Below are positions 1 through 50,019 of a stretch of DNA of 50,019 bases, piece by piece. The stretch comes from Planctomycetia bacterium (lineage in GTDB: Bacteria > Planctomycetota > UBA1135 > UBA2386). The notes below the pieces were generated by a model. The model was not told the DNA's origin. It saw only the letters and a list, made by a program, of their open reading frames with translations, and ran no database searches. Made by a program: the position numbers and the translations under genes. Location: NCBI GenBank assembly GCA_005776475.1, contig SXPB01000116.1, positions 1 to 50,019 of the forward strand, read 5' to 3'. Position 1 is the first letter of the stretch; each line of letters opens with the position of its first letter.

Positions 1-80
1 AGGTAGCCGGCGTAGAGCAGCACGCCGAGTCCGAGCCCGAAGCCGACGATGCGCAGCGCGTGCAGCAGCGGCTTCTTCAC
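1..80 (-). CDS. N-terminus of a membrane-anchored protein (partial, runs off the left edge)
   Basis: Only the first 26 codons are in the window. Reading leftward from a GTG at 80, the peptide starts MKKPLLHALRIVGFGLGLG and continues hydrophobic to the edge. A short basic N-terminus followed by one hydrophobic stretch indicates a signal peptide or single-pass membrane anchor. The GTG overlaps the ligA stop codon in a GTGA arrangement, so translation is probably coupled to ligA. The function cannot be told from this fragment. The start is supported by the overlap and by the immediate membrane segment. Confidence 0.6.
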   Translation of the reverse strand, partial: MKKPLLHALRIVGFGLGLGVLLYAGY

Positions 81-2092
81 AGGGACCCCAGCATCGCCGC
101 GAACGCCGCTTCGTCGTGGATCGGGATCCCGAGCTGGCGCGCCTTGTCGAGCTTGCTGCCGGCATCGGCGCCGGCGACGACGTCGGTGACCTTCTTGCCG
201 ATGCTGCCCGCAGTCTTGGCGCCGAGCGCTTCGACCTTCGCCTTGGCCTCGTCGCGCGACATCGTGGTGAGACCACCCGTGAACACGAAGACGCGGCCGA
301 GCAGCGGGCCGTGGGCAATGGCGACCGCTTCTTGCGGGCGCACGCCGGCGGCGGCGAGGGCTTCGAGCGTGGCGCGGTTCTTCGCCGACGCGAAGAACTC
401 GACGACGGCGGCGGCGACCTCGTCACCGACCCCATCGACGGTGCGCAAGGCGTTGCCGTCGGCGGCCGCGAGCCGTTCGAGCGTGCCGAAGTGCGTCGCC
501 AGATCGCGCGCCGTCGATTCGCCGACGTGGCGGATGCCGATGCCGTGCAGGAAGCGCGCCAGCGCCGGCGTGCGCGCCCCGGCGATCTGGTCGAGCAGGT
601 TCTGCGTGCTGCGCTCACCCCAGCGGTCGAGCGCGAGCATGGCGGGCTTTTTGTCGGTGAGGGCGAACACGTCTTCGATCGAAGCGACGAGCTTCGCTTC
701 GACGAGCTGTTCGACTTGTTTTGGGCCGAGGCCCTCGATGTCGAAGGCGCGGCGGCCGGCGAGGTGCACGATGCGGCCGACGAGCTGGTCCTTGCAGTCG
801 AGGTTGCCGCAGTAGACGAACTTGCCTTCCTGCTGCAGCGGGCCCTGGCAGGCGGGGCACGCGCTCGGCGGCGCCGCCGGCACGCTGTCGGCAGGGCGAC
901 GGTCGAGGTGCACCCGCACGACTTCGGGAATCACGTCGCCGGCGCGTTGGATCTCCACCCAGTCGCCGGCACGCACATCGCGTTCGGCCAGCAGCGCCCA
1001 GTTGTGCAGCGACGCGTTGCGCACGGTGACGCCGACGAGATCGACCGGCTCGAGATGGGCGACGGGAGTGACGGCGCCCGTGCGACCGACCTGCGCGCCG
1101 ATGGCCAGCACGCGGGTGGTCGCGAGCCGCGGCGCGAACTTGTAGGCGAGGGCCCAGCGCGGCGTGCGCGACGTGCGGCCGAGCTGCTGCTGCCAGTCGA
1201 GGCGGTCGACCTTGGCGACGATGCCGTCGAGTTCGTACCGCAAGTCATCGCGCGCCGCTTCCTGTTCGTCGCGGAACGCGAGCACGCCGTCGATGCCGGT
1301 GACAACCCGGAATGGTGCCGCGACCTGGAAGCCCCAGTCAGCGAGTTGGCGGCGCAGCTCCGCATGCGTTGCGAACGTGGCGCCTTCGACGTGGCCGACC
1401 GCGAAGGCGATGAAGTCGAGCGGCCGGCGCTTCACCACGCGCGGGTCCTGCAGCTTGAGCGTGCCGGCGGTGGTGTTGCGCGCGTTGCGGAACTGGCCGT
1501 CGGCGCTGGTCTCTTCGCGTTCTTGCAGCGCGAGGAAACCGCGTTTGCTCATGATCACTTCGCCGCGCACTTCGATGCGTTCGGGGAACGGGCCAGGGCC
1601 CGCGAGGCGCAGCGGCAGGTTGCGGATCGTGCGCAGGTTTTGCGTCAGGTCTTCGCCGCTGGTGCCGTCGCCGCGCGACAGGCCGCGAACGAGTTCGCCC
1701 CGTTCGTAGAGCAGGTTGGCGGAGGCGCCGTCGAGTTTGGGTTCGCAGCTCCAGTGCAGTTCGGCGTCGGCGGGCAACAGGAGCAGCTTCTGGGCGCGTT
1801 CGCCGAAAGCGCGAACTTCGTCAGCGGCCATCAGCGACTCGATGCTGCCCATCGGCGCCAGGTGCGCGGCAGTGGCGAACGAACTTCCCTTCGGCAGCGG
1901 CGCACCGACCCGCTGCGTCGGCGAATCGGGCGTCACCAGTTCGGGGTGGGTCTGTTCGAGCCGGCGCAGTTGCACGAACAGCGCGTCGTACTCGGCGTCG
2001 GTGAGGTCGCTGTGGCCGCGGTTGTAGTACTGCTCGTCGGCGACGCGGATGCGGCGGCGCAGGTCGTCGATGTCGGGCGGCTCGGCGGTCAC
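77..2092 (-). CDS. ligA: NAD-dependent DNA ligase LigA
   Basis: Cytoplasmic ligase that seals nicks in duplex DNA during replication and repair, using NAD as adenylate donor. The 671-residue length is normal for the family. The N-terminal Ia/adenylation region (1-320) has the PDSPTQRVG segment near 55-63 and the nucleotidyl-accepting Lys119 in a KLDG motif. An OB-fold follows with VGRTGAVTP at 335-343. Four cysteines (412, 415, 428, 433) form the zinc finger. Helix-hairpin-helix repeats lie at about 480-590 and a BRCT domain at 594-671. One local oddity is PMGSIESL near 81-88, where most LigA proteins have PMLSL. Translation starts at GTG 2092. It lies 85 bp downstream of the DUF4388 gene and overlaps the next gene by 4 bp. 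Confidence 0.97.
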   Translation of the reverse strand: MTAEPPDIDDLRRRIRVADEQYYNRGHSDLTDAEYDALFVQLRRLEQTHPELVTPDSPTQRVGAPLPKGSSFATAAHLAPMGSIESLMAADEVRAFGERAQKLLLLPADAELHWSCEPKLDGASANLLYERGELVRGLSRGDGTSGEDLTQNLRTIRNLPLRLAGPGPFPERIEVRGEVIMSKRGFLALQEREETSADGQFRNARNTTAGTLKLQDPRVVKRRPLDFIAFAVGHVEGATFATHAELRRQLADWGFQVAAPFRVVTGIDGVLAFRDEQEAARDDLRYELDGIVAKVDRLDWQQQLGRTSRTPRWALAYKFAPRLATTRVLAIGAQVGRTGAVTPVAHLEPVDLVGVTVRNASLHNWALLAERDVRAGDWVEIQRAGDVIPEVVRVHLDRRPADSVPAAPPSACPACQGPLQQEGKFVYCGNLDCKDQLVGRIVHLAGRRAFDIEGLGPKQVEQLVEAKLVASIEDVFALTDKKPAMLALDRWGERSTQNLLDQIAGARTPALARFLHGIGIRHVGESTARDLATHFGTLERLAAADGNALRTVDGVGDEVAAAVVEFFASAKNRATLEALAAAGVRPQEAVAIAHGPLLGRVFVFTGGLTTMSRDEAKAKVEALGAKTAGSIGKKVTDVVAGADAGSKLDKARQLGIPIHDEAAFAAMLGSL

Positions 2093-2177
2093 GGGGTCAC
2101 GGTCCTAGTCGCCTACCCGGGTGAGCGTCAAGTCGCGGCGTATCCGGCCGCGCGCGCGGCGCACGCAGCGTCGGCGC

Positions 2178-3203
2178 TCAGGCGATCGCGACCGGCGGGA
2201 ACCGGAAGATGCCGGCGGCGGCCTGGCTCGCGCCTTCGACGAACTCGTAGACGACATCGGAACTCTTGCAGGCGCGAGCGAAGCGTGTGCGCACCTGCTG
2301 TTGCAGCGCGTCGGCGATGTGCTCGGCGCGCGCGAAACCCATCTCGATGGCGACCTCGCCGAAGCGTTCGAAGGTGCCGGCGTCGACGCGGGCGGCCACG
2401 GCGTCGACCTGTTCTTGCGTGCAGTGGCCGATTTCGACCAGCAGTTCGCCGAGCCGCTCTTCCCGCGGGCAGCGGTCGGTGGAGGTCGCGATGATCGAGC
2501 CGTTGACCAGGTCGAACGCGATCTGCTCGTCCTTCGTCTGCACCTGCATCGTGCCCTGCTTGCGCATGCGGCCGAGGAACTGGAACACGGACAGGAGCGG
2601 CATGCTCTGCGCGTTGCCCTTCAGGCCTTCCGGGTTGGTGCGCGGCGGGAGCCGGTTGGCGGCAGCGGCGGCGGGGGGAGATGGGTTTCTGGCTGTGGCG
2701 CGGGCCGTGGTCTGGGTCGAGGGCTTGGGTGCTGCCGGTCGCGGGGCCGGGACGGGCGCCACTTTCGCCGCGGGCTTCTCGGCGGGCCTGGCCGCGGGTG
2801 CCGTCGCGGTCGGGGCCTGGCTCGGGGCCGGCGTCGCCAGCGGCGTCGCGGCGGCGGTCTTGGCTCGTGTCGTCACGGCCGGCGCCGCGGGTGCGACCGG
2901 CGCCGCGGCCTTCGCCGGCGAAGGCGTGGACGGCGTCACCGGTGGCGGCTCTTCTCCGTTGATCATCGGGCCGAGTTCGGTCGTCACCTTGCCGCGTTCG
3001 AGCAGCTCGTGGATCGCTTCGGCGAGGTTGCGCATGCCGCCCTCGATGCGGACCAACGCCGGCCGGCTGCGGTCGATGGCGATGCCGCGCATGGAAATCT
3101 GCTCCAGGGTCTGGGCGAGGATCGCTGCGAGCGACACGAAGTCGTCGCAGTAGCCCTGGATCAGCGAGTTGGCGGCGGATGCCGGAAATTGACCGACCTG
3201 CAT
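2178..3203 (-). CDS. DUF4388 (PatA N-terminal-like) protein with Pro/Ala-rich linker
   Basis: A 341-residue cytoplasmic protein with no signal peptide. Residues 1-80 form a mostly helical domain, residues about 83-195 are a low-complexity Pro/Ala/Thr linker, and residues about 200-341 resemble DUF4388, beginning MPLLSVFQFLGRMRKQG. DUF4388 domains occur in gliding, signalling and response-regulator contexts in delta-proteobacteria and cyanobacteria, but their biochemical role is unsettled. The open frame extends upstream to 3716, but that part lies antisense-frame over the neighbouring gene and reads as noise, so the start is put at ATG 3203. No clear Shine-Dalgarno precedes it. A strong hairpin lies just upstream at 3221-3251, so the gene may have its own transcript or be attenuated. 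Confidence 0.75.
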   Translation of the reverse strand: MQVGQFPASAANSLIQGYCDDFVSLAAILAQTLEQISMRGIAIDRSRPALVRIEGGMRNLAEAIHELLERGKVTTELGPMINGEEPPPVTPSTPSPAKAAAPVAPAAPAVTTRAKTAAATPLATPAPSQAPTATAPAARPAEKPAAKVAPVPAPRPAAPKPSTQTTARATARNPSPPAAAAANRLPPRTNPEGLKGNAQSMPLLSVFQFLGRMRKQGTMQVQTKDEQIAFDLVNGSIIATSTDRCPREERLGELLVEIGHCTQEQVDAVAARVDAGTFERFGEVAIEMGFARAEHIADALQQQVRTRFARACKSSDVVYEFVEGASQAAAGIFRFPPVAIA

Positions 3204-3220
3204 GCGGGAGTGATCGACAC

Positions 3221-3251
3221 CCGACCGCCCGATGGTGAGGCGGGCGGTCGG
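3221..3251. terminator. Perfect 11-bp hairpin between the SSB-like and DUF4388 genes
   Basis: The arm CCGACCGCCCG (3221-3231) is followed by a 9-base loop and the exact reverse complement CGGGCGGTCGG (3241-3251). It sits 17 bp upstream of the DUF4388 start and 55 bp past the SSB-like stop on the transcribed minus strand. There is no U-tract on the minus-strand side, while the plus-strand side continues ATTGTTT. It may be a terminator or a leader hairpin controlling the DUF4388 gene. Confidence 0.55.
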
Positions 3252-3306
3252 ATTGTTTCGGGACGGGACGAGCTGGTGTTGGCAGGGCCGGCTGCCTGCG
3301 GTCGCT

Positions 3307-3792
3307 TCAGAACGGGACGTCGTCGGCGGTGGCTGTGCGTGCGCTGCGAACGGACGTTGCGCGCGGCCGCGGTTGCGGCTCGGACTCGCCTTCGGTGCCA
3401 GCCGGGACGGAGCGGAATCCGTCGTACGGCACTTCGTTGCGCCGCACCACGTCGCCGCCTGGGCTCTGGTACTCGGCCGGTCGGATCTCGACCATCGCCG
3501 TGCGCCCTTCGAGGTCGCCCGGTTCGATCTGCACCTTGCCGGTGGCGGGCAGGCCAAGCGCCTGCAGCACCATGCGGGCGCGGGTGCGACCGCGCGTGCT
3601 GAACACGAGGCTGTCCCACGCCGCCTGCTTGCCGACATGCTGGCCTTCGGCGACGACGAGGCGCAGCGCCCAGCGCTCGTCGCCGGCACGGGTGGTGCCG
3701 GGGCGAATCTCGGCAATGCGGCACACGTAGGTGCCCGCGGGAACGGTCACGTAATCGGCCACTCGGTCTTCTGCGTCGAAATCGATCTCCAT
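3307..3792 (-). CDS. DUF669-like protein with an SSB-type C-terminal tail
   Basis: A 161-residue cytoplasmic protein. Residues 1-110 read like the DUF669 beta-barrel family: an acidic start (MEIDFDAEDRV), then a PAGTYVCRI strand and a GKVQIEPGDLEGR segment. Residues 120-152 are a disordered Arg/Pro/Ser-rich linker, and the chain ends TADDVPF. An acidic Asp-Asp followed by a hydrophobic residue, Pro and Phe is the tip by which single-stranded DNA-binding proteins recruit repair and replication partners. I infer a ssDNA-binding or SSB-like role; DUF669 itself is uncharacterised. The start at ATG 3792 is chosen over the upstream open frame because AAGGAG lies 6 bp before it. It is divergent from hpnC. 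Confidence 0.7.
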   Translation of the reverse strand: MEIDFDAEDRVADYVTVPAGTYVCRIAEIRPGTTRAGDERWALRLVVAEGQHVGKQAAWDSLVFSTRGRTRARMVLQALGLPATGKVQIEPGDLEGRTAMVEIRPAEYQSPGGDVVRRNEVPYDGFRSVPAGTEGESEPQPRPRATSVRSARTATADDVPF

Positions 3793-3917
3793 CGGGCTCT
3801 CCTTGGTTCGTTCTGCTGCCATAGGGGCCCGAACCGGCCGATCGGTGGCACTCGGCGCAGAAAAATCTCGCACAGTCGCTAGCCTCACGCAGTGACGCTG
3901 CTCGCCGGCGCCTGACC

Positions 3918-4811
3918 TTGGCCACCACTTCGCCAGTTCCTGCCACTGCCCCGGTTGCCGCCCCCACCTCGTCGCACCTGGAACTCGCGGCCCGCCACTA
4001 CGAGAACTTTCCGGTCGGTTCGTGGTTGCTGCCCAAGCGCGTGCGTCGGCACCTGCACCGCATCTATGCGTTTGCGCGCACGGCCGACGATCTCGCCGAC
4101 GAAGCGCGCGACGCGGTGGCGCTGGCCGCGTTCCGGGCCGAGTTCCTGCGCCATCTCGACGGGGGCGCCACCGACGTGCCGCTGTTCGTCGATCTCGTGG
4201 CGACGATCCGCGAATGCGCCCTCGAGCGATCGCTGTTCACCGACCTGCTCGATGCGTTCGCCCAGGACTGCGTGCAGGGCCGGTACGACCACGCGCAGTT
4301 GCTCGACTATTGCCGGCGGTCGGCGGATCCGGTGGGGCGCCTCGTGCTGCGGGTGCACGGCGTGCGCGAGCCCGAACTCGACCGCCTGTCCGATCGCATC
4401 TGCACGGCGTTGCAGTTGCTCAACCACCTGCAGGATCTCGGCTGCGACCTGCACGAACGCGATCGCATCTACTTCCCGGCGGAAGATCTGGCGCGCTTCG
4501 CGGTGCGCGAAGACGACCTGAAGGCGAAGACGGCGAGCCCTGGCGTGCGTGCGCTGGTGCTGCATTGGGCCGAACGGCTCGGCCGCGACTTCGCCGCCGG
4601 CTGGCCACTGTGTGCGCGCGTGCGCGGGCGCTTGCGGTGGGAGTTGCGCGCGATCCTGCGGGGGGCGGCGGCGGTGCTCGCGCGCATCGTCGCGGTCGGC
4701 GGCGATGTGCTCGGTGGGCGCGTGCACCTGACCAAACTGGAACGCGCGCGCACGGTGTTCGCCGGGTTGCTGTCGTCGCGTTCGCCGCGTTGGCCTGGAG
4801 TCGCGCGATGA
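3918..4811 (+). CDS. hpnC: Squalene synthase-type enzyme HpnC (hydroxysqualene synthase)
   Basis: First gene of the hpnCDE squalene pathway. In characterised systems HpnC converts presqualene diphosphate, made by HpnD, to hydroxysqualene. The 297-residue protein has the trans-isoprenyl synthase fold. The family block YENFPVGSWLLP lies at 28-39, the first aspartate-rich motif at 57-61 (ADDLADE), and the second around LQDLGCD (171-177) followed by RIYFP. The best in-frame start is TTG 3918, with no obvious ribosome binding site. The first 20 residues are unconserved Ala/Pro/Thr, so the start could be slightly off. The stop overlaps the hpnD ATG (ATGA). Confidence 0.92.
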   Translation: MATTSPVPATAPVAAPTSSHLELAARHYENFPVGSWLLPKRVRRHLHRIYAFARTADDLADEARDAVALAAFRAEFLRHLDGGATDVPLFVDLVATIRECALERSLFTDLLDAFAQDCVQGRYDHAQLLDYCRRSADPVGRLVLRVHGVREPELDRLSDRICTALQLLNHLQDLGCDLHERDRIYFPAEDLARFAVREDDLKAKTASPGVRALVLHWAERLGRDFAAGWPLCARVRGRLRWELRAILRGAAAVLARIVAVGGDVLGGRVHLTKLERARTVFAGLLSSRSPRWPGVAR

Positions 4812-5695
4812 GCGCCCAGCACGCCCCGCCTGGCGCCGCATTGTCGGCGGCCGAGATCACCACTCGCTCGGGCTCGAACTTCCTCACCGGCTTTGCGTGC
4901 CTCGACGCCGCGCGCCGGGCGGGCATGACCACGATCTACGCGTTCTGTCGCGTCGCCGACGATGCGGTCGACGAAGCGAAAGACCGCGCGACGGGCGAGC
5001 GCCACCTCGAGTTCTGGCGGCACGAACTGGCGGCCGCAGTGGTCGGCACCGCAACGACGCCGGTGGGGCGCGAACTGCAAGCGACGATGCAGCGGTTCGC
5101 GGTGCCGGCGGCGCCGCTCGAGGACCTGCTCGACGGCGTGGCCACGGATCTGGCGCCAAAGCCGTTCGTCGACGAGGGCGAGCTGCACGTCTACTGCTAC
5201 CGCGTTGCTGCGGCGGTGGGGCTGGCGTGCCTGCCGGTGCTCGGGGCTCCGAGTGCGGGCGCGCGCACGTTCGCCGATGCGTTGGGGCACGCGTTGCAAC
5301 GCACCAACATTCTGCGCGATCTCGTCGGCGATGCCGAAGGCGGTCGTTGCTACATCCCGGCCACCTGGCTCGCCGCAGCGGGTGTCGAACGCGAGTGGCT
5401 CGCGGGCCGCGGTCCGGACGCGGCGTATGCGGCCGGTGGGCCGGTGGCGCAATTGCGGGCACGCCTGGCGGCGGCGGCGCGCACCTGGTTTGCGCGGGCG
5501 CATGCAGCGCTCGCGGAACTGCCGCGCCGCGAACGGCGAGCGCTGGTGCCGGCGCGCATCATGGGCGTCGTCTACAGCGAACTGCTGGCGCGCCTCGAAC
5601 GGCAAGGCGGCGATTTGCGCGGGCCGCGCGTGCGGGTCGGTCGCGGGCGCAAGGTGTGGCTCGCGCTGCAGGTGCTCGCCGGAGTGCGCGCATGA
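4808..5695 (+). CDS. hpnD: Presqualene diphosphate synthase HpnD
   Basis: Condenses two farnesyl diphosphates to presqualene diphosphate, the first committed step to squalene. The protein is 295 residues. The first aspartate motif is RVADDAVDE (Asp51, Asp52, Asp55) and the second is NILRDLVGDAEGGRCYIP (Asp171, Asp175), as expected for class I squalene/phytoene synthases. The ATG at 4808 overlaps the hpnC stop and the stop at 5695 overlaps the hpnE start, both as ATGA, implying translational coupling and matched output. A much longer open frame runs upstream through hpnC, but it is only a frame shadow. Confidence 0.93.
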   Translation: MSAQHAPPGAALSAAEITTRSGSNFLTGFACLDAARRAGMTTIYAFCRVADDAVDEAKDRATGERHLEFWRHELAAAVVGTATTPVGRELQATMQRFAVPAAPLEDLLDGVATDLAPKPFVDEGELHVYCYRVAAAVGLACLPVLGAPSAGARTFADALGHALQRTNILRDLVGDAEGGRCYIPATWLAAAGVEREWLAGRGPDAAYAAGGPVAQLRARLAAAARTWFARAHAALAELPRRERRALVPARIMGVVYSELLARLERQGGDLRGPRVRVGRGRKVWLALQVLAGVRA

Positions 5696-7008
5696 CGGCC
5701 AACGGCCGTCGCGTGTTCGTGCTCGGCGGTGGCGTGGCAGGACTCGCCGCAGCGTTCGGGCTGGCGCGGCGTTCGCTCGCCGTACACGTGCTGGAGTCGC
5801 GCGGATGGCTCGGCGGCCGCGCGTTCTCGTCGCCGGACAAGGAGCGTGGCGAGGCGCTCGACAACGGGCCGCACGTGATGCTCGGCTGCTACCGCGCGAT
5901 GCGGGATCTGCTGCGCGAACTCGGCACCGAGGGGGAGTTCCAGCAAGATCGATCGCTGACGCTGGCGTACCGCACTGCCGGTGCGGTGACGATGCGGTTG
6001 TCGCTGTCGCGCTTGCCGGTGCCGCTGGCGATGCCGTGGGCGCTGCTGCGGCTGCCGGTGCCGTTCGCCGATCGGATGCGCGCCTTCCGCGGCATGCTCG
6101 CGACGCTGCGCCGCGCGCCCGCCGAATGGACGCTCGGCGATTGGCTGCGGCGGCGAGGGCAAGCCGGCATGCCCGACGAGATGCTGTGGCGACCGTTGTG
6201 CCGCGCGATCATGAACGTCGAGCCGGAGGAAGCGGCGGCGGAGGACTTCCTGTGCACGCTGCGCGAAGCGTTTGCCGGCAGCGCGGCGAAGGGCGCGTTC
6301 TGGCTGCCGCGGCGGCCGTGGCGCGAACTGGTCGGCGATCCGGCGCTGCCGGCGCTGCAGCGCGCCGGCGTCACCGTGCGCACCGGGGCGCGGGTGGCGG
6401 CGTTCGAGCCGCGCGACGGGCGCATCGCCGCGTTGGTGCTCGGCGATGGCGAACGCATCGAGCTCGGCCGCGACGATGCGGTGGTGTCGGCGTTGCCGTG
6501 GTTCGCGCTCGCGGCGTTGTGGCCCGGGGCCGCGCCGCCGTTCGCCACCTTGCGGTCGTCGCCGATCGTCACCGCCTACTGCGAGCAGTCGCCGACGGCG
6601 CGCCCGTTGCCCGACGATGGGCCGGTGGTGGCGTTGGTCGGCGGCGATCCGTTCCACTTCCTGATCCGGCGTCCTGGCGACGATCGGCGGCGCTTTGCGT
6701 TGCTCGCCGGCGGCAACCGTTCGTTCGACGGCCAGACCGTGGCGACGATCGCGCAGCGCGCGCGGCGCCAGCTCGAACTGTGGTGGCCCGGCGTCGATCT
6801 CGGCGACGTCTCGGTGCGCGTGCGCAAGGAACAGCACGCGACGTTCATCGCCGGGTGCGGCAGCGGTGCGGTGCGGCCGGCCCCGGGGCGGTTGTCCGGC
6901 GGGCCGGGCAACTTGTGGGTTTGCGGCGATTGGACCGCGACCGGTTTGCCGGCGACGCTGGAAGGGGCGGCGCGCTCGGCGGCGGCGATGCTCGCCGCGT
7001 TCACGTAG
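5692..7008 (+). CDS. hpnE: Squalene-associated FAD-dependent desaturase/reductase HpnE
   Basis: Completes squalene formation by reducing hydroxysqualene. The 438-residue flavoprotein has an N-terminal dinucleotide-binding motif (GGGVAGLAAA, 12-21), then LESRGWLGGRA, typical of the amine-oxidase/phytoene-desaturase fold. A C-terminal FAD-binding segment reads LWVCGDWTATGLPATLEGA. Tandem order C-D-E matches proteobacterial and planctomycete loci. No squalene-hopene cyclase is adjacent, so the fate of the squalene is not shown here. The gene ends 18 bp from the convergent neighbour at 7027, and no clear terminator is visible there. Confidence 0.93.
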   Translation: MTANGRRVFVLGGGVAGLAAAFGLARRSLAVHVLESRGWLGGRAFSSPDKERGEALDNGPHVMLGCYRAMRDLLRELGTEGEFQQDRSLTLAYRTAGAVTMRLSLSRLPVPLAMPWALLRLPVPFADRMRAFRGMLATLRRAPAEWTLGDWLRRRGQAGMPDEMLWRPLCRAIMNVEPEEAAAEDFLCTLREAFAGSAAKGAFWLPRRPWRELVGDPALPALQRAGVTVRTGARVAAFEPRDGRIAALVLGDGERIELGRDDAVVSALPWFALAALWPGAAPPFATLRSSPIVTAYCEQSPTARPLPDDGPVVALVGGDPFHFLIRRPGDDRRRFALLAGGNRSFDGQTVATIAQRARRQLELWWPGVDLGDVSVRVRKEQHATFIAGCGSGAVRPAPGRLSGGPGNLWVCGDWTATGLPATLEGAARSAAAMLAAFT

Positions 7009-7026
7009 CGCGCAGCCGGGCGACGA

Positions 7027-7800
7027 TCAGCCGATCGCTTCGTCGATCATCGTCACGATGCGCTGCAGCAGGTCGCGCAGGCGGCGGCGGTCGGCGTCGA
7101 GATCCTTCACGACGCTGACCAGCTGCTCCAGATTGCGCACGTCTTCGAGCTGCTTGCTGAAGCGCTCGGCGGCGACCGACTCGACCTGCCGCAGCACGCG
7201 CGGTGCCTCGGCAACCGGCGCCGGTGCGCTGGCGTTGCGCGCCCGCTTGCCGCCCTGGCCACGCGGGCGAACCGGCACGAGGCCGAGCACCGCCTTGGCG
7301 CGGCCATACATGATCGGCGCGATCGAGTAGCCCTTCGCGGCGGCGCGGTTCTTCAGTTCGGCGTAGAGCATCGCGGGCTGCGCGCGCAGTTCCTGCACCA
7401 GGAATTCGAACGCCGGCGAGCCCTTGCGCTTCGGCGCGACCATGTCGGCGGCGGCGGCTTCCTTGGCGTCCACGCCATCGTCGTCGCCTGCGTCACCTTC
7501 GGCCTCGTCGTCGTTGGTCACGACCTCGGCGGCGAGCGCCGGCTTTGGCGCGATCGGGCTGTCGTCGCGGCCGAACGGCAGCGGGAACGGCGTCGAGTTG
7601 CCAAGGCGCGGTTCGCTGCGCGTGCTGAGCGGCGGCAGCCCGAGTTGCTTGCGGGCGCGGCCGTACTGGATGGGTTGCATGCTGACGCCGGCCGATTCGG
7701 CTTCGCGGCGCAGGGTGGAATAGTCGAGGTCCGGGTTGTCACGCAGGCGTTCGATTGCGAACGCCTCACCCGAGATTCGTTGCGGTCCAGACATGATCAT
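7027..7800 (-). CDS. Unknown protein with two copies of a ~45-residue domain and a coiled-coil end
   Basis: A 257-residue cytoplasmic protein that I do not recognise. It contains the same helical module twice: residues about 5-52 (ending SMQPIQYGRARKQLGL) and about 135-185 (ending SIAPIMYGRAKAVLGL). The modules are separated by an acidic Asp/Glu/Ala-rich linker. A basic patch (GQGGKRARNA) follows the second copy, and the last 50 residues look like an amphipathic coiled coil. Small paired helical modules next to a basic patch could bind DNA, but that is inference only. Start is ATG 7800; ATG 7794 is an equally good alternative, and neither has a strong ribosome binding site. It lies 76 bp downstream of the VWA gene. 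Confidence 0.7.
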   Translation of the reverse strand: MIMSGPQRISGEAFAIERLRDNPDLDYSTLRREAESAGVSMQPIQYGRARKQLGLPPLSTRSEPRLGNSTPFPLPFGRDDSPIAPKPALAAEVVTNDDEAEGDAGDDDGVDAKEAAAADMVAPKRKGSPAFEFLVQELRAQPAMLYAELKNRAAAKGYSIAPIMYGRAKAVLGLVPVRPRGQGGKRARNASAPAPVAEAPRVLRQVESVAAERFSKQLEDVRNLEQLVSVVKDLDADRRRLRDLLQRIVTMIDEAIG

Positions 7801-7876
7801 TCGTGGTGCGGTCGGAAAGAGAGGGGGCGAAGATGCAACGGTGCCAATGCGCGCCAAGCAAGGGCAAATGTCGCTG

Positions 7877-9592
7877 CTATTCGACGTGGATGTGCCTGCC
7901 GCCGTTCTCAGTCGCCATGCCACCGAGGAAGTCGGTGTCGTTCTTTTCGCCGAAGGTGATGCAGTGGATTGCGATCCGCCGCAGGCTGTTGGTCTCGCGC
8001 ACCCTGCGCCGAATTTCATCCTTGTCGGTGATCGCACCCGCCGATGGTGCGCCGTCGCTGATCACGTAGAGCGTGTCGAAGCCGGCCCCGTAGTACTTGT
8101 CGTGCAGCCCGCGACCACCAAAGCCCAGCGCCGTGTCGAGCGCGTCGTACAGATTGGTCGGGCCAGCCGGACGCAAGCTGTCAAGGAAGGTGCCCAGCAG
8201 GTCGTCGCGTGACGAATCGTCGAGTTTGACGAGCGCTGGACGACCGCCGTCCTGGCGCCAGGTGCGCACGCCGTCGCTGAACACCACGAAGTTGATGAGC
8301 GCGCCGTCGGGCAGCGACATCACCAGCTTCTTCATCTCGGCGACGACGAGGGCGGCCTTGGTGGTCTTGTTGCCGGCCCCGGCGATGGTGGTGTGGGTCT
8401 TCAGCGTCACTTCCTCCGCCATCGAGCCGCTGAAGTCGAGCACGAACAGCACGCGGTCCGATTCGATCTCGAGGTCGAAGAACTTGCCGTACTTCTCGGA
8501 GCCCGGCGACTGCTTCTTGCCGGTGTCCTTGCCGGCGGGGCGAACGGTGAAGCCGGGGCCGTCCTTCTGCCAGAACGCCTTCCACGGGTCGATGCTGCCC
8601 CGCACGACGCTCTGGCCGGTGAGGCCTTCGAGCAGCTTGTGCAAGCGCACGTCCATCGCCCACGGGTCCTTCTTGCGGCTCAACTCGGCATCGAGGCCAC
8701 GAATCAACGCCGGGATCACCGGCTTGCACAGTTGGATCGCGAGGGCAGTGGCGGCGGCGCTGCGCACCTGCCACACCTGGTCGCGGACCAGCAGGTCCTC
8801 GAGTTGTTTGTTGGCGGTGTCGCGCACCGCCACCGTCGCGCCGTCGGGTTTCTTGCCGGCCGACTCGTCGACATGCGGGCGCAGCGCCTGGCCGATCGCG
8901 GTGGCGGCGGCGATGCGCACGTTGGGTTCGGAGTCGCGCAGCATCTCGACCAGCGTCGGCACCAGTTCGAGCGTTGGATCGTTCGCCATCGCCGTCACCG
9001 CCTGCACGCGCAGTTCGACTGGCATGGTGTGGCAGGCGCGAATGAGCTCGAGCTGGGCCTCGACACTCGGATGGCCGCCGAGGATGCGCAGCACGGCACC
9101 CGCAGCCTTCGGGTCGAAGGTGGCCTTCGCGTTGCGCGCCGAGGGCGTGTTCAGCATCGCCAGCAGCCATGGCAGGATGCCTTCGCCGGTCATGCCGCGC
9201 AGATGCTTCTGCGCCATTTTGTGCACGCGCCACGGCATCAGCTCGCGCATGTGATCGACGACTGCGGTCGAAGTGGCGCCGGTCGTGGGCTTGGGGTCGA
9301 CGCAGGCCGCTTCGAACAACATCTTCGCGGCGCCGAGCGTGTTCCATTGCGCGATCTTTTGCATGCGCTGGTCGAGTTCGGTGAGCGCCGCTTCGTCGGG
9401 AACGCCTTCCTTGCAGAGCCGGATCGAACCGAGTGCGTACTGCTGCAGCCAACCGCGGAAGCCCGCGATGTCGTTGGCCTGCACTTCGTCCTGCGGGTTC
9501 GCGACGGCCGGCTTGCCCGCGGGCTTCTGGGCAGGAAGGGCCGCCGTTGCAGCGAAGGCGACCAGGAGCGAAAGCACGGACGGCAGGCGCAT
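7877..9592 (-). CDS. Exported HEAT-repeat and von Willebrand factor A domain protein
   Basis: A 571-residue protein. Residues 1-21 are a signal peptide (MRLPSVLSLLVAFAATAALP). Residues about 140-325 are HEAT-like helical repeats, for example LVEMLRDSEPNVRIAAATAIG. Residues about 379-571 form a VWA domain with the metal-ion-dependent adhesion motif DFSGS at 386-390. VWA domains bind partners through a bound divalent cation; the partner here is unknown. The start at ATG 9592 is chosen because the signal peptide begins there, and the open frame further upstream runs across the neighbouring gene. It lies 11 bp after the lipoprotein gene at 9604-10524, so the two are probably cotranscribed. Confidence 0.85.
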   Translation of the reverse strand: MRLPSVLSLLVAFAATAALPAQKPAGKPAVANPQDEVQANDIAGFRGWLQQYALGSIRLCKEGVPDEAALTELDQRMQKIAQWNTLGAAKMLFEAACVDPKPTTGATSTAVVDHMRELMPWRVHKMAQKHLRGMTGEGILPWLLAMLNTPSARNAKATFDPKAAGAVLRILGGHPSVEAQLELIRACHTMPVELRVQAVTAMANDPTLELVPTLVEMLRDSEPNVRIAAATAIGQALRPHVDESAGKKPDGATVAVRDTANKQLEDLLVRDQVWQVRSAAATALAIQLCKPVIPALIRGLDAELSRKKDPWAMDVRLHKLLEGLTGQSVVRGSIDPWKAFWQKDGPGFTVRPAGKDTGKKQSPGSEKYGKFFDLEIESDRVLFVLDFSGSMAEEVTLKTHTTIAGAGNKTTKAALVVAEMKKLVMSLPDGALINFVVFSDGVRTWRQDGGRPALVKLDDSSRDDLLGTFLDSLRPAGPTNLYDALDTALGFGGRGLHDKYYGAGFDTLYVISDGAPSAGAITDKDEIRRRVRETNSLRRIAIHCITFGEKNDTDFLGGMATENGGRHIHVE

Positions 9593-9603
9593 GGTGCCCA
9601 CGT

Positions 9604-10524
9604 CTACGGGCGCCGCGCGTCCGTGGGAAGGGGCGCGGTGTCGTAGGCTGCCTCCGGGGCGCGCGCCGCGAGCACGCGCGCGGTGAAGCGCACCGACGGG
9701 TCGGACGGCCGGGTCGCTTCGACCTGCACGATGCCGCCGCCCATGCGCAGCGGCAGCCACGGGTCGGTGGCGGTGATCTTCGCGTCGAGCGCGCGCGTGT
9801 CGTTGATCGTGAGGACCAGCGGGAAGGTCACCGCCGATCGCGTCCATTCCGGCACGTGCGCGGTGGCGGGCGTCGCTTGTTCCAGTTCGGCATGCAGCCC
9901 GATCGTCACGCCCAACGAGGCGATCACCGACAACACGCCGGGTCGATCGACGACCTGCCACAGGATGTTCGCGAGCACCGGGTCGTTCTGCAGGATGCCG
10001 AGGAACGAGATCAGCGCCGCGTGCGCGCCGGCGACCTGGTTGCGGCCGGCATCCGTGAGCGGCTTCTCCTGCAGTCGCCCGGCGGCGTCGAGGAAGCTGT
10101 AGCGCAGGAAATCGTACGGGACCTTCACGGTGCTGTCGGCCTGCGGCGCGCCGGCGGCGTCGAACACTTCGACGCGGAACGGCAGGTACGGCGACATCAG
10201 CGTCACTTCGTTACCGGCATCCATGTGCATCGTCAGCTTCGACACGCCGTCGCGCGGCACGTCGGGCTTGTCGGCGAGCAGGGTCATCCGCACGAGCCAC
10301 CGCTTCACGTCGCTGCCGCGTTCGAGTCGCAGCGCGTAGAGGATCGTCTCGCCGGGGAACCACGCGCTGCGTTGCCGTTCGGGGGCGAAGCCCGTCAACA
10401 GCGAGGCAGCGCCGGGAAACTCGGCGGCGGTGATCGCCGCGGCCTCCGGCAGTGGCGTTGGCGGGGCGCTGGCGCAGGCCGCGAGCAGCAGGACGGGAAG
10501 CGCGCGCAGTCGCAGAGGGACCAT
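9604..10524 (-). CDS. Putative lipoprotein of unknown function
   Basis: A 306-residue protein starting at ATG 10524. The N-terminus is basic then hydrophobic and ends in a lipobox-like LLAAC (cysteine at about residue 17), indicating lipid-anchored export. The rest has no motif I recognise. It looks like a mix of beta strands with a central helical stretch (AGAHAALISFLGILQNDPVLANILW). It probably forms an operon with the downstream VWA protein, 11 bp away. The 80 bp between it and the serpin gene contain no obvious terminator. Confidence 0.75.
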   Translation of the reverse strand: MVPLRLRALPVLLLAACASAPPTPLPEAAAITAAEFPGAASLLTGFAPERQRSAWFPGETILYALRLERGSDVKRWLVRMTLLADKPDVPRDGVSKLTMHMDAGNEVTLMSPYLPFRVEVFDAAGAPQADSTVKVPYDFLRYSFLDAAGRLQEKPLTDAGRNQVAGAHAALISFLGILQNDPVLANILWQVVDRPGVLSVIASLGVTIGLHAELEQATPATAHVPEWTRSAVTFPLVLTINDTRALDAKITATDPWLPLRMGGGIVQVEATRPSDPSVRFTARVLAARAPEAAYDTAPLPTDARRP

Positions 10525-10604
10525 CGCCGGAGAGCAGAGGCTGGCCCGACCGTCCGTGCAACGGCGCGCTGCGTGGGCAGGCGCGATCGGGCAACGATCC
10601 AGAC

Positions 10605-11867
10605 TCAGCCGCGCGACGGCGCGGACTTCGGCGGCTTGGCCTTCATCGGCGGCACGGTGGCGGCCGTAGCGCGCGGGTCGTCGACGCGCCCGAGGAACAG
10701 CACGAGTCCGGTGCGACGGTCGCGCAGCGTGAACGCGAAGGGCCGATCGGCCGTGAAGGTGTGCACGGGCTTTGCTGCCTCCCCGCCGCGCTTCAACACC
10801 ACCGCGGTGGCGCCCGCCGCTTCGGCGCCCTTCTCGTCGACCTGGATCCAGGTCTGGTGCACGACGTCACCGACCACCAGCGGTTCGTTGGTGGCGATGC
10901 CGGAGAAGTCGGCGCCGCCGAACGCACTGCGGATGCCGAGCGCCAGCAGTGCTTCGCGCAACCGGCAGGAGCCCATGGTGCGGAAGCGCGGCAGCTTCAC
11001 GTGAACGCGGGCCTCGGCCAGCGTGGCGAGATGCGTTCCCTGCAACAGCACCGCTTCGGCCTCGGTGAGCGTGTGGCCGGCGCGCGGCAGGATCACTTCG
11101 CAGACCAGCGCATGGTCGTCGAACGGCAGCACCACGCATTGCCATGCGTCGTTCTCGGCGAACGCGAACTCGTTGGCGATCTGCATCGTCGGCACGTCGG
11201 CGCTGCTGCCATCGGCGAAGTGGAATGGTGCGGGCTTGGTGCCGCGTTCGGCGAACGCATGCAGCCAGGCCGCCTTCAGCCAGATTGCATTGGTCAGCAC
11301 CACGCGCGTGTCGCGGCCGATCAGGTCGACGGGGACCAGTTCGGGGATGCGGCCGTTGGTGTGCGTCTTCACGTGCGCATTGATCGCGGCGCGCGCGGCC
11401 TGCGGATCGCCGGCGAAGTCGACGGAGTGGTGGCTCGCGGCGAACGATGTGCGCAGCAGTTCGGCGTAGGCGGGCACCACTTCGAAACTGCGCGCGGTCC
11501 ACAGGTCGTTCGTGACCTTCAGCACGGTGCTCTCGGCATCGGGCCGCGGCGTCCGGATGCCGAGGTCGTCGAGCATGCGGGCGGCGGCTACGTGCAGCCG
11601 GTCGCCGGTGAACTCCACCGGCAGGTGCAGCGCCTTCTGCAGTTCGGCCGCGGTTTCGCCGCGAGCGCCGGGCAGCAGCATGCACAGCGCGATCGCGATG
11701 CTCCCCGGCGACGCGGTCGGCGCCCCGTTCGGCGCCATGGCGGCATGCAGGTCGGCGGCGAAGCGATTGCAGGCGGTCGCCAGCGTCTTGGCGTCGGTGG
11801 CGGCGTCCTGGGCGGTGGTGGTGGCGGCGAGCAAGGCGAGGAACGTGGTCGTGGTGGCGGTGCGCAT
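10605..11867 (-). CDS. Secreted serpin-family protease inhibitor
   Basis: A 420-residue serpin with a signal peptide at residues 1-20 (cleavage near TTTAQ). Serpin hallmarks are SIAIALCMLLPGARGET (56-72), the NAIWLKAAW strand (193-201), and near the C-terminus DRPFAFTLRDRRTGLVLFLGRV. The reactive-loop hinge is EKGAEAAGATA (345-355), with small residues at the positions that must insert into the central sheet, so it looks inhibitory rather than non-inhibitory. The scissile bond should fall at or next to KRGG (359-362), which would suit a trypsin-like target, although that is inference. A Pro/Lys-rich tail of about 25 residues follows the fold. ATG 11867 is preferred to the TTG 15 bp upstream. 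Confidence 0.93.
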   Translation of the reverse strand: MRTATTTTFLALLAATTTAQDAATDAKTLATACNRFAADLHAAMAPNGAPTASPGSIAIALCMLLPGARGETAAELQKALHLPVEFTGDRLHVAAARMLDDLGIRTPRPDAESTVLKVTNDLWTARSFEVVPAYAELLRTSFAASHHSVDFAGDPQAARAAINAHVKTHTNGRIPELVPVDLIGRDTRVVLTNAIWLKAAWLHAFAERGTKPAPFHFADGSSADVPTMQIANEFAFAENDAWQCVVLPFDDHALVCEVILPRAGHTLTEAEAVLLQGTHLATLAEARVHVKLPRFRTMGSCRLREALLALGIRSAFGGADFSGIATNEPLVVGDVVHQTWIQVDEKGAEAAGATAVVLKRGGEAAKPVHTFTADRPFAFTLRDRRTGLVLFLGRVDDPRATAATVPPMKAKPPKSAPSRG

Positions 11868-11933
11868 GTCGGATTCAGGCAAAAGCGGCGCGCCGACGCT
11901 GCCGCGCAGTGCCGGTTCCCGGCCGGGCAGGAA

Positions 11934-12554
11934 TCACAGGTCGACGACGATCGGCAATTGCACCGGGTGGTAACGCTCGGTGCAGATCGACGCGTTCACG
12001 TAGCGGGTGCCGTCGATTTCGACGGTGCCATAGGCTTCGTGGATGTGGCCGAACACGTGCAGGCGCGGGCGGATGCGTTGCAGTTCGCGGCGCAGGTCGG
12101 CGCAGCCCACGTCCTCGCCGCGGCTGGTGCGGTCGAGGATGCCGGCGGGCGGCCCGTGCGTGATCAGGACGTCGATGCCGGCCGGGATCAGTTCCCACTT
12201 CGCAGCGATCTGCGGGCCGCGTTCGAGGTTGAACGCCCAGTCGTGGAACCACGGCTGCCACGGCGAGCCCCAGATGCGCAGGCCGTCGACGGTGATCTCG
12301 TCGTCCTGCAGGTAGACCACGTCGCGCAGCAGGGATCGCGCCTGGGTGGGCGTACGTTCGAACATCCAGTCGTGGTTGCCGGCGACGACGATCTTGTGCC
12401 GATGCGGGCGCGCGGCGAACCACCGCGCGAACGCTTCGACCTGGAACGGCTTGCCGCCCATCGTCGCGTCACCGGCGTGCAGCAGCACGTCGCCGTCGGG
12501 GACGACGAGCCGGTCGTGGAAGTCGTGGGTGTCGGAGAGACAGACGATGCGCAT
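11934..12554 (-). CDS. Calcineurin-like metallophosphoesterase
   Basis: A 206-residue cytoplasmic phosphoesterase. All five metal-binding blocks are visible: SDTH (Asp8, His10), HAGD (Asp29), GNHD (Asn60, His61), THGPP (His133) and GHIH (His170, His172). The sequence resembles the short MPPED-type group, whose members hydrolyse phosphodiesters or cyclic nucleotides, but the substrate is not predictable here. The start is ATG 12554. A 9-bp hairpin (12555-12585) abuts the start on its upstream side. The serpin gene begins 66 bp downstream. Confidence 0.92.
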   Translation of the reverse strand: MRIVCLSDTHDFHDRLVVPDGDVLLHAGDATMGGKPFQVEAFARWFAARPHRHKIVVAGNHDWMFERTPTQARSLLRDVVYLQDDEITVDGLRIWGSPWQPWFHDWAFNLERGPQIAAKWELIPAGIDVLITHGPPAGILDRTSRGEDVGCADLRRELQRIRPRLHVFGHIHEAYGTVEIDGTRYVNASICTERYHPVQLPIVVDL

Positions 12555-12585
12555 CGCGCGGCGATCCTAGCCGGAACGCCGCGCG
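12555..12585. terminator. 9-bp hairpin between the giant lipoprotein gene and the phosphoesterase
   Basis: CGCGCGGCG (12555-12563) is exactly complementary to CGCCGCGCG (12577-12585), with a 13-base loop. It lies 10 bp past the stop of the 12596-16528 gene on the transcribed strand and directly before the phosphoesterase ATG. There is no U-tract. It could end the long upstream transcript or fold in the phosphoesterase leader. Confidence 0.45.
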
Positions 12586-12595
12586 GGCTTCGCGC

Positions 12596-15500
12596 TCACT
12601 GCGGCGTGAAGCGATACGACAGCGCGAAGGTCTCGATCGACGGCGTCACCGGCGGCTCGACGTCGACGTTGTTGCTGGTCACGAAGCGCCAGTTCACGTA
12701 GCGCACGTCGCGCGGCGTGAACGGATCGTTCGGCGCCGAGAACTGGTTGGTGAACGCCGGGTCCATCAGGTCGTTCGGGTCCTCGACGTAGCGCGTGACG
12801 GTGCGGTTGTAGAGGTAGGTCCACGCGTTGCGGCCGTTGCGCGTATCCCACTTGCGGATGTGGGCGTCGCCCGCCTTGTACGGATCGAGCGCGAAGTTCG
12901 CCGCGGTCGGCTTGAGGGCGTTGCGCATCTGCTGCGTGAACAGCGGCGAGTTGCCGGCCGGGTCCGGGAACAGCAGGCTCGCGGTTCCGGTCCAGGCGGC
13001 CCAGTACCACGGCGACGGATCCACCGCCGACGCGGCGCGGAACTGCGGCACGAAGGCCGTGCCGACAGGCAGGCGCGACAGCGGAGGATCGAACTCGTGC
13101 GAGAACCGCGGCAGCATGCCGTTGGGCAGCGTCGAATTGCCGTTCTGCAGATAGAACGGGCCAAGGCGCGGATCGGCGAAGCCTTCGGGCACGCGGTGGG
13201 GATTGAGCACATCCACGAAGCCGGCGGTGATCACGCTCTGCCGCTTCACGACGTCCATCATCACCCAATAGAAGGTGTTGTCGCCGGCGGGCGTCGACAC
13301 CCAGGCCGCGGTCGGGGTCGCACCCGGCCCCCAACCGCCGGACGCGAGGCTCCACGCCGGGTTCGAGGTATCCATGCAGAGACCGCCTTGCGGGGCAGCT
13401 CCCGGGCGACCCGCACTCAGCACGCGGAAGTTCGGCTGCGCGCCCGACTGCACGGTGATCGCGACCTGCCAACCGTTGGTGCCGAGCGCGAGGAACGGAT
13501 CCTCGACCGGCAGTTCCGAGGAGTCGCACATCGTCCAGAAGTCGGCCAGCAACGGTGCTGCCACGACGCCGAGCAGGCCGCCGGTGAAGGGATCGAGGGA
13601 GTTGGGCTGGTTGAGATGCCAGCTCCGGTGGTCGTTCCAATACGAATTGACGAACGAGACCGAGTTGGCCGGCCCATTCGGGACGTCGAGCCAGTGGCGG
13701 CCGAGGCCATTGTTGAACGGGGACAGGATGTACGGCGCGTATGCGAGCGGCGAGTTGGCGGGCCCCACGTCGGCACCGGCCCCCGAGTTGCCGCCTTGCT
13801 CCATCACCGTTTCGTCGCGGAACACGAAGTACGGCTTCTGGAACGTCGGCAACGGCAGGTAGCGATTGACGCCGTTGGGTTCGCGAATCGTCCAGGTCGG
13901 CTCGATCGTCACCGGCTGGTCGATGTAGGCAGCGCGGCGCGGTGCCCACGATTCCGTTTCGTTGCCGGAGCCGAGCGGCTTCTGGTTGTTGAGCCGATTG
14001 CGTTCGAATTCCGGCCGCAGTCCAGAGTTCGCCATCGACGCCAGGGCGCCGACGTTGCCGACGCACGGGGCTGGCCGGAACTCGGAGTGGCTCAGGAACA
14101 GGCTGGTGGTGTCGAACTCGTCGAACTGGATCTGGGTGCCCGTGTACGGCGCCCAATACATCTGTTCAATGTCGAGGTTGAAGTCGAACGGATCGGTGCG
14201 CGACAGGCTGAGGTCGACCTCGCGCCACAGCATCTGCAGTCGGCAGCCAAACGGGTTGAGGGGGTTCTGGATGCCCTGGTTGAGGACGTTGGTGGCGCTG
14301 TTGCTGGCAACCTGCAGTTGCCCGTTCACGGTCGGTGGGCACCACCCGAACGGTTCCTGCGGTCCGTTCGCCGGCTGTTGCACCACCGGCGCCTGGTTGA
14401 GGTTGTCGGCCACCACGCGGGTGCGTGACGTCGGCCGCGCCACCAGTTGCCCGTCGAGATACACGAAGCCGCCGAACAGGTCTTCGAGCGGATAGGCCGC
14501 GGCGCGTTGGTCGCCGCCGGGCGCCCGCACTTCACTGGGAATGAAGTAGCTCGGGTTGCTGTCTTCGTCGCGCGACGCGAACGTGCGCACGACCGACACC
14601 GCGAGGTTGTCGGGGAACAGCGGGATGTTGCCGTTGCTGCGGGTGTCGAGCGTGAAGTCGATCACCACGGCGCTGGCGCGGCCGGCGGTCGTTCCCTGCA
14701 GGTCGAGCCGGTTGCCGGCGAGATCGCGGATGCCGCCGATCTGGCTGTCGGCGATCAGGTGCAGGAAGTAGCGATAGTCGGCGCCGGCGGGCGGATTGCG
14801 CATCGTGTCGTCGAGGTAGAAGCCCGACGACGGCTGCAAGCGCAGCGAGGTCTGCGAACCGTCCTCGTCGAACACGCGCGCGGTGATCAGGAACGGCGTG
14901 CGGAACTTGGCGCGATCGAAAGTCGCCGGCTCGATGCCGAGCGTGCCTTCGGCGTTGGGCAGGGTCTGCATGAACTCTTCGATCTCCGCTTCCGTCGCGA
15001 GGTCGCGCATCGCGAAGTAGAAGGTGTCGGCCCAGCGCACCGACGCCATGTCCACCGGTTTGGTGAAGCGCACGACGGCGCCCGCCATCGGCGACACGAA
15101 TTGGTTGGGGGCCGGAGTCACGCCGTCGACCGTCAGTGGTTCGGGCGTGAACCGCAGGAAGTTGCGCGGATCGTCGCGGCCGTTCTCGTCACCGGCGGTG
15201 AACTCGGCGAGGCAGACGGCGATCGGCGCGTGCAGCTTCAACCACGCTTCGCGCGCGACGATCGCGGCGGGGTAGTCGGGCCGATTGCTCGGGTCGATCG
15301 CCTCGAGGCCGAGCAGGTTGCGCACGCGCACACGCACGTGCTGGGCGTCGGGGACCTCGAAGTCGTCGGTCGGGTCGAGCACGACCTCGGACGAACCGAC
15401 CACGTTGCCCGACGCATCGGCCAGGAAGCGGAACACGTCGCCGCGGTCGATCTCGTGGACGAGGCCGCCCTTCCAGAGGGTGATCTCCTGCACGGCGGGC

Positions 15501-16528
15501 GTCACCTGGTCGACGCGTTCGAGGTACATCGGCAGCTCGCCGATCAACCGCAGCGGCAGCGGGTCGCGCACGAAGCCGCCGGCGAGGTCGAACGACGAGT
15601 CGGCAGCGTTGCCGGAGCGGAAGTCGCGCACGATCGACGGCCTGCCGGAGTTGTTCTTGCCGACCAGGGTGCTGCTCTCCTCGCGCAACCGCGGCAACGC
15701 CAGCGGACCGTCGAGGGCCAGCGCCAGGCGGATGTTGGCGGCGAGCTGGTCCTGGCTCTGTGGCATGCCCTCGGCGTTGTTGACGGTCTGGTACTGCTGC
15801 CCCTCGCTGCCGAGCAGCACGGGATCGATCAGCAGGGCCCGCTCCTTGACGATCACCCGCATCGGCAGCGGCACGAAAGCGTTCTCGCTGTCGGGCTGGC
15901 CGACGATGCGCAGCAGCTGCACCGCTTCGGTGTTGCGCAGACCGGTGACCTTGCCGCTGGCGTCGGTCTCGACGAAGAAGTCGTCGAGCACGTCGAGCCG
16001 GTCCGACAGCACGAGCCTGATCGCGGCATTGCGTGGCACGACGGAGAACGGCAGGCCGAGGCCGTTCTGGCCATGGCGCATCGGGGTGACTTCGCGCAGG
16101 TTGCGGGCCAGCCCCGCGAAGGCGTTCGCGAACTGCGTGCTGCCCAGGTCGCGCGGGATCAGCAGGCGTGGTTGCAGCGTGTCGGGATCGGTGCCGAAGA
16201 AGTCGTAGGTGACTTCGTTGTCGCCCAGGCTCGACCCCGGCGGGCGCTCGTCGCGGATGTCGCTGCCGACGATGACGTCCTTCTGGTGCAGGGTGATGTT
16301 CGTGGTGCCGGCTTCGGTGGTGAGGCCGTAGACGTCGACGAGGCGGCCGTACTCGACGCGCTCGATGCGGACCTTGCCGCCCGCTTCGGGAACGAAGTCG
16401 CCGGTGCGAGGCTTGTCGCTGCAGGCCTGGGCGAGCAGGAGTGCTGTGGCGGCGGCCACGGCGATGCGTGTGCGCGAAGTATCGGGCGGTGCGAAGTGGG
16501 GGAGGGCGCGGTTGCGGACGTTCTTCAT
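12596..16528 (-). CDS. Very large (1310-residue) lipoprotein with an Ig-like domain
   Basis: Starting at ATG 16528, residues 1-36 form a lipoprotein signal: a basic stretch, then a hydrophobic run ending LLAQAC with Cys36 as the lipidated residue, followed by SDKP. The mature protein is about 1275 residues with no catalytic motif I recognise. Around residues 468-510 a segment (TPAPNQFVSPMAGAVVRFTK, then PVDMASV) matches the SbsA/Big_5 Ig-like pattern. The C-terminal half is rich in Asn, Pro, Trp and Tyr, as in extracellular beta-rich proteins. The open frame extends to 16801, but those residues lack a signal and read as non-coding. It is the first gene of the minus-strand row that ends at 7027. 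Confidence 0.8.
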   Translation of the reverse strand: MKNVRNRALPHFAPPDTSRTRIAVAAATALLLAQACSDKPRTGDFVPEAGGKVRIERVEYGRLVDVYGLTTEAGTTNITLHQKDVIVGSDIRDERPPGSSLGDNEVTYDFFGTDPDTLQPRLLIPRDLGSTQFANAFAGLARNLREVTPMRHGQNGLGLPFSVVPRNAAIRLVLSDRLDVLDDFFVETDASGKVTGLRNTEAVQLLRIVGQPDSENAFVPLPMRVIVKERALLIDPVLLGSEGQQYQTVNNAEGMPQSQDQLAANIRLALALDGPLALPRLREESSTLVGKNNSGRPSIVRDFRSGNAADSSFDLAGGFVRDPLPLRLIGELPMYLERVDQVTPAVQEITLWKGGLVHEIDRGDVFRFLADASGNVVGSSEVVLDPTDDFEVPDAQHVRVRVRNLLGLEAIDPSNRPDYPAAIVAREAWLKLHAPIAVCLAEFTAGDENGRDDPRNFLRFTPEPLTVDGVTPAPNQFVSPMAGAVVRFTKPVDMASVRWADTFYFAMRDLATEAEIEEFMQTLPNAEGTLGIEPATFDRAKFRTPFLITARVFDEDGSQTSLRLQPSSGFYLDDTMRNPPAGADYRYFLHLIADSQIGGIRDLAGNRLDLQGTTAGRASAVVIDFTLDTRSNGNIPLFPDNLAVSVVRTFASRDEDSNPSYFIPSEVRAPGGDQRAAAYPLEDLFGGFVYLDGQLVARPTSRTRVVADNLNQAPVVQQPANGPQEPFGWCPPTVNGQLQVASNSATNVLNQGIQNPLNPFGCRLQMLWREVDLSLSRTDPFDFNLDIEQMYWAPYTGTQIQFDEFDTTSLFLSHSEFRPAPCVGNVGALASMANSGLRPEFERNRLNNQKPLGSGNETESWAPRRAAYIDQPVTIEPTWTIREPNGVNRYLPLPTFQKPYFVFRDETVMEQGGNSGAGADVGPANSPLAYAPYILSPFNNGLGRHWLDVPNGPANSVSFVNSYWNDHRSWHLNQPNSLDPFTGGLLGVVAAPLLADFWTMCDSSELPVEDPFLALGTNGWQVAITVQSGAQPNFRVLSAGRPGAAPQGGLCMDTSNPAWSLASGGWGPGATPTAAWVSTPAGDNTFYWVMMDVVKRQSVITAGFVDVLNPHRVPEGFADPRLGPFYLQNGNSTLPNGMLPRFSHEFDPPLSRLPVGTAFVPQFRAASAVDPSPWYWAAWTGTASLLFPDPAGNSPLFTQQMRNALKPTAANFALDPYKAGDAHIRKWDTRNGRNAWTYLYNRTVTRYVEDPNDLMDPAFTNQFSAPNDPFTPRDVRYVNWRFVTSNNVDVEPPVTPSIETFALSYRFTPQ

Positions 16529-17199
16529 CGCGAGTGGCTCGTCGACCGCGTGTGCGATCGGGCGAGTACCTCTTGGGGGAGGGGCCGCTGCCAGGGGCGG
16601 GCAGTGCTGCGCTGCTGACAAACTGCATGCCACTGTCGCGTGAATGTCGCGAATGGCCCCGAAATGGTTGTTTCGTGGCCGGGTGCGCCTCCCGAGCGAA
16701 AGCACCCGCGGGCTCGTGCGGTCCCTCCGATGGTTGCCGCGTGCGAGCTCGCAAAGCGACTTCGCACGCTGCGACCGCAGGGATGCGATGGAGATTTTCA
16801 CCGGCGCGGTGACTTCGGCGAGGTCGCGTTCTAGTTCGTGGTGGCCGGTGTCGAAAGCGCTGGCGAGATGCGTGGTCTAGCATGGTTGCCCACGTGGCTC
16901 GCGGTGCAGACAGCAGCGGCTTCGTGTAACGGCTGACGAGCGATCGTCGGCCGTTGCGTTGTACGCCGGTCACTCGATGCAAGCTGCCGGCGAGCAGCGA
17001 GTCGCCGTTCCGGTGCCGTAACGAGAGGCTCGTCGATCGCTTGAAAGAGCACGGGCTCGCTAGCGAGGGCAGTGCCGACGTGGATCGTGCGTCGGCCCCA
17101 CTTGCAGCGACCTTGATCGTCGACAAGGACCACGTCCCGGTCTGCACCCCAGCATCTTGCTTGCGTCCCGAACTCCACGAGCGTATATCTGCGCAATCA
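16529..17199. other. 671-bp non-coding gap between the giant lipoprotein and the RAYT gene
   Basis: No convincing gene on either strand; overlapping open frames here have no recognisable motif. It must contain the promoter of the minus-strand lipoprotein gene and that of the plus-strand transposase. Structured elements seen are a hairpin at 16928-16955, a perfect 12-bp palindrome CTCGCTAGCGAG at 17056-17067, and a nested pair with outer arms GACGTGG (17077-17083) and CCACGTC (17130-17136) enclosing CCTTG/CAAGG. Base composition looks slightly more A+T-rich than the surrounding genes. Confidence 0.6.
16928..16955. repeat. 12-bp hairpin with GCGA tetraloop upstream of the RAYT transposase
   Basis: AACGGCTGACGA (16928-16939), loop GCGA, then TCGTCGGCCGTT (16944-16955). 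The arms pair at all 12 positions if one T-G wobble is allowed, and three to four further wobble or Watson-Crick pairs extend the base. GCGA is a GNRA-type loop. HUH transposases of the RAYT and IS200/IS605 groups recognise such subterminal hairpins, so this is a candidate recognition site, about 245 bp upstream of the gene. Confidence 0.5.
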
Positions 17200-18003
17200 A
17201 TGGCAACGGCTTCCAAGCAACCGGCTCAGGCCGGCCGAACGAAGAAGGGTCGGACGGCGCGAAGCCGAAAGCAGAGCCGCGGTTCGAAGGCCAGTCGCGC
17301 GAGCGGCAAGCGCCTCGACCCTCTGTTGCCGTTTCACCCCGGCCGCGGCGGGGCCCGTCCAGGTGCCGGTCGCAAGCCGAAGGTCCCAGGGCGGCCCGGC
17401 GTCGATCACCGTCCGCGGGCGCCGCTCGCGTCCCGCTTCCCAGTGCACGTCACGCTCAAGCTGCGGCCCGGCTTGCCCCGCCTGCGCCGCAAGACCACGT
17501 ACGAGGCGCTGCGCGCTGCGTTCGCGGCCGGGTGCGCTCGCAACCTCACCGGCGCGTTTCGCCTCTGCCATTACGCGATCCTGAACGACCACCTGCATCT
17601 GATCTGCGAAGCCGAGGACCGCGCCGCACTCAGTCGCGGCCTGCAGGGCCTGCTGATCCGGATCGCCAGGGCCCTCAACAAACTGTGGTCGCGCCGCGGC
17701 AGTGTGTTCGCCGACCGCTACCACGACCACATTCTGAAGTCGCCGCGCGAGGTCCGCAACGCGCTCCGCTACGTCATCGGCAACGGCAGGATGCACGCGG
17801 CCGAAGGCCGCGAGGTCGCCGTTCCGCAGGCGATCGACACGTTCACCTCCGCGCCGTGGTTCGCTGGCTTCCGTGAACGCATCACGGTCCATGGCCTTGA
17901 CGCCATCGTGCGGCCGGTGACCGACGCTCGCACGTGGCTGCTCACCGAGGGCTGGTTGCGGCACGGGCGGATCAGCGTGCACGAGGTTCCTGCCACCGCG
18001 TGA
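17200..18003 (+). CDS. RAYT/IS200-like HUH (Y1) transposase
   Basis: A 267-residue single-strand endonuclease-type transposase. The N-terminal 60 residues are very basic (Lys/Arg/Ser), followed by the GGARPGAGRKPK motif often found in this subfamily. The metal-binding HUH pair is DHLHL (His131, His133), and Tyr191 in ALRYVIGN, 60 residues on, is the probable nucleophile. Between them GSVFADRYHDHILKS matches the family. Domesticated RAYTs act on REP palindromes rather than moving themselves. The start is ATG 17200; the open frame extends upstream without conserved sequence. No second matching hairpin was found downstream, so this may be a stand-alone RAYT rather than a full insertion sequence. 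Confidence 0.85.
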   Translation: MATASKQPAQAGRTKKGRTARSRKQSRGSKASRASGKRLDPLLPFHPGRGGARPGAGRKPKVPGRPGVDHRPRAPLASRFPVHVTLKLRPGLPRLRRKTTYEALRAAFAAGCARNLTGAFRLCHYAILNDHLHLICEAEDRAALSRGLQGLLIRIARALNKLWSRRGSVFADRYHDHILKSPREVRNALRYVIGNGRMHAAEGREVAVPQAIDTFTSAPWFAGFRERITVHGLDAIVRPVTDARTWLLTEGWLRHGRISVHEVPATA

Positions 18004-18085
18004 CGGCATCGGCAGCCTCGAGACAATCGACGAGACGCGGACCAGGCTGGGCAGACCCACACCCGGCGCGGCCCATTCTGCAGTT

Positions 18086-19807
18086 GTGTGCGCACTTGGC
18101 AGGCCGGACAGTGGTGCGGTGCACCTGCTCTCGCGCCCGTTCCTGCTGCTCGCAGCGCTGGCGTTCGTCGTTTGGTGGCCGGCATTGCTCGGCGACACGG
18201 TCTACGACGATGTGATCAACCTGCAGCGCAACCCGGCCCTGCGCGAGGGCGATGTGCTGGCGCTGGTCCGCGAGCCGTTCTTTCGCGAGCACATGCACTA
18301 CTGGCGGCCGCTGACCCAGCTCGTGTTCGCTGCCACGTTGCCGTGGGGGATGGTCGCGATCCACCTGGGCGCCCTGGTGTTGCACGTGACGTCCGCCTGG
18401 ATCGCACTGCGCATCGTCAGCCAGCGTTTCGCGGGAACGTCGCGCGTCGCCGCCGTCGTCGGGTTGCTGTTCCTGGTGCATCCGGTGCACGCCGAAAGTG
18501 TCGCGTGGGCCTCTGCCTTGCCGGATGTGTTGGCGGGAACGTTGTCGCTGGCGGCGCTCTACTGGGCACTGGCTGGCACCGCGCGAGGTTGCTGGCTCGC
18601 GGCCGGCTTGTTCGGCTTTGCGCTGCTCGCGAAGGAAGGTGCGGTCGCGATGCTGCCGGTGCTGGTTGCCGCACCGTGGTGCGTGCGGGCGGTGGCAGCG
18701 TCGCCAGTGCGGCCATGGCTGCGGCATGCCGTGCCGATCGTTGCCGTGGTCTTGGTCTGGTGGGTCGTGCGGCATCAGGTTCTTGGCGCGTACGCGGCGA
18801 CGTCGTCGACGTCGTCAGCCGCGTCGATTGCGAACGTGCTCGTCGCGAGCGCCGAGGTGTTCGTGCGCCAGGTGCTGCTGTTGCCCGTGCCGTGGCCGTT
18901 GTCGCCGTTCCGGCATGGGCCTGTGGCCGCGCTGTCCGACCCGCTGGCCGTTGCGTCCGTGCTGTATGCCGTGGGTGCGTTGGCAATCCTCGTCGCCTCC
19001 GCGGTGGTCTGGATGCGCGTTCGGCAGGCGCGCGTCGCGGTGCTGCTGGTCGTGGTCCCGGCGTTGTTGCCCGCGCTGGCCTGGCCTTCGCTCGGCGAGT
19101 TCTGCATCCAGGATCGCTACGTGTACCTGGGTGTATTCGGCCTCGGGCTGCTCAGCGGTCCGCTGCTCGCGCGATGGGCGGGCGTCGCCGTCGCCGTCCT
19201 GTGTGCCCTCGCGTCGCTGTCCCACGTGCAGGCCAGGATCTGGCGCGACCAGGAGAGTCTCGTCGAGCACGCGCTCGCCGCCGCCCCGAACCTGGCGACG
19301 CCGCATGTGATGGCGGGGGACCTGGCAATCGGCGCCGCGGGCAAAGGCGTGGCCGGGGCGCTCGATCGGGCGAGCCAGCACTACAGCTCGGCGCTGCGCG
19401 CGGAGTTGCCGCGGGAGCCGCTGTTAGGCGCCGAACGGCGTGCCGGCGCACTGCTCGGGCTTGGTTGGTGCGACTTCCTGTCGCCGGGCACCGAGTTTCC
19501 TCGCGATGCCGAACGTGTCGCCGCGAAGTTTCGCGCGGGGCTCGCCGAGTACGAACACAACGCGTCCGGTTGGGTCGGTCTCGGGACGACGCAGGCCCTG
19601 GGTCAAGATCGCGTAGCGGCCGAACGCAGCCTGCGGCGCGCGACGACGGTCGATCCACGCAGTCCCGAAGCCTGGTTCAACCTCGGCGTGCTGCAGTCCG
19701 AGCTCGGCGCCGTCGCCGACGCGCGGCGCAGTTTCACGACCGCGTTGCGCTTCAATCCGGATCTGGAGGCAGCGCGGCAGCGCTTGCTGGACTTGCAGGG
19801 CAGGTAG
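18086..19807 (+). CDS. TMTC-like multipass membrane protein with C-terminal TPRs
   Basis: A 573-residue protein. The N-terminal two-thirds has about nine or ten hydrophobic helices. The segment DDVINLQRNPALREG followed by HYWRPLTQLVF, and later FLVHPVHAESVAWAS, are hallmarks of the GT-C-fold TMTC/O-mannosyltransferase-like family. The acidic loop residues (DD near 39-40 and the HPVHAESV block) mark the expected active-site face. Residues about 480-570 contain at least two TPRs, such as AWFNLGVLQSELGAVADARR. A glycosyl transfer role using a lipid-linked sugar is plausible but unproven in bacterial members. The start could be GTG 18086 or GTG 18119, the latter giving MHLLSRPFLLLAAL. Confidence 0.8.
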   Translation: MCALGRPDSGAVHLLSRPFLLLAALAFVVWWPALLGDTVYDDVINLQRNPALREGDVLALVREPFFREHMHYWRPLTQLVFAATLPWGMVAIHLGALVLHVTSAWIALRIVSQRFAGTSRVAAVVGLLFLVHPVHAESVAWASALPDVLAGTLSLAALYWALAGTARGCWLAAGLFGFALLAKEGAVAMLPVLVAAPWCVRAVAASPVRPWLRHAVPIVAVVLVWWVVRHQVLGAYAATSSTSSAASIANVLVASAEVFVRQVLLLPVPWPLSPFRHGPVAALSDPLAVASVLYAVGALAILVASAVVWMRVRQARVAVLLVVVPALLPALAWPSLGEFCIQDRYVYLGVFGLGLLSGPLLARWAGVAVAVLCALASLSHVQARIWRDQESLVEHALAAAPNLATPHVMAGDLAIGAAGKGVAGALDRASQHYSSALRAELPREPLLGAERRAGALLGLGWCDFLSPGTEFPRDAERVAAKFRAGLAEYEHNASGWVGLGTTQALGQDRVAAERSLRRATTVDPRSPEAWFNLGVLQSELGAVADARRSFTTALRFNPDLEAARQRLLDLQGR

Positions 19808-19832
19808 GCGTTGGCCTGGCGCGGGGCGGAAC

Positions 19833-20711
19833 TCAAAATCGGAGCGCTTGTCCGATCGTCTCCTGCGCGAAGGCGAACCCTGCATCGAGCAGGCGCGTCG
19901 GGCGCACCCGCTGGCTCGCCAACAGCAACTCGTCCGCCATCGCGCCGAACACCAACCGGAGCCCGAACGCCGGCACCGGCAACACCGTCGGCCGCCGCAG
20001 CGCCTTCCCGAGCGCTTGCGTGAACACCTGGTTCGTCACCGCTCCGGGGGCCACTGCCGCCACCGGACCGCGCAGACGTTCGTCGCCGAGCGCGAACGCG
20101 ATCGCTCGCACGAGATCGCGTCGCGTGATCCAGCTCGTCCATTGCCGCCCGCTGCCGAGCCGGCCGCCGACACCCATCCGGAACGGCGGCAGCATGCGTG
20201 CCAGTGCCCCGCCGGATGGGTCGAGCACCATGCCGATGCGCAGGTTCACGACGCGCAGGCCCGCGGCGACCGCCGGCGCCGTGCCCGCTTCCCAGTCGGC
20301 GGCGACGTCGGCGAGGAACCCCGACCCGCGCGCGCTGGTTTCGTCGAGCACCTCGTCGCCGCGGTTGCCGTAGATCCCGATCGCCGAGGCGCTGACCAGC
20401 ACCCGCGGCGTAGTCGGCAGCGCGGCCAGCGAGCGACACAGCTGTTCGGTGGCCGGCCCGCGGCTCGCCACGATCGCCTGCCGCCGGGCGGCGGTCCAAC
20501 GCTGCGCGACACTCGCCCCGGCCAGATGCACCACTGCGTCGAGGGCGGGCAGCCGCGCATCGAGCGCGCCCGTGGTGGCGTTCCACGCCAGCGAATCGCC
20601 GCTGCCGTCGGGAACGCGCACCAGCCGGACCACTTCGTGGCCGGCAGCGCGCAAGAACGGGACCATCGCCGAGCCGACGAACCCGGACGAGCCAGTGATG
20701 GCGATGCGCAT
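19833..20711 (-). CDS. TIGR01777-family NAD(P)-dependent epimerase (YfcH-like)
   Basis: A 292-residue extended-SDR protein. The Rossmann motif ITGSSGFVGSAM lies at 4-15. AVVHLAGASVAQRWT (59-73) and SASAIGIYGNRGDEVLDE are diagnostic of the TIGR01777 group (E. coli YfcH and plant cell-division-associated relatives). The C-terminal DUF1731-like end includes LPVPAFGLRLVFGAMADELLLASQRV. The substrate is unknown. ATG 20711 is the start, and the gene is divergent from the toroid protein at 20786 with a 74-bp shared upstream region. It is convergent with the TMTC-like gene, with 25 bp between stops. Confidence 0.93.
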   Translation of the reverse strand: MRIAITGSSGFVGSAMVPFLRAAGHEVVRLVRVPDGSGDSLAWNATTGALDARLPALDAVVHLAGASVAQRWTAARRQAIVASRGPATEQLCRSLAALPTTPRVLVSASAIGIYGNRGDEVLDETSARGSGFLADVAADWEAGTAPAVAAGLRVVNLRIGMVLDPSGGALARMLPPFRMGVGGRLGSGRQWTSWITRRDLVRAIAFALGDERLRGPVAAVAPGAVTNQVFTQALGKALRRPTVLPVPAFGLRLVFGAMADELLLASQRVRPTRLLDAGFAFAQETIGQALRF

Positions 20712-20785
20712 GCGAGGAATCGTTCCTGCCAGCTTACCGCCGTGGGCATCGGCGGCTCGAAGCCGTCTATCATGGTCCGCTGACC

Positions 20786-22057
20786 GTGTTCCGCCCTCTC
20801 CGCTTCCTGGATCTCGTCGCGCCAGCCTGGTTGGCGACCGCGTGTTTCGCGCAGGACACGCTGCGCGAACGCATCAACCACGCCCTCACCGAGGCGCGCC
20901 CAGCCCTGCTGGCGCATTTGCAGGCGGCCACCGATCCGTCGAATCGGCCCGGCGAGCTCGCCCTCATCCTGCTCGCCGCCGTGCACGACGGCGTGGACCC
21001 AGCGGAGCCGCGTTTCGCCAAGGCGGTCGCGCGCATGGCGAAGGCGAATCCGAACGAGACCTACGATCTCGCGTTGCGCTTGATGGTGATGGAAGCGATG
21101 CCGGCGTTCCCCAACCGGCTCGAACTGGCGAAGGAAGACGCCAAAGAACTGCTGCGCCATCGCCACAAGTCCGGCTGCTTTGGCTACGACGACAATCCCG
21201 GCGGCTACGACCTCAGCAACACGCAGTACGCGGCGCTGGGCCTGCGCGCCGCACGCGCGATCGGCGTCAAGGTGGAGCGCATCGTGTGGAGCAAGCTCGT
21301 CGAGGAGTTGATGGAGCAGCAGGACAGCTACGGCGGCTTCAACTACGGGCGCGGCGATTCCGGCTTCAATGCGTATCCGTCGATGACGGTGGCCGGCATC
21401 GCGGTGCTCGCCATCTGCCGCCAGGAACTTGAGATCGACGGCAAGGCGCCGAAGTCGATCGATGGTCGCATCGACCGCGGCTGGGGGTGGATGGCGCGCA
21501 ACGTGACGGCGATCGGGTCGCCGAAGGAGCGCTGGTCGTTCTATTTCCACTACGGGCTCGAACGCGCCGCGATCCTGTGTGACATCGAGAAGGTCGGCAC
21601 GACCGATTGGTACGAAGCCGGCGCACGCATGCTGGTCGACATGCAGGACGACGGCGGTGGTTGGATGAGCACGCAGGACGGCCATCCCGGCGGCCACCTC
21701 GGCAACGGTCGCGGCGATCTCGTGCCGACCGCGTTCGCGGTGTTGTTCCTGCGGCGCAAGTTCCAGAAGGTGACCGGCGTGGTCACGCCGCATGTGGTGC
21801 GGCTGGTGAACCTGGGGCCGAACAGTCGACCGAGCGACGTCGATGCGTGCGCGGCCGAACTGGTGCGGCGCGGCAAGCCGGCGTTGGTGGAAGTGTTCCA
21901 GGCGCTGCGCAGCGAGCACGAGCCGGTGCGGCGCGCGGCGGCGGTGGCGCTCGTGGGCATTGCCGGCGAGCGGTTCGGTTACGACCCGGCGAAGGCGGCG
22001 GCCGACAACCGCGACGCGATCACGCGCGCGGAACTCTGGTACCTGAAGAATCGGTAA
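20786..22057 (+). CDS. Exported alpha/alpha-toroid (prenyltransferase/squalene-oxidase repeat) protein
   Basis: A 423-residue protein from GTG 20786. A signal-like N-terminus (MFRPLRFLDLVAPAWLATACFA) could be cleaved or lipidated at the Cys, since TAC is lipobox-like. Repeats with the Gln/Trp-poor toroid pattern are visible, for example GCFGYDDNPGGYDLSNTQYA, EQQDSYGGFNYGRGDSG, then DMQDDGGGWMSTQDGHPGGH. This is the squalene-cyclase fold, but the DxDD catalytic motif of hopene cyclases is absent, so it is not an obvious cyclase. A short HEAT-like unit (residues about 350-400) follows. Its presence on the same stretch as hpnCDE is suggestive but not evidence of a shared pathway. Confidence 0.8.
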   Translation: MFRPLRFLDLVAPAWLATACFAQDTLRERINHALTEARPALLAHLQAATDPSNRPGELALILLAAVHDGVDPAEPRFAKAVARMAKANPNETYDLALRLMVMEAMPAFPNRLELAKEDAKELLRHRHKSGCFGYDDNPGGYDLSNTQYAALGLRAARAIGVKVERIVWSKLVEELMEQQDSYGGFNYGRGDSGFNAYPSMTVAGIAVLAICRQELEIDGKAPKSIDGRIDRGWGWMARNVTAIGSPKERWSFYFHYGLERAAILCDIEKVGTTDWYEAGARMLVDMQDDGGGWMSTQDGHPGGHLGNGRGDLVPTAFAVLFLRRKFQKVTGVVTPHVVRLVNLGPNSRPSDVDACAAELVRRGKPALVEVFQALRSEHEPVRRAAAVALVGIAGERFGYDPAKAAADNRDAITRAELWYLKNR

Positions 22058-22098
22058 GCGGGGCGGCGGGCGCCGAGGCTCCAGGCACGCCAAGCCCG

Positions 22099-22147
22099 TG
22101 GTGGAAAATGCACTCATCACGGCCCACAATGTGGTCCTTTTCCACCA
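22099..22147 (+). promoter_or_regulatory. Inverted repeat at the abiEi start, probable AbiEi operator
   Basis: TGGTGGAAAA (22099-22108) and TTTTCCACCA (22138-22147) are exact inverted 10-mers with 29 bp between them; the second ends on the A of the abiEi ATG. TGGAAA (22103-22108) and CACAAT (22125-22130), 16 bp apart, could serve as -35 and -10, each matching consensus at four of six positions. Characterised AbiEi antitoxins repress their own promoter by cooperative binding to inverted repeats, which fits this placement. Confidence 0.6.
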
Positions 22148-22755
22148 TGTCCAAGACTCAGGTATTCGACACCAGGGACGTTCGCCGAGCAGGTCTCGGT
22201 TCGTTCTTCCGCCCCAAGGATGCGGAGGCCATGGGAATCAGCGAGCCGGCTTTGCGCACTCTAGTTCGGCGCGGCGTCGTCGAGAAAGTCGCGCGCGGCC
22301 TCTACCACCTGTCGGGAAGCGACAGCGGCGAGCACTACATGCTCGCCGGAGTCTGTGCCCGTGTCCCGACCGGCATCCTCTGCTTGCTGACGGCATTGCA
22401 GTACCACGGCATCGGCACGCGTCTCTCCCCCGAAATCTGGTTGGCGATCCCGCACGGCCAGCGTCCCGCGAGAGTTGGCCTCGCCAGGGTGCGGTTCGTG
22501 CGGTTCACGAAAACGCTTCTGACCGCCGGCGTCGACGAGGTCAAGATCGATGGTGTGCGCGCGCGTATCACGGATCTGGCTCGCACCGTGGTTGATTGCT
22601 TGAGGCTGACTCGGTCGATTGATCGCGAGACCGCTGGGGAAGCGCTGCGCGAGAGCCTGCGTTCACGGGCCGTTACGCCGAACTCTCTGCTGCGCATGGC
22701 CCGTGAGTGCGGCTCGTTCGAGCGGGTGCGCGCGGCGGTGGAAGCGGTCACGTGA
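22147..22755 (+). CDS. abiEi: AbiEi-family antitoxin and transcriptional repressor
   Basis: A 202-residue antitoxin of a type IV toxin-antitoxin (abortive infection) pair. The N-terminal winged helix-turn-helix includes ISEPALRTLVRRGVVEKVAR and GLYHL, the family's signature. The middle and C-terminal domain carries GILCLLTALQYHGIG and the ITDLARTVVDCLR block, where AbiEi neutralises the toxin's effect. ATG 22147 is chosen because the conserved domain begins a few residues later. Upstream in-frame ATGs at 22108 and 22129 are possible but fall inside the inverted repeat. The stop overlaps the toxin start as GTGA, so the two are coupled. Confidence 0.9.
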   Translation: MSKTQVFDTRDVRRAGLGSFFRPKDAEAMGISEPALRTLVRRGVVEKVARGLYHLSGSDSGEHYMLAGVCARVPTGILCLLTALQYHGIGTRLSPEIWLAIPHGQRPARVGLARVRFVRFTKTLLTAGVDEVKIDGVRARITDLARTVVDCLRLTRSIDRETAGEALRESLRSRAVTPNSLLRMARECGSFERVRAAVEAVT

Positions 22756-23702
22756 CCAAGCCGCCCACCAATCTCGCTGCGTCGGTGCACAGGCGCTTGC
22801 TCGATAGTGCGCGAGCTCGCACCGAGGACTTCCAATTCACGCTCTTGCGCTTTGGCGCCGAGCGTCTGTTGTTCCGTCTGTGCCGCTCTGAACACGCAGA
22901 GAGCTTCGTGTTGAAGGGAGCGCTGTTGTTGGTGTTCTGGCCCGACCAGCTCTATCGGCCAACGCGCGATGTCGATCTCGAGGGCTTCGGCGATACCGAC
23001 CCCGACCGCCTGCGCGTCGTGTTCCAAGCCATATGTCGCGTGCAGTGTTCGGAAGACGCGCTTGCGTTCGATGCAGATTCGGTGGCTGCCCAGCCGATCC
23101 GGACGACGCAGGAATACGGTGGAGTTCGCGTCACCTTGGACGCGCGTCTCGGCAAAGCGCGGATCCCGTTGCAGATCGACATCGGCTTCGGCGACGCGAT
23201 CACGCCGGCTCCGATCGTTCGTGACTTCCCGACCCTCTTGCCGTTGCCGGCGCCACGTCTCCGCACCTATCCGTTGGAAACCGTGGTGGCGGAGAAGTTC
23301 GAGGCGATTGCGCGATTGGGGCGTGCCAACAGTCGAATGAAGGACTTTCTCGATCTATGCACGTTGGCGCGCCGATGCGAGTTCGATGGTCCCTTGCTGA
23401 CCAAGGCGGTCCAGGCGACTTGCCAGCGTCGAAACGCCTTGATGGCAGACATCGACGAGATTCTGGTACCCGACTTCTACGCTGACGTCGGACTTGAGCA
23501 GCGGTGGCGTGCCTACGTGCGGCAACTGCCTGCGGGAACGATTGCCCCAGACTCGCTTGCGACGGTGGGGGGCGAGCTGGTGCGGTTCCTGGTGCCACTC
23601 GTCAATGCGCTTTTGGGGCACTGCGTCCTGCGTACGTGGAGCAGCAATTCGGGCTGGCTGTTGTGGGGGATGCTCGCTGATCCTGCCAAGTCGCCGCGAT
23701 GA
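22752..23702 (+). CDS. abiEii: AbiEii-family nucleotidyltransferase toxin
   Basis: A 316-residue toxin of the DNA polymerase beta-like nucleotidyltransferase superfamily. FVLKGALLLVFW (52-63) stands in for the usual Gly-Ser or Gly-Gly motif I and is followed by RPTRDVDLEGFG, with catalytic aspartates Asp73 and Asp75. A later VVAEKFEAIARLG then RMKDFLDL supplies the conserved Lys and Asp motifs III and IV. Related toxins (MenT) block translation by adding nucleotides to tRNA acceptor stems; whether this one does is unknown. GTG 22752 overlaps the antitoxin stop. Codon choice is visibly more A/T-tolerant than in neighbours, suggesting transfer. Confidence 0.92.
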   Translation: MTKPPTNLAASVHRRLLDSARARTEDFQFTLLRFGAERLLFRLCRSEHAESFVLKGALLLVFWPDQLYRPTRDVDLEGFGDTDPDRLRVVFQAICRVQCSEDALAFDADSVAAQPIRTTQEYGGVRVTLDARLGKARIPLQIDIGFGDAITPAPIVRDFPTLLPLPAPRLRTYPLETVVAEKFEAIARLGRANSRMKDFLDLCTLARRCEFDGPLLTKAVQATCQRRNALMADIDEILVPDFYADVGLEQRWRAYVRQLPAGTIAPDSLATVGGELVRFLVPLVNALLGHCVLRTWSSNSGWLLWGMLADPAKSPR

Positions 23703-23785
23703 GGATCGATGGTCACGAATCTAGGGCCTGATCCGTCCTTCGCAGGTGCGGCCCGTATCATCCGCCGCCTTCGCCGCCACGCTGC

Positions 23786-24973
23786 ATGAACGACCTCCAT
23801 CCCGCCTTCGCGCGCACCGCAGCGCGACGGCGCCATCTCGACCAGGGCAACCTGCTTCGTTCGCTGACCCTCGTCATCAACGCCGTGCCCGGCGGCATCA
23901 ACCTCGGCCAGGGCGTCTGCGACCTCGACACGCCGGCCCCGCTGGTCACCGGGGCACTGGCGTCGATCGACGGCGGCGACCGCCAGCTCTACACGCCGTA
24001 CGCCGGCCTGCCTGACCTGCGCACGGCGATCGCGAAGAAGCTGCAGCGGCACAACGGGCTTGCCTACGGGGCGAAGAACGTCGCCGTGTGCACCGGCAGC
24101 AGCGGCGCCTTCTTCGCGGCGGGCATGACTTTGATCGAGCCGGGTGACGAGGTCGTGCTGTTCGAGCCGTTCTACAGCTACCACTGGACGACGGTGCCGC
24201 TGTTCGGGGCCGTGCCGGTCGCCGTCGGCCTCGATCGCGAGACGCTCGCGTTCGACGAAGCGGCGCTGCGGCGTGCGTTGACGAGGAAGACGCGCGCGGT
24301 CGTGATCAACACGCCGGGCAATCCGTCCGGCAAGGTGTGGACGCGGACCGAACTCGAACGGCTCGCCGCGGTGCTCGACGGCAGCGACGTGCTGGTGCTG
24401 ACCGACGAGGTCTACGAATACATGTGCTTCGACGGGCGCCGCCACGTGTCGCCGGCGACCGTGCCGGGCCTTGCCGAACGCACGCTGACGATGAACTCGT
24501 TCAGCAAGACGTACTCGGTGACCGGCTGGCGCATCGGCTTTCTGGCCGGGCCGGAGTCGATCGTCGAGAAGTGCGGCATCGTGTTCGACCAGATCGAAGT
24601 GTGTGCGGCGCGGCCGATGCAGCGCGGTGTGCAGCGCGCACTCGAGCAGTTGCCGGATTCCTACTACACGGATCTCCAGGCGGGCTACGAGAAGAAGCGC
24701 GACGCGTTCTGTGCGGCGCTGCGCGACGCCGGGTTCACGTTCCTGGTGCCGGAGGGCGCCTACTACGTGATGGCGGACTACCGGCGCGTGTTCGGCGACG
24801 TCGAGCCGCATCCGGCGGTGCTGGCGATGATCGACCGCATCGGCGTGAATGCGGTGCCGGGCCATCTGTTCTTCGCGCGCCCCGACGGCGTGCGCTGCAT
24901 GCGCTTCCAGTTCGCGGTGGACTGGCCGGTGCTCGAAGAGGCAATGCGTCGTTTGCGGAGTCTGTCGGCATGA
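23786..24973 (+). CDS. PLP-dependent class I/II aminotransferase
   Basis: A 395-residue fold-type I aminotransferase. Active-site residues are Asn179 in NTPGNPSGK, Asp207 and Tyr210 in DEVYEYM, the PLP-binding Lys241 in SFSKTYSVTGWRIG, and Arg249. A C-terminal Arg in MRFQFA would hold the substrate carboxylate. The INLGQGVCDLDTP start and overall pattern resemble the kynurenine/methionine aminotransferase (YbdL-like) group; the exact amino acid is unknown. The stop overlaps the next gene's ATG as ATGA, so it is translationally coupled to an exported deacetylase, an unexpected pairing. It starts 83 bp after the AbiEii stop. Confidence 0.92.
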   Translation: MNDLHPAFARTAARRRHLDQGNLLRSLTLVINAVPGGINLGQGVCDLDTPAPLVTGALASIDGGDRQLYTPYAGLPDLRTAIAKKLQRHNGLAYGAKNVAVCTGSSGAFFAAGMTLIEPGDEVVLFEPFYSYHWTTVPLFGAVPVAVGLDRETLAFDEAALRRALTRKTRAVVINTPGNPSGKVWTRTELERLAAVLDGSDVLVLTDEVYEYMCFDGRRHVSPATVPGLAERTLTMNSFSKTYSVTGWRIGFLAGPESIVEKCGIVFDQIEVCAARPMQRGVQRALEQLPDSYYTDLQAGYEKKRDAFCAALRDAGFTFLVPEGAYYVMADYRRVFGDVEPHPAVLAMIDRIGVNAVPGHLFFARPDGVRCMRFQFAVDWPVLEEAMRRLRSLSA

Positions 24974-27351
24974 AGACGTTCCTCGTCTCGTCGTGGTTGG
25001 TCGTCGTTGCCGTCGCCGCCGCGTTGCCTGCGCAGCAGGCCGAACCCGATGCCGGCCACGTCGCGTTGCACCAGGCGCTGCTCGATGCGTCGACCGATGC
25101 CGTCGTGCTCAACGTCGCGGCGCACCCGGACGACGAGTCGTCGCGCACCAACACGATCCTGCGCCGCAAGTACGGCATGCGGATCGTGACCGCGTACACG
25201 ACGTACGGCGATGGCGGCCAGAACGCGATCGGCCGCGAGATCGGGCCGCAACTGGCGGCGCTGCGCGTGCGCGAGACGCTGCGGGCGGCGGCGATGAGCG
25301 ATGCCGAAGTGCTTTGGCTCGGCATGGAGGACTTCGGGTTCAGCAAGACGCTGGCCGAGACGCGGGCGAAGTGGACCGACGAGAAGCTGCTGGCGGCGAT
25401 GCGCCAGGTCGTCGACGCGGTCGATCCCGACTTCGTGCTGACCAACCATTCGCTGACGCAGGGCCATGGACACCACCGCGCGACGTTCTGGGCGATCGAC
25501 ACCGTGTTGCGCGAACGGGCGGCGAAGAAGCTGTACGTGCCGGCGCTGCTGACGCGGGCGAAGGTCGACGAAGCGAAGTGGATCGTCGATCCGGCCGAAC
25601 TCGAACCGGCGCGCGGTGAGACCTACGCGCGGCTGGCGCATCGGGCGTGGGTGCAGCACGTCACGCAGGGGCCGTGGGGGCCGCACGATCCGCTGCAGGT
25701 CGGTCGCGACTTCTGGAAGGTCGTCAACGACGACGTGCGCACGATCGGAGTGGTCGATGGGGTGCCGCGGGCGATGCCGTGGCTGTGGGTTCGGCCAGGA
25801 CTCGATGAAGGCGAGCGGTTGTCGGCCCGAGCACGGCAGGCAACTCGTACCGAATTGGTGGCGATGGTGCGGGCGGCGCAGGAGCAGAGCGTCGTGATCG
25901 ATCGCCACAGCACCGTCGATCAGATGCGCCGAGTGAACATGTCCGGTCGCCACAAGGAAGTGCTCGATCGGATGGTGCTGGCGCTTGCCGACGTGCGCGT
26001 GGAGATCTGGCTGCCGCGCGACGAGATCGCCGTCGGTAGCGACGGGATCGCCAACGTCGTCGTGCATGGTGTCGACAGCGTGACGGACCTGAAGGTGGTC
26101 AGCGGTGATCGCGTGGGCACGCCGGTGACCGCCGCGGTGCGCACGGTGGTGTTCGACGGTGTGCCGGTGTCGCCGGCGATGCCGTTGCCGACAGTTCCAG
26201 GTGAGCCTGCGCCTGCGGCGGCTGCGGCAGCGCCAGCGACGACGCCGCAAGCTGCGGGGCCCTCCGGCCGCTTCACGGTCGCGTTTGCGTGCGAGCCCGT
26301 TCGCGCGGGTCCGGAGCCGTGCTTCGTGCAGGTCGATGTCACCTGCAAGATCGACGGCAAGCCGTTCCGGATGAGCCGGCTACTGCCCTACACGCCCGTC
26401 GAACCGGTCACCCTGACCTGGGACCGCGAAGTGCTGCTGGTGCCGAAAGGCCGCACCGTCGAGCGCGTGCTCAGCGTTGCCGTGCGCTGCATCCGCAACG
26501 AAGAGACCAACACTCCGACCGTGCTGTCGATGGGCCCAGGCATCACTGCGAAGACGATTCCTGGCCGTCTCGCCCTGGCGGAGGGCGACACCGAGACTCG
26601 CGTGCTGGTGCGGGCGACGATCGACGCCAACGAACTGACGGCCGATGCGACGTTGACCTTCCGCTTCCAGGGGGCGATGGCGGCGCTGCCGGTGCGTGTC
26701 GCCGACGTGAGCGTTCTCGCAGAGGCGCGCATCGGGCTCGTGCGCGGCCCCGACGACACCACCGAGAAGGCGCTCTTCGACCTCGGCGTGCCGTTCACGT
26801 CGCTCGATCGCGACGCACTGCTGCTCGCGAACCTCGACGACTTCACCGCGATCCTGCTCGACATCCGCGCCTACCACCATCGGCCCGAGCTCGCCGAGAT
26901 GCGCGACCGGCTGCTCGCCTACTGCCGAGCCGGCGGTCGCATCGTCGCGATGTACCACAAGTCCGGGGAATGGAACGAACGCGCCGGCCATCCGCTGCTG
27001 GCGCCGTTCCCGCTGACGATCGGCGAGGAACGCTGCACCGAGGAACACACCGCGGTGACGTTCGTGCAGGTGGAGCACCCGCTGCTGATGCAGCCGCACG
27101 TGATCACCGACGCTGACTTCGCCGGCTGGGTGCAGGAACGCGGGCTCAACTTCCCGAAGGTGTGGGATCCGGCGTGGGTGCCGCTGCTGTCGATGCAGGA
27201 TCCGGGCGATGCCAAGGCGCACGAAGGGGCGCTGCTGCACACCCAGTATGGCCAAGGCGACTTCATCTATTGCTCGCTGGCGCTGTATCGCCAGTTGCGC
27301 ATCGGCCACGTCGGCGCGGCCCGACTGTTGGTGAACCTGCTGGCGCGCTGA
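24970..27351 (+). CDS. Exported PIG-L family N-acetyl-sugar deacetylase with C-terminal extension
   Basis: A 793-residue protein with a signal peptide (MKTFLVSSWLVVVAVAAALP). Residues about 40-290 are the PIG-L/LmbE domain: AAHPDDES (His52, Pro53, Asp54, Asp55) and GHGHHRA (residues 166-172) supply the zinc site that removes acetyl groups from GlcNAc-type substrates. The central region looks beta-rich, with an Ala/Pro-rich linker near residue 415. The last 160 residues contain a DIRAYHHRPELAEMRDRL helix and GGRIVAMYHKSGEWN, resembling the ThuA/glutamine amidotransferase-like fold seen in similar exported proteins. ATG 24970 overlaps the aminotransferase stop. The frame extends upstream across that gene but is not coding there. 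Confidence 0.88.
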   Translation: MKTFLVSSWLVVVAVAAALPAQQAEPDAGHVALHQALLDASTDAVVLNVAAHPDDESSRTNTILRRKYGMRIVTAYTTYGDGGQNAIGREIGPQLAALRVRETLRAAAMSDAEVLWLGMEDFGFSKTLAETRAKWTDEKLLAAMRQVVDAVDPDFVLTNHSLTQGHGHHRATFWAIDTVLRERAAKKLYVPALLTRAKVDEAKWIVDPAELEPARGETYARLAHRAWVQHVTQGPWGPHDPLQVGRDFWKVVNDDVRTIGVVDGVPRAMPWLWVRPGLDEGERLSARARQATRTELVAMVRAAQEQSVVIDRHSTVDQMRRVNMSGRHKEVLDRMVLALADVRVEIWLPRDEIAVGSDGIANVVVHGVDSVTDLKVVSGDRVGTPVTAAVRTVVFDGVPVSPAMPLPTVPGEPAPAAAAAAPATTPQAAGPSGRFTVAFACEPVRAGPEPCFVQVDVTCKIDGKPFRMSRLLPYTPVEPVTLTWDREVLLVPKGRTVERVLSVAVRCIRNEETNTPTVLSMGPGITAKTIPGRLALAEGDTETRVLVRATIDANELTADATLTFRFQGAMAALPVRVADVSVLAEARIGLVRGPDDTTEKALFDLGVPFTSLDRDALLLANLDDFTAILLDIRAYHHRPELAEMRDRLLAYCRAGGRIVAMYHKSGEWNERAGHPLLAPFPLTIGEERCTEEHTAVTFVQVEHPLLMQPHVITDADFAGWVQERGLNFPKVWDPAWVPLLSMQDPGDAKAHEGALLHTQYGQGDFIYCSLALYRQLRIGHVGAARLLVNLLAR

Positions 27352-27375
27352 CGCGGCGTCGCGTTCGATGGCGGC

Positions 27376-28461
27376 ATGCCGAAGGCCACGGCCGCTGTGT
27401 TCCCTGCCCCGGATCGTCCGGTCGAACTGCGCGAGTTCGCCGTGCCCGAGCTGCAACCCGGCGAAGCGCTGCTGCGCGTCGATTGCAGCGAGGTGTGCGG
27501 CACCGACGTGCATCTGCACCACGGCAAGCTCGCGGGGGTGCCGTACCCGCTGATTCCGGGCCACGTCACCGCCGGCACGCTGGCGAAGGTGCGCGGCGAT
27601 GTGCGCGACGTGCACGGCACGCCGCTGGTCGAAGGCGACGTGGTGACGTTCCTCGACGTGCACCGCACGTGCCATCGCTGCTGGTATTGCCTCGTCGCGA
27701 AGGCGAGCACGCGTTGTCCGGAGCGCAAGGTCTACGGCATCACCTACGGCGCCGCCGATGGGCTGCTCGGTGGTTGGGCCGACACGCTGCATCTGCTCGC
27801 CGGCACGCGCGTGATCAAACTGGCCGGCACGCCGCGCGACTTCTTGCGCGGTGGCTGCGCGCTGCCGACGGCGCTGCATGGGCTCGAACGCGCGAACGTC
27901 GGCATCGGCGACACGGTGCTGGTGCTCGGCATCGGACCGGTGGGTTTGTCGTGCATTGCGCTCGCGCGCGCGGCGGGGGCCGGCCTGGTGCTCGCGATCG
28001 GGGCGCCTGCGCTGCGGGCCGAGGCGGCGCGGGCGATGGGCGCGGACCACGTGTTCGGCCTCGACGTGGCGCCGGCGGAGCGCGAAGCGTGGGTGCGATC
28101 GCACACCGGCGGGCGCGGCGCCGACGTCGTGATCGAGGCCGCGGGCGCGCCGTCGGCCGTTGTGCAGGCGATGCGCTGCGCGCGTGATGCGGGGCGCGTC
28201 GTCGTGCTCGGCCAGTACACCGACCACGGCGAAGTGCCGTTCTCGCCGCATGCCGACCTCAACAAGAAGCACCTCGACGTGCGCGGCTGTTGGGGCAGCG
28301 ACTACTCGCACTTCCATCGCGCGGTGCAAGTCGCGGGGCATGCGCGACTCGGCGCGCCGTGGCGATCTTTGCCGGTGCGCGAATACCGGCTCGCCGATGT
28401 GGGGCAGGCACTTGCCGCGGTCGAACGCGGCGAAATCGTGAAGGCGCTCGTGCTGCCGTAG
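27376..28461 (+). CDS. Zinc-dependent (MDR) alcohol dehydrogenase
   Basis: A 361-residue medium-chain dehydrogenase. The catalytic zinc site is suggested by Cys41 in VCGTDVH, His63 in PGHV and the cysteine in GGCALPTALHG. The structural-zinc cysteines are 99, 102, 105 and 114. The NAD(P) motif is VLGIGPVGLSC. One unusual feature is that the conserved GHE reads GHV, with Val64 in place of the glutamate that often ligates the catalytic zinc. Related alcohol dehydrogenases in phosphonate metabolism are said to vary here, but I cannot assign a substrate. The gene begins 24 bp after the deacetylase stop and ends 2 bp from the convergent gene at 28464. Confidence 0.9.
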   Translation: MPKATAAVFPAPDRPVELREFAVPELQPGEALLRVDCSEVCGTDVHLHHGKLAGVPYPLIPGHVTAGTLAKVRGDVRDVHGTPLVEGDVVTFLDVHRTCHRCWYCLVAKASTRCPERKVYGITYGAADGLLGGWADTLHLLAGTRVIKLAGTPRDFLRGGCALPTALHGLERANVGIGDTVLVLGIGPVGLSCIALARAAGAGLVLAIGAPALRAEAARAMGADHVFGLDVAPAEREAWVRSHTGGRGADVVIEAAGAPSAVVQAMRCARDAGRVVVLGQYTDHGEVPFSPHADLNKKHLDVRGCWGSDYSHFHRAVQVAGHARLGAPWRSLPVREYRLADVGQALAAVERGEIVKALVLP

Positions 28462-28463
28462 CG

Positions 28464-29225
28464 TCAGCGCTTGGCGGCGAGACGCGCGAGCTCTTCGCGC
28501 AGGGCGGCCAGTTCGCTCTCGAGCTGGTCGACGCGAGCCTGCAGCGCCGCCAGTGGCGTCGGCGGCGTCGTGCTCGGCCGATGCTGCGCATCGAGCAGTT
28601 GCACCAGCTGGATCACCGGCACCACCTGGTCGCGAAACCCGTGCAGCACGAGCCAGCGCGTGTCGGCGGCCGAAGCGGTCGGCATGCCCGGTTGCCACAT
28701 GCCGTGCAACGAGAACTGTGCCCGCAGCCCGTTCGCGATCAGGCGCGCATCGGCCCACTCCAGGGGCACCACGACCATCGCCAGTTCGCGCAGGTGCGGC
28801 CGCTGCAGCACTTCGTCCCTGGTGCGCCACGGGATGTTCGCGGCGACGGCCTGCGGATTCGCGGTCAGCGAGACGATCTGGTGCAAGCCGCGCAGTTCAT
28901 CGAGTGGCAGCACGACGAAGTCGCGGGCCGCCAGCATCGCGTAGAGCAGTTCTTCACTGCCGAGCGCGTCGAGCGAGATCGTTCGTTGCAGCCGGAAGCC
29001 CTGGGCCTTGTCGACGGCCGTGAAGTCGTAGAGGTAGTTCCGGCACAGGTAGCCGGCGACTGCCTCGATCAGGTCGGTGACTGCGTACTCGCCGGCTGGG
29101 AGGGTGAGTCCGTCCTTCGTCGCGGTGATCGGACCGTGGAACTCGGTGGCCAACACCAGGGGGCGTTGCGCCACGGTGCTCGCGGCGATCGTCAACAGCA
29201 CGAACGGAACGTGGAAGCCGTGCAC
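28464..29225 (-). CDS. Exported secretin N-domain-like protein, copy 2
   Basis: A 253-residue protein from GTG 29225 with a signal peptide ending near TVAQ. It reads as an N0 module (TLPAGEYAVTDLIEAVAGYL, then LYAMLAARDFVVLPLDEL) followed by an N1-like module (HLRELAMVVVPLEWADARLI, then VLHGFRDQVVPVIQLV). A C-terminal coiled coil (ARVDQLESELAALREELARL) ends it. The order and spacing match its upstream neighbour at 29233-29973, so the pair is a tandem duplication. No secretin barrel follows. I infer a periplasmic scaffold or partner role; no function is established. It starts 7 bp after the upstream gene's stop. Confidence 0.75.
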   Translation of the reverse strand: MHGFHVPFVLLTIAASTVAQRPLVLATEFHGPITATKDGLTLPAGEYAVTDLIEAVAGYLCRNYLYDFTAVDKAQGFRLQRTISLDALGSEELLYAMLAARDFVVLPLDELRGLHQIVSLTANPQAVAANIPWRTRDEVLQRPHLRELAMVVVPLEWADARLIANGLRAQFSLHGMWQPGMPTASAADTRWLVLHGFRDQVVPVIQLVQLLDAQHRPSTTPPTPLAALQARVDQLESELAALREELARLAAKR

Positions 29226-29232
29226 AACCGAC

Positions 29233-29973
29233 TCACTTCCCCGGGTTGGTCGCGGGCGCGCCCGCCAGCTTGTCCTCGAGCGCCTTCAGGCGTGCCTGCA
29301 GCGAACCGATCAGCTCCTCGATGCTGGGCGCGATCTTCGTGGGCGGCGTGTCGCATTCGCGCACGATCCGGATCGCCTGCGCGACCTGGTCCTGGAACCC
29401 GCTGATCAGCAGGGTTGAGTTGTTGCCGACGTTGCCGATCGTCAGCGAAGCGCTGCCGGTCGGGGCGCCGGTCGAGGCGAAGAACGGACGCAGCGCGTTG
29501 GTGGCGACCGTCGCGTTGATGTGCTGCAACGGCAGCGAAACGGTGACCGGGACCTTCAAGTTCGGTCGTGCCAGCACCTGATCGATGGTGCGGTGTTGGG
29601 CGCGGTTGGCCACCTCGCGGCCGCGCGGGCCGCTCAACGACACGACTTCGAACATCGTGCCATCGTCGAGTTGGATCATCGCGAAGCCGGCGCGATAGAG
29701 CAGTGACGTCAGCACCTCCTCGCAGCCGCTCCGGTCGGTCTCGATCTTCTGCTGCAGGCGCACGGTCAGCGACGCACCGCCGACATGCATGTCCGCGGTG
29801 CTCACCAGGATGTTGCGATCGAGGTAGTCGGCGCAGCGGTCGATCAGGGCCGGCAGTTGGATTTCGCCGGCCTCGATCACGAACGGAGCCTTGGGGGCGT
29901 CCTTGGCTCCCTGCTGGGCGATTACGGCGGGAGCAATGGCGAGCAGGGAGAACAGGAGTGTGGCAGTGCGCAT
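29233..29973 (-). CDS. Exported secretin N-domain-like protein, copy 1
   Basis: A 246-residue protein from ATG 29973 with GAGGA about 4 bp upstream. Residues 1-19 are a signal peptide. Residues about 33-115 match a secretin N0/STN-type domain (EIQLPALIDRCADYLDRNIL, then VLTSLLYRAGFAMIQLDD). Residues about 135-215 match an N1 domain (KVPVTVSLPLQHINATVATN, then NSTLLISGFQDQVAQAIRIV). A short coiled coil (ELIGSLQARLKALEDKLA) ends it. In GspD/PilQ these domains precede the pore; here the protein stops instead. It shares a 74-bp divergent upstream region with the lipoprotein at 30048. Confidence 0.78.
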   Translation of the reverse strand: MRTATLLFSLLAIAPAVIAQQGAKDAPKAPFVIEAGEIQLPALIDRCADYLDRNILVSTADMHVGGASLTVRLQQKIETDRSGCEEVLTSLLYRAGFAMIQLDDGTMFEVVSLSGPRGREVANRAQHRTIDQVLARPNLKVPVTVSLPLQHINATVATNALRPFFASTGAPTGSASLTIGNVGNNSTLLISGFQDQVAQAIRIVRECDTPPTKIAPSIEELIGSLQARLKALEDKLAGAPATNPGK

Positions 29974-30047
29974 GGGGTCCTCGTGGTCGCTCGGACGGGG
30001 GTGGCGGCCTCTTCTTCCCGCGACGGCGTGGCGGCTACGTTGCGCGG

Positions 30048-30893
30048 GTGTTCGCTCGTCTCGTCGTTGCCTGCGTCGCTCTCGTGTTCGCCGCCTGTTC
30101 GGCTGGTCCGACGGCGATGGCTCCGTCGGTGGGCGTCGATCCGGCGCGCTGCCTGCACGGCCACAACGACTATCTGCAGCCGGTGCCGCTGACGAAGGCG
30201 CTCGAGCTCGGATTCGGCAGCGTCGAGGCGGACGTGTTCCTGGTCGATGGCGAACTGCGCGTCGGCCACGAACGTTGGCAGCTGCGGCCAGGGCACACGC
30301 TGCGCTCGCTCTACCTCGAACCGCTGCGCCGTCACCTCGACGCCAACGGGGGGAAGGTGCACGCGGGCGAAGGGCGCCCGTTCGTGCTGTTGGTCGACAT
30401 CAAGGCCGAACCTTCGCGCGTATGGCCGGTGCTGCAGCAGGAACTCGCCGCGTTCGCCCCGATGCTGACCCGATGGAACGGCGCCACGGTGCAGGCGGGA
30501 GCGGTGACGGTCGTGCTGTCCGGCGCGCGCCCGTGGCGCGAGGTCGCCGCTGCCGCCGAACGCCACTGCGCGCTCGATGGCCGCCTGCGCGATCTCGACG
30601 CGATACCGCCGACCGACGCAGCGCTCGTGCCGTGGATCAGCGATGCGTGGACGAATGTCTCCGATTGGCGCGGCAGCGACGAACTGATGCCGGCCGAATG
30701 CGAACGCATCGCGGCGCTCGTCGCGCGTGCGCACGCCCAAGGCCGCGAACTGCGGTTCTGGGGCGTGCCTGATCGCCCCGAGGCGTGGCGCGCACTGCGC
30801 GAACTCGGCGTCGATCGCATCAGCACCGATCGGCCGGCGGACGCCGCGAAGTTCGTGCGCGAGGACGAAGCACGAATGCCGCATCGCCGGTGA
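30048..30893 (+). CDS. GDPD/PLC-like phosphodiesterase lipoprotein
   Basis: A 281-residue protein from GTG 30048. The lipobox VFAAC places the lipidated cysteine at residue 17. The mature part is a TIM-barrel phosphodiesterase: CLHGHNDYLQP (His37, His39, Asn40), then SVEADVFLVDGELRVGHE (Glu60, Asp62, His74), the expected metal and catalytic positions of glycerophosphodiester phosphodiesterases and bacterial PI-PLC relatives. It ends with DRISTDRPADAAKF, typical of the family's final strand. It would act on phosphodiesters at the membrane surface. The open frame extends 480 bp upstream but lacks coding character. A bidirectional hairpin follows at 30892. Confidence 0.85.
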   Translation: MFARLVVACVALVFAACSAGPTAMAPSVGVDPARCLHGHNDYLQPVPLTKALELGFGSVEADVFLVDGELRVGHERWQLRPGHTLRSLYLEPLRRHLDANGGKVHAGEGRPFVLLVDIKAEPSRVWPVLQQELAAFAPMLTRWNGATVQAGAVTVVLSGARPWREVAAAAERHCALDGRLRDLDAIPPTDAALVPWISDAWTNVSDWRGSDELMPAECERIAALVARAHAQGRELRFWGVPDRPEAWRALRELGVDRISTDRPADAAKFVREDEARMPHRR

Positions 30894-30919
30894 GCCGCGC
30901 CCGCCGCGGGCGTCGGCTC
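30892..30919. terminator. 12-bp hairpin between convergent genes
   Basis: GAGCCGCGCCCG (30892-30903), loop CCG, then CGGGCG, one bulged T at 30913 and CGGCTC (to 30919). The stem overlaps the stop codon of the phosphodiesterase gene and lies 17 bp beyond the stop of the HEAT gene on the other strand. The placement between convergent genes fits a bidirectional terminator, although there is no U-tract. Confidence 0.6.
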
Positions 30920-30936
30920 CTACGAGGCGCCCAGGC

Positions 30937-33261
30937 TCAGTACGAGCCGATGCGTTTGCTGCGCACGAAGTTGGTCAGCAACCGGAACGCCGACAGGTCC
31001 GGCACGTTCTGGCTCGCCTTGCCCGGCGTCTTCCAATAGGCCTCGCCGCGCGTCGCGCGCCACGTTTCCAGCGACAAGCCCATGTGGTCGATCGCGTGGA
31101 TCTGGCGGTCCTTGTCGGTCTTCAGGCCGACGGTCTTTTCGAGACCTTGCAAATCGAAGTGGTTGGCGGAGTCGAACAGCACGCCATGGCCGCAGAAGAA
31201 CCACGCCGCCAGGTTGCCGCAGCCCCAGCGCTCAGCGCAGTCGGGGCTGTCGATCAGCACTTCGCAACGTTCGGGGTCGAGCACCTGGATCAGGTGGGCG
31301 CCTTCGAGGTGGTAGATCGGCACCACCGAAGGCGGGAACACGCCGGTCAGCAGCGGGCTGTCGGGTCGCACCGGACGCGCGCGCACGTCGTCCATCACCT
31401 GGTCGCGCGTGCCGGCCATCTGCATGACGCCGGACTCGATGCGGGCAATCGTCTCGGACAACGCCCAGCATGAACCGAACAGCGAACCGCCGGTGCGCAC
31501 GAACCACTCCAGCGGTTCGAGGTCGGGTGGAGCCAGCTCGCCGGTGCAGTTGGACACGAAGATCGCCTCGGGGTGCATGCCGACTTCGAGCACCTTGCCC
31601 TTCATCGTCGTGCGGTAGCCGATCTTCAGCTTGTCGAGCAGCAGTTCGATGTGGTCGCCGCGGCACTGGAACACCACCACGTCGAGGCCGGTGTAGATCT
31701 CCGAATCGGGCACGCCGTAGCCGTACTTCTTCAGCTTGTCGAGCGTGGCTTCGCGGTCGGTGAAGTCGTGCTTGCTCCGGTTCGTGTCCCACCAGGCACG
31801 CCACGATTTGGCGTCGGGCTTGGCGTCGTACTTGCGCGCCATCGTGCGCAGCGCCTCGTGGGCGGTGCGCGCGACCACCGGGTGCGCATCGCCGAGCATG
31901 CCGAGCACCGGATCGACCGCGGCCTCGCGACTCCAGTGCATCAGGCCGACGATCGCCGCGCCGCGCAGGCGCCAGTCGCTGTTCGTCAGCAGCTTCTGCA
32001 GCACCGGCAGCGCCGCATCGTCGTCGGTCTTGCCGAACGACACTGCGGCCACGCACGCGATCTGCCAACGCGAATCGTTCATCGCGGTCATCAATGCCTG
32101 GTTGGCGCCCTGCACGCCCGAACGACCGAGCCGCACGATGGCGCGCTCACGCACCGACTCGTCGAGCGGGCCGGTGACGATTTCGGCGAGCCACTGCACG
32201 GCTTCCGGCGAAGTCAGCGGGCGCAGCGCTGCGACCGTTTCGACCAGCTGCAGGAACACGCGCGATTCGCGCTCCTTCTGCCAGTGCCCGAGGGCAGCCG
32301 CCAGCGCTGCTTCGCCACCGATCTCGCGCAGGGCCTTCGCGGCCGCGGCGCGCGCTTCGCCACCGCCGGCTTGCAGCGCGGGCCGCAGCGCATCGACCGC
32401 GGCCTTCTGGTCGAACACCGGGCGTTCGCCGCGCGCCAGCATCGGCACGACGCGGGCGCGGCGGGTGAGGGCGAGATCGCTGCCGCCAGCCGTCTTCAGG
32501 GCCGTGAGCGCGTTCTGGGCCCGGTCGGCAGGGCTCGCTTCGATCACTGCCACGAAGGCCCGCTGCACGCGGCGGGCGACGACTTCGTGCAGGCCCGGTC
32601 CACCGAGCAACGTCGTCAGCGGCGCCAGGTCGTCCTGGCGCGGCGCTTCGGCGATCGTGTCGAGGGCACGGCAACTCACCGCCAGGAACGGCTCGGCCGC
32701 GAGCGTGCTCACGGCAGCGGCGCGATCGGCGGCGCATTCGAGCCACGCGACGGCGGCTGCTTCGCGCACCAGCGCCACCGGGTCGCGCAGCAACTTCTTG
32801 ATCTTGTCGGCTTCGGCGAACGCCGGCTGGCCGCGTTGCACCAGCGCCAGCGCTTCGAGGGCAGCCACCTGCGTCTTGCCCTTCGCCTTCTTCCAGATCG
32901 AGTTCGCCGCTTCGAGCGGATCGATGGCGGCCGCAGCGAGTGCGGCGGCGCGCCGCACCCGCACGATGTCGCCGTCGATCGCGAGTTCGATCAGCGCGCG
33001 CAACGCCGTCTTGCTCTTCATCGTGCCGAACGCCATCGCGGTGCGTTCCTGGATCTCCCAGTCGCGATCGGCCAGGAACGGCATGATCTGCGTCTCCGCG
33101 TCCTTGCGGCCCGACGTGGCGATCCAGTCGATGGCGGCGAGGCGCGTGTCGATCGCCTTGGCGCGCAGTTCGGGCGTGCGATCGCCGGGCGGCGTCTGCG
33201 CCGCGAGCGGGGCCATGGCGGCGAGGGCAAATAGGAACGGTGCAGGGTGGAGACGATTCAT
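30937..33261 (-). CDS. Exported HEAT-repeat protein with DUF4159-like C-terminal domain
   Basis: A 774-residue protein from ATG 33261 with a signal peptide (FLFALAAMAPLAAQ). Residues about 40-480 are HEAT repeats, such as FLADRDWEIQERTAMAFG and DSRWQIACVAAVSFGKTDDD. Residues about 520-774 begin YGYGVPDSEIYTGLDVVVF and include FVSNCTGELAPP and GGSLFGSCWALSE, a pattern like the DUF4159/ThuA amidotransferase-like fold found with HEAT repeats in planctomycetes. The enzymatic state is unknown. The gene stands alone on the minus strand, with a hairpin past its stop at 30892-30919. Confidence 0.82.
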   Translation of the reverse strand: MNRLHPAPFLFALAAMAPLAAQTPPGDRTPELRAKAIDTRLAAIDWIATSGRKDAETQIMPFLADRDWEIQERTAMAFGTMKSKTALRALIELAIDGDIVRVRRAAALAAAAIDPLEAANSIWKKAKGKTQVAALEALALVQRGQPAFAEADKIKKLLRDPVALVREAAAVAWLECAADRAAAVSTLAAEPFLAVSCRALDTIAEAPRQDDLAPLTTLLGGPGLHEVVARRVQRAFVAVIEASPADRAQNALTALKTAGGSDLALTRRARVVPMLARGERPVFDQKAAVDALRPALQAGGGEARAAAAKALREIGGEAALAAALGHWQKERESRVFLQLVETVAALRPLTSPEAVQWLAEIVTGPLDESVRERAIVRLGRSGVQGANQALMTAMNDSRWQIACVAAVSFGKTDDDAALPVLQKLLTNSDWRLRGAAIVGLMHWSREAAVDPVLGMLGDAHPVVARTAHEALRTMARKYDAKPDAKSWRAWWDTNRSKHDFTDREATLDKLKKYGYGVPDSEIYTGLDVVVFQCRGDHIELLLDKLKIGYRTTMKGKVLEVGMHPEAIFVSNCTGELAPPDLEPLEWFVRTGGSLFGSCWALSETIARIESGVMQMAGTRDQVMDDVRARPVRPDSPLLTGVFPPSVVPIYHLEGAHLIQVLDPERCEVLIDSPDCAERWGCGNLAAWFFCGHGVLFDSANHFDLQGLEKTVGLKTDKDRQIHAIDHMGLSLETWRATRGEAYWKTPGKASQNVPDLSAFRLLTNFVRSKRIGSY

Positions 33262-33676
33262 GCGACGACGGCTCGCCGGGGTGCTTCGCGTCTAGCGTGG
33301 AGCGGGTCACTTGCCCGCGAGCGCGGACCATACCCGCATCCGCTAGCCGAGCCTCGGGTCGAGATTCCTGACGCTACTGGCTAGAGTCCGTGGGGCACCG
33401 ATCCCGGCTCGATTCGCTGGCTGCCTCTCGACGCGGGCGACGTCGCCCGCATCCATGGTGCAGTGGCCGCGGCACTGGTGCCGGTCACGGCGGTGCTGGC
33501 GGCGTGGCACTACGGCTCGTCGGCGCGTGTGGGCCCGGCGCGGGACATCGACCTCGGCCTTTGGTTCGACGCGAGTCGATCGGCGTGATCGACGTCGATG
33601 CCATCGCGCAGGGGATTGCGGACCAGTGTGGCCGTCCCGTCGATCAAGTCGCGCCCTGCGCGCCGGCCCCTGAGCA
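33262..33676. other. 415-bp gap holding a decayed nucleotidyltransferase
   Basis: Between the HEAT protein start and the oxidoreductase stop there is no intact gene. The first 130 bp must carry the promoter of the minus-strand HEAT gene; I see no convincing -35/-10 pair. The remainder contains the plus-strand nucleotidyltransferase remnant described at 33391-33655. An open frame at 33390-33809 overlaps it but mixes two frames of the remnant and runs into the antisense of the oxidoreductase, so it is not called. Confidence 0.6.
33391..33655 (+). pseudogene. Frameshifted remnant of a MNT-type nucleotidyltransferase
   Basis: One frame reads WHYGSSARVGPARDIDLGLWFDA and then stops at 33586-33588. 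The GSSAR followed by RDIDL is the motif of MNT/KNTase-fold nucleotidyltransferases. From about 33579 the next frame reads IGVIDVDAIAQGIADQCGRP then VDQVA, which resembles the segment that normally follows. A one-base insertion or two-base deletion near 33577 joins them. There is no start codon in frame at the left end, and the right end is cut by the neighbouring gene. It is most likely a dead antitoxin-like or small nucleotidyltransferase gene. Confidence 0.55.
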
Positions 33677-35143
33677 TCACGACCACGATGGCGGCAGCAG
33701 CAGGCGCTTGCCGTCGGCGCTGCGCGTGCGACCGGGTGGGGCCAGGAAGTCGCGGTCCCAGAGCTGGCACGTCACTTCCTTGTGCTTCTGGTCGAGCCCT
33801 TCGCAGTAGTTGGTGTACTTGCAGCGCCGCACTTCGGCGCCGCGCCCCTGCCGCATCTTCTCCCACCAGTCGGGGTCGGCGAGGCTCTGCCGCGCGGCAG
33901 CGACCAGGTCGGCTTCGCCGCGCTGCAGGATGCCTTCGGCGAGCGCGAAGTCGTGGATGCCGCCGGCGGTCACCACCGGCGTCGTGCGGCCGGCGCTGCG
34001 CACGGCGGCACGGATCGCGGCGGCGAGCGGCACGTTGCGCCCGAACGGTCCGCGCGCGTCGCTGCGCACACTGGGCATGCATTCGTGACCGGACGGGCCG
34101 GTGTACGGATACGCGGCGTCGCCGACGTTGGGCTGTTTGGCGTCGTCGAACTTGCCGCCCTTGCTGATCGACAGGAAGTCGAAGCCGGCGGTGGCGAACG
34201 CGCTGCCATGCGCGCAGGCGTCGGCGACATCGCTGCCGCCGAGGATGGCTTCATCGCCGAGGTAGCGCGTGCCGACCACGAAGTCGGAGCCGACGCGCGC
34301 CCGCACCGCTGCGAACACTTCGAGCGGCAGCCGTTGCCGCCCCGCGAGCGAGCCGCCGTAGCCGTCGGTGCGCACGTTGGTGCGCGACAGGAACGACGCC
34401 ATCGTGTAGGCGTGCGCGAAGTGCAGTTCGACGCCGTCGAAGCCGGCATCGCGCGCGCGCGCGGCGGCATCGGCGAACAGCGTGGGCAGCACCTGCGGCA
34501 GCTCGCGGATGTGCGGCAAGTGCAGGTCGTTCACTTCGTCGCGCGCACCGTAGCCGAGGTCGCGGTACTCGCGCGGGGAGAGGATCGCGCGGTGCTCCTC
34601 GTCGGTGGCCGCCGCCAGGCACGCGCGCACGCTGGCCTCGTCCGCTGCCGCCGCGGCGCCGAAGCGTTCGCGCACGGCATCGACGTGGTGCTGGGTGATC
34701 GCCAGGAAGCGCGCGAAGTACTTCGCCGGCTCCGGCCGCCGTCGGATCACCAGGAAGTCGAGGATCTGCAGGAACACGCGCGTGCGCCCGCGGCTGCGGG
34801 TGCGCACGGTGGCGACGAGCTCGCGCAGGCCCGGGACGAAGCGATCGTGGCCGACGCGCAGCAACGGCCCACTCGGCACGTCGCGAATGCCGGTTGCTTC
34901 GACCACCAGCACGCCGGGCGCGCCGTCGGCGAAGCGGCCGTACCAGTCGAGCACGTTGGGGGTGACGAAGCCGTCCTCGGTTGCTCGCCACGGCACCATC
35001 GCCGGCACCCAGCTCCGGCTCGTCGTCGTCACCGTTCCGATCGTCGCCGGCGAGAACAGGAGCGACTGCGCGGCCTGTTCGGCGGTGGGCCAGTGTGCCG
35101 GTGGCACTTCGTGGCGCACGATCGGCTCGGTGGGCTCGCTCAT
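33677..35143 (-). CDS. Old Yellow Enzyme-family NADH:flavin oxidoreductase
   Basis: A 488-residue flavin-dependent TIM-barrel reductase. The substrate/FMN block HFAHAYTMASFLSRTNVRTD followed by YGGS, and the C-terminal VVTAGGIHDF and DLVAAARQSLADPDWW, are typical of the OYE / 2,4-dienoyl-CoA reductase group, which reduces activated C=C bonds with NAD(P)H. Near residue 445 a cysteine cluster (RRCKYTNYCEGL, then EVTCQLW) sits where larger family members bind a 4Fe-4S cluster, but only three cysteines remain and spacing is altered, so a cluster is doubtful. No second domain follows. It starts 13 bp after the TPR gene's stop. Confidence 0.9.
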   Translation of the reverse strand: MSEPTEPIVRHEVPPAHWPTAEQAAQSLLFSPATIGTVTTTSRSWVPAMVPWRATEDGFVTPNVLDWYGRFADGAPGVLVVEATGIRDVPSGPLLRVGHDRFVPGLRELVATVRTRSRGRTRVFLQILDFLVIRRRPEPAKYFARFLAITQHHVDAVRERFGAAAAADEASVRACLAAATDEEHRAILSPREYRDLGYGARDEVNDLHLPHIRELPQVLPTLFADAAARARDAGFDGVELHFAHAYTMASFLSRTNVRTDGYGGSLAGRQRLPLEVFAAVRARVGSDFVVGTRYLGDEAILGGSDVADACAHGSAFATAGFDFLSISKGGKFDDAKQPNVGDAAYPYTGPSGHECMPSVRSDARGPFGRNVPLAAAIRAAVRSAGRTTPVVTAGGIHDFALAEGILQRGEADLVAAARQSLADPDWWEKMRQGRGAEVRRCKYTNYCEGLDQKHKEVTCQLWDRDFLAPPGRTRSADGKRLLLPPSWS

Positions 35144-35156
35144 GGCGCGCCCGCGG

Positions 35157-35888
35157 TCAGCCGCGGCCCTTCGGTGGCTCGCGGAACCCGTTCGGGGCGC
35201 GGCGCAACTGACCCATCGATTGCGGCGGTTGCTCGAGGCCGAGCATGAACCACTGCATGCCGAAGTTCTGCATCGTCATGCGGGTGCGGTTCTGCAGGCG
35301 CAGCAGGTTGTCCTTGGTCTCGGCGTTGCCGGGATCGCGCTTCTGGAACGTGGCCAGCAGCTTCTGCGCCTCGTCGTTCTTGTCCTGCTTGTGCAGCATC
35401 CAGGCCCACGCGTTGTGCAGCAGCGCGTGCTTCTTGTTGACGGCGCCGGCGAGTTGCAGCACCGACAGGGCGCGGTCGGTGTCGCCGGTCTTCCACAGGA
35501 TGCAGGCGAGCAACAGGCGGGCGTCGGTGGCGCGGATGCTGGCGCCTTCGAGCAGCTGCAGCGCGCGTTCCTTCTTGTTCGCCATCCACGCCAGCATGCC
35601 CATGTTGCCGAGCAACTGGCCGCGCAGCATCGGCACCCATTTGCCGAGCGGCAGCATGTCTTCGAGGCTCTGCAACGCGGCGTCGAGATGGCCGGCCTGC
35701 ACCTGTTGTTGCATGCGCGCCATCGCCGGATGCACCATGGCGCCGATGCGCCGCGCGATCACGATCCAGGCCGCGATGAACGCGAGCACGGTGAACACGA
35801 TGCCCCAGCCCCAGCCCCACCAGCCGGGGATGGTGCCGGAGAAGCCGAGCAGGAACGCGAATGCGGACGCGAGGAGGACGGAGTACAC
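35157..35888 (-). CDS. Two-TM membrane protein with TPR repeats
   Basis: A 243-residue protein starting at GTG 35888, chosen because it gives MYSVLLASAFAFLLGF directly and no other start exists nearby in frame. Two hydrophobic helices (residues about 3-20 and 28-45) are followed by TPR-like units, for example LQSLEDMLPLGKWVPMLRGQ and ALSVLQLAGAVNKKHALLHN. The C-terminal part is likely cytoplasmic. It is the last or near-last gene of the sigma-factor operon, though 134 bp separate it from the gene before, more than elsewhere in the run. That gap holds a GC-rich inverted GGGCCC pair near 35987-36004. Function unknown. Confidence 0.65.
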   Translation of the reverse strand: MYSVLLASAFAFLLGFSGTIPGWWGWGWGIVFTVLAFIAAWIVIARRIGAMVHPAMARMQQQVQAGHLDAALQSLEDMLPLGKWVPMLRGQLLGNMGMLAWMANKKERALQLLEGASIRATDARLLLACILWKTGDTDRALSVLQLAGAVNKKHALLHNAWAWMLHKQDKNDEAQKLLATFQKRDPGNAETKDNLLRLQNRTRMTMQNFGMQWFMLGLEQPPQSMGQLRRAPNGFREPPKGRG

Positions 35889-36022
35889 GCCGGTCGGAAT
35901 CTCTGGGGGAACGAAGGGGCGAACAGGATACGGACGCTGGCGTCCGATCGCGACCGTTCCCTGGCCGAAGGCGCCGAAGGGCTGCCGGGCCCGCGGCGGG
36001 GCCCAGGCCAGCCCGGCCGGAC

Positions 36023-36658
36023 TCAGCTCTCGACCCAGGTGCCGACGAAGCGGTGCGCGACGAAGCTGGTGAACTTCGTCGGCGACAGCAGATTCATCTC
36101 CCAGCCGTGCAGGTTGCCGAAGTCCTGCTGCGTGTGTTCGACGAAGTGGCGCAGGTCGCCGATGGTGGTGCGGTCGTTCGAATCGTAGATCGCATCGACC
36201 GCCCAGATCGGGGCGCCGGAGTGCACCGAGATCAGCTGGGTGCGCATGCCGAGGTGGGGCGGCGTGTAGGGGCGCCAGGCCGTGACCGAGCCGACGAACA
36301 CGCCGTCGAGCGAGTAGCGGTTGCACAGGCGCACCATCGAATCGGTCGACATGCGGCCGCGCGACAGCGACTCGTTGAGCTCGTCGTCCTCGCGCGCGTC
36401 GCTCGGCAGCGGCACCACTTCGAAGCGGCGCAGCTTCTGCAGTTCGGCGACGAACGCGTCGCGCACCTTGTTGCAGTCGGCTTGCACGCCGGCTTCCTGC
36501 GCGAACGGCAGCACCATGATGCGGCGCACGTTGGCGAGGTCGGCGGGTTCGGCGAGGAAGAAGTTGATGGGCTTGGGCACGTGCGGCTGGCCCCAGGTGC
36601 AGCCGGCGAACGGCGACACCGCGGCGAGCAGCGCAAGAAGACGCAGGAAGGCGCGCAT
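36023..36658 (-). CDS. CsgG/LpoB-like lipoprotein
   Basis: A 211-residue lipoprotein with lipobox PFAGC (Cys20). After it, RRIMVLPFAQEAGVQADCNK and the helix VRDAFVAELQKLRRFEVVPL match the N-terminal strand-helix-strand of CsgG/LpoB/GNA1162-type lipoproteins. LDGVFVGSVTAWRPYTPP fits the next strand. Such proteins serve in the outer membrane, e.g. as activators of peptidoglycan synthases or in flagellar and export structures; the role here is not known. ATG 36658 overlaps the upstream stop (ATGA). It belongs to the run beginning at 38687. Confidence 0.75.
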   Translation of the reverse strand: MRAFLRLLALLAAVSPFAGCTWGQPHVPKPINFFLAEPADLANVRRIMVLPFAQEAGVQADCNKVRDAFVAELQKLRRFEVVPLPSDAREDDELNESLSRGRMSTDSMVRLCNRYSLDGVFVGSVTAWRPYTPPHLGMRTQLISVHSGAPIWAVDAIYDSNDRTTIGDLRHFVEHTQQDFGNLHGWEMNLLSPTKFTSFVAHRFVGTWVES

Positions 36659-37188
36659 CAGCGGCTCCGGGGCGGCGTGGCCGCGGCATCAGTCGGCGCT
36701 GCCGTGCTCTGGTCGAGCGTCGACCGCAACGCTTCGATCTTCGCCAACAGCGTAGTCTGTTCGAGTTTGGCCTTCTCCAGCGACAGGCTCAGGATGCGGG
36801 CTTCGAGTTCGCGCCGGCGGCCGCGCAGCATTTCGGTTTCGGCCTCCGCTTGCGCGCGCAGCGCCTTCTCGCGTTGCAGCGAACTGCCTTCGTTGGCGAG
36901 CCGCGTGTTCAGGTTCTTGTTCTCGCCGACGAGCTGTTCGAGCCGCTTCTCGAGTTGCGAGTAGGCTTCGCGCAGCGTCTTGAACTCGCTGAGCAGCAGG
37001 TTCTGCTTGGGGCCCCAGTCCATCTCGGTGTTGACCCCGGCCTCGGCGAGGTTGCCCTTGTAGCCATCGAGCGGATCGGTCGCGATCGGGTCCATCAGCC
37101 CCGACGTGCTTGAGCAACCGCACGCGAACGTGGCCAACGCGGCGAACAGTGCCGCCAATGCGAACGACGAACGGGGGAACGTGGTCAT
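36658..37188 (-). CDS. Coiled-coil lipoprotein of unknown function
   Basis: A 176-residue protein with a lipoprotein signal (ALATFACGC, with lipidation at the second Cys, residue 25). Residues about 60-160 are one long Glu/Lys/Leu-rich coiled coil (for example EKRLEQLVGENKNLNTRLAN and ELEARILSLSLEKAKLEQTT). It starts one base after the stop of the 73-residue gene, with AGGAG about 9 bp upstream, and overlaps the following lipoprotein by 4 bp. It is probably a periplasmic spacer or scaffold; no specific function is recognised. Confidence 0.72.
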   Translation of the reverse strand: MTTFPRSSFALAALFAALATFACGCSSTSGLMDPIATDPLDGYKGNLAEAGVNTEMDWGPKQNLLLSEFKTLREAYSQLEKRLEQLVGENKNLNTRLANEGSSLQREKALRAQAEAETEMLRGRRRELEARILSLSLEKAKLEQTTLLAKIEALRSTLDQSTAAPTDAAATPPRSR

Positions 37189-37189
37189 G

Positions 37190-37411
37190 TCAGGTCTCCT
37201 TGCCGTAGACGCACTCGATCACCGCCACCGAACCGCAACCGCAGCGCACTTCGAAGCCGGCGATGCGATCGCCGTCGAGCAATGGCACGACGGTCATCGG
37301 GGTTGCCGGATGTCCTGCCGCGGTGGTGCCGCAATCGACGAGTGCGGGTTGGCGCACCATGCGCACCGCATCGCGGCGGATCACTCCGGGCTGTTGGTTG
37401 CTGTCGGTCAT
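37190..37411 (-). CDS. Small Cys-containing protein of unknown function
   Basis: A 73-residue protein from ATG 37411 with no signal peptide. The C-terminal half looks like a small beta domain (MTVVPLLDGDRIAGFEVRCG, then CGSVAVIECVYGKET) with Cys-Gly-Cys and two more cysteines (at about 27 and 67), possibly a metal site. It lies 20 bp after the 86-residue gene and one base before the coiled-coil lipoprotein, so it is almost certainly cotranscribed with the sigma-factor gene. I do not recognise a family. Confidence 0.55.
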   Translation of the reverse strand: MTDSNQQPGVIRRDAVRMVRQPALVDCGTTAAGHPATPMTVVPLLDGDRIAGFEVRCGCGSVAVIECVYGKET

Positions 37412-37431
37412 GGGGGTGAAGGGGCTGCCCT

Positions 37432-37692
37432 TCACGCGATGACGTCGACGTGCCGGGCAGTTGTCTCGTCCTTTCGGCCAGGATCGACGGCAACCTGAAG
37501 CGTCCTTCGCATCGGCATTTGCCCGGCAGCGGAATCGCTGCGGCGTTCGCCGTCCTGGCCCGCTTCGCCCGCACTCTGCTGCAACGCGCGCCGGAACGCC
37601 TCGGCCTGCTCGCGTTTCTGCCCGCCGCCGCGTCGTTCGGTGACCGGCGAGGTGCCGAGCACGATCGAAGGCAAAGCGCGCATCGGTTCCAT
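37432..37692 (-). CDS. Small basic protein downstream of fliA
   Basis: An 86-residue protein whose ATG (37692) lies 3 bp after the sigma-factor stop, with GAAGG about 10 bp before it. It is rich in Arg, Gln, Glu and Gly, with a short helix (KREQAEAFRRALQQSAGE). There is no recognisable domain, signal or membrane segment. Placement directly after a FliA-type sigma factor suggests a related small regulator, but it does not obviously resemble FlgM. It could also be a chance open frame; the ribosome binding site and tight spacing are the main support. Confidence 0.45.
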   Translation of the reverse strand: MEPMRALPSIVLGTSPVTERRGGGQKREQAEAFRRALQQSAGEAGQDGERRSDSAAGQMPMRRTLQVAVDPGRKDETTARHVDVIA

Positions 37693-37695
37693 GGC

Positions 37696-38430
37696 TCAAT
37701 CGCCTTCCTTCATCTTCAGGCGCAGGCGTTCGGTGGCGCGGGTGAGGATCTGGCTGATGCGCGACTCGGTCACGCCGAGCACGTCGCCGATCTCCTTCAA
37801 GAACAGCTGCTCGTGGTAGTAGAGCACGACCACGTGGCGGTCGGTCTCCGGCAGTTCGGCGATGGCCTTGGTCAGGCGTTCGAGGTTCTCGCGGTTGCCG
37901 GCGAGCAGGCGTGGATCGATCGCGTCGTCGTTGGCGATCTGGCTGCTGAGCGAGCCCCCGTCGTCCTCCGAACCGTACACCTCGTCGAGCGACAGCGTGC
38001 GGCTCGTGTGCAGCGCCTGCAGGTCTTCGTCGAGTTCCTTTTCGGTGCAGCCCAGCGTTTGCGCCAGTTCGGCCAGGGTCGGCTCGCGGTCGAGTTCGGC
38101 CCACAGCTTCGAATTGGCGCGGTCCATCTTGCGCAGGCGGTCGCGGCGGTTGCGCGGCACCGGGTCGTGCTTGCGCACTTCGTCGAGGATCGCGCCGCGG
38201 ATCGCGGTGTAGGCGAACGTCTTGAACGAGGCGCCGCGCGCGGGGTCGTAGGTCGAAGCGGCGTGCATCAGGCCGATGACGCCGACCGAGTAGAAGTCGT
38301 CGCGGTCGAGCGAGCCGGGCAGCGACACCGGCAGGCGCGCCACCACGTAGCGGACGAGCGGCAGGAACTGCTCGATCAGGCGGTCGCGTTCGGCGACGGA
38401 GCGCGCGATCTTCTGCGTGCCGGACTTCAC
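37696..38430 (-). CDS. fliA: FliA/WhiG-type alternative sigma factor (sigma-28 family)
   Basis: A 244-residue sigma-70-family factor. Region 2 includes FLPLVRYVVARLPVSLPGSL, then DFYSVGVIGLMHAASTYDPA and FKTFAYTAIRGAILDEVR. Region 3 has NRRDRLRKMDRANSKLWAEL and LAELAQTLGCTEKELDEDLQ. Region 4 has LPETDRHVVVLYYHEQLFLK and the helix-turn-helix LGVTESRISQILTRATERLR. This directs RNA polymerase to flagellar or morphogenetic promoters in relatives, but no flagellar structural genes are in the window. GTG 38430 overlaps the stop of the two-TM gene as GTGA; the longer upstream frame is the shadow of that gene. Confidence 0.93.
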   Translation of the reverse strand: MKSGTQKIARSVAERDRLIEQFLPLVRYVVARLPVSLPGSLDRDDFYSVGVIGLMHAASTYDPARGASFKTFAYTAIRGAILDEVRKHDPVPRNRRDRLRKMDRANSKLWAELDREPTLAELAQTLGCTEKELDEDLQALHTSRTLSLDEVYGSEDDGGSLSSQIANDDAIDPRLLAGNRENLERLTKAIAELPETDRHVVVLYYHEQLFLKEIGDVLGVTESRISQILTRATERLRLKMKEGD

Positions 38431-38687
38431 GCATCCTCCTTCGGCTGCTCGGCTTTGCGCTTGGTTTCGTCGCGCGCGATGGCGTCGAGCACGGACCCGA
38501 TCAAAGGCGGAGCGAGCAGCTTGCCGGCAACGAGCGCGCAGGCGGCGACCGTCACCGATCGCCACAGCGCGGTCATGCCATCGACGCCGGCCAGGAACGC
38601 GACGAGGAAGGTCACCCCGAAGGCGATGCTGGTCAGATACGCCGTGAGCAGGCGCGTCAGTTCGTTGCTGCCGTTTCCCGACTCCAT
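38427..38687 (-). CDS. Small two-TM membrane protein upstream of fliA
   Basis: An 86-residue protein with two hydrophobic helices (YLTSIAFGVTFLVAFLAGV and WRSVTVAACALVAGKLLAPP), a short N-terminal tail and a charged C-terminus (ARDETKRKAEQPKEDA). Start is ATG 38687. Its stop overlaps the fliA GTG, implying coupled translation. A small membrane protein tied to a sigma factor could be a membrane-bound regulator, but that is inference from position alone. Confidence 0.7.
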   Translation of the reverse strand: MESGNGSNELTRLLTAYLTSIAFGVTFLVAFLAGVDGMTALWRSVTVAACALVAGKLLAPPLIGSVLDAIARDETKRKAEQPKEDA

Positions 38688-38737
38688 GTGCCGCGCGGAT
38701 CATCGGCAACGCGGCGGTCCCAGGTTGAGGCGGCTTG

Positions 38738-38755
38738 GCGCCGAAGTCGCGGCGC
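38738..38755. terminator. Short hairpin upstream of the sigma-factor operon
   Basis: GCGCCG (38738-38743), loop AAGTCG, CGGCGC (38750-38755). It lies 32 bp beyond the stop of the TPR gene at 38787 and 51 bp before the first gene of the sigma-factor operon, a plausible terminator for the former. The stem is only 6 bp and no U-tract follows. Confidence 0.3.
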
Positions 38756-38786
38756 GATCAGGGTTTCCCCGGATCAACCGAAGTGC

Positions 38787-40250
38787 CTACTGCGGCAGTC
38801 CGGAGGCCATGCCGTAGCGCGATCCGACCCGCACCCAGCTGCGCCACTCGGCGTCGACCTCGGCCCATTCGCGCTGCAGTGCCGTGCGGAAGGCGGTGGC
38901 GACCTCTTCTTCGGTCTGGTTGTCCGCACCGACGGAGCGCATCAGCGCCGGCCAGGTGTCGGGATGACGGGCCAGCAGGAACATGACGAAGGTCCACGCC
39001 TTGGCGCGCACGGGCTCGCGGAACCGCTCCATGCGTTCGCGCACCATGTGCACCAGCGGCGCATCAGCTTCGGTCTCGGCGAGTTGCCGGATGTGTTTGA
39101 GCCAGGCCGTCGGATCGCGGTCCAACTCGTCCTTGCCGCCGGCGGCACGCGTCGCCGGAATGAAGTACCTGGCTTTCACGGTGCCGCACAGCAGGTACGT
39201 CAGCGTGTGCACGAGGCCTTCGCTGCAGCCGGACTCGAACGCAGGATTGCAGCGTTTGGCGATCAGGCCGACGGCGCTGTCGTCCTCCGACCCGGGCGTG
39301 TGCATGATCCATTCCGCCTGCCCCGCGGCTGCCTTGAAGGCGCAGCCACCGTAGGTCTTGGCGGCCGAGAGCGTGGAGCCTCCCGTGGTCACCGGACAGG
39401 CTTCCAGCAGGCGGTCGCGTTCGGCCTCGTCGCGCACCACGACCACCCAGCGCACCTGGATCGGGAAGTAGTCGAGGCGCGACTTGCGTTCCGCGGGCCA
39501 CAGGAAATCCAGCATGGCGACGGCGCGTTCGGCCCAGACGGCGTGCAGGACGGCGAGTCTGGGGTCGGCCGCCCAGAAGGTGACGTGCTTGCCGCGGGCA
39601 CCGTGGAACTCGATCCCGGCCGGCTTCAGTTCGCCGGGCATGAAGTTCGGCGTCAGCGCTTCGATGGTCGGCTCCATCGCCGTGACTTCCTGCGCCTTGG
39701 CCAGGATCGCGCGCCGCCGTTGCGCGCACGCGACCTGTTCTTCGGTGCCGTAGAAGCCTTCGAAGGCGACGTGGCCGAGCGCTTCATGCGACTTCACGTC
39801 GTCGGGATCGAACCACAAGGCGCGTTCGAACTGGGTCACGCCGCGGGTTCGCTCCTCGGTGGCGAACAGCGCGATGCCCAGCTCGCGGTGCAGCGCCGCG
39901 GCGCGCTTGCGCGTCGTCACCCAGGCGGTGGTCACCGCGTTCCGTTGCGGCGTGGTGGCGGCGTCCGCCGGCAGCTTGTCCACCGGGCCTTGCTGCCATT
40001 CCCCCTTCACCTTCTTCCAGCCGAGTCCCGCCCGCGCGGCGGCGTTTTCGATGTCGTAGTGGTCGAGGATCTGCTCGTAGGCCATGCGCGCGCGCGACGG
40101 CAGTTTGGAGGTCTCGGCGGTGCGAGCGAACGTGACCAGGAGTTGCGCCACCTGGCGGTCGAGTTCCTGCTCGTTCTTCGGCGCTCCCGGTTGCTGGGTG
40201 GTGGCGACGCACGCAAACAGGAACGTGCTCAGGATGCGGAAGTGGTGCAT
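38787..40250 (-). CDS. Exported TPR-containing protein of unknown function
   Basis: A 487-residue protein from ATG 40250 with a signal peptide (ILSTFLFACVATTQQ). TPR-like helices appear at about 35-180 (for example ALWFDPDDVKSHEALGHVAF). The C-terminal 300 residues are a mixed fold with LDYFPIQVRWVVVVRDEAER, FIPATRAAGGK and other motifs I cannot assign. A zinc-protease HExxH is not present, although the layout resembles planctomycete peptidase-like DUF1570 proteins. The open frame extends upstream to 40784 over the beta-lactamase gene, but only the part from 40250 has a signal peptide. Confidence 0.7.
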   Translation of the reverse strand: MHHFRILSTFLFACVATTQQPGAPKNEQELDRQVAQLLVTFARTAETSKLPSRARMAYEQILDHYDIENAAARAGLGWKKVKGEWQQGPVDKLPADAATTPQRNAVTTAWVTTRKRAAALHRELGIALFATEERTRGVTQFERALWFDPDDVKSHEALGHVAFEGFYGTEEQVACAQRRRAILAKAQEVTAMEPTIEALTPNFMPGELKPAGIEFHGARGKHVTFWAADPRLAVLHAVWAERAVAMLDFLWPAERKSRLDYFPIQVRWVVVVRDEAERDRLLEACPVTTGGSTLSAAKTYGGCAFKAAAGQAEWIMHTPGSEDDSAVGLIAKRCNPAFESGCSEGLVHTLTYLLCGTVKARYFIPATRAAGGKDELDRDPTAWLKHIRQLAETEADAPLVHMVRERMERFREPVRAKAWTFVMFLLARHPDTWPALMRSVGADNQTEEEVATAFRTALQREWAEVDAEWRSWVRVGSRYGMASGLPQ

Positions 40251-40362
40251 GGCTGGGGGCGGGAGGTCTCTCCTCGCGGCGGCAGAGTGCCACCAACCCG
40301 GTCTCGCCGCCATGAATTGCTTCGCGCGCGCCATCGACGCGGGAGATCGGCGGGCGCCTCGA

Positions 40363-41700
40363 TCACGCGCGCCGGAACAGGTTTTTGGCGATGCGAATCC
40401 CGGTGATCGCGCCACCGGCGCGTTCGATGGCGAGCGGCATCTGCTGGCGCCAGTCGAAGAACTGCGCCTGCTCCAGCTCGGCTCCGGTGACGAAGCCGCG
40501 CGTGGGCGGGTACTTGGCCCACTCGATCGATGCCCGCAGCCGGTTGTCGTGCCGTTCGATGACGAGCTTGCCGATGTCACTGTTCCAGGTGCCGACCAGC
40601 TCCGCGCCCGCCGTCGCCGGCAGTGGCTTCGGCAGTTCGCGGCGCTCGCCGAACAGCAGCGCTTCGATGCCGTTGGCGACCTCTCCCATCGGGCCGTCGT
40701 CGCGGTTGCACAGCACTGCCACGAACGCGTCGACATCGGGAAAGCGGCGCACGTCGCAGAGGAAGCCGCGCACGCTGCCACCATGCTGCTGCACGCGCCG
40801 GTCGTCGCGCGTGCGGACGAACCAGCCGAGCGCGTAGTCGTTCAGCCCCGGCGTGAACAGTTCCTTCTTCGCCGCCGCTTTCAGCACCGTCTCCGCGCGC
40901 AGCGCGCGGTCCCAGTGCCACAGATCCCACACGCTGCCGACCGCGCCACCCATGCCCTTGTACTGGAACCCATAGCTGCCGTACGGATGGGCCAGGGCCG
41001 AACGCGGTTCGCCACGACCACGACCGATCGCCACCGTGACGCCTTTGGGTTCCGGATCGCCGGTGAAGCACGCGGTGGTGGCCTTGGCCGGCGCGAACAG
41101 GTGCTTGCAGCAGAACGGCCCGAACTTCTCACCCGAAGCGCGCTCGATGATCTCGGCGAGCAGCGCGTAGCCCTGGTTCCAGTACTCCCAGTGCGTACCT
41201 GGCTTGTGCTTGGGACCGCCGGCGAAGTACGACGGCAGCACTGCCGCGAGGTCGTCGCCGCTGCCTCTCGAGTTGGTACCCGGGATGCCCGACGTGTGCT
41301 GCAGCAGATGGCGAATCGTGATCGCGCGGCAATCGTCCGGGATGCCGGGCAGGTGTTCGTGGATCGGGTCGTCGAGCTCGAGCTTGCCACGCTGCACGAG
41401 CACCATCACTGCGGCGGCGGTGAACTGCTTGGTGAAGCTCGCCAGTTCGAACACCGTGCGCGCGTCGTTCGGGATCTTGCCGGCGAGGTCGGCGGCGCCG
41501 ACGCCGAGTGCGGCGACGACCTTGCCATCGCGCGCGGCGATCACCGCACCGCCGAAACCCAAGTCGGCAGCCGCTTCCGCAAACGCGGCGATGCGTTCGC
41601 CCGTGGCACCGACGACGATGCGCTTGCCGTTGTCCTGGGCCAGCGCCGCTGGCAGCAGACCAAGCGCGACAACGGCCAGACGCTGCAAGGAGGCTCGCAT
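40363..41700 (-). CDS. Exported serine beta-lactamase-fold hydrolase (class C-like)
   Basis: A 445-residue protein with a signal peptide (LQRLAVVALGLLPAALA). The active-site Ser-x-x-Lys is SFTK, within ELASFTKQFTAAAVM near residue 90. The second motif is YWN (WEYWNQGYALL) and the third is HGG (QQHGGSVRGFL). This is the pattern of class C beta-lactamases, esterases and DD-peptidase-like enzymes in the Beta-lactamase Pfam family. Whether it acts on beta-lactams, esters or cell-wall peptides is not predictable. About 80 C-terminal residues form an added beta domain, as in many of these proteins. It follows the BNR gene by 49 bp. Confidence 0.9.
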   Translation of the reverse strand: MRASLQRLAVVALGLLPAALAQDNGKRIVVGATGERIAAFAEAAADLGFGGAVIAARDGKVVAALGVGAADLAGKIPNDARTVFELASFTKQFTAAAVMVLVQRGKLELDDPIHEHLPGIPDDCRAITIRHLLQHTSGIPGTNSRGSGDDLAAVLPSYFAGGPKHKPGTHWEYWNQGYALLAEIIERASGEKFGPFCCKHLFAPAKATTACFTGDPEPKGVTVAIGRGRGEPRSALAHPYGSYGFQYKGMGGAVGSVWDLWHWDRALRAETVLKAAAKKELFTPGLNDYALGWFVRTRDDRRVQQHGGSVRGFLCDVRRFPDVDAFVAVLCNRDDGPMGEVANGIEALLFGERRELPKPLPATAGAELVGTWNSDIGKLVIERHDNRLRASIEWAKYPPTRGFVTGAELEQAQFFDWRQQMPLAIERAGGAITGIRIAKNLFRRA

Positions 41701-41749
41701 GGGAAGGGCTTGGTTACCCGGTCTCCTGGCCGCGGCAAAGCCCCGGCGG

Positions 41750-44700
41750 CTACTTGGCGGTGGGCACCGGTTCGATCGCCGGCAACAGCCCGATCCCACT
41801 CGCTTCCACCGCCTGCCGGAACGTCGCCAGCGGGCCCGCCACGAACGCATCGACGGCGGCGGCGACCGCCGGCGCTTTTGCCTTCGCGCGCGCCATCGAC
41901 TCGATCTCCGTGCGGTTTGGCGCGTCGTCGGTGCCAGTCACCCGCAGCAACTGCTGCACCTCACTCATCAGTCCTTCGTCATCGCGGTTGATGCCCTGCA
42001 CCGGCTTCTTGCCCCACAGCGCCTCCTCGACGCCATCGAACGCCTTCTTCACCTCGGTGACGGCCTTGCGCAGCGCTTCGTGCGGATCGGTCGCACCCTT
42101 CTTCACCTTCGGCTCGATCGCCAGCCGCTTCTCGATCACGTCGATGTCGCGTTTGGCGCGCGCCAGCCGTTGCGTCGCCAGGCGCAGCGAACCCTGCACT
42201 TCCTGCCGCTGCGCACGCAGCGCGTCCTTGGCCTGCCGGTCGGCGAGCGCGATCGTGACGCGCGGGTCGGGTTGCACGGTGACCTTGGTCTCGCGGCTCT
42301 CGCCCTGGAAGCGCACCGTCAGCGTGTAGTCGCCGGGCAGCACTTCGCGGCCGGGCGGCGGCAGATCGGGTTCGTCCTGGAACTCGCGCGACGGGCCGGG
42401 GGCGCCGTCGCGTTCGAAGCGCCACACGAGGCGATTGAGCCCGAGGTGCACTCCGTGCCGGAACGTGCGCACCAGGGCGCCGTCGGCGCCGCGCACTTCG
42501 ATGGTCACCTGGTCCTTCGGTTCGTCGTCCTGCTTCTTCTCCGCGTCCTTCTTGTCCGCGTCCGGCGTCTCCGCCTTGTCTTCCTTCGCCGGCTTCACGC
42601 GGGTCTTCTCGACCTTTGCATCCGGGTGCTTCAGCTCCGGCGCGTTGGCGACCAGGTCGACGAACACGCCGCGTTGCCGCGTCTGCCCGCGGTACTCACC
42701 CTGGCCGGGAAAGCGCGAGCCGGGGCTTTGCGCCGTTTCGAAGGCGATCGCCGGCCGCGCCGCGAAAACGTGCAGCTTCTGCTGCAGCAGTTCGGGCGTG
42801 AGCGTGCGCAGCGGAGTGACGTCATCGAGCACGAAGATCGAGCGGCCGTGCGTCGCCACGACCAGGTCGTGGTCGCGCGGATGCGTGACGATCGCCATCG
42901 CCGAGCAGGGCGGCACGCCGTGCGCCCAACGCTGCCAGGTGGTGCCGCCGTCGATCGACACGTAGAGCCCGAACTCGGTGCCGAGCCACAGCAGGTTCTT
43001 CTGCACCGGGTCCTGTTCGAGCACGAGGCAGTAGCCGTCGAGCGCGGGCGTCGCCAACGACACCCACGTCGCGCCGAAGTCGCGCGTCACGTACACGTAC
43101 GGCGTCCAATCGGCGTGGCGATGGTTGTCGAACACGGCGAACGCGGTGCCGGCGTCGTGCGGGCTCGCTTCGAGGTGCGGGCACCAGGTGTTCTTCGGCA
43201 GCCCGGCAATGCGATGTTCGAGCGAGCTCCAGCTCTGGCCGCCGTCGCGCGTCAACTGCACGCGGCCGTCGTCGGTGCCAACCCACACGAGTCCCTGCTG
43301 CACCGGGCTCGGCGCGATGGTGACGATCGTGCAGTGGTTCTCGGCCGCGGTGACGTCACGCGTCAGCCCGCCGCTCTCGTGCTGCTTCTGCCACTCCGCG
43401 TTGTCGCTGGTGAGGTCGGGTGAGATCACGTCCCAGCCGTCGCCGCGATCGCGCGAGCGATGCACGAACTGGCTGCCGTAGTACACGGTCCCTGGCGTGA
43501 ACGGGTCGATCGCGATCGCCGCGTTCCAGTTGAAGCGCAGCGCCACGCCTTCGGGCGCCGGCGGCCGGATCGACTTGCTGATGCCGAGGCGCAGGTCGTA
43601 GCGCACGAGCGCGCCACCCTGGCTCATCGCGTAGCCCTGCCGGCTGTCCTGCGGATCGGGAACGGTGGCGAAGCCGTCGCCGAAACACACTTCCTGCCAG
43701 TGCGGGTTGCGGATGCCGCCGTTCTCCCAGACTGTCGATGGGCCGCGCCAGCTGCCGTTGTCCTGCAGGCCGCCGTAGACGTGGTAGGGCACGTCCATGT
43801 CGACGGCCACGTGATAGAACTGCGCCAGCGGCAGGTTGGCGCAGAAGCGCCACGACGCGCCGCGGTCGAGGCTCGTGTAGACGCCGCCGTCGTTGCCGAG
43901 GATCTGCCGGCGCGCATCGGTCGGATCGATCCACAGCGCGTGGTGGTCGGGGTGCGCCGCGTCCCAGCCGATCAGCCCGCCGAAGCTGCGGCCGCCATCG
44001 GTCGACACGTCGACGACGACGTGCAGGTTGTAGATGCGGTTCGCGTCGAGCGGATCGACGCGCAGGTCACAGAAGTAGAACGGGCGCGCCGCGACGTCGT
44101 CGGTGGTGTTGACGGTGCGGAAGCGGAAGCCGCCGTCGTCGCTGCGCAGCAGCGCGTTCTTCGTCGCTTCGACCAGCGCGTAGACCACGTTCGGATCGCT
44201 CGCGGCGATGCCAAGCCCGATGCGGCCGAGGTCGCCCGCCGGCAGGCCGTCGTCTTCGCCGAGTCGCGTCCACGTGGTGCCGCCGTCGAGCGTGCGGTGC
44301 AGGCCCGAGCCCTTGCCGCCCGACTTGAAGATCCACGGCCAACGCCGGTGTTCCCACATGCCCGCGAACAACTTGTCCGGATTGCGCGGATCGAGCACGA
44401 GGTCGGCGCAGCCGGTCTTGCCGTCGACGAACAGCACCTTCTCCCACGACGCGCCGCCATCGCGCGTGCGGAACACGCCGCGGTCGTCGTTCTCGCCCCA
44501 CGTGGTGCCCATCGCCGCGACCCACGCGGTGTCGGGTTGCGTCGGGTGCAGGACGATGCGGTGGATGCGCTCGGTCTTGCCGAGGCCGAGATGCTGCCAC
44601 GTGCGGCCGCCGTCGCGGGTCTTGTAGATGCCGCGGCCGACGCTCGCCGAGTTGCGCGGGTTGCCTTCGCCGGTGCCGATCCACACCACGTCGGGGCTGC

Positions 44701-45028
44701 GCGGATCGACGGCGAGCGCGCCGATCGAGGTCACGTTCTCCTTGTCGAACACGGGTTCGAAGCGAACGCCGCCGTCGGTCGACTTCCACACGCCGCCCGA
44801 CGCGGCGCCGACCCAGATCGTGGTCGGGTCGCCGGGGATGCCGGCGACGGCGCTGATGCGGCCACCGACGACGGCGGGTCCGATCGCGCGCGCCTTCAGG
44901 TCAGCGAGCAGGCCGAGATCGAACGCCGGCGTCGGCGTGCTCGGCGTTGGCGGATCCTGGGCGACGACCTGCAAGGGCAGCACGCAGGGGGAGCACAGGG
45001 CGAGAATGCGGGCGAGGTTGCGCAGCAT
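41750..45028 (-). CDS. Exported BNR/sortilin-like repeat protein
   Basis: A 1092-residue protein from ATG 45028 with a signal peptide (ALCSPCVLPLQVVAQ). The first 700 residues are a beta-propeller built of BNR/Asp-box units, with many SxDGGxTW-type boxes, for example WKSTDGGVRF, YKTRDGGRTWQHL, FRTRDGGASWEKV and RTLDGGTTWTRL. This is the VPS10/sortilin N-terminal type. After about residue 700 come Lys/Glu-rich stretches and a helical C-terminal region (KAFDGVEEALWGKKP). Such proteins bind ligands or carry exo-hydrolase folds; no catalytic residues are obvious. It heads the run of exported genes down to 38787. Confidence 0.9.
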   Translation of the reverse strand: MLRNLARILALCSPCVLPLQVVAQDPPTPSTPTPAFDLGLLADLKARAIGPAVVGGRISAVAGIPGDPTTIWVGAASGGVWKSTDGGVRFEPVFDKENVTSIGALAVDPRSPDVVWIGTGEGNPRNSASVGRGIYKTRDGGRTWQHLGLGKTERIHRIVLHPTQPDTAWVAAMGTTWGENDDRGVFRTRDGGASWEKVLFVDGKTGCADLVLDPRNPDKLFAGMWEHRRWPWIFKSGGKGSGLHRTLDGGTTWTRLGEDDGLPAGDLGRIGLGIAASDPNVVYALVEATKNALLRSDDGGFRFRTVNTTDDVAARPFYFCDLRVDPLDANRIYNLHVVVDVSTDGGRSFGGLIGWDAAHPDHHALWIDPTDARRQILGNDGGVYTSLDRGASWRFCANLPLAQFYHVAVDMDVPYHVYGGLQDNGSWRGPSTVWENGGIRNPHWQEVCFGDGFATVPDPQDSRQGYAMSQGGALVRYDLRLGISKSIRPPAPEGVALRFNWNAAIAIDPFTPGTVYYGSQFVHRSRDRGDGWDVISPDLTSDNAEWQKQHESGGLTRDVTAAENHCTIVTIAPSPVQQGLVWVGTDDGRVQLTRDGGQSWSSLEHRIAGLPKNTWCPHLEASPHDAGTAFAVFDNHRHADWTPYVYVTRDFGATWVSLATPALDGYCLVLEQDPVQKNLLWLGTEFGLYVSIDGGTTWQRWAHGVPPCSAMAIVTHPRDHDLVVATHGRSIFVLDDVTPLRTLTPELLQQKLHVFAARPAIAFETAQSPGSRFPGQGEYRGQTRQRGVFVDLVANAPELKHPDAKVEKTRVKPAKEDKAETPDADKKDAEKKQDDEPKDQVTIEVRGADGALVRTFRHGVHLGLNRLVWRFERDGAPGPSREFQDEPDLPPPGREVLPGDYTLTVRFQGESRETKVTVQPDPRVTIALADRQAKDALRAQRQEVQGSLRLATQRLARAKRDIDVIEKRLAIEPKVKKGATDPHEALRKAVTEVKKAFDGVEEALWGKKPVQGINRDDEGLMSEVQQLLRVTGTDDAPNRTEIESMARAKAKAPAVAAAVDAFVAGPLATFRQAVEASGIGLLPAIEPVPTAK

Positions 45029-45098
45029 GGGGTGCGCACCATACGGACCAGAACGGGGACCTGCAGGCGGCAGCTTCGCTTGCCGCGTGTCCTATCGC

Positions 45099-45118
45099 GA
45101 TCCCGGCGCCGCCGGATC
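45099..45118. terminator. Hairpin past the sensor-kinase stop
   Basis: GATCCCGGC (45099-45107), loop GCC, GCCGGATC (45111-45118). Eight pairs form with one bulged C. It lies 4 bp downstream of the kinase stop codon on the minus strand and 70 bp upstream of the BNR gene start. No U-tract is present, so termination is only probable. Confidence 0.4.
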
Positions 45119-45122
45119 CGCC

Positions 45123-47798
45123 CTAGCGCACGGCCGCGGCGACGATGCGCAGCAGCTGGTCGGCCGAGTACGGCTTCTGCAGGAACGCGATCTCGGCGCG
45201 GGCCACCCCGTCGCGCAGAAGCTCGTCGGCGGTGTAGCCGCTCATGAACACGGTGCGGCAACCCGGTCGCATCTGCTGCATGCGCTCGGCGAGTTGGCGG
45301 CCGTTGATGCCCGGCATCATAACGTCGGTCACCAGCACGTCGATGTGCGGGTGCCTGGCCGCCACGACCAGTGCGGTTTCGCCGTCGGGCGCGGTCTGCA
45401 CGTGGTAGCCGGCCTGGCTGAGAATGCGCTCGGCGAGGCCGCGGTTGCTGGCATCGTCTTCGACGAGCAGCACGAACCGGGCTGGCGTCGGGGGCACGGC
45501 AAGCGTCGTCGTCGCCAGCAGCGGCGCGTCGGCGCGCGGCCAGAACACATGGAACGTGCTGCCCTGACCGGGCGCACTCTCGATTTCGATCCGGCCGCCG
45601 GCCTGCGTCACGATGCCCCACACCGTGGCGAGGCCAAGTCCGGTGCCGCGGCCAGGTTCCTTGGTGGTGAAGAACGGTTCGAACAGGTGTGCCTTCACCG
45701 AGTCGTCCATGCCGGTGCCGTTGTCGCGCACCGAGATGCGCACCGCGTCGTCGTCGGCGCCGAGGCGGCCGGGCGCGATCGTGAGCAGCAACCGGCCACC
45801 GTGCGGCATGGCGTCGCGTGCGTTCACGACGAGGTTGAGCAGCACTTGCTGGAACTGCCCCTTGTCGGCGCGCACGGTGCCGGCCGGCGTGGCTTCGATG
45901 TCGAACTGGATGTTGGCTTCGAGCAGCCGACGCAGCATCGGCGCGAACGTGTGCACTTCGTCACCCGGCTCGATCACTTCGGTGCGCACGATCTCCTTGC
46001 GGCTGAAGGAGAGCAGTTGCCGCGTCAGGTTGGCGCCGCGCTCGGCCGCGCGCTTGATCTCTTCGGCGATGGAGTAGGTCGGATCGTTCGGGTCGCCGGT
46101 GGTGCAAAGCAGGTCGCTGAACCCCATCACCGCGGTCAGCACGTTGTTGAAGTCGTGGGCGACGCCGCCGGCCAGCAACCCCACGGCTTCGAGCTTCTGT
46201 GCGTGCCGCAACTGGCCTTCGAGACGCTGCCGCGCGCGCTCGGCTTCGACCTGGTCGCTGACGTCCCACTGGAAGGCGACCACGCCGTTGACCTGCCCCG
46301 ACGGTTCGCGCATCGGGAAGAACACGCAATCGAGCCAGACGCGACGACGGTGCAGTGGCCACTGCGCGTAGGTCGGCGCGGTGAAGTCGATCTCGCGCCG
46401 TTCGATGCCCGTGGTCTCGCCGGCTATGCAGCGCCGGAAGTTGTCGGCCAGGCCGGTGCGAATGGCTTCGGAATCCTGCAGCAGGTTGTAGACGCCGACG
46501 CCGACGTCGCGCGACGGCAAGCCGAGCAGCCGCTGCATCGCTGCGTTCATGCGCACCGACGTGCCTTCGGTGGTGAAGATCTGGATGGCAATCGGACTGC
46601 CGTCGATCACCGCGGTGAGGAAACGCTCGCGTTCGCGCAGCCGGGCTTCGGATTCGCGCGGGCTGGTGTCGTCGCGCACGACGCCGAGCATGCGCACCGC
46701 TTCGCCCCCAGGGCTGTAGTGGAAACGCCCCCGGCCCGAGAACCAACGCACGGAGCCGTCCGGTCGGAGCACGCGGGCCGTGTGGTGGATCTCGCCCTGG
46801 CTTTGGCGAGCGGTTTCGATGCTCGCTTGCACTCCGGGCCAGTCTTCTGGATGCACCCGGTCCTGGAAGTGGGCGAAGGTGACTTCGGCCGGATCGCCGA
46901 TCGGGTAGCCGAACAGTTCGTAGTGGAACGCCGACCACACAACCCGGTTGGTGGTGACGTCCCAGTCGAACGTGCCCATGCTGCCCGCCGCGAGTGCGAG
47001 GCGCAGGCGTTCTTCGGCGGCTTCCAGTGCGTCGGCGGCGCGGCGCCGCGCGGTCAGGTCGCGATCGATGGCGAGGATCGCGGGGCGTCCCTGCCATTGG
47101 ACGAGGCACGCACGCGCCTCGATCGGCATTTCGGTGCCGTCTTTGCGGCGATGCCGGCCCTCGAACGTGACGATGTCGCCTCGGCGCAAGCGAACCAGCC
47201 GGTCGGGGGCATGTTGCGCCGTGCACGGGGTGTCGAGCAGTTCGAGGATCGACTTGCCGAGCATCTCCTCGGCGGAGTAGCCGTAGGTCGAGGTGGCGGC
47301 GTGGTTGACGTAGGCGATGCGCGCCGGCGGCGTCGACTCGAGTTCGAGTACGAACACCGGATCGGGAATGTGGTCGGCCAGCTTGCCGAAGGGAGGCTGG
47401 ATGCGGGCGTGGTCGGTGCCCCAGGTCACCAACACGAGGTTGCTCGCGGCGCCGGCTGAGCCGATGGGCGCCAGCCGCACGCTCACCGAGCCAGGCGCCA
47501 TTCCATGCCAGGTGAAGGTCGCCTCGGCGCGCCGCGCCAGCGCTTCCTCGAACTCGGTCGCCTGGGCGGGCGAGCCGCCAAAGCCCGCCATCACCAATTG
47601 GCGCGCAGGGTTGCCCGGTATGGCGGCGACGAAAGCTCGGGCAGCGGCGTTGGCATACGCGATCGTGGAAGCTTCCGCAGCGACGGCGACCAGCACGGTC
47701 GGGTCGGGAAGTCTCTCGAATGCGAACGCGAACACGCTGCCGTCGGCCGGACTGCGGTCGGCGGGGGTCATGACCTGGGCAACCTCTCTGCACAGCAT
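45123..47798 (-). CDS. Hybrid PAS-domain sensor histidine kinase with receiver domain
   Basis: An 891-residue cytoplasmic protein with at least three to four PAS-like sensor domains in the first 520 residues (for example RIAYVNHAATSTYGYSAEEM and NRVVWSAFHYELFGYPIGDP). It carries a histidine-kinase core with phospho-acceptor His548 in GGVAHDFNNVLTAVMGFSDL. The ATPase domain has NARDAMPHGG, DNGTGMD and GRGTGLGLATVWGIV. A C-terminal receiver holds Asp825 in LVTDVMMPG. Being a hybrid, it probably passes phosphate to a separate histidine phosphotransfer protein or works as a self-contained regulator. ATG 47798 is used; ATG 47771 (MTPADRS) is a close alternative. No transmembrane segment is visible. 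Confidence 0.93.
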   Translation of the reverse strand: MLCREVAQVMTPADRSPADGSVFAFAFERLPDPTVLVAVAAEASTIAYANAAARAFVAAIPGNPARQLVMAGFGGSPAQATEFEEALARRAEATFTWHGMAPGSVSVRLAPIGSAGAASNLVLVTWGTDHARIQPPFGKLADHIPDPVFVLELESTPPARIAYVNHAATSTYGYSAEEMLGKSILELLDTPCTAQHAPDRLVRLRRGDIVTFEGRHRRKDGTEMPIEARACLVQWQGRPAILAIDRDLTARRRAADALEAAEERLRLALAAGSMGTFDWDVTTNRVVWSAFHYELFGYPIGDPAEVTFAHFQDRVHPEDWPGVQASIETARQSQGEIHHTARVLRPDGSVRWFSGRGRFHYSPGGEAVRMLGVVRDDTSPRESEARLRERERFLTAVIDGSPIAIQIFTTEGTSVRMNAAMQRLLGLPSRDVGVGVYNLLQDSEAIRTGLADNFRRCIAGETTGIERREIDFTAPTYAQWPLHRRRVWLDCVFFPMREPSGQVNGVVAFQWDVSDQVEAERARQRLEGQLRHAQKLEAVGLLAGGVAHDFNNVLTAVMGFSDLLCTTGDPNDPTYSIAEEIKRAAERGANLTRQLLSFSRKEIVRTEVIEPGDEVHTFAPMLRRLLEANIQFDIEATPAGTVRADKGQFQQVLLNLVVNARDAMPHGGRLLLTIAPGRLGADDDAVRISVRDNGTGMDDSVKAHLFEPFFTTKEPGRGTGLGLATVWGIVTQAGGRIEIESAPGQGSTFHVFWPRADAPLLATTTLAVPPTPARFVLLVEDDASNRGLAERILSQAGYHVQTAPDGETALVVAARHPHIDVLVTDVMMPGINGRQLAERMQQMRPGCRTVFMSGYTADELLRDGVARAEIAFLQKPYSADQLLRIVAAAVR

Positions 47799-48238
47799 GT
47801 ACTTCGGGACGCTGGCTAGCGATGGTTGGCCATGGGAAAAGCGCTAGAGATTCAGTCTCGGGGTCGGTGGCGACGGCTGCGGCGAGCCTGGGTCGGGCGA
47901 GAGCGCGGCACCGATGGGTGGTAGGACGGCACCGCCGCTCGCTTCGCCTTGCGGCCGAGCGTTCGCCGGCGGCTCGCTTCGGCCCGCACAATTTCTTGCC
48001 CGCAGACCGAACCTGGGGCGACGTCGCACCGTTGTCGCACGCCGAGGTGGGCTCGTGGCTCACCCGCGCCTTTGGTCCGCCGGACATTCCACGCGAACCC
48101 CCAACAAATCCCCGTTTGGACGCGTGACCGTTTGGACCCGAGACTGTAGAAGTCGCCCCCCCTTCTCCCCGCCCTACCCCAAGGAATCGCTCGGCTCTCC
48201 CCTCGCCGCTCGATTTCGCTGATTCGAGGCCCTCCGCC
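47799..48238. other. 440-bp divergent gap between the sensor kinase and the toroid gene
   Basis: No convincing gene. The region must hold promoters for the minus-strand kinase and the plus-strand toroid gene. Open frames on both strands through it lack motifs. It contains direct repeats at 48112-48137, an imperfect GC-rich hairpin near 47950-47987, and CT-rich sequence just before the toroid gene. The toroid start has a GAGG-type ribosome binding site about 10 bp upstream. Confidence 0.55.
48112..48137. repeat. Two direct 10-bp repeats upstream of the toroid gene
   Basis: CCGTTTGGAC occurs at 48112-48121 and again at 48128-48137, a 16-bp period, about 100 bp upstream of the ATG at 48239. Closely spaced direct repeats in a long divergent upstream region could bind an activator or response regulator; the adjacent sensor kinase makes this worth testing. 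No matching -10 was found at a usual distance. Confidence 0.35.
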
Positions 48239-49786
48239 ATGAGCGAGCCGCAAGATCCCAAACTCGGCAAGGCTATCACCAAGAATACGCCTTGGGTGAT
48301 GATCGCCGTGATGGCCCACGTGGTCCTTATCGCGATTGCATCGATCGCGTACTACGCGCACGACACCGCGATCGAGGACAACGTCGTCACTTCGATCTCG
48401 ATGAACGAAGCGGCGCCCAGGCTTGATGAAATCAAGCCGCCGGACATCAAGGACCGCGAAGATGTCCCGAAGATCAAGGACGAGGACATCCCGCCGAGCG
48501 ACCTGACGGAGTTCAATCCGGACGCCGTCGAGGACCCCGAGCAGGGCGACCCGACCGACCCGAACTCGGTCAGCGAGTTGACCAACATGCCGAGTGGTGA
48601 CACCACCGGCGGTTCGGCGATCGGCGTCAACGGCCCCGGCCACTTCGGTCTGGCCCCGTCCGCGACGGGTGGTCGTCGGCCCGGTGGCGGCAAGTACGGC
48701 AGTCGCTTCGGTCGCGGCAACGGCCCGGGTGGCGCCGGTGGTCGCGTCAACGAGGCGGTCACTGCCGGCCTCGAATGGCTGCGCAAGCACCAGGATGAAG
48801 ATGGCCGCTGGGACTGCGCCAACTTCATGAAGCACGACAAGGAAGGCGAACCGTGCACGGGCGCTGGCAGCAGCGTCAACGACGTCGGTGTCAGCGGCCT
48901 CGCGCTGCTTGCGTTCCTTGGCGAAGGCAACACGATGAAGCATGGCACCTACCGCAAGGTGGTGCAGAAAGGCGTCAAGTGGATCCTGGAGCAGCAGGGC
49001 GAGAACGGCCTGCTCGGCACCAACTCGTCGCAGGCGTTCGTCTACAACCACGCGATCGCGACCGTGGCCCTGTGCGAGGCCTACGGCTTGTCGGAGCACC
49101 GCCCGCTGAAGAAGCCGGCCCAGAACGCGATCAACTACATCGCCAATGCCCGTAACCCTTACGGCGTATGGCGTTACCAGCCGCGAGAGAACGACGGCGA
49201 TACGTCGATCACGGGCTGGATGGTGCAGGCGCTGCTGTCGGCCAAGGAGTTCCAGCTCGAGGTCGATGACGCGGCGCTGAAGACGTCGCTCGTGTTCTTC
49301 GACAGCGTCACCGATCCGGGCACCGGCGCGGCTGGCTACACCAAGGCGGGCGAGGGCTCTTCGCGCAATGCGAACATGCTCGACAAGTTCCCCGCGGCGA
49401 AGACCGAGTCGCTGACGGCCGTCGTGCTGCTCTGCCGCTTCCTGATGCACCAGGATCCAAAGGACGTGGCGATCATGAACAAGTCGGCGACGACGATCAT
49501 GACGAAGCCGCCGACCTGGAACGAAGCAGACGGTTCGATCGACATGTACTACTGGTACTACGCGAGCTACGCGATGTACCAGGTCGGCGGCAAGAACTGG
49601 GACCTGTGGGCCAGGAAGCTGACCGACGCTGCGGTGAAGACGCAGATGAAGGAAGGCAACGCGAAGGGCTCGTGGAACCCGGTGGACCCATGGGGTGAGG
49701 ACGGTGGTCGCGTCTACTCGACGGCGATCATGGTCCTGTGCCTCGAGGCGTACTACCGCTACGGCAAGGTTTCGTTCGCTCGCTGA
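48239..49786 (+). CDS. TonB-like N-terminus fused to an alpha/alpha-toroid (squalene-cyclase-fold) domain
   Basis: A 515-residue membrane-anchored protein. A short basic N-terminus is followed by one helix at 18-40 (VMIAVMAHVVLIAIASIAYY) with His27 inside it, as in TonB. Residues about 45-170 are acidic and Pro-rich, then Gly-rich (IKDREDVPKIKDEDIPP, GGRRPGGGKYGS), like a periplasm-spanning spacer. From about 175 come toroid repeats (GLEWLRKHQDEDGRWDCANF, KWILEQQGENGLLG, GVWRYQPRENDGDTSITGWM). The catalytic DxDD motif of hopene cyclase is lacking. A downstream exported gene begins 18 bp later, consistent with an operon. Confidence 0.85.
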   Translation: MSEPQDPKLGKAITKNTPWVMIAVMAHVVLIAIASIAYYAHDTAIEDNVVTSISMNEAAPRLDEIKPPDIKDREDVPKIKDEDIPPSDLTEFNPDAVEDPEQGDPTDPNSVSELTNMPSGDTTGGSAIGVNGPGHFGLAPSATGGRRPGGGKYGSRFGRGNGPGGAGGRVNEAVTAGLEWLRKHQDEDGRWDCANFMKHDKEGEPCTGAGSSVNDVGVSGLALLAFLGEGNTMKHGTYRKVVQKGVKWILEQQGENGLLGTNSSQAFVYNHAIATVALCEAYGLSEHRPLKKPAQNAINYIANARNPYGVWRYQPRENDGDTSITGWMVQALLSAKEFQLEVDDAALKTSLVFFDSVTDPGTGAAGYTKAGEGSSRNANMLDKFPAAKTESLTAVVLLCRFLMHQDPKDVAIMNKSATTIMTKPPTWNEADGSIDMYYWYYASYAMYQVGGKNWDLWARKLTDAAVKTQMKEGNAKGSWNPVDPWGEDGGRVYSTAIMVLCLEAYYRYGKVSFAR

Positions 49787-49804
49787 TTTGAGAGAGGCTT
49801 CGTG

Positions 49805-50019
49805 ATGTCGCGCCTGATGGTTCTCCAGTCCGCGGTTCGCCGCTCTGTCCTGCTCGCCTTCTCCCTTGGCACGTTCGTGCTGGCTCCTGCGCTCACCGCG
49901 CAGACCAGCGCGGTGCTCGGCCAGAAGAACGAAGCGTTCCTGCTCGGCCTGTGGCGGGCCGGCTACGTCGACTACGCCGACCGGCTCGGCATGTTGGTGG
50001 CCCAATCGAACCTCACCGA
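49805..50019 (+). CDS. N-terminus of an exported protein (partial, runs off the right edge)
   Basis: The first 71 codons from ATG 49805. AGAGG lies about 7 bp upstream. A long signal-like stretch (RRSVLLAFSLGTFVLAPALT) ends near TAQ, a probable cleavage site. The mature part starts helical (AVLGQKNEAFLLGLWRAGYV), a pattern like TPR-type proteins that often follow these toroid genes, but too little is present to assign a family. Only 18 bp separate it from the toroid stop, so the two are likely cotranscribed. Confidence 0.7.
   Translation, partial: MSRLMVLQSAVRRSVLLAFSLGTFVLAPALTAQTSAVLGQKNEAFLLGLWRAGYVDYADRLGMLVAQSNLT

Follow-up and report, generated by a model that had tools for sequence, protein, structure and literature searches.

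A TonB-like membrane anchor tipped with an alpha-toroid in Planctomycetota and an ExbB/ExbD operon in its relatives

The gene at positions 48239–49786 of the window, by which we mean the whole stretch of 50,019 nucleotides analysed here, encodes a protein that is built like TonB as far as its C-terminal part, where it carries a squalene-cyclase-like alpha-toroid. We show the architecture of this protein, the conservation of a histidine in its transmembrane (TM) helix, an operon in relatives that joins the toroid gene to genes of an ExbB/ExbD motor, and a clade of ExbBs dedicated to that operon. Given the TonB-like build with a toroid end and the ExbB/ExbD operon in relatives, the protein probably carries mechanical energy into the envelope, and we are fairly confident that it is an envelope force transducer of the TonB/TolA/vWA kind, driven by the proton motive force and ending in a new C-terminal module.

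TonB and TolA have long been regarded as the main arms of ExbBD-type motors. A cyclase-like toroid module that is widespread in Planctomycetota with its own motor would broaden what motors of this type power. The toroid system also gives a testable entry to the question of how the unusual envelope of Planctomycetes is energised, the uptake of polysaccharides included.

Architecture of the toroid protein

The toroid gene starts with ATG and ends with a TGA at 49784–49786; the range 48239–50019 to which the original prediction referred takes in this gene and 71 codons from the start of a second one. The features of the region are:

48239–49786, forward strand: gene of the putative toroid transducer, 515 aa (open reading frame; orthologues 60–77% identical in related genomes; squalene-hopene cyclase profile match)
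48239–48292, forward strand: short cytoplasmic N-terminus, residues 1–18 (translation)
48293–48361, forward strand: TM helix, residues 19–41 (hydropathy; AlphaFold2 helix 7–42)
48317–48319, forward strand: codon of TM His27, the equivalent of TonB His20 and TolA His22 (conserved in 59/61 anchored homologues)
48365–48736, forward strand: disordered spacer, acidic and Pro-rich, then Gly-rich, residues 43–166 (composition; pLDDT <50 at 44–166)
48392–48403, forward strand: SISM, residues 52–55, candidate D-box or motor box (at His+25 to +28)
48737–49759, forward strand: alpha-toroid domain, residues 167–507 (AlphaFold2, Foldseek, conserved core motifs)
49790–49797, forward strand: Shine-Dalgarno-like GAGAGAGG preceding the downstream gene (sequence)
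49805–50019, forward strand: 5' end of T1, which encodes a large exported protein of TPR repeats and is truncated where the contig stops (phmmer E 1e-7 to T1 of the closest relative, G005)

Two other genes of the window lie on the reverse strand. One (45123–47798), divergent from the toroid gene, encodes a hybrid PAS histidine kinase with a receiver domain, and the other (41750–45028) an exported sortilin/VPS10-type BNR-repeat protein of 1092 aa.

The N-terminal sequence of the toroid protein is MSEPQDPKLGKAITKNTPWVMIAVMAHVVLIAIASIAYYAHD, in which His27 lies within the TM helix and Ala23 four residues before it. AlphaFold2 predicts the helix at residues 7–42, disorder at 44–166 and the toroid at 166–507, with block pLDDT mostly 84–97 in the toroid. 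The 124 residues of the spacer include 19 Gly and 15 Pro; acidic residues (22 Asp/Glu) outnumber basic ones (11 Lys/Arg). The original prediction had described a short cytoplasmic tail, a TM helix with an internal His, an acidic Pro-rich and Gly-rich spacer, and a squalene-cyclase-like toroid where TonB has its C-terminal domain. Translation, hydropathy, composition, structure prediction and the family profile agree with this description in each part, and TonB_C (PF03544) gave no match to the protein. As the domain order is kept in dozens of homologues, the architecture is not a chance reading.

Foldseek placed the toroid domain among alpha/alpha toroids at a TMt of about 0.6, with AprG, a GH76 mannanase, squalene-hopene cyclase and sugar epimerases as neighbours. 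The toroid family profile matches squalene-hopene cyclases with an E of 2.6e-10, whereas phmmer with the single protein against solved structures was uninformative. The protein itself scores 24.2 bits with Pfam SQHop_cyclase_C (PF13243), under the gathering cut-off of 26.1, and 22.6 bits with the NCBIfam equivalog TIGR01507 against a cut-off of 431. The conserved core comprises W-R-Y, D-S, YYWYY, GSW and GGRVYSTA, and E280, R312, D321, D435 and W439 are among the invariant acidic and aromatic residues. The DxDD catalytic motif was not found in the window protein, in which D-[NG]-D-T-S at D321 comes closest; D.DD occurs in the toroid part of 7/66 homologues. We have set aside a catalytic cyclase identity since the window protein lacks DxDD, and by its motifs the protein is not a terpene cyclase. 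The likeness to squalene-hopene cyclase and other class II terpene cyclases thus consists of the alpha/alpha toroid fold, QW-like motifs and the profile match, while the window protein differs in being a single toroid without DxDD, under the Pfam cut-off and predicted to sit in the periplasm, held by a TM anchor and a spacer.

For the anchor we compared the 63 homologues whose N-terminal helix is hydrophobic, leaving out two signal-peptide-like sequences. Of the 61 anchored proteins that remain, 59 carry the His in the TM helix, and the other two, from genomes G039 and G043, have Asn. The original prediction named lack of conservation of this His as a result that would refute it, and the count speaks clearly for conservation; the His was also seen across the phylum. 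Four residues before it, 51/59 His-bearing homologues have the Ser of an SxxxH motif and 8/59 have Ala, as does the window protein at position 23. It is the Ser-His face of the TM helix that contacts ExbB/TolQ in TonB and TolA (PMC12215075). In the window genome, two toroid relatives (L004 on contig C245 and L008 on contig C193) have a signal-peptide-like N-terminus replacing the His-bearing anchor.

Substitution of TonB His20 by Asn has been reported to retain function; our literature search on TonB H20N found nothing. In G039 and G043, two further toroid paralogues also have Asn at the TM His site, so that the Asn-bearing loci are L077, L080, L177 and L178, all from one planctomycete family. 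In the alignment, the operon ExbB of both genomes has Phe at the position of the usual TM1 Ser. A pairing of Asn in the toroid TM with Phe in TM1 of ExbB is only suggestive, because it rests on a single lineage. The equivalent of E. coli ExbB Trp38 is not conserved in the aligned operon ExbBs.

Beyond the membrane, SISM of the window protein stands at a distance from the His similar to that of SVTM in E. coli TonB (His+26 to +29; PMC10907165). A strict alternating D-box pattern after the TM was found in 14/60 homologues against 2.7 in shuffled linkers, the sequences being related. A D-box-like strand is present in only part of the toroid family, and we dropped the claim of a strict D-box for the family for that reason.

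The motor operon in relatives

That the toroid gene is followed after 18 bp by an exported gene, as originally predicted, holds: T1 begins at 49805, and its product is a homologue of the large TPR protein that the operons of relatives encode, the fragment being 48% identical over 46 aa to T1 of G005. The contig is exactly the window and ends at 50019, 71 codons into T1. From this match we infer an operon of the order toroid, T1, T2, ExbB, ExbD, ExbD, Z, of which only the first two genes fall within the window. Neither the remainder of T1 nor an operon-type ExbB was found on other contigs of the window assembly, which is 75.65% complete. A lone ExbD gene on contig C152 (L024, 9732–10190, reverse strand) is close to the operon ExbD2 and has no ExbB nearby; it was considered as the missing motor and rejected, as it stands without an ExbB.

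The closest orthologue of the toroid protein, 76% identical, is in G005, where toroid, T1 (939 aa, TPR), T2 (400 aa, TPR), ExbB, ExbD1, ExbD2 and Z, a small TM protein, lie on one strand. ExbB and the two ExbDs score 90, 73 and 56 bits with Pfam, all over the cut-offs, and the structure model of T1 is an all-helical TPR superhelix with one long repeat array (mean pLDDT 86). Besides G005, at least six other genomes have a motor operon headed by a toroid gene, with the same co-directional order: G017, G036 (contig C90), G039, whose operon carries three ExbDs, G043, and the genomes of locus L138 and the distant L194. L125 fits the order up to its contig end, and L156 reads toroid and T1 before its contig ends. 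In G003 the toroid gene ends one contig and T1-T2-ExbB-ExbD-ExbD-Z opens another, a break of the kind met in the window.

Absence of linked ExbB/ExbD-type genes in any relative was the other result named beforehand as refuting, and it did not occur: in several relatives, the closest orthologue among them, the toroid gene is followed on its own strand by ExbB-ExbD-ExbD further downstream. By a simple estimate, the chance of a same-strand ExbB within 10 kb downstream is about 0.2–0.5% per locus. The pore Asp of ExbD and the ExbB pore motifs GTVxGM/TT were present wherever the search pattern matched. Gene calls in these high-GC loci were mechanical. L131 was not counted as linked, since its ExbBs belong to another family.

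A Tol-Pal-like system for envelope maintenance, or a gliding-type system, in which the toroid replaces TolA or vWA, would be one purpose compatible with a transducer driven by the proton motive force. One ExbB with two different ExbDs and TPR genes resembles the vWA loci of PVC bacteria (PMC12204202), and the large TPR protein weakly matches tol-pal YbgF, but in reading the operons we noticed neither Pal nor TolB nor any motility gene, and we regard this purpose as possible, if doubtful.

Toroid lineages and loci without an adjacent motor

In our trees, the ExbBs of the motor operons form one clade (support 100/100) against those of a second, secretin-linked cluster. For the toroids of the same operons, a single clade was rejected (AU p = 0.0015), and the toroids of the window clade group with motor-free toroids of related genomes. 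The toroid grouping for the AU test was picked after the first tree had been seen, and long branches (contig C90 of G036) counsel care. As there is one ExbB clade and not one toroid clade, different toroids have been placed on one motor type. The simplest reading of these trees would be that toroid genes of more than one lineage came to lead a motor-TPR operon which itself stayed stable, a pattern one would expect if the arms can be exchanged.

The toroid family is present in 59/61 related genomes at 1e-60 and in 163/199 sampled Planctomycetota genomes. Toroid genes have two ARRANGEMENTS: class A is the motor operon, and class B, the majority, consists of single toroids or tandem pairs. Class B accounts for 93/105 toroid-bearing loci, in whose examined flanks no motor gene lies; many flanks were short, and the count of toroid-motor linkage depends on their extent. 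In many of these genomes a gene of some 1100 aa precedes the class B pair, joined in some of them by a SurA-like gene.

These loci bear on whether the toroid is instead a membrane-tethered periplasmic enzyme or ligand binder of terpenoid or sugar type, only loosely operonic, with the motor serving a TPR/secretin machinery via another transducer. That most family members lack an adjacent motor would fit such a role, as would the relatives with a signal peptide and no anchor (L004, L008), the enzymes among the Foldseek neighbours (AprG, GH76, sugar epimerases, squalene-hopene cyclase) and the invariant E280, R312, D321, D435 and W439, which suggest a functional cavity. A mere anchor, however, needs no phylum-wide TM His or SxxxH, and different toroid lineages head one motor lineage. 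Nor was another SxxxH transducer seen in the operon; in G005, Z is the only product besides the motor subunits with a single apparent TM, and this TM lacks SxxxH. We consider an enzyme or binder quite improbable and retain the force transducer.

The second motor cluster, flanked by TPR-secretins in the window genome and relatives, reads secretin, T1-like, T2-like, ExbB, ExbD, ExbD, secretin; the T1-like and T2-like calls rest on profile matches, which some copies did not give. In the window genome itself (L021, contig C6, 1150–13199) the layout is secretin, TPR, T2-like, ExbB, ExbD, ExbD, secretin. Its recurrence in L084, L086, L087, L090 and L091 gives it the look of a widespread motor-secretin system. 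On contig C102 of G036 (L064/L099), two toroids and a T1 are divergent from an ExbD-ExbD-ExbB-T2-T1 cluster that is flanked at each end by secretin matches. Because this contig joins toroids to the secretin-type motor cluster, we infer that toroids of class B may be partners of its motor.

A second purpose compatible with the force transducer would be import of large polymers, in which the toroid arm energises TPR-secretin complexes of the outer membrane. This would explain polysaccharide uptake in Planctomycetes, the mechanism of which is still described as unknown (PMC5520146, PMC11131199). It draws on the secretin cluster in the window genome and several relatives, on the toroid pair and T1 within that cluster in G036, and on sugar-acting folds among the toroid neighbours. 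Yet no secretin was found near class A operons, no carbohydrate genes were shown to be linked, toroids and secretins stand together in only one genome, and function in uptake is untested, so we hold it to be unlikely. Broader still, and a long shot, would be a phylum-wide machine of Planctomycetota in which ExbB/ExbD1/ExbD2 motors, toroid-tipped arms, TPR scaffolds and secretin-type pores move large molecules across an enlarged periplasm, the toroid recognising cargo or pore.

Proposed mechanism and comparison with known systems

We propose that the TM helix docks via its His face on the dedicated ExbB-ExbD1-ExbD2 motor; ExbD may hold on to the strand just past the membrane. The spacer, disordered and rich in Pro and Gly, would span the periplasm and carry force to the toroid. 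The alpha-toroid tip, replacing the TonB C-terminal domain, would then grip or release a periplasmic or outer-membrane partner, for which the two TPR proteins of the neighbouring genes are the likeliest candidates. Physical coupling of the toroid protein to the motor is inferred and has not been shown, there being neither a model of the complex nor an experiment. The energised periplasmic system originally suggested is supported, with qualifications: motor genes are linked in relatives and the His is conserved. Against it and the proposed transducer, the motor was not seen on the protein's own contig, most toroid loci show no motor gene in the flank examined, the Ser is replaced by Ala, the ExbB Trp38 equivalent is not conserved and only part of the family has a D-box-like strand.

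Canonical TonB_C genes occur in 56/61 genomes, including genuine ones elsewhere in the window genome, and receptor plug domains, a few in each, in 61/61. The toroid as a substitute for canonical TonB was rejected, as both are found in nearly all relatives; since canonical TonB coexists with it, the toroid system is an addition and not a replacement. With E. coli TonB the toroid protein shares an N-in single TM, the motor-facing His with PW before it and a Pro-rich acidic spacer; a strand-like stretch about 28 residues past the His may be a further match. The genetic link to ExbB/ExbD is likewise shared, in the relatives only, as the protein's own contig ends first. It differs in the alpha-toroid that stands in place of TonB_C and in Ala at −4, and its operon differs in having two different ExbDs and exported TPR partner genes; no TonB-dependent receptor was found in the operon. 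The toroid protein probably works like TonB and is not a TonB member by domain content, because TonB_C is absent and the Ser of SxxxH is Ala. We found no description of a toroid-tipped TonB-like protein in the openly accessible literature searched.

In the Agl-Glt gliding machinery of Myxococcus, as in the toroid operon, a single subunit of TolQ type is combined with two of TolR type and with TPR and TonB-like proteins of the periplasm; we know of no toroid protein in this machinery. Arms other than TonB, with vWA domains, were proposed in 2025 for PVC and other bacteria (PMC12204202), and these transducers match the toroid system most closely. They differ in fold, the top Foldseek matches of the toroid being alpha toroids and not vWA, and in gene order, the toroid gene standing first, upstream of the TPR genes, and the vWA transducer gene downstream of the motor. 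The two have in common an SHLS-type TM, a disordered linker and a C-terminal domain that is not that of TonB, and the TPR, one tolQ and two unlike tolR genes of the vWA loci correspond to T1, T2, ExbB, ExbD1 and ExbD2 in the toroid relatives.
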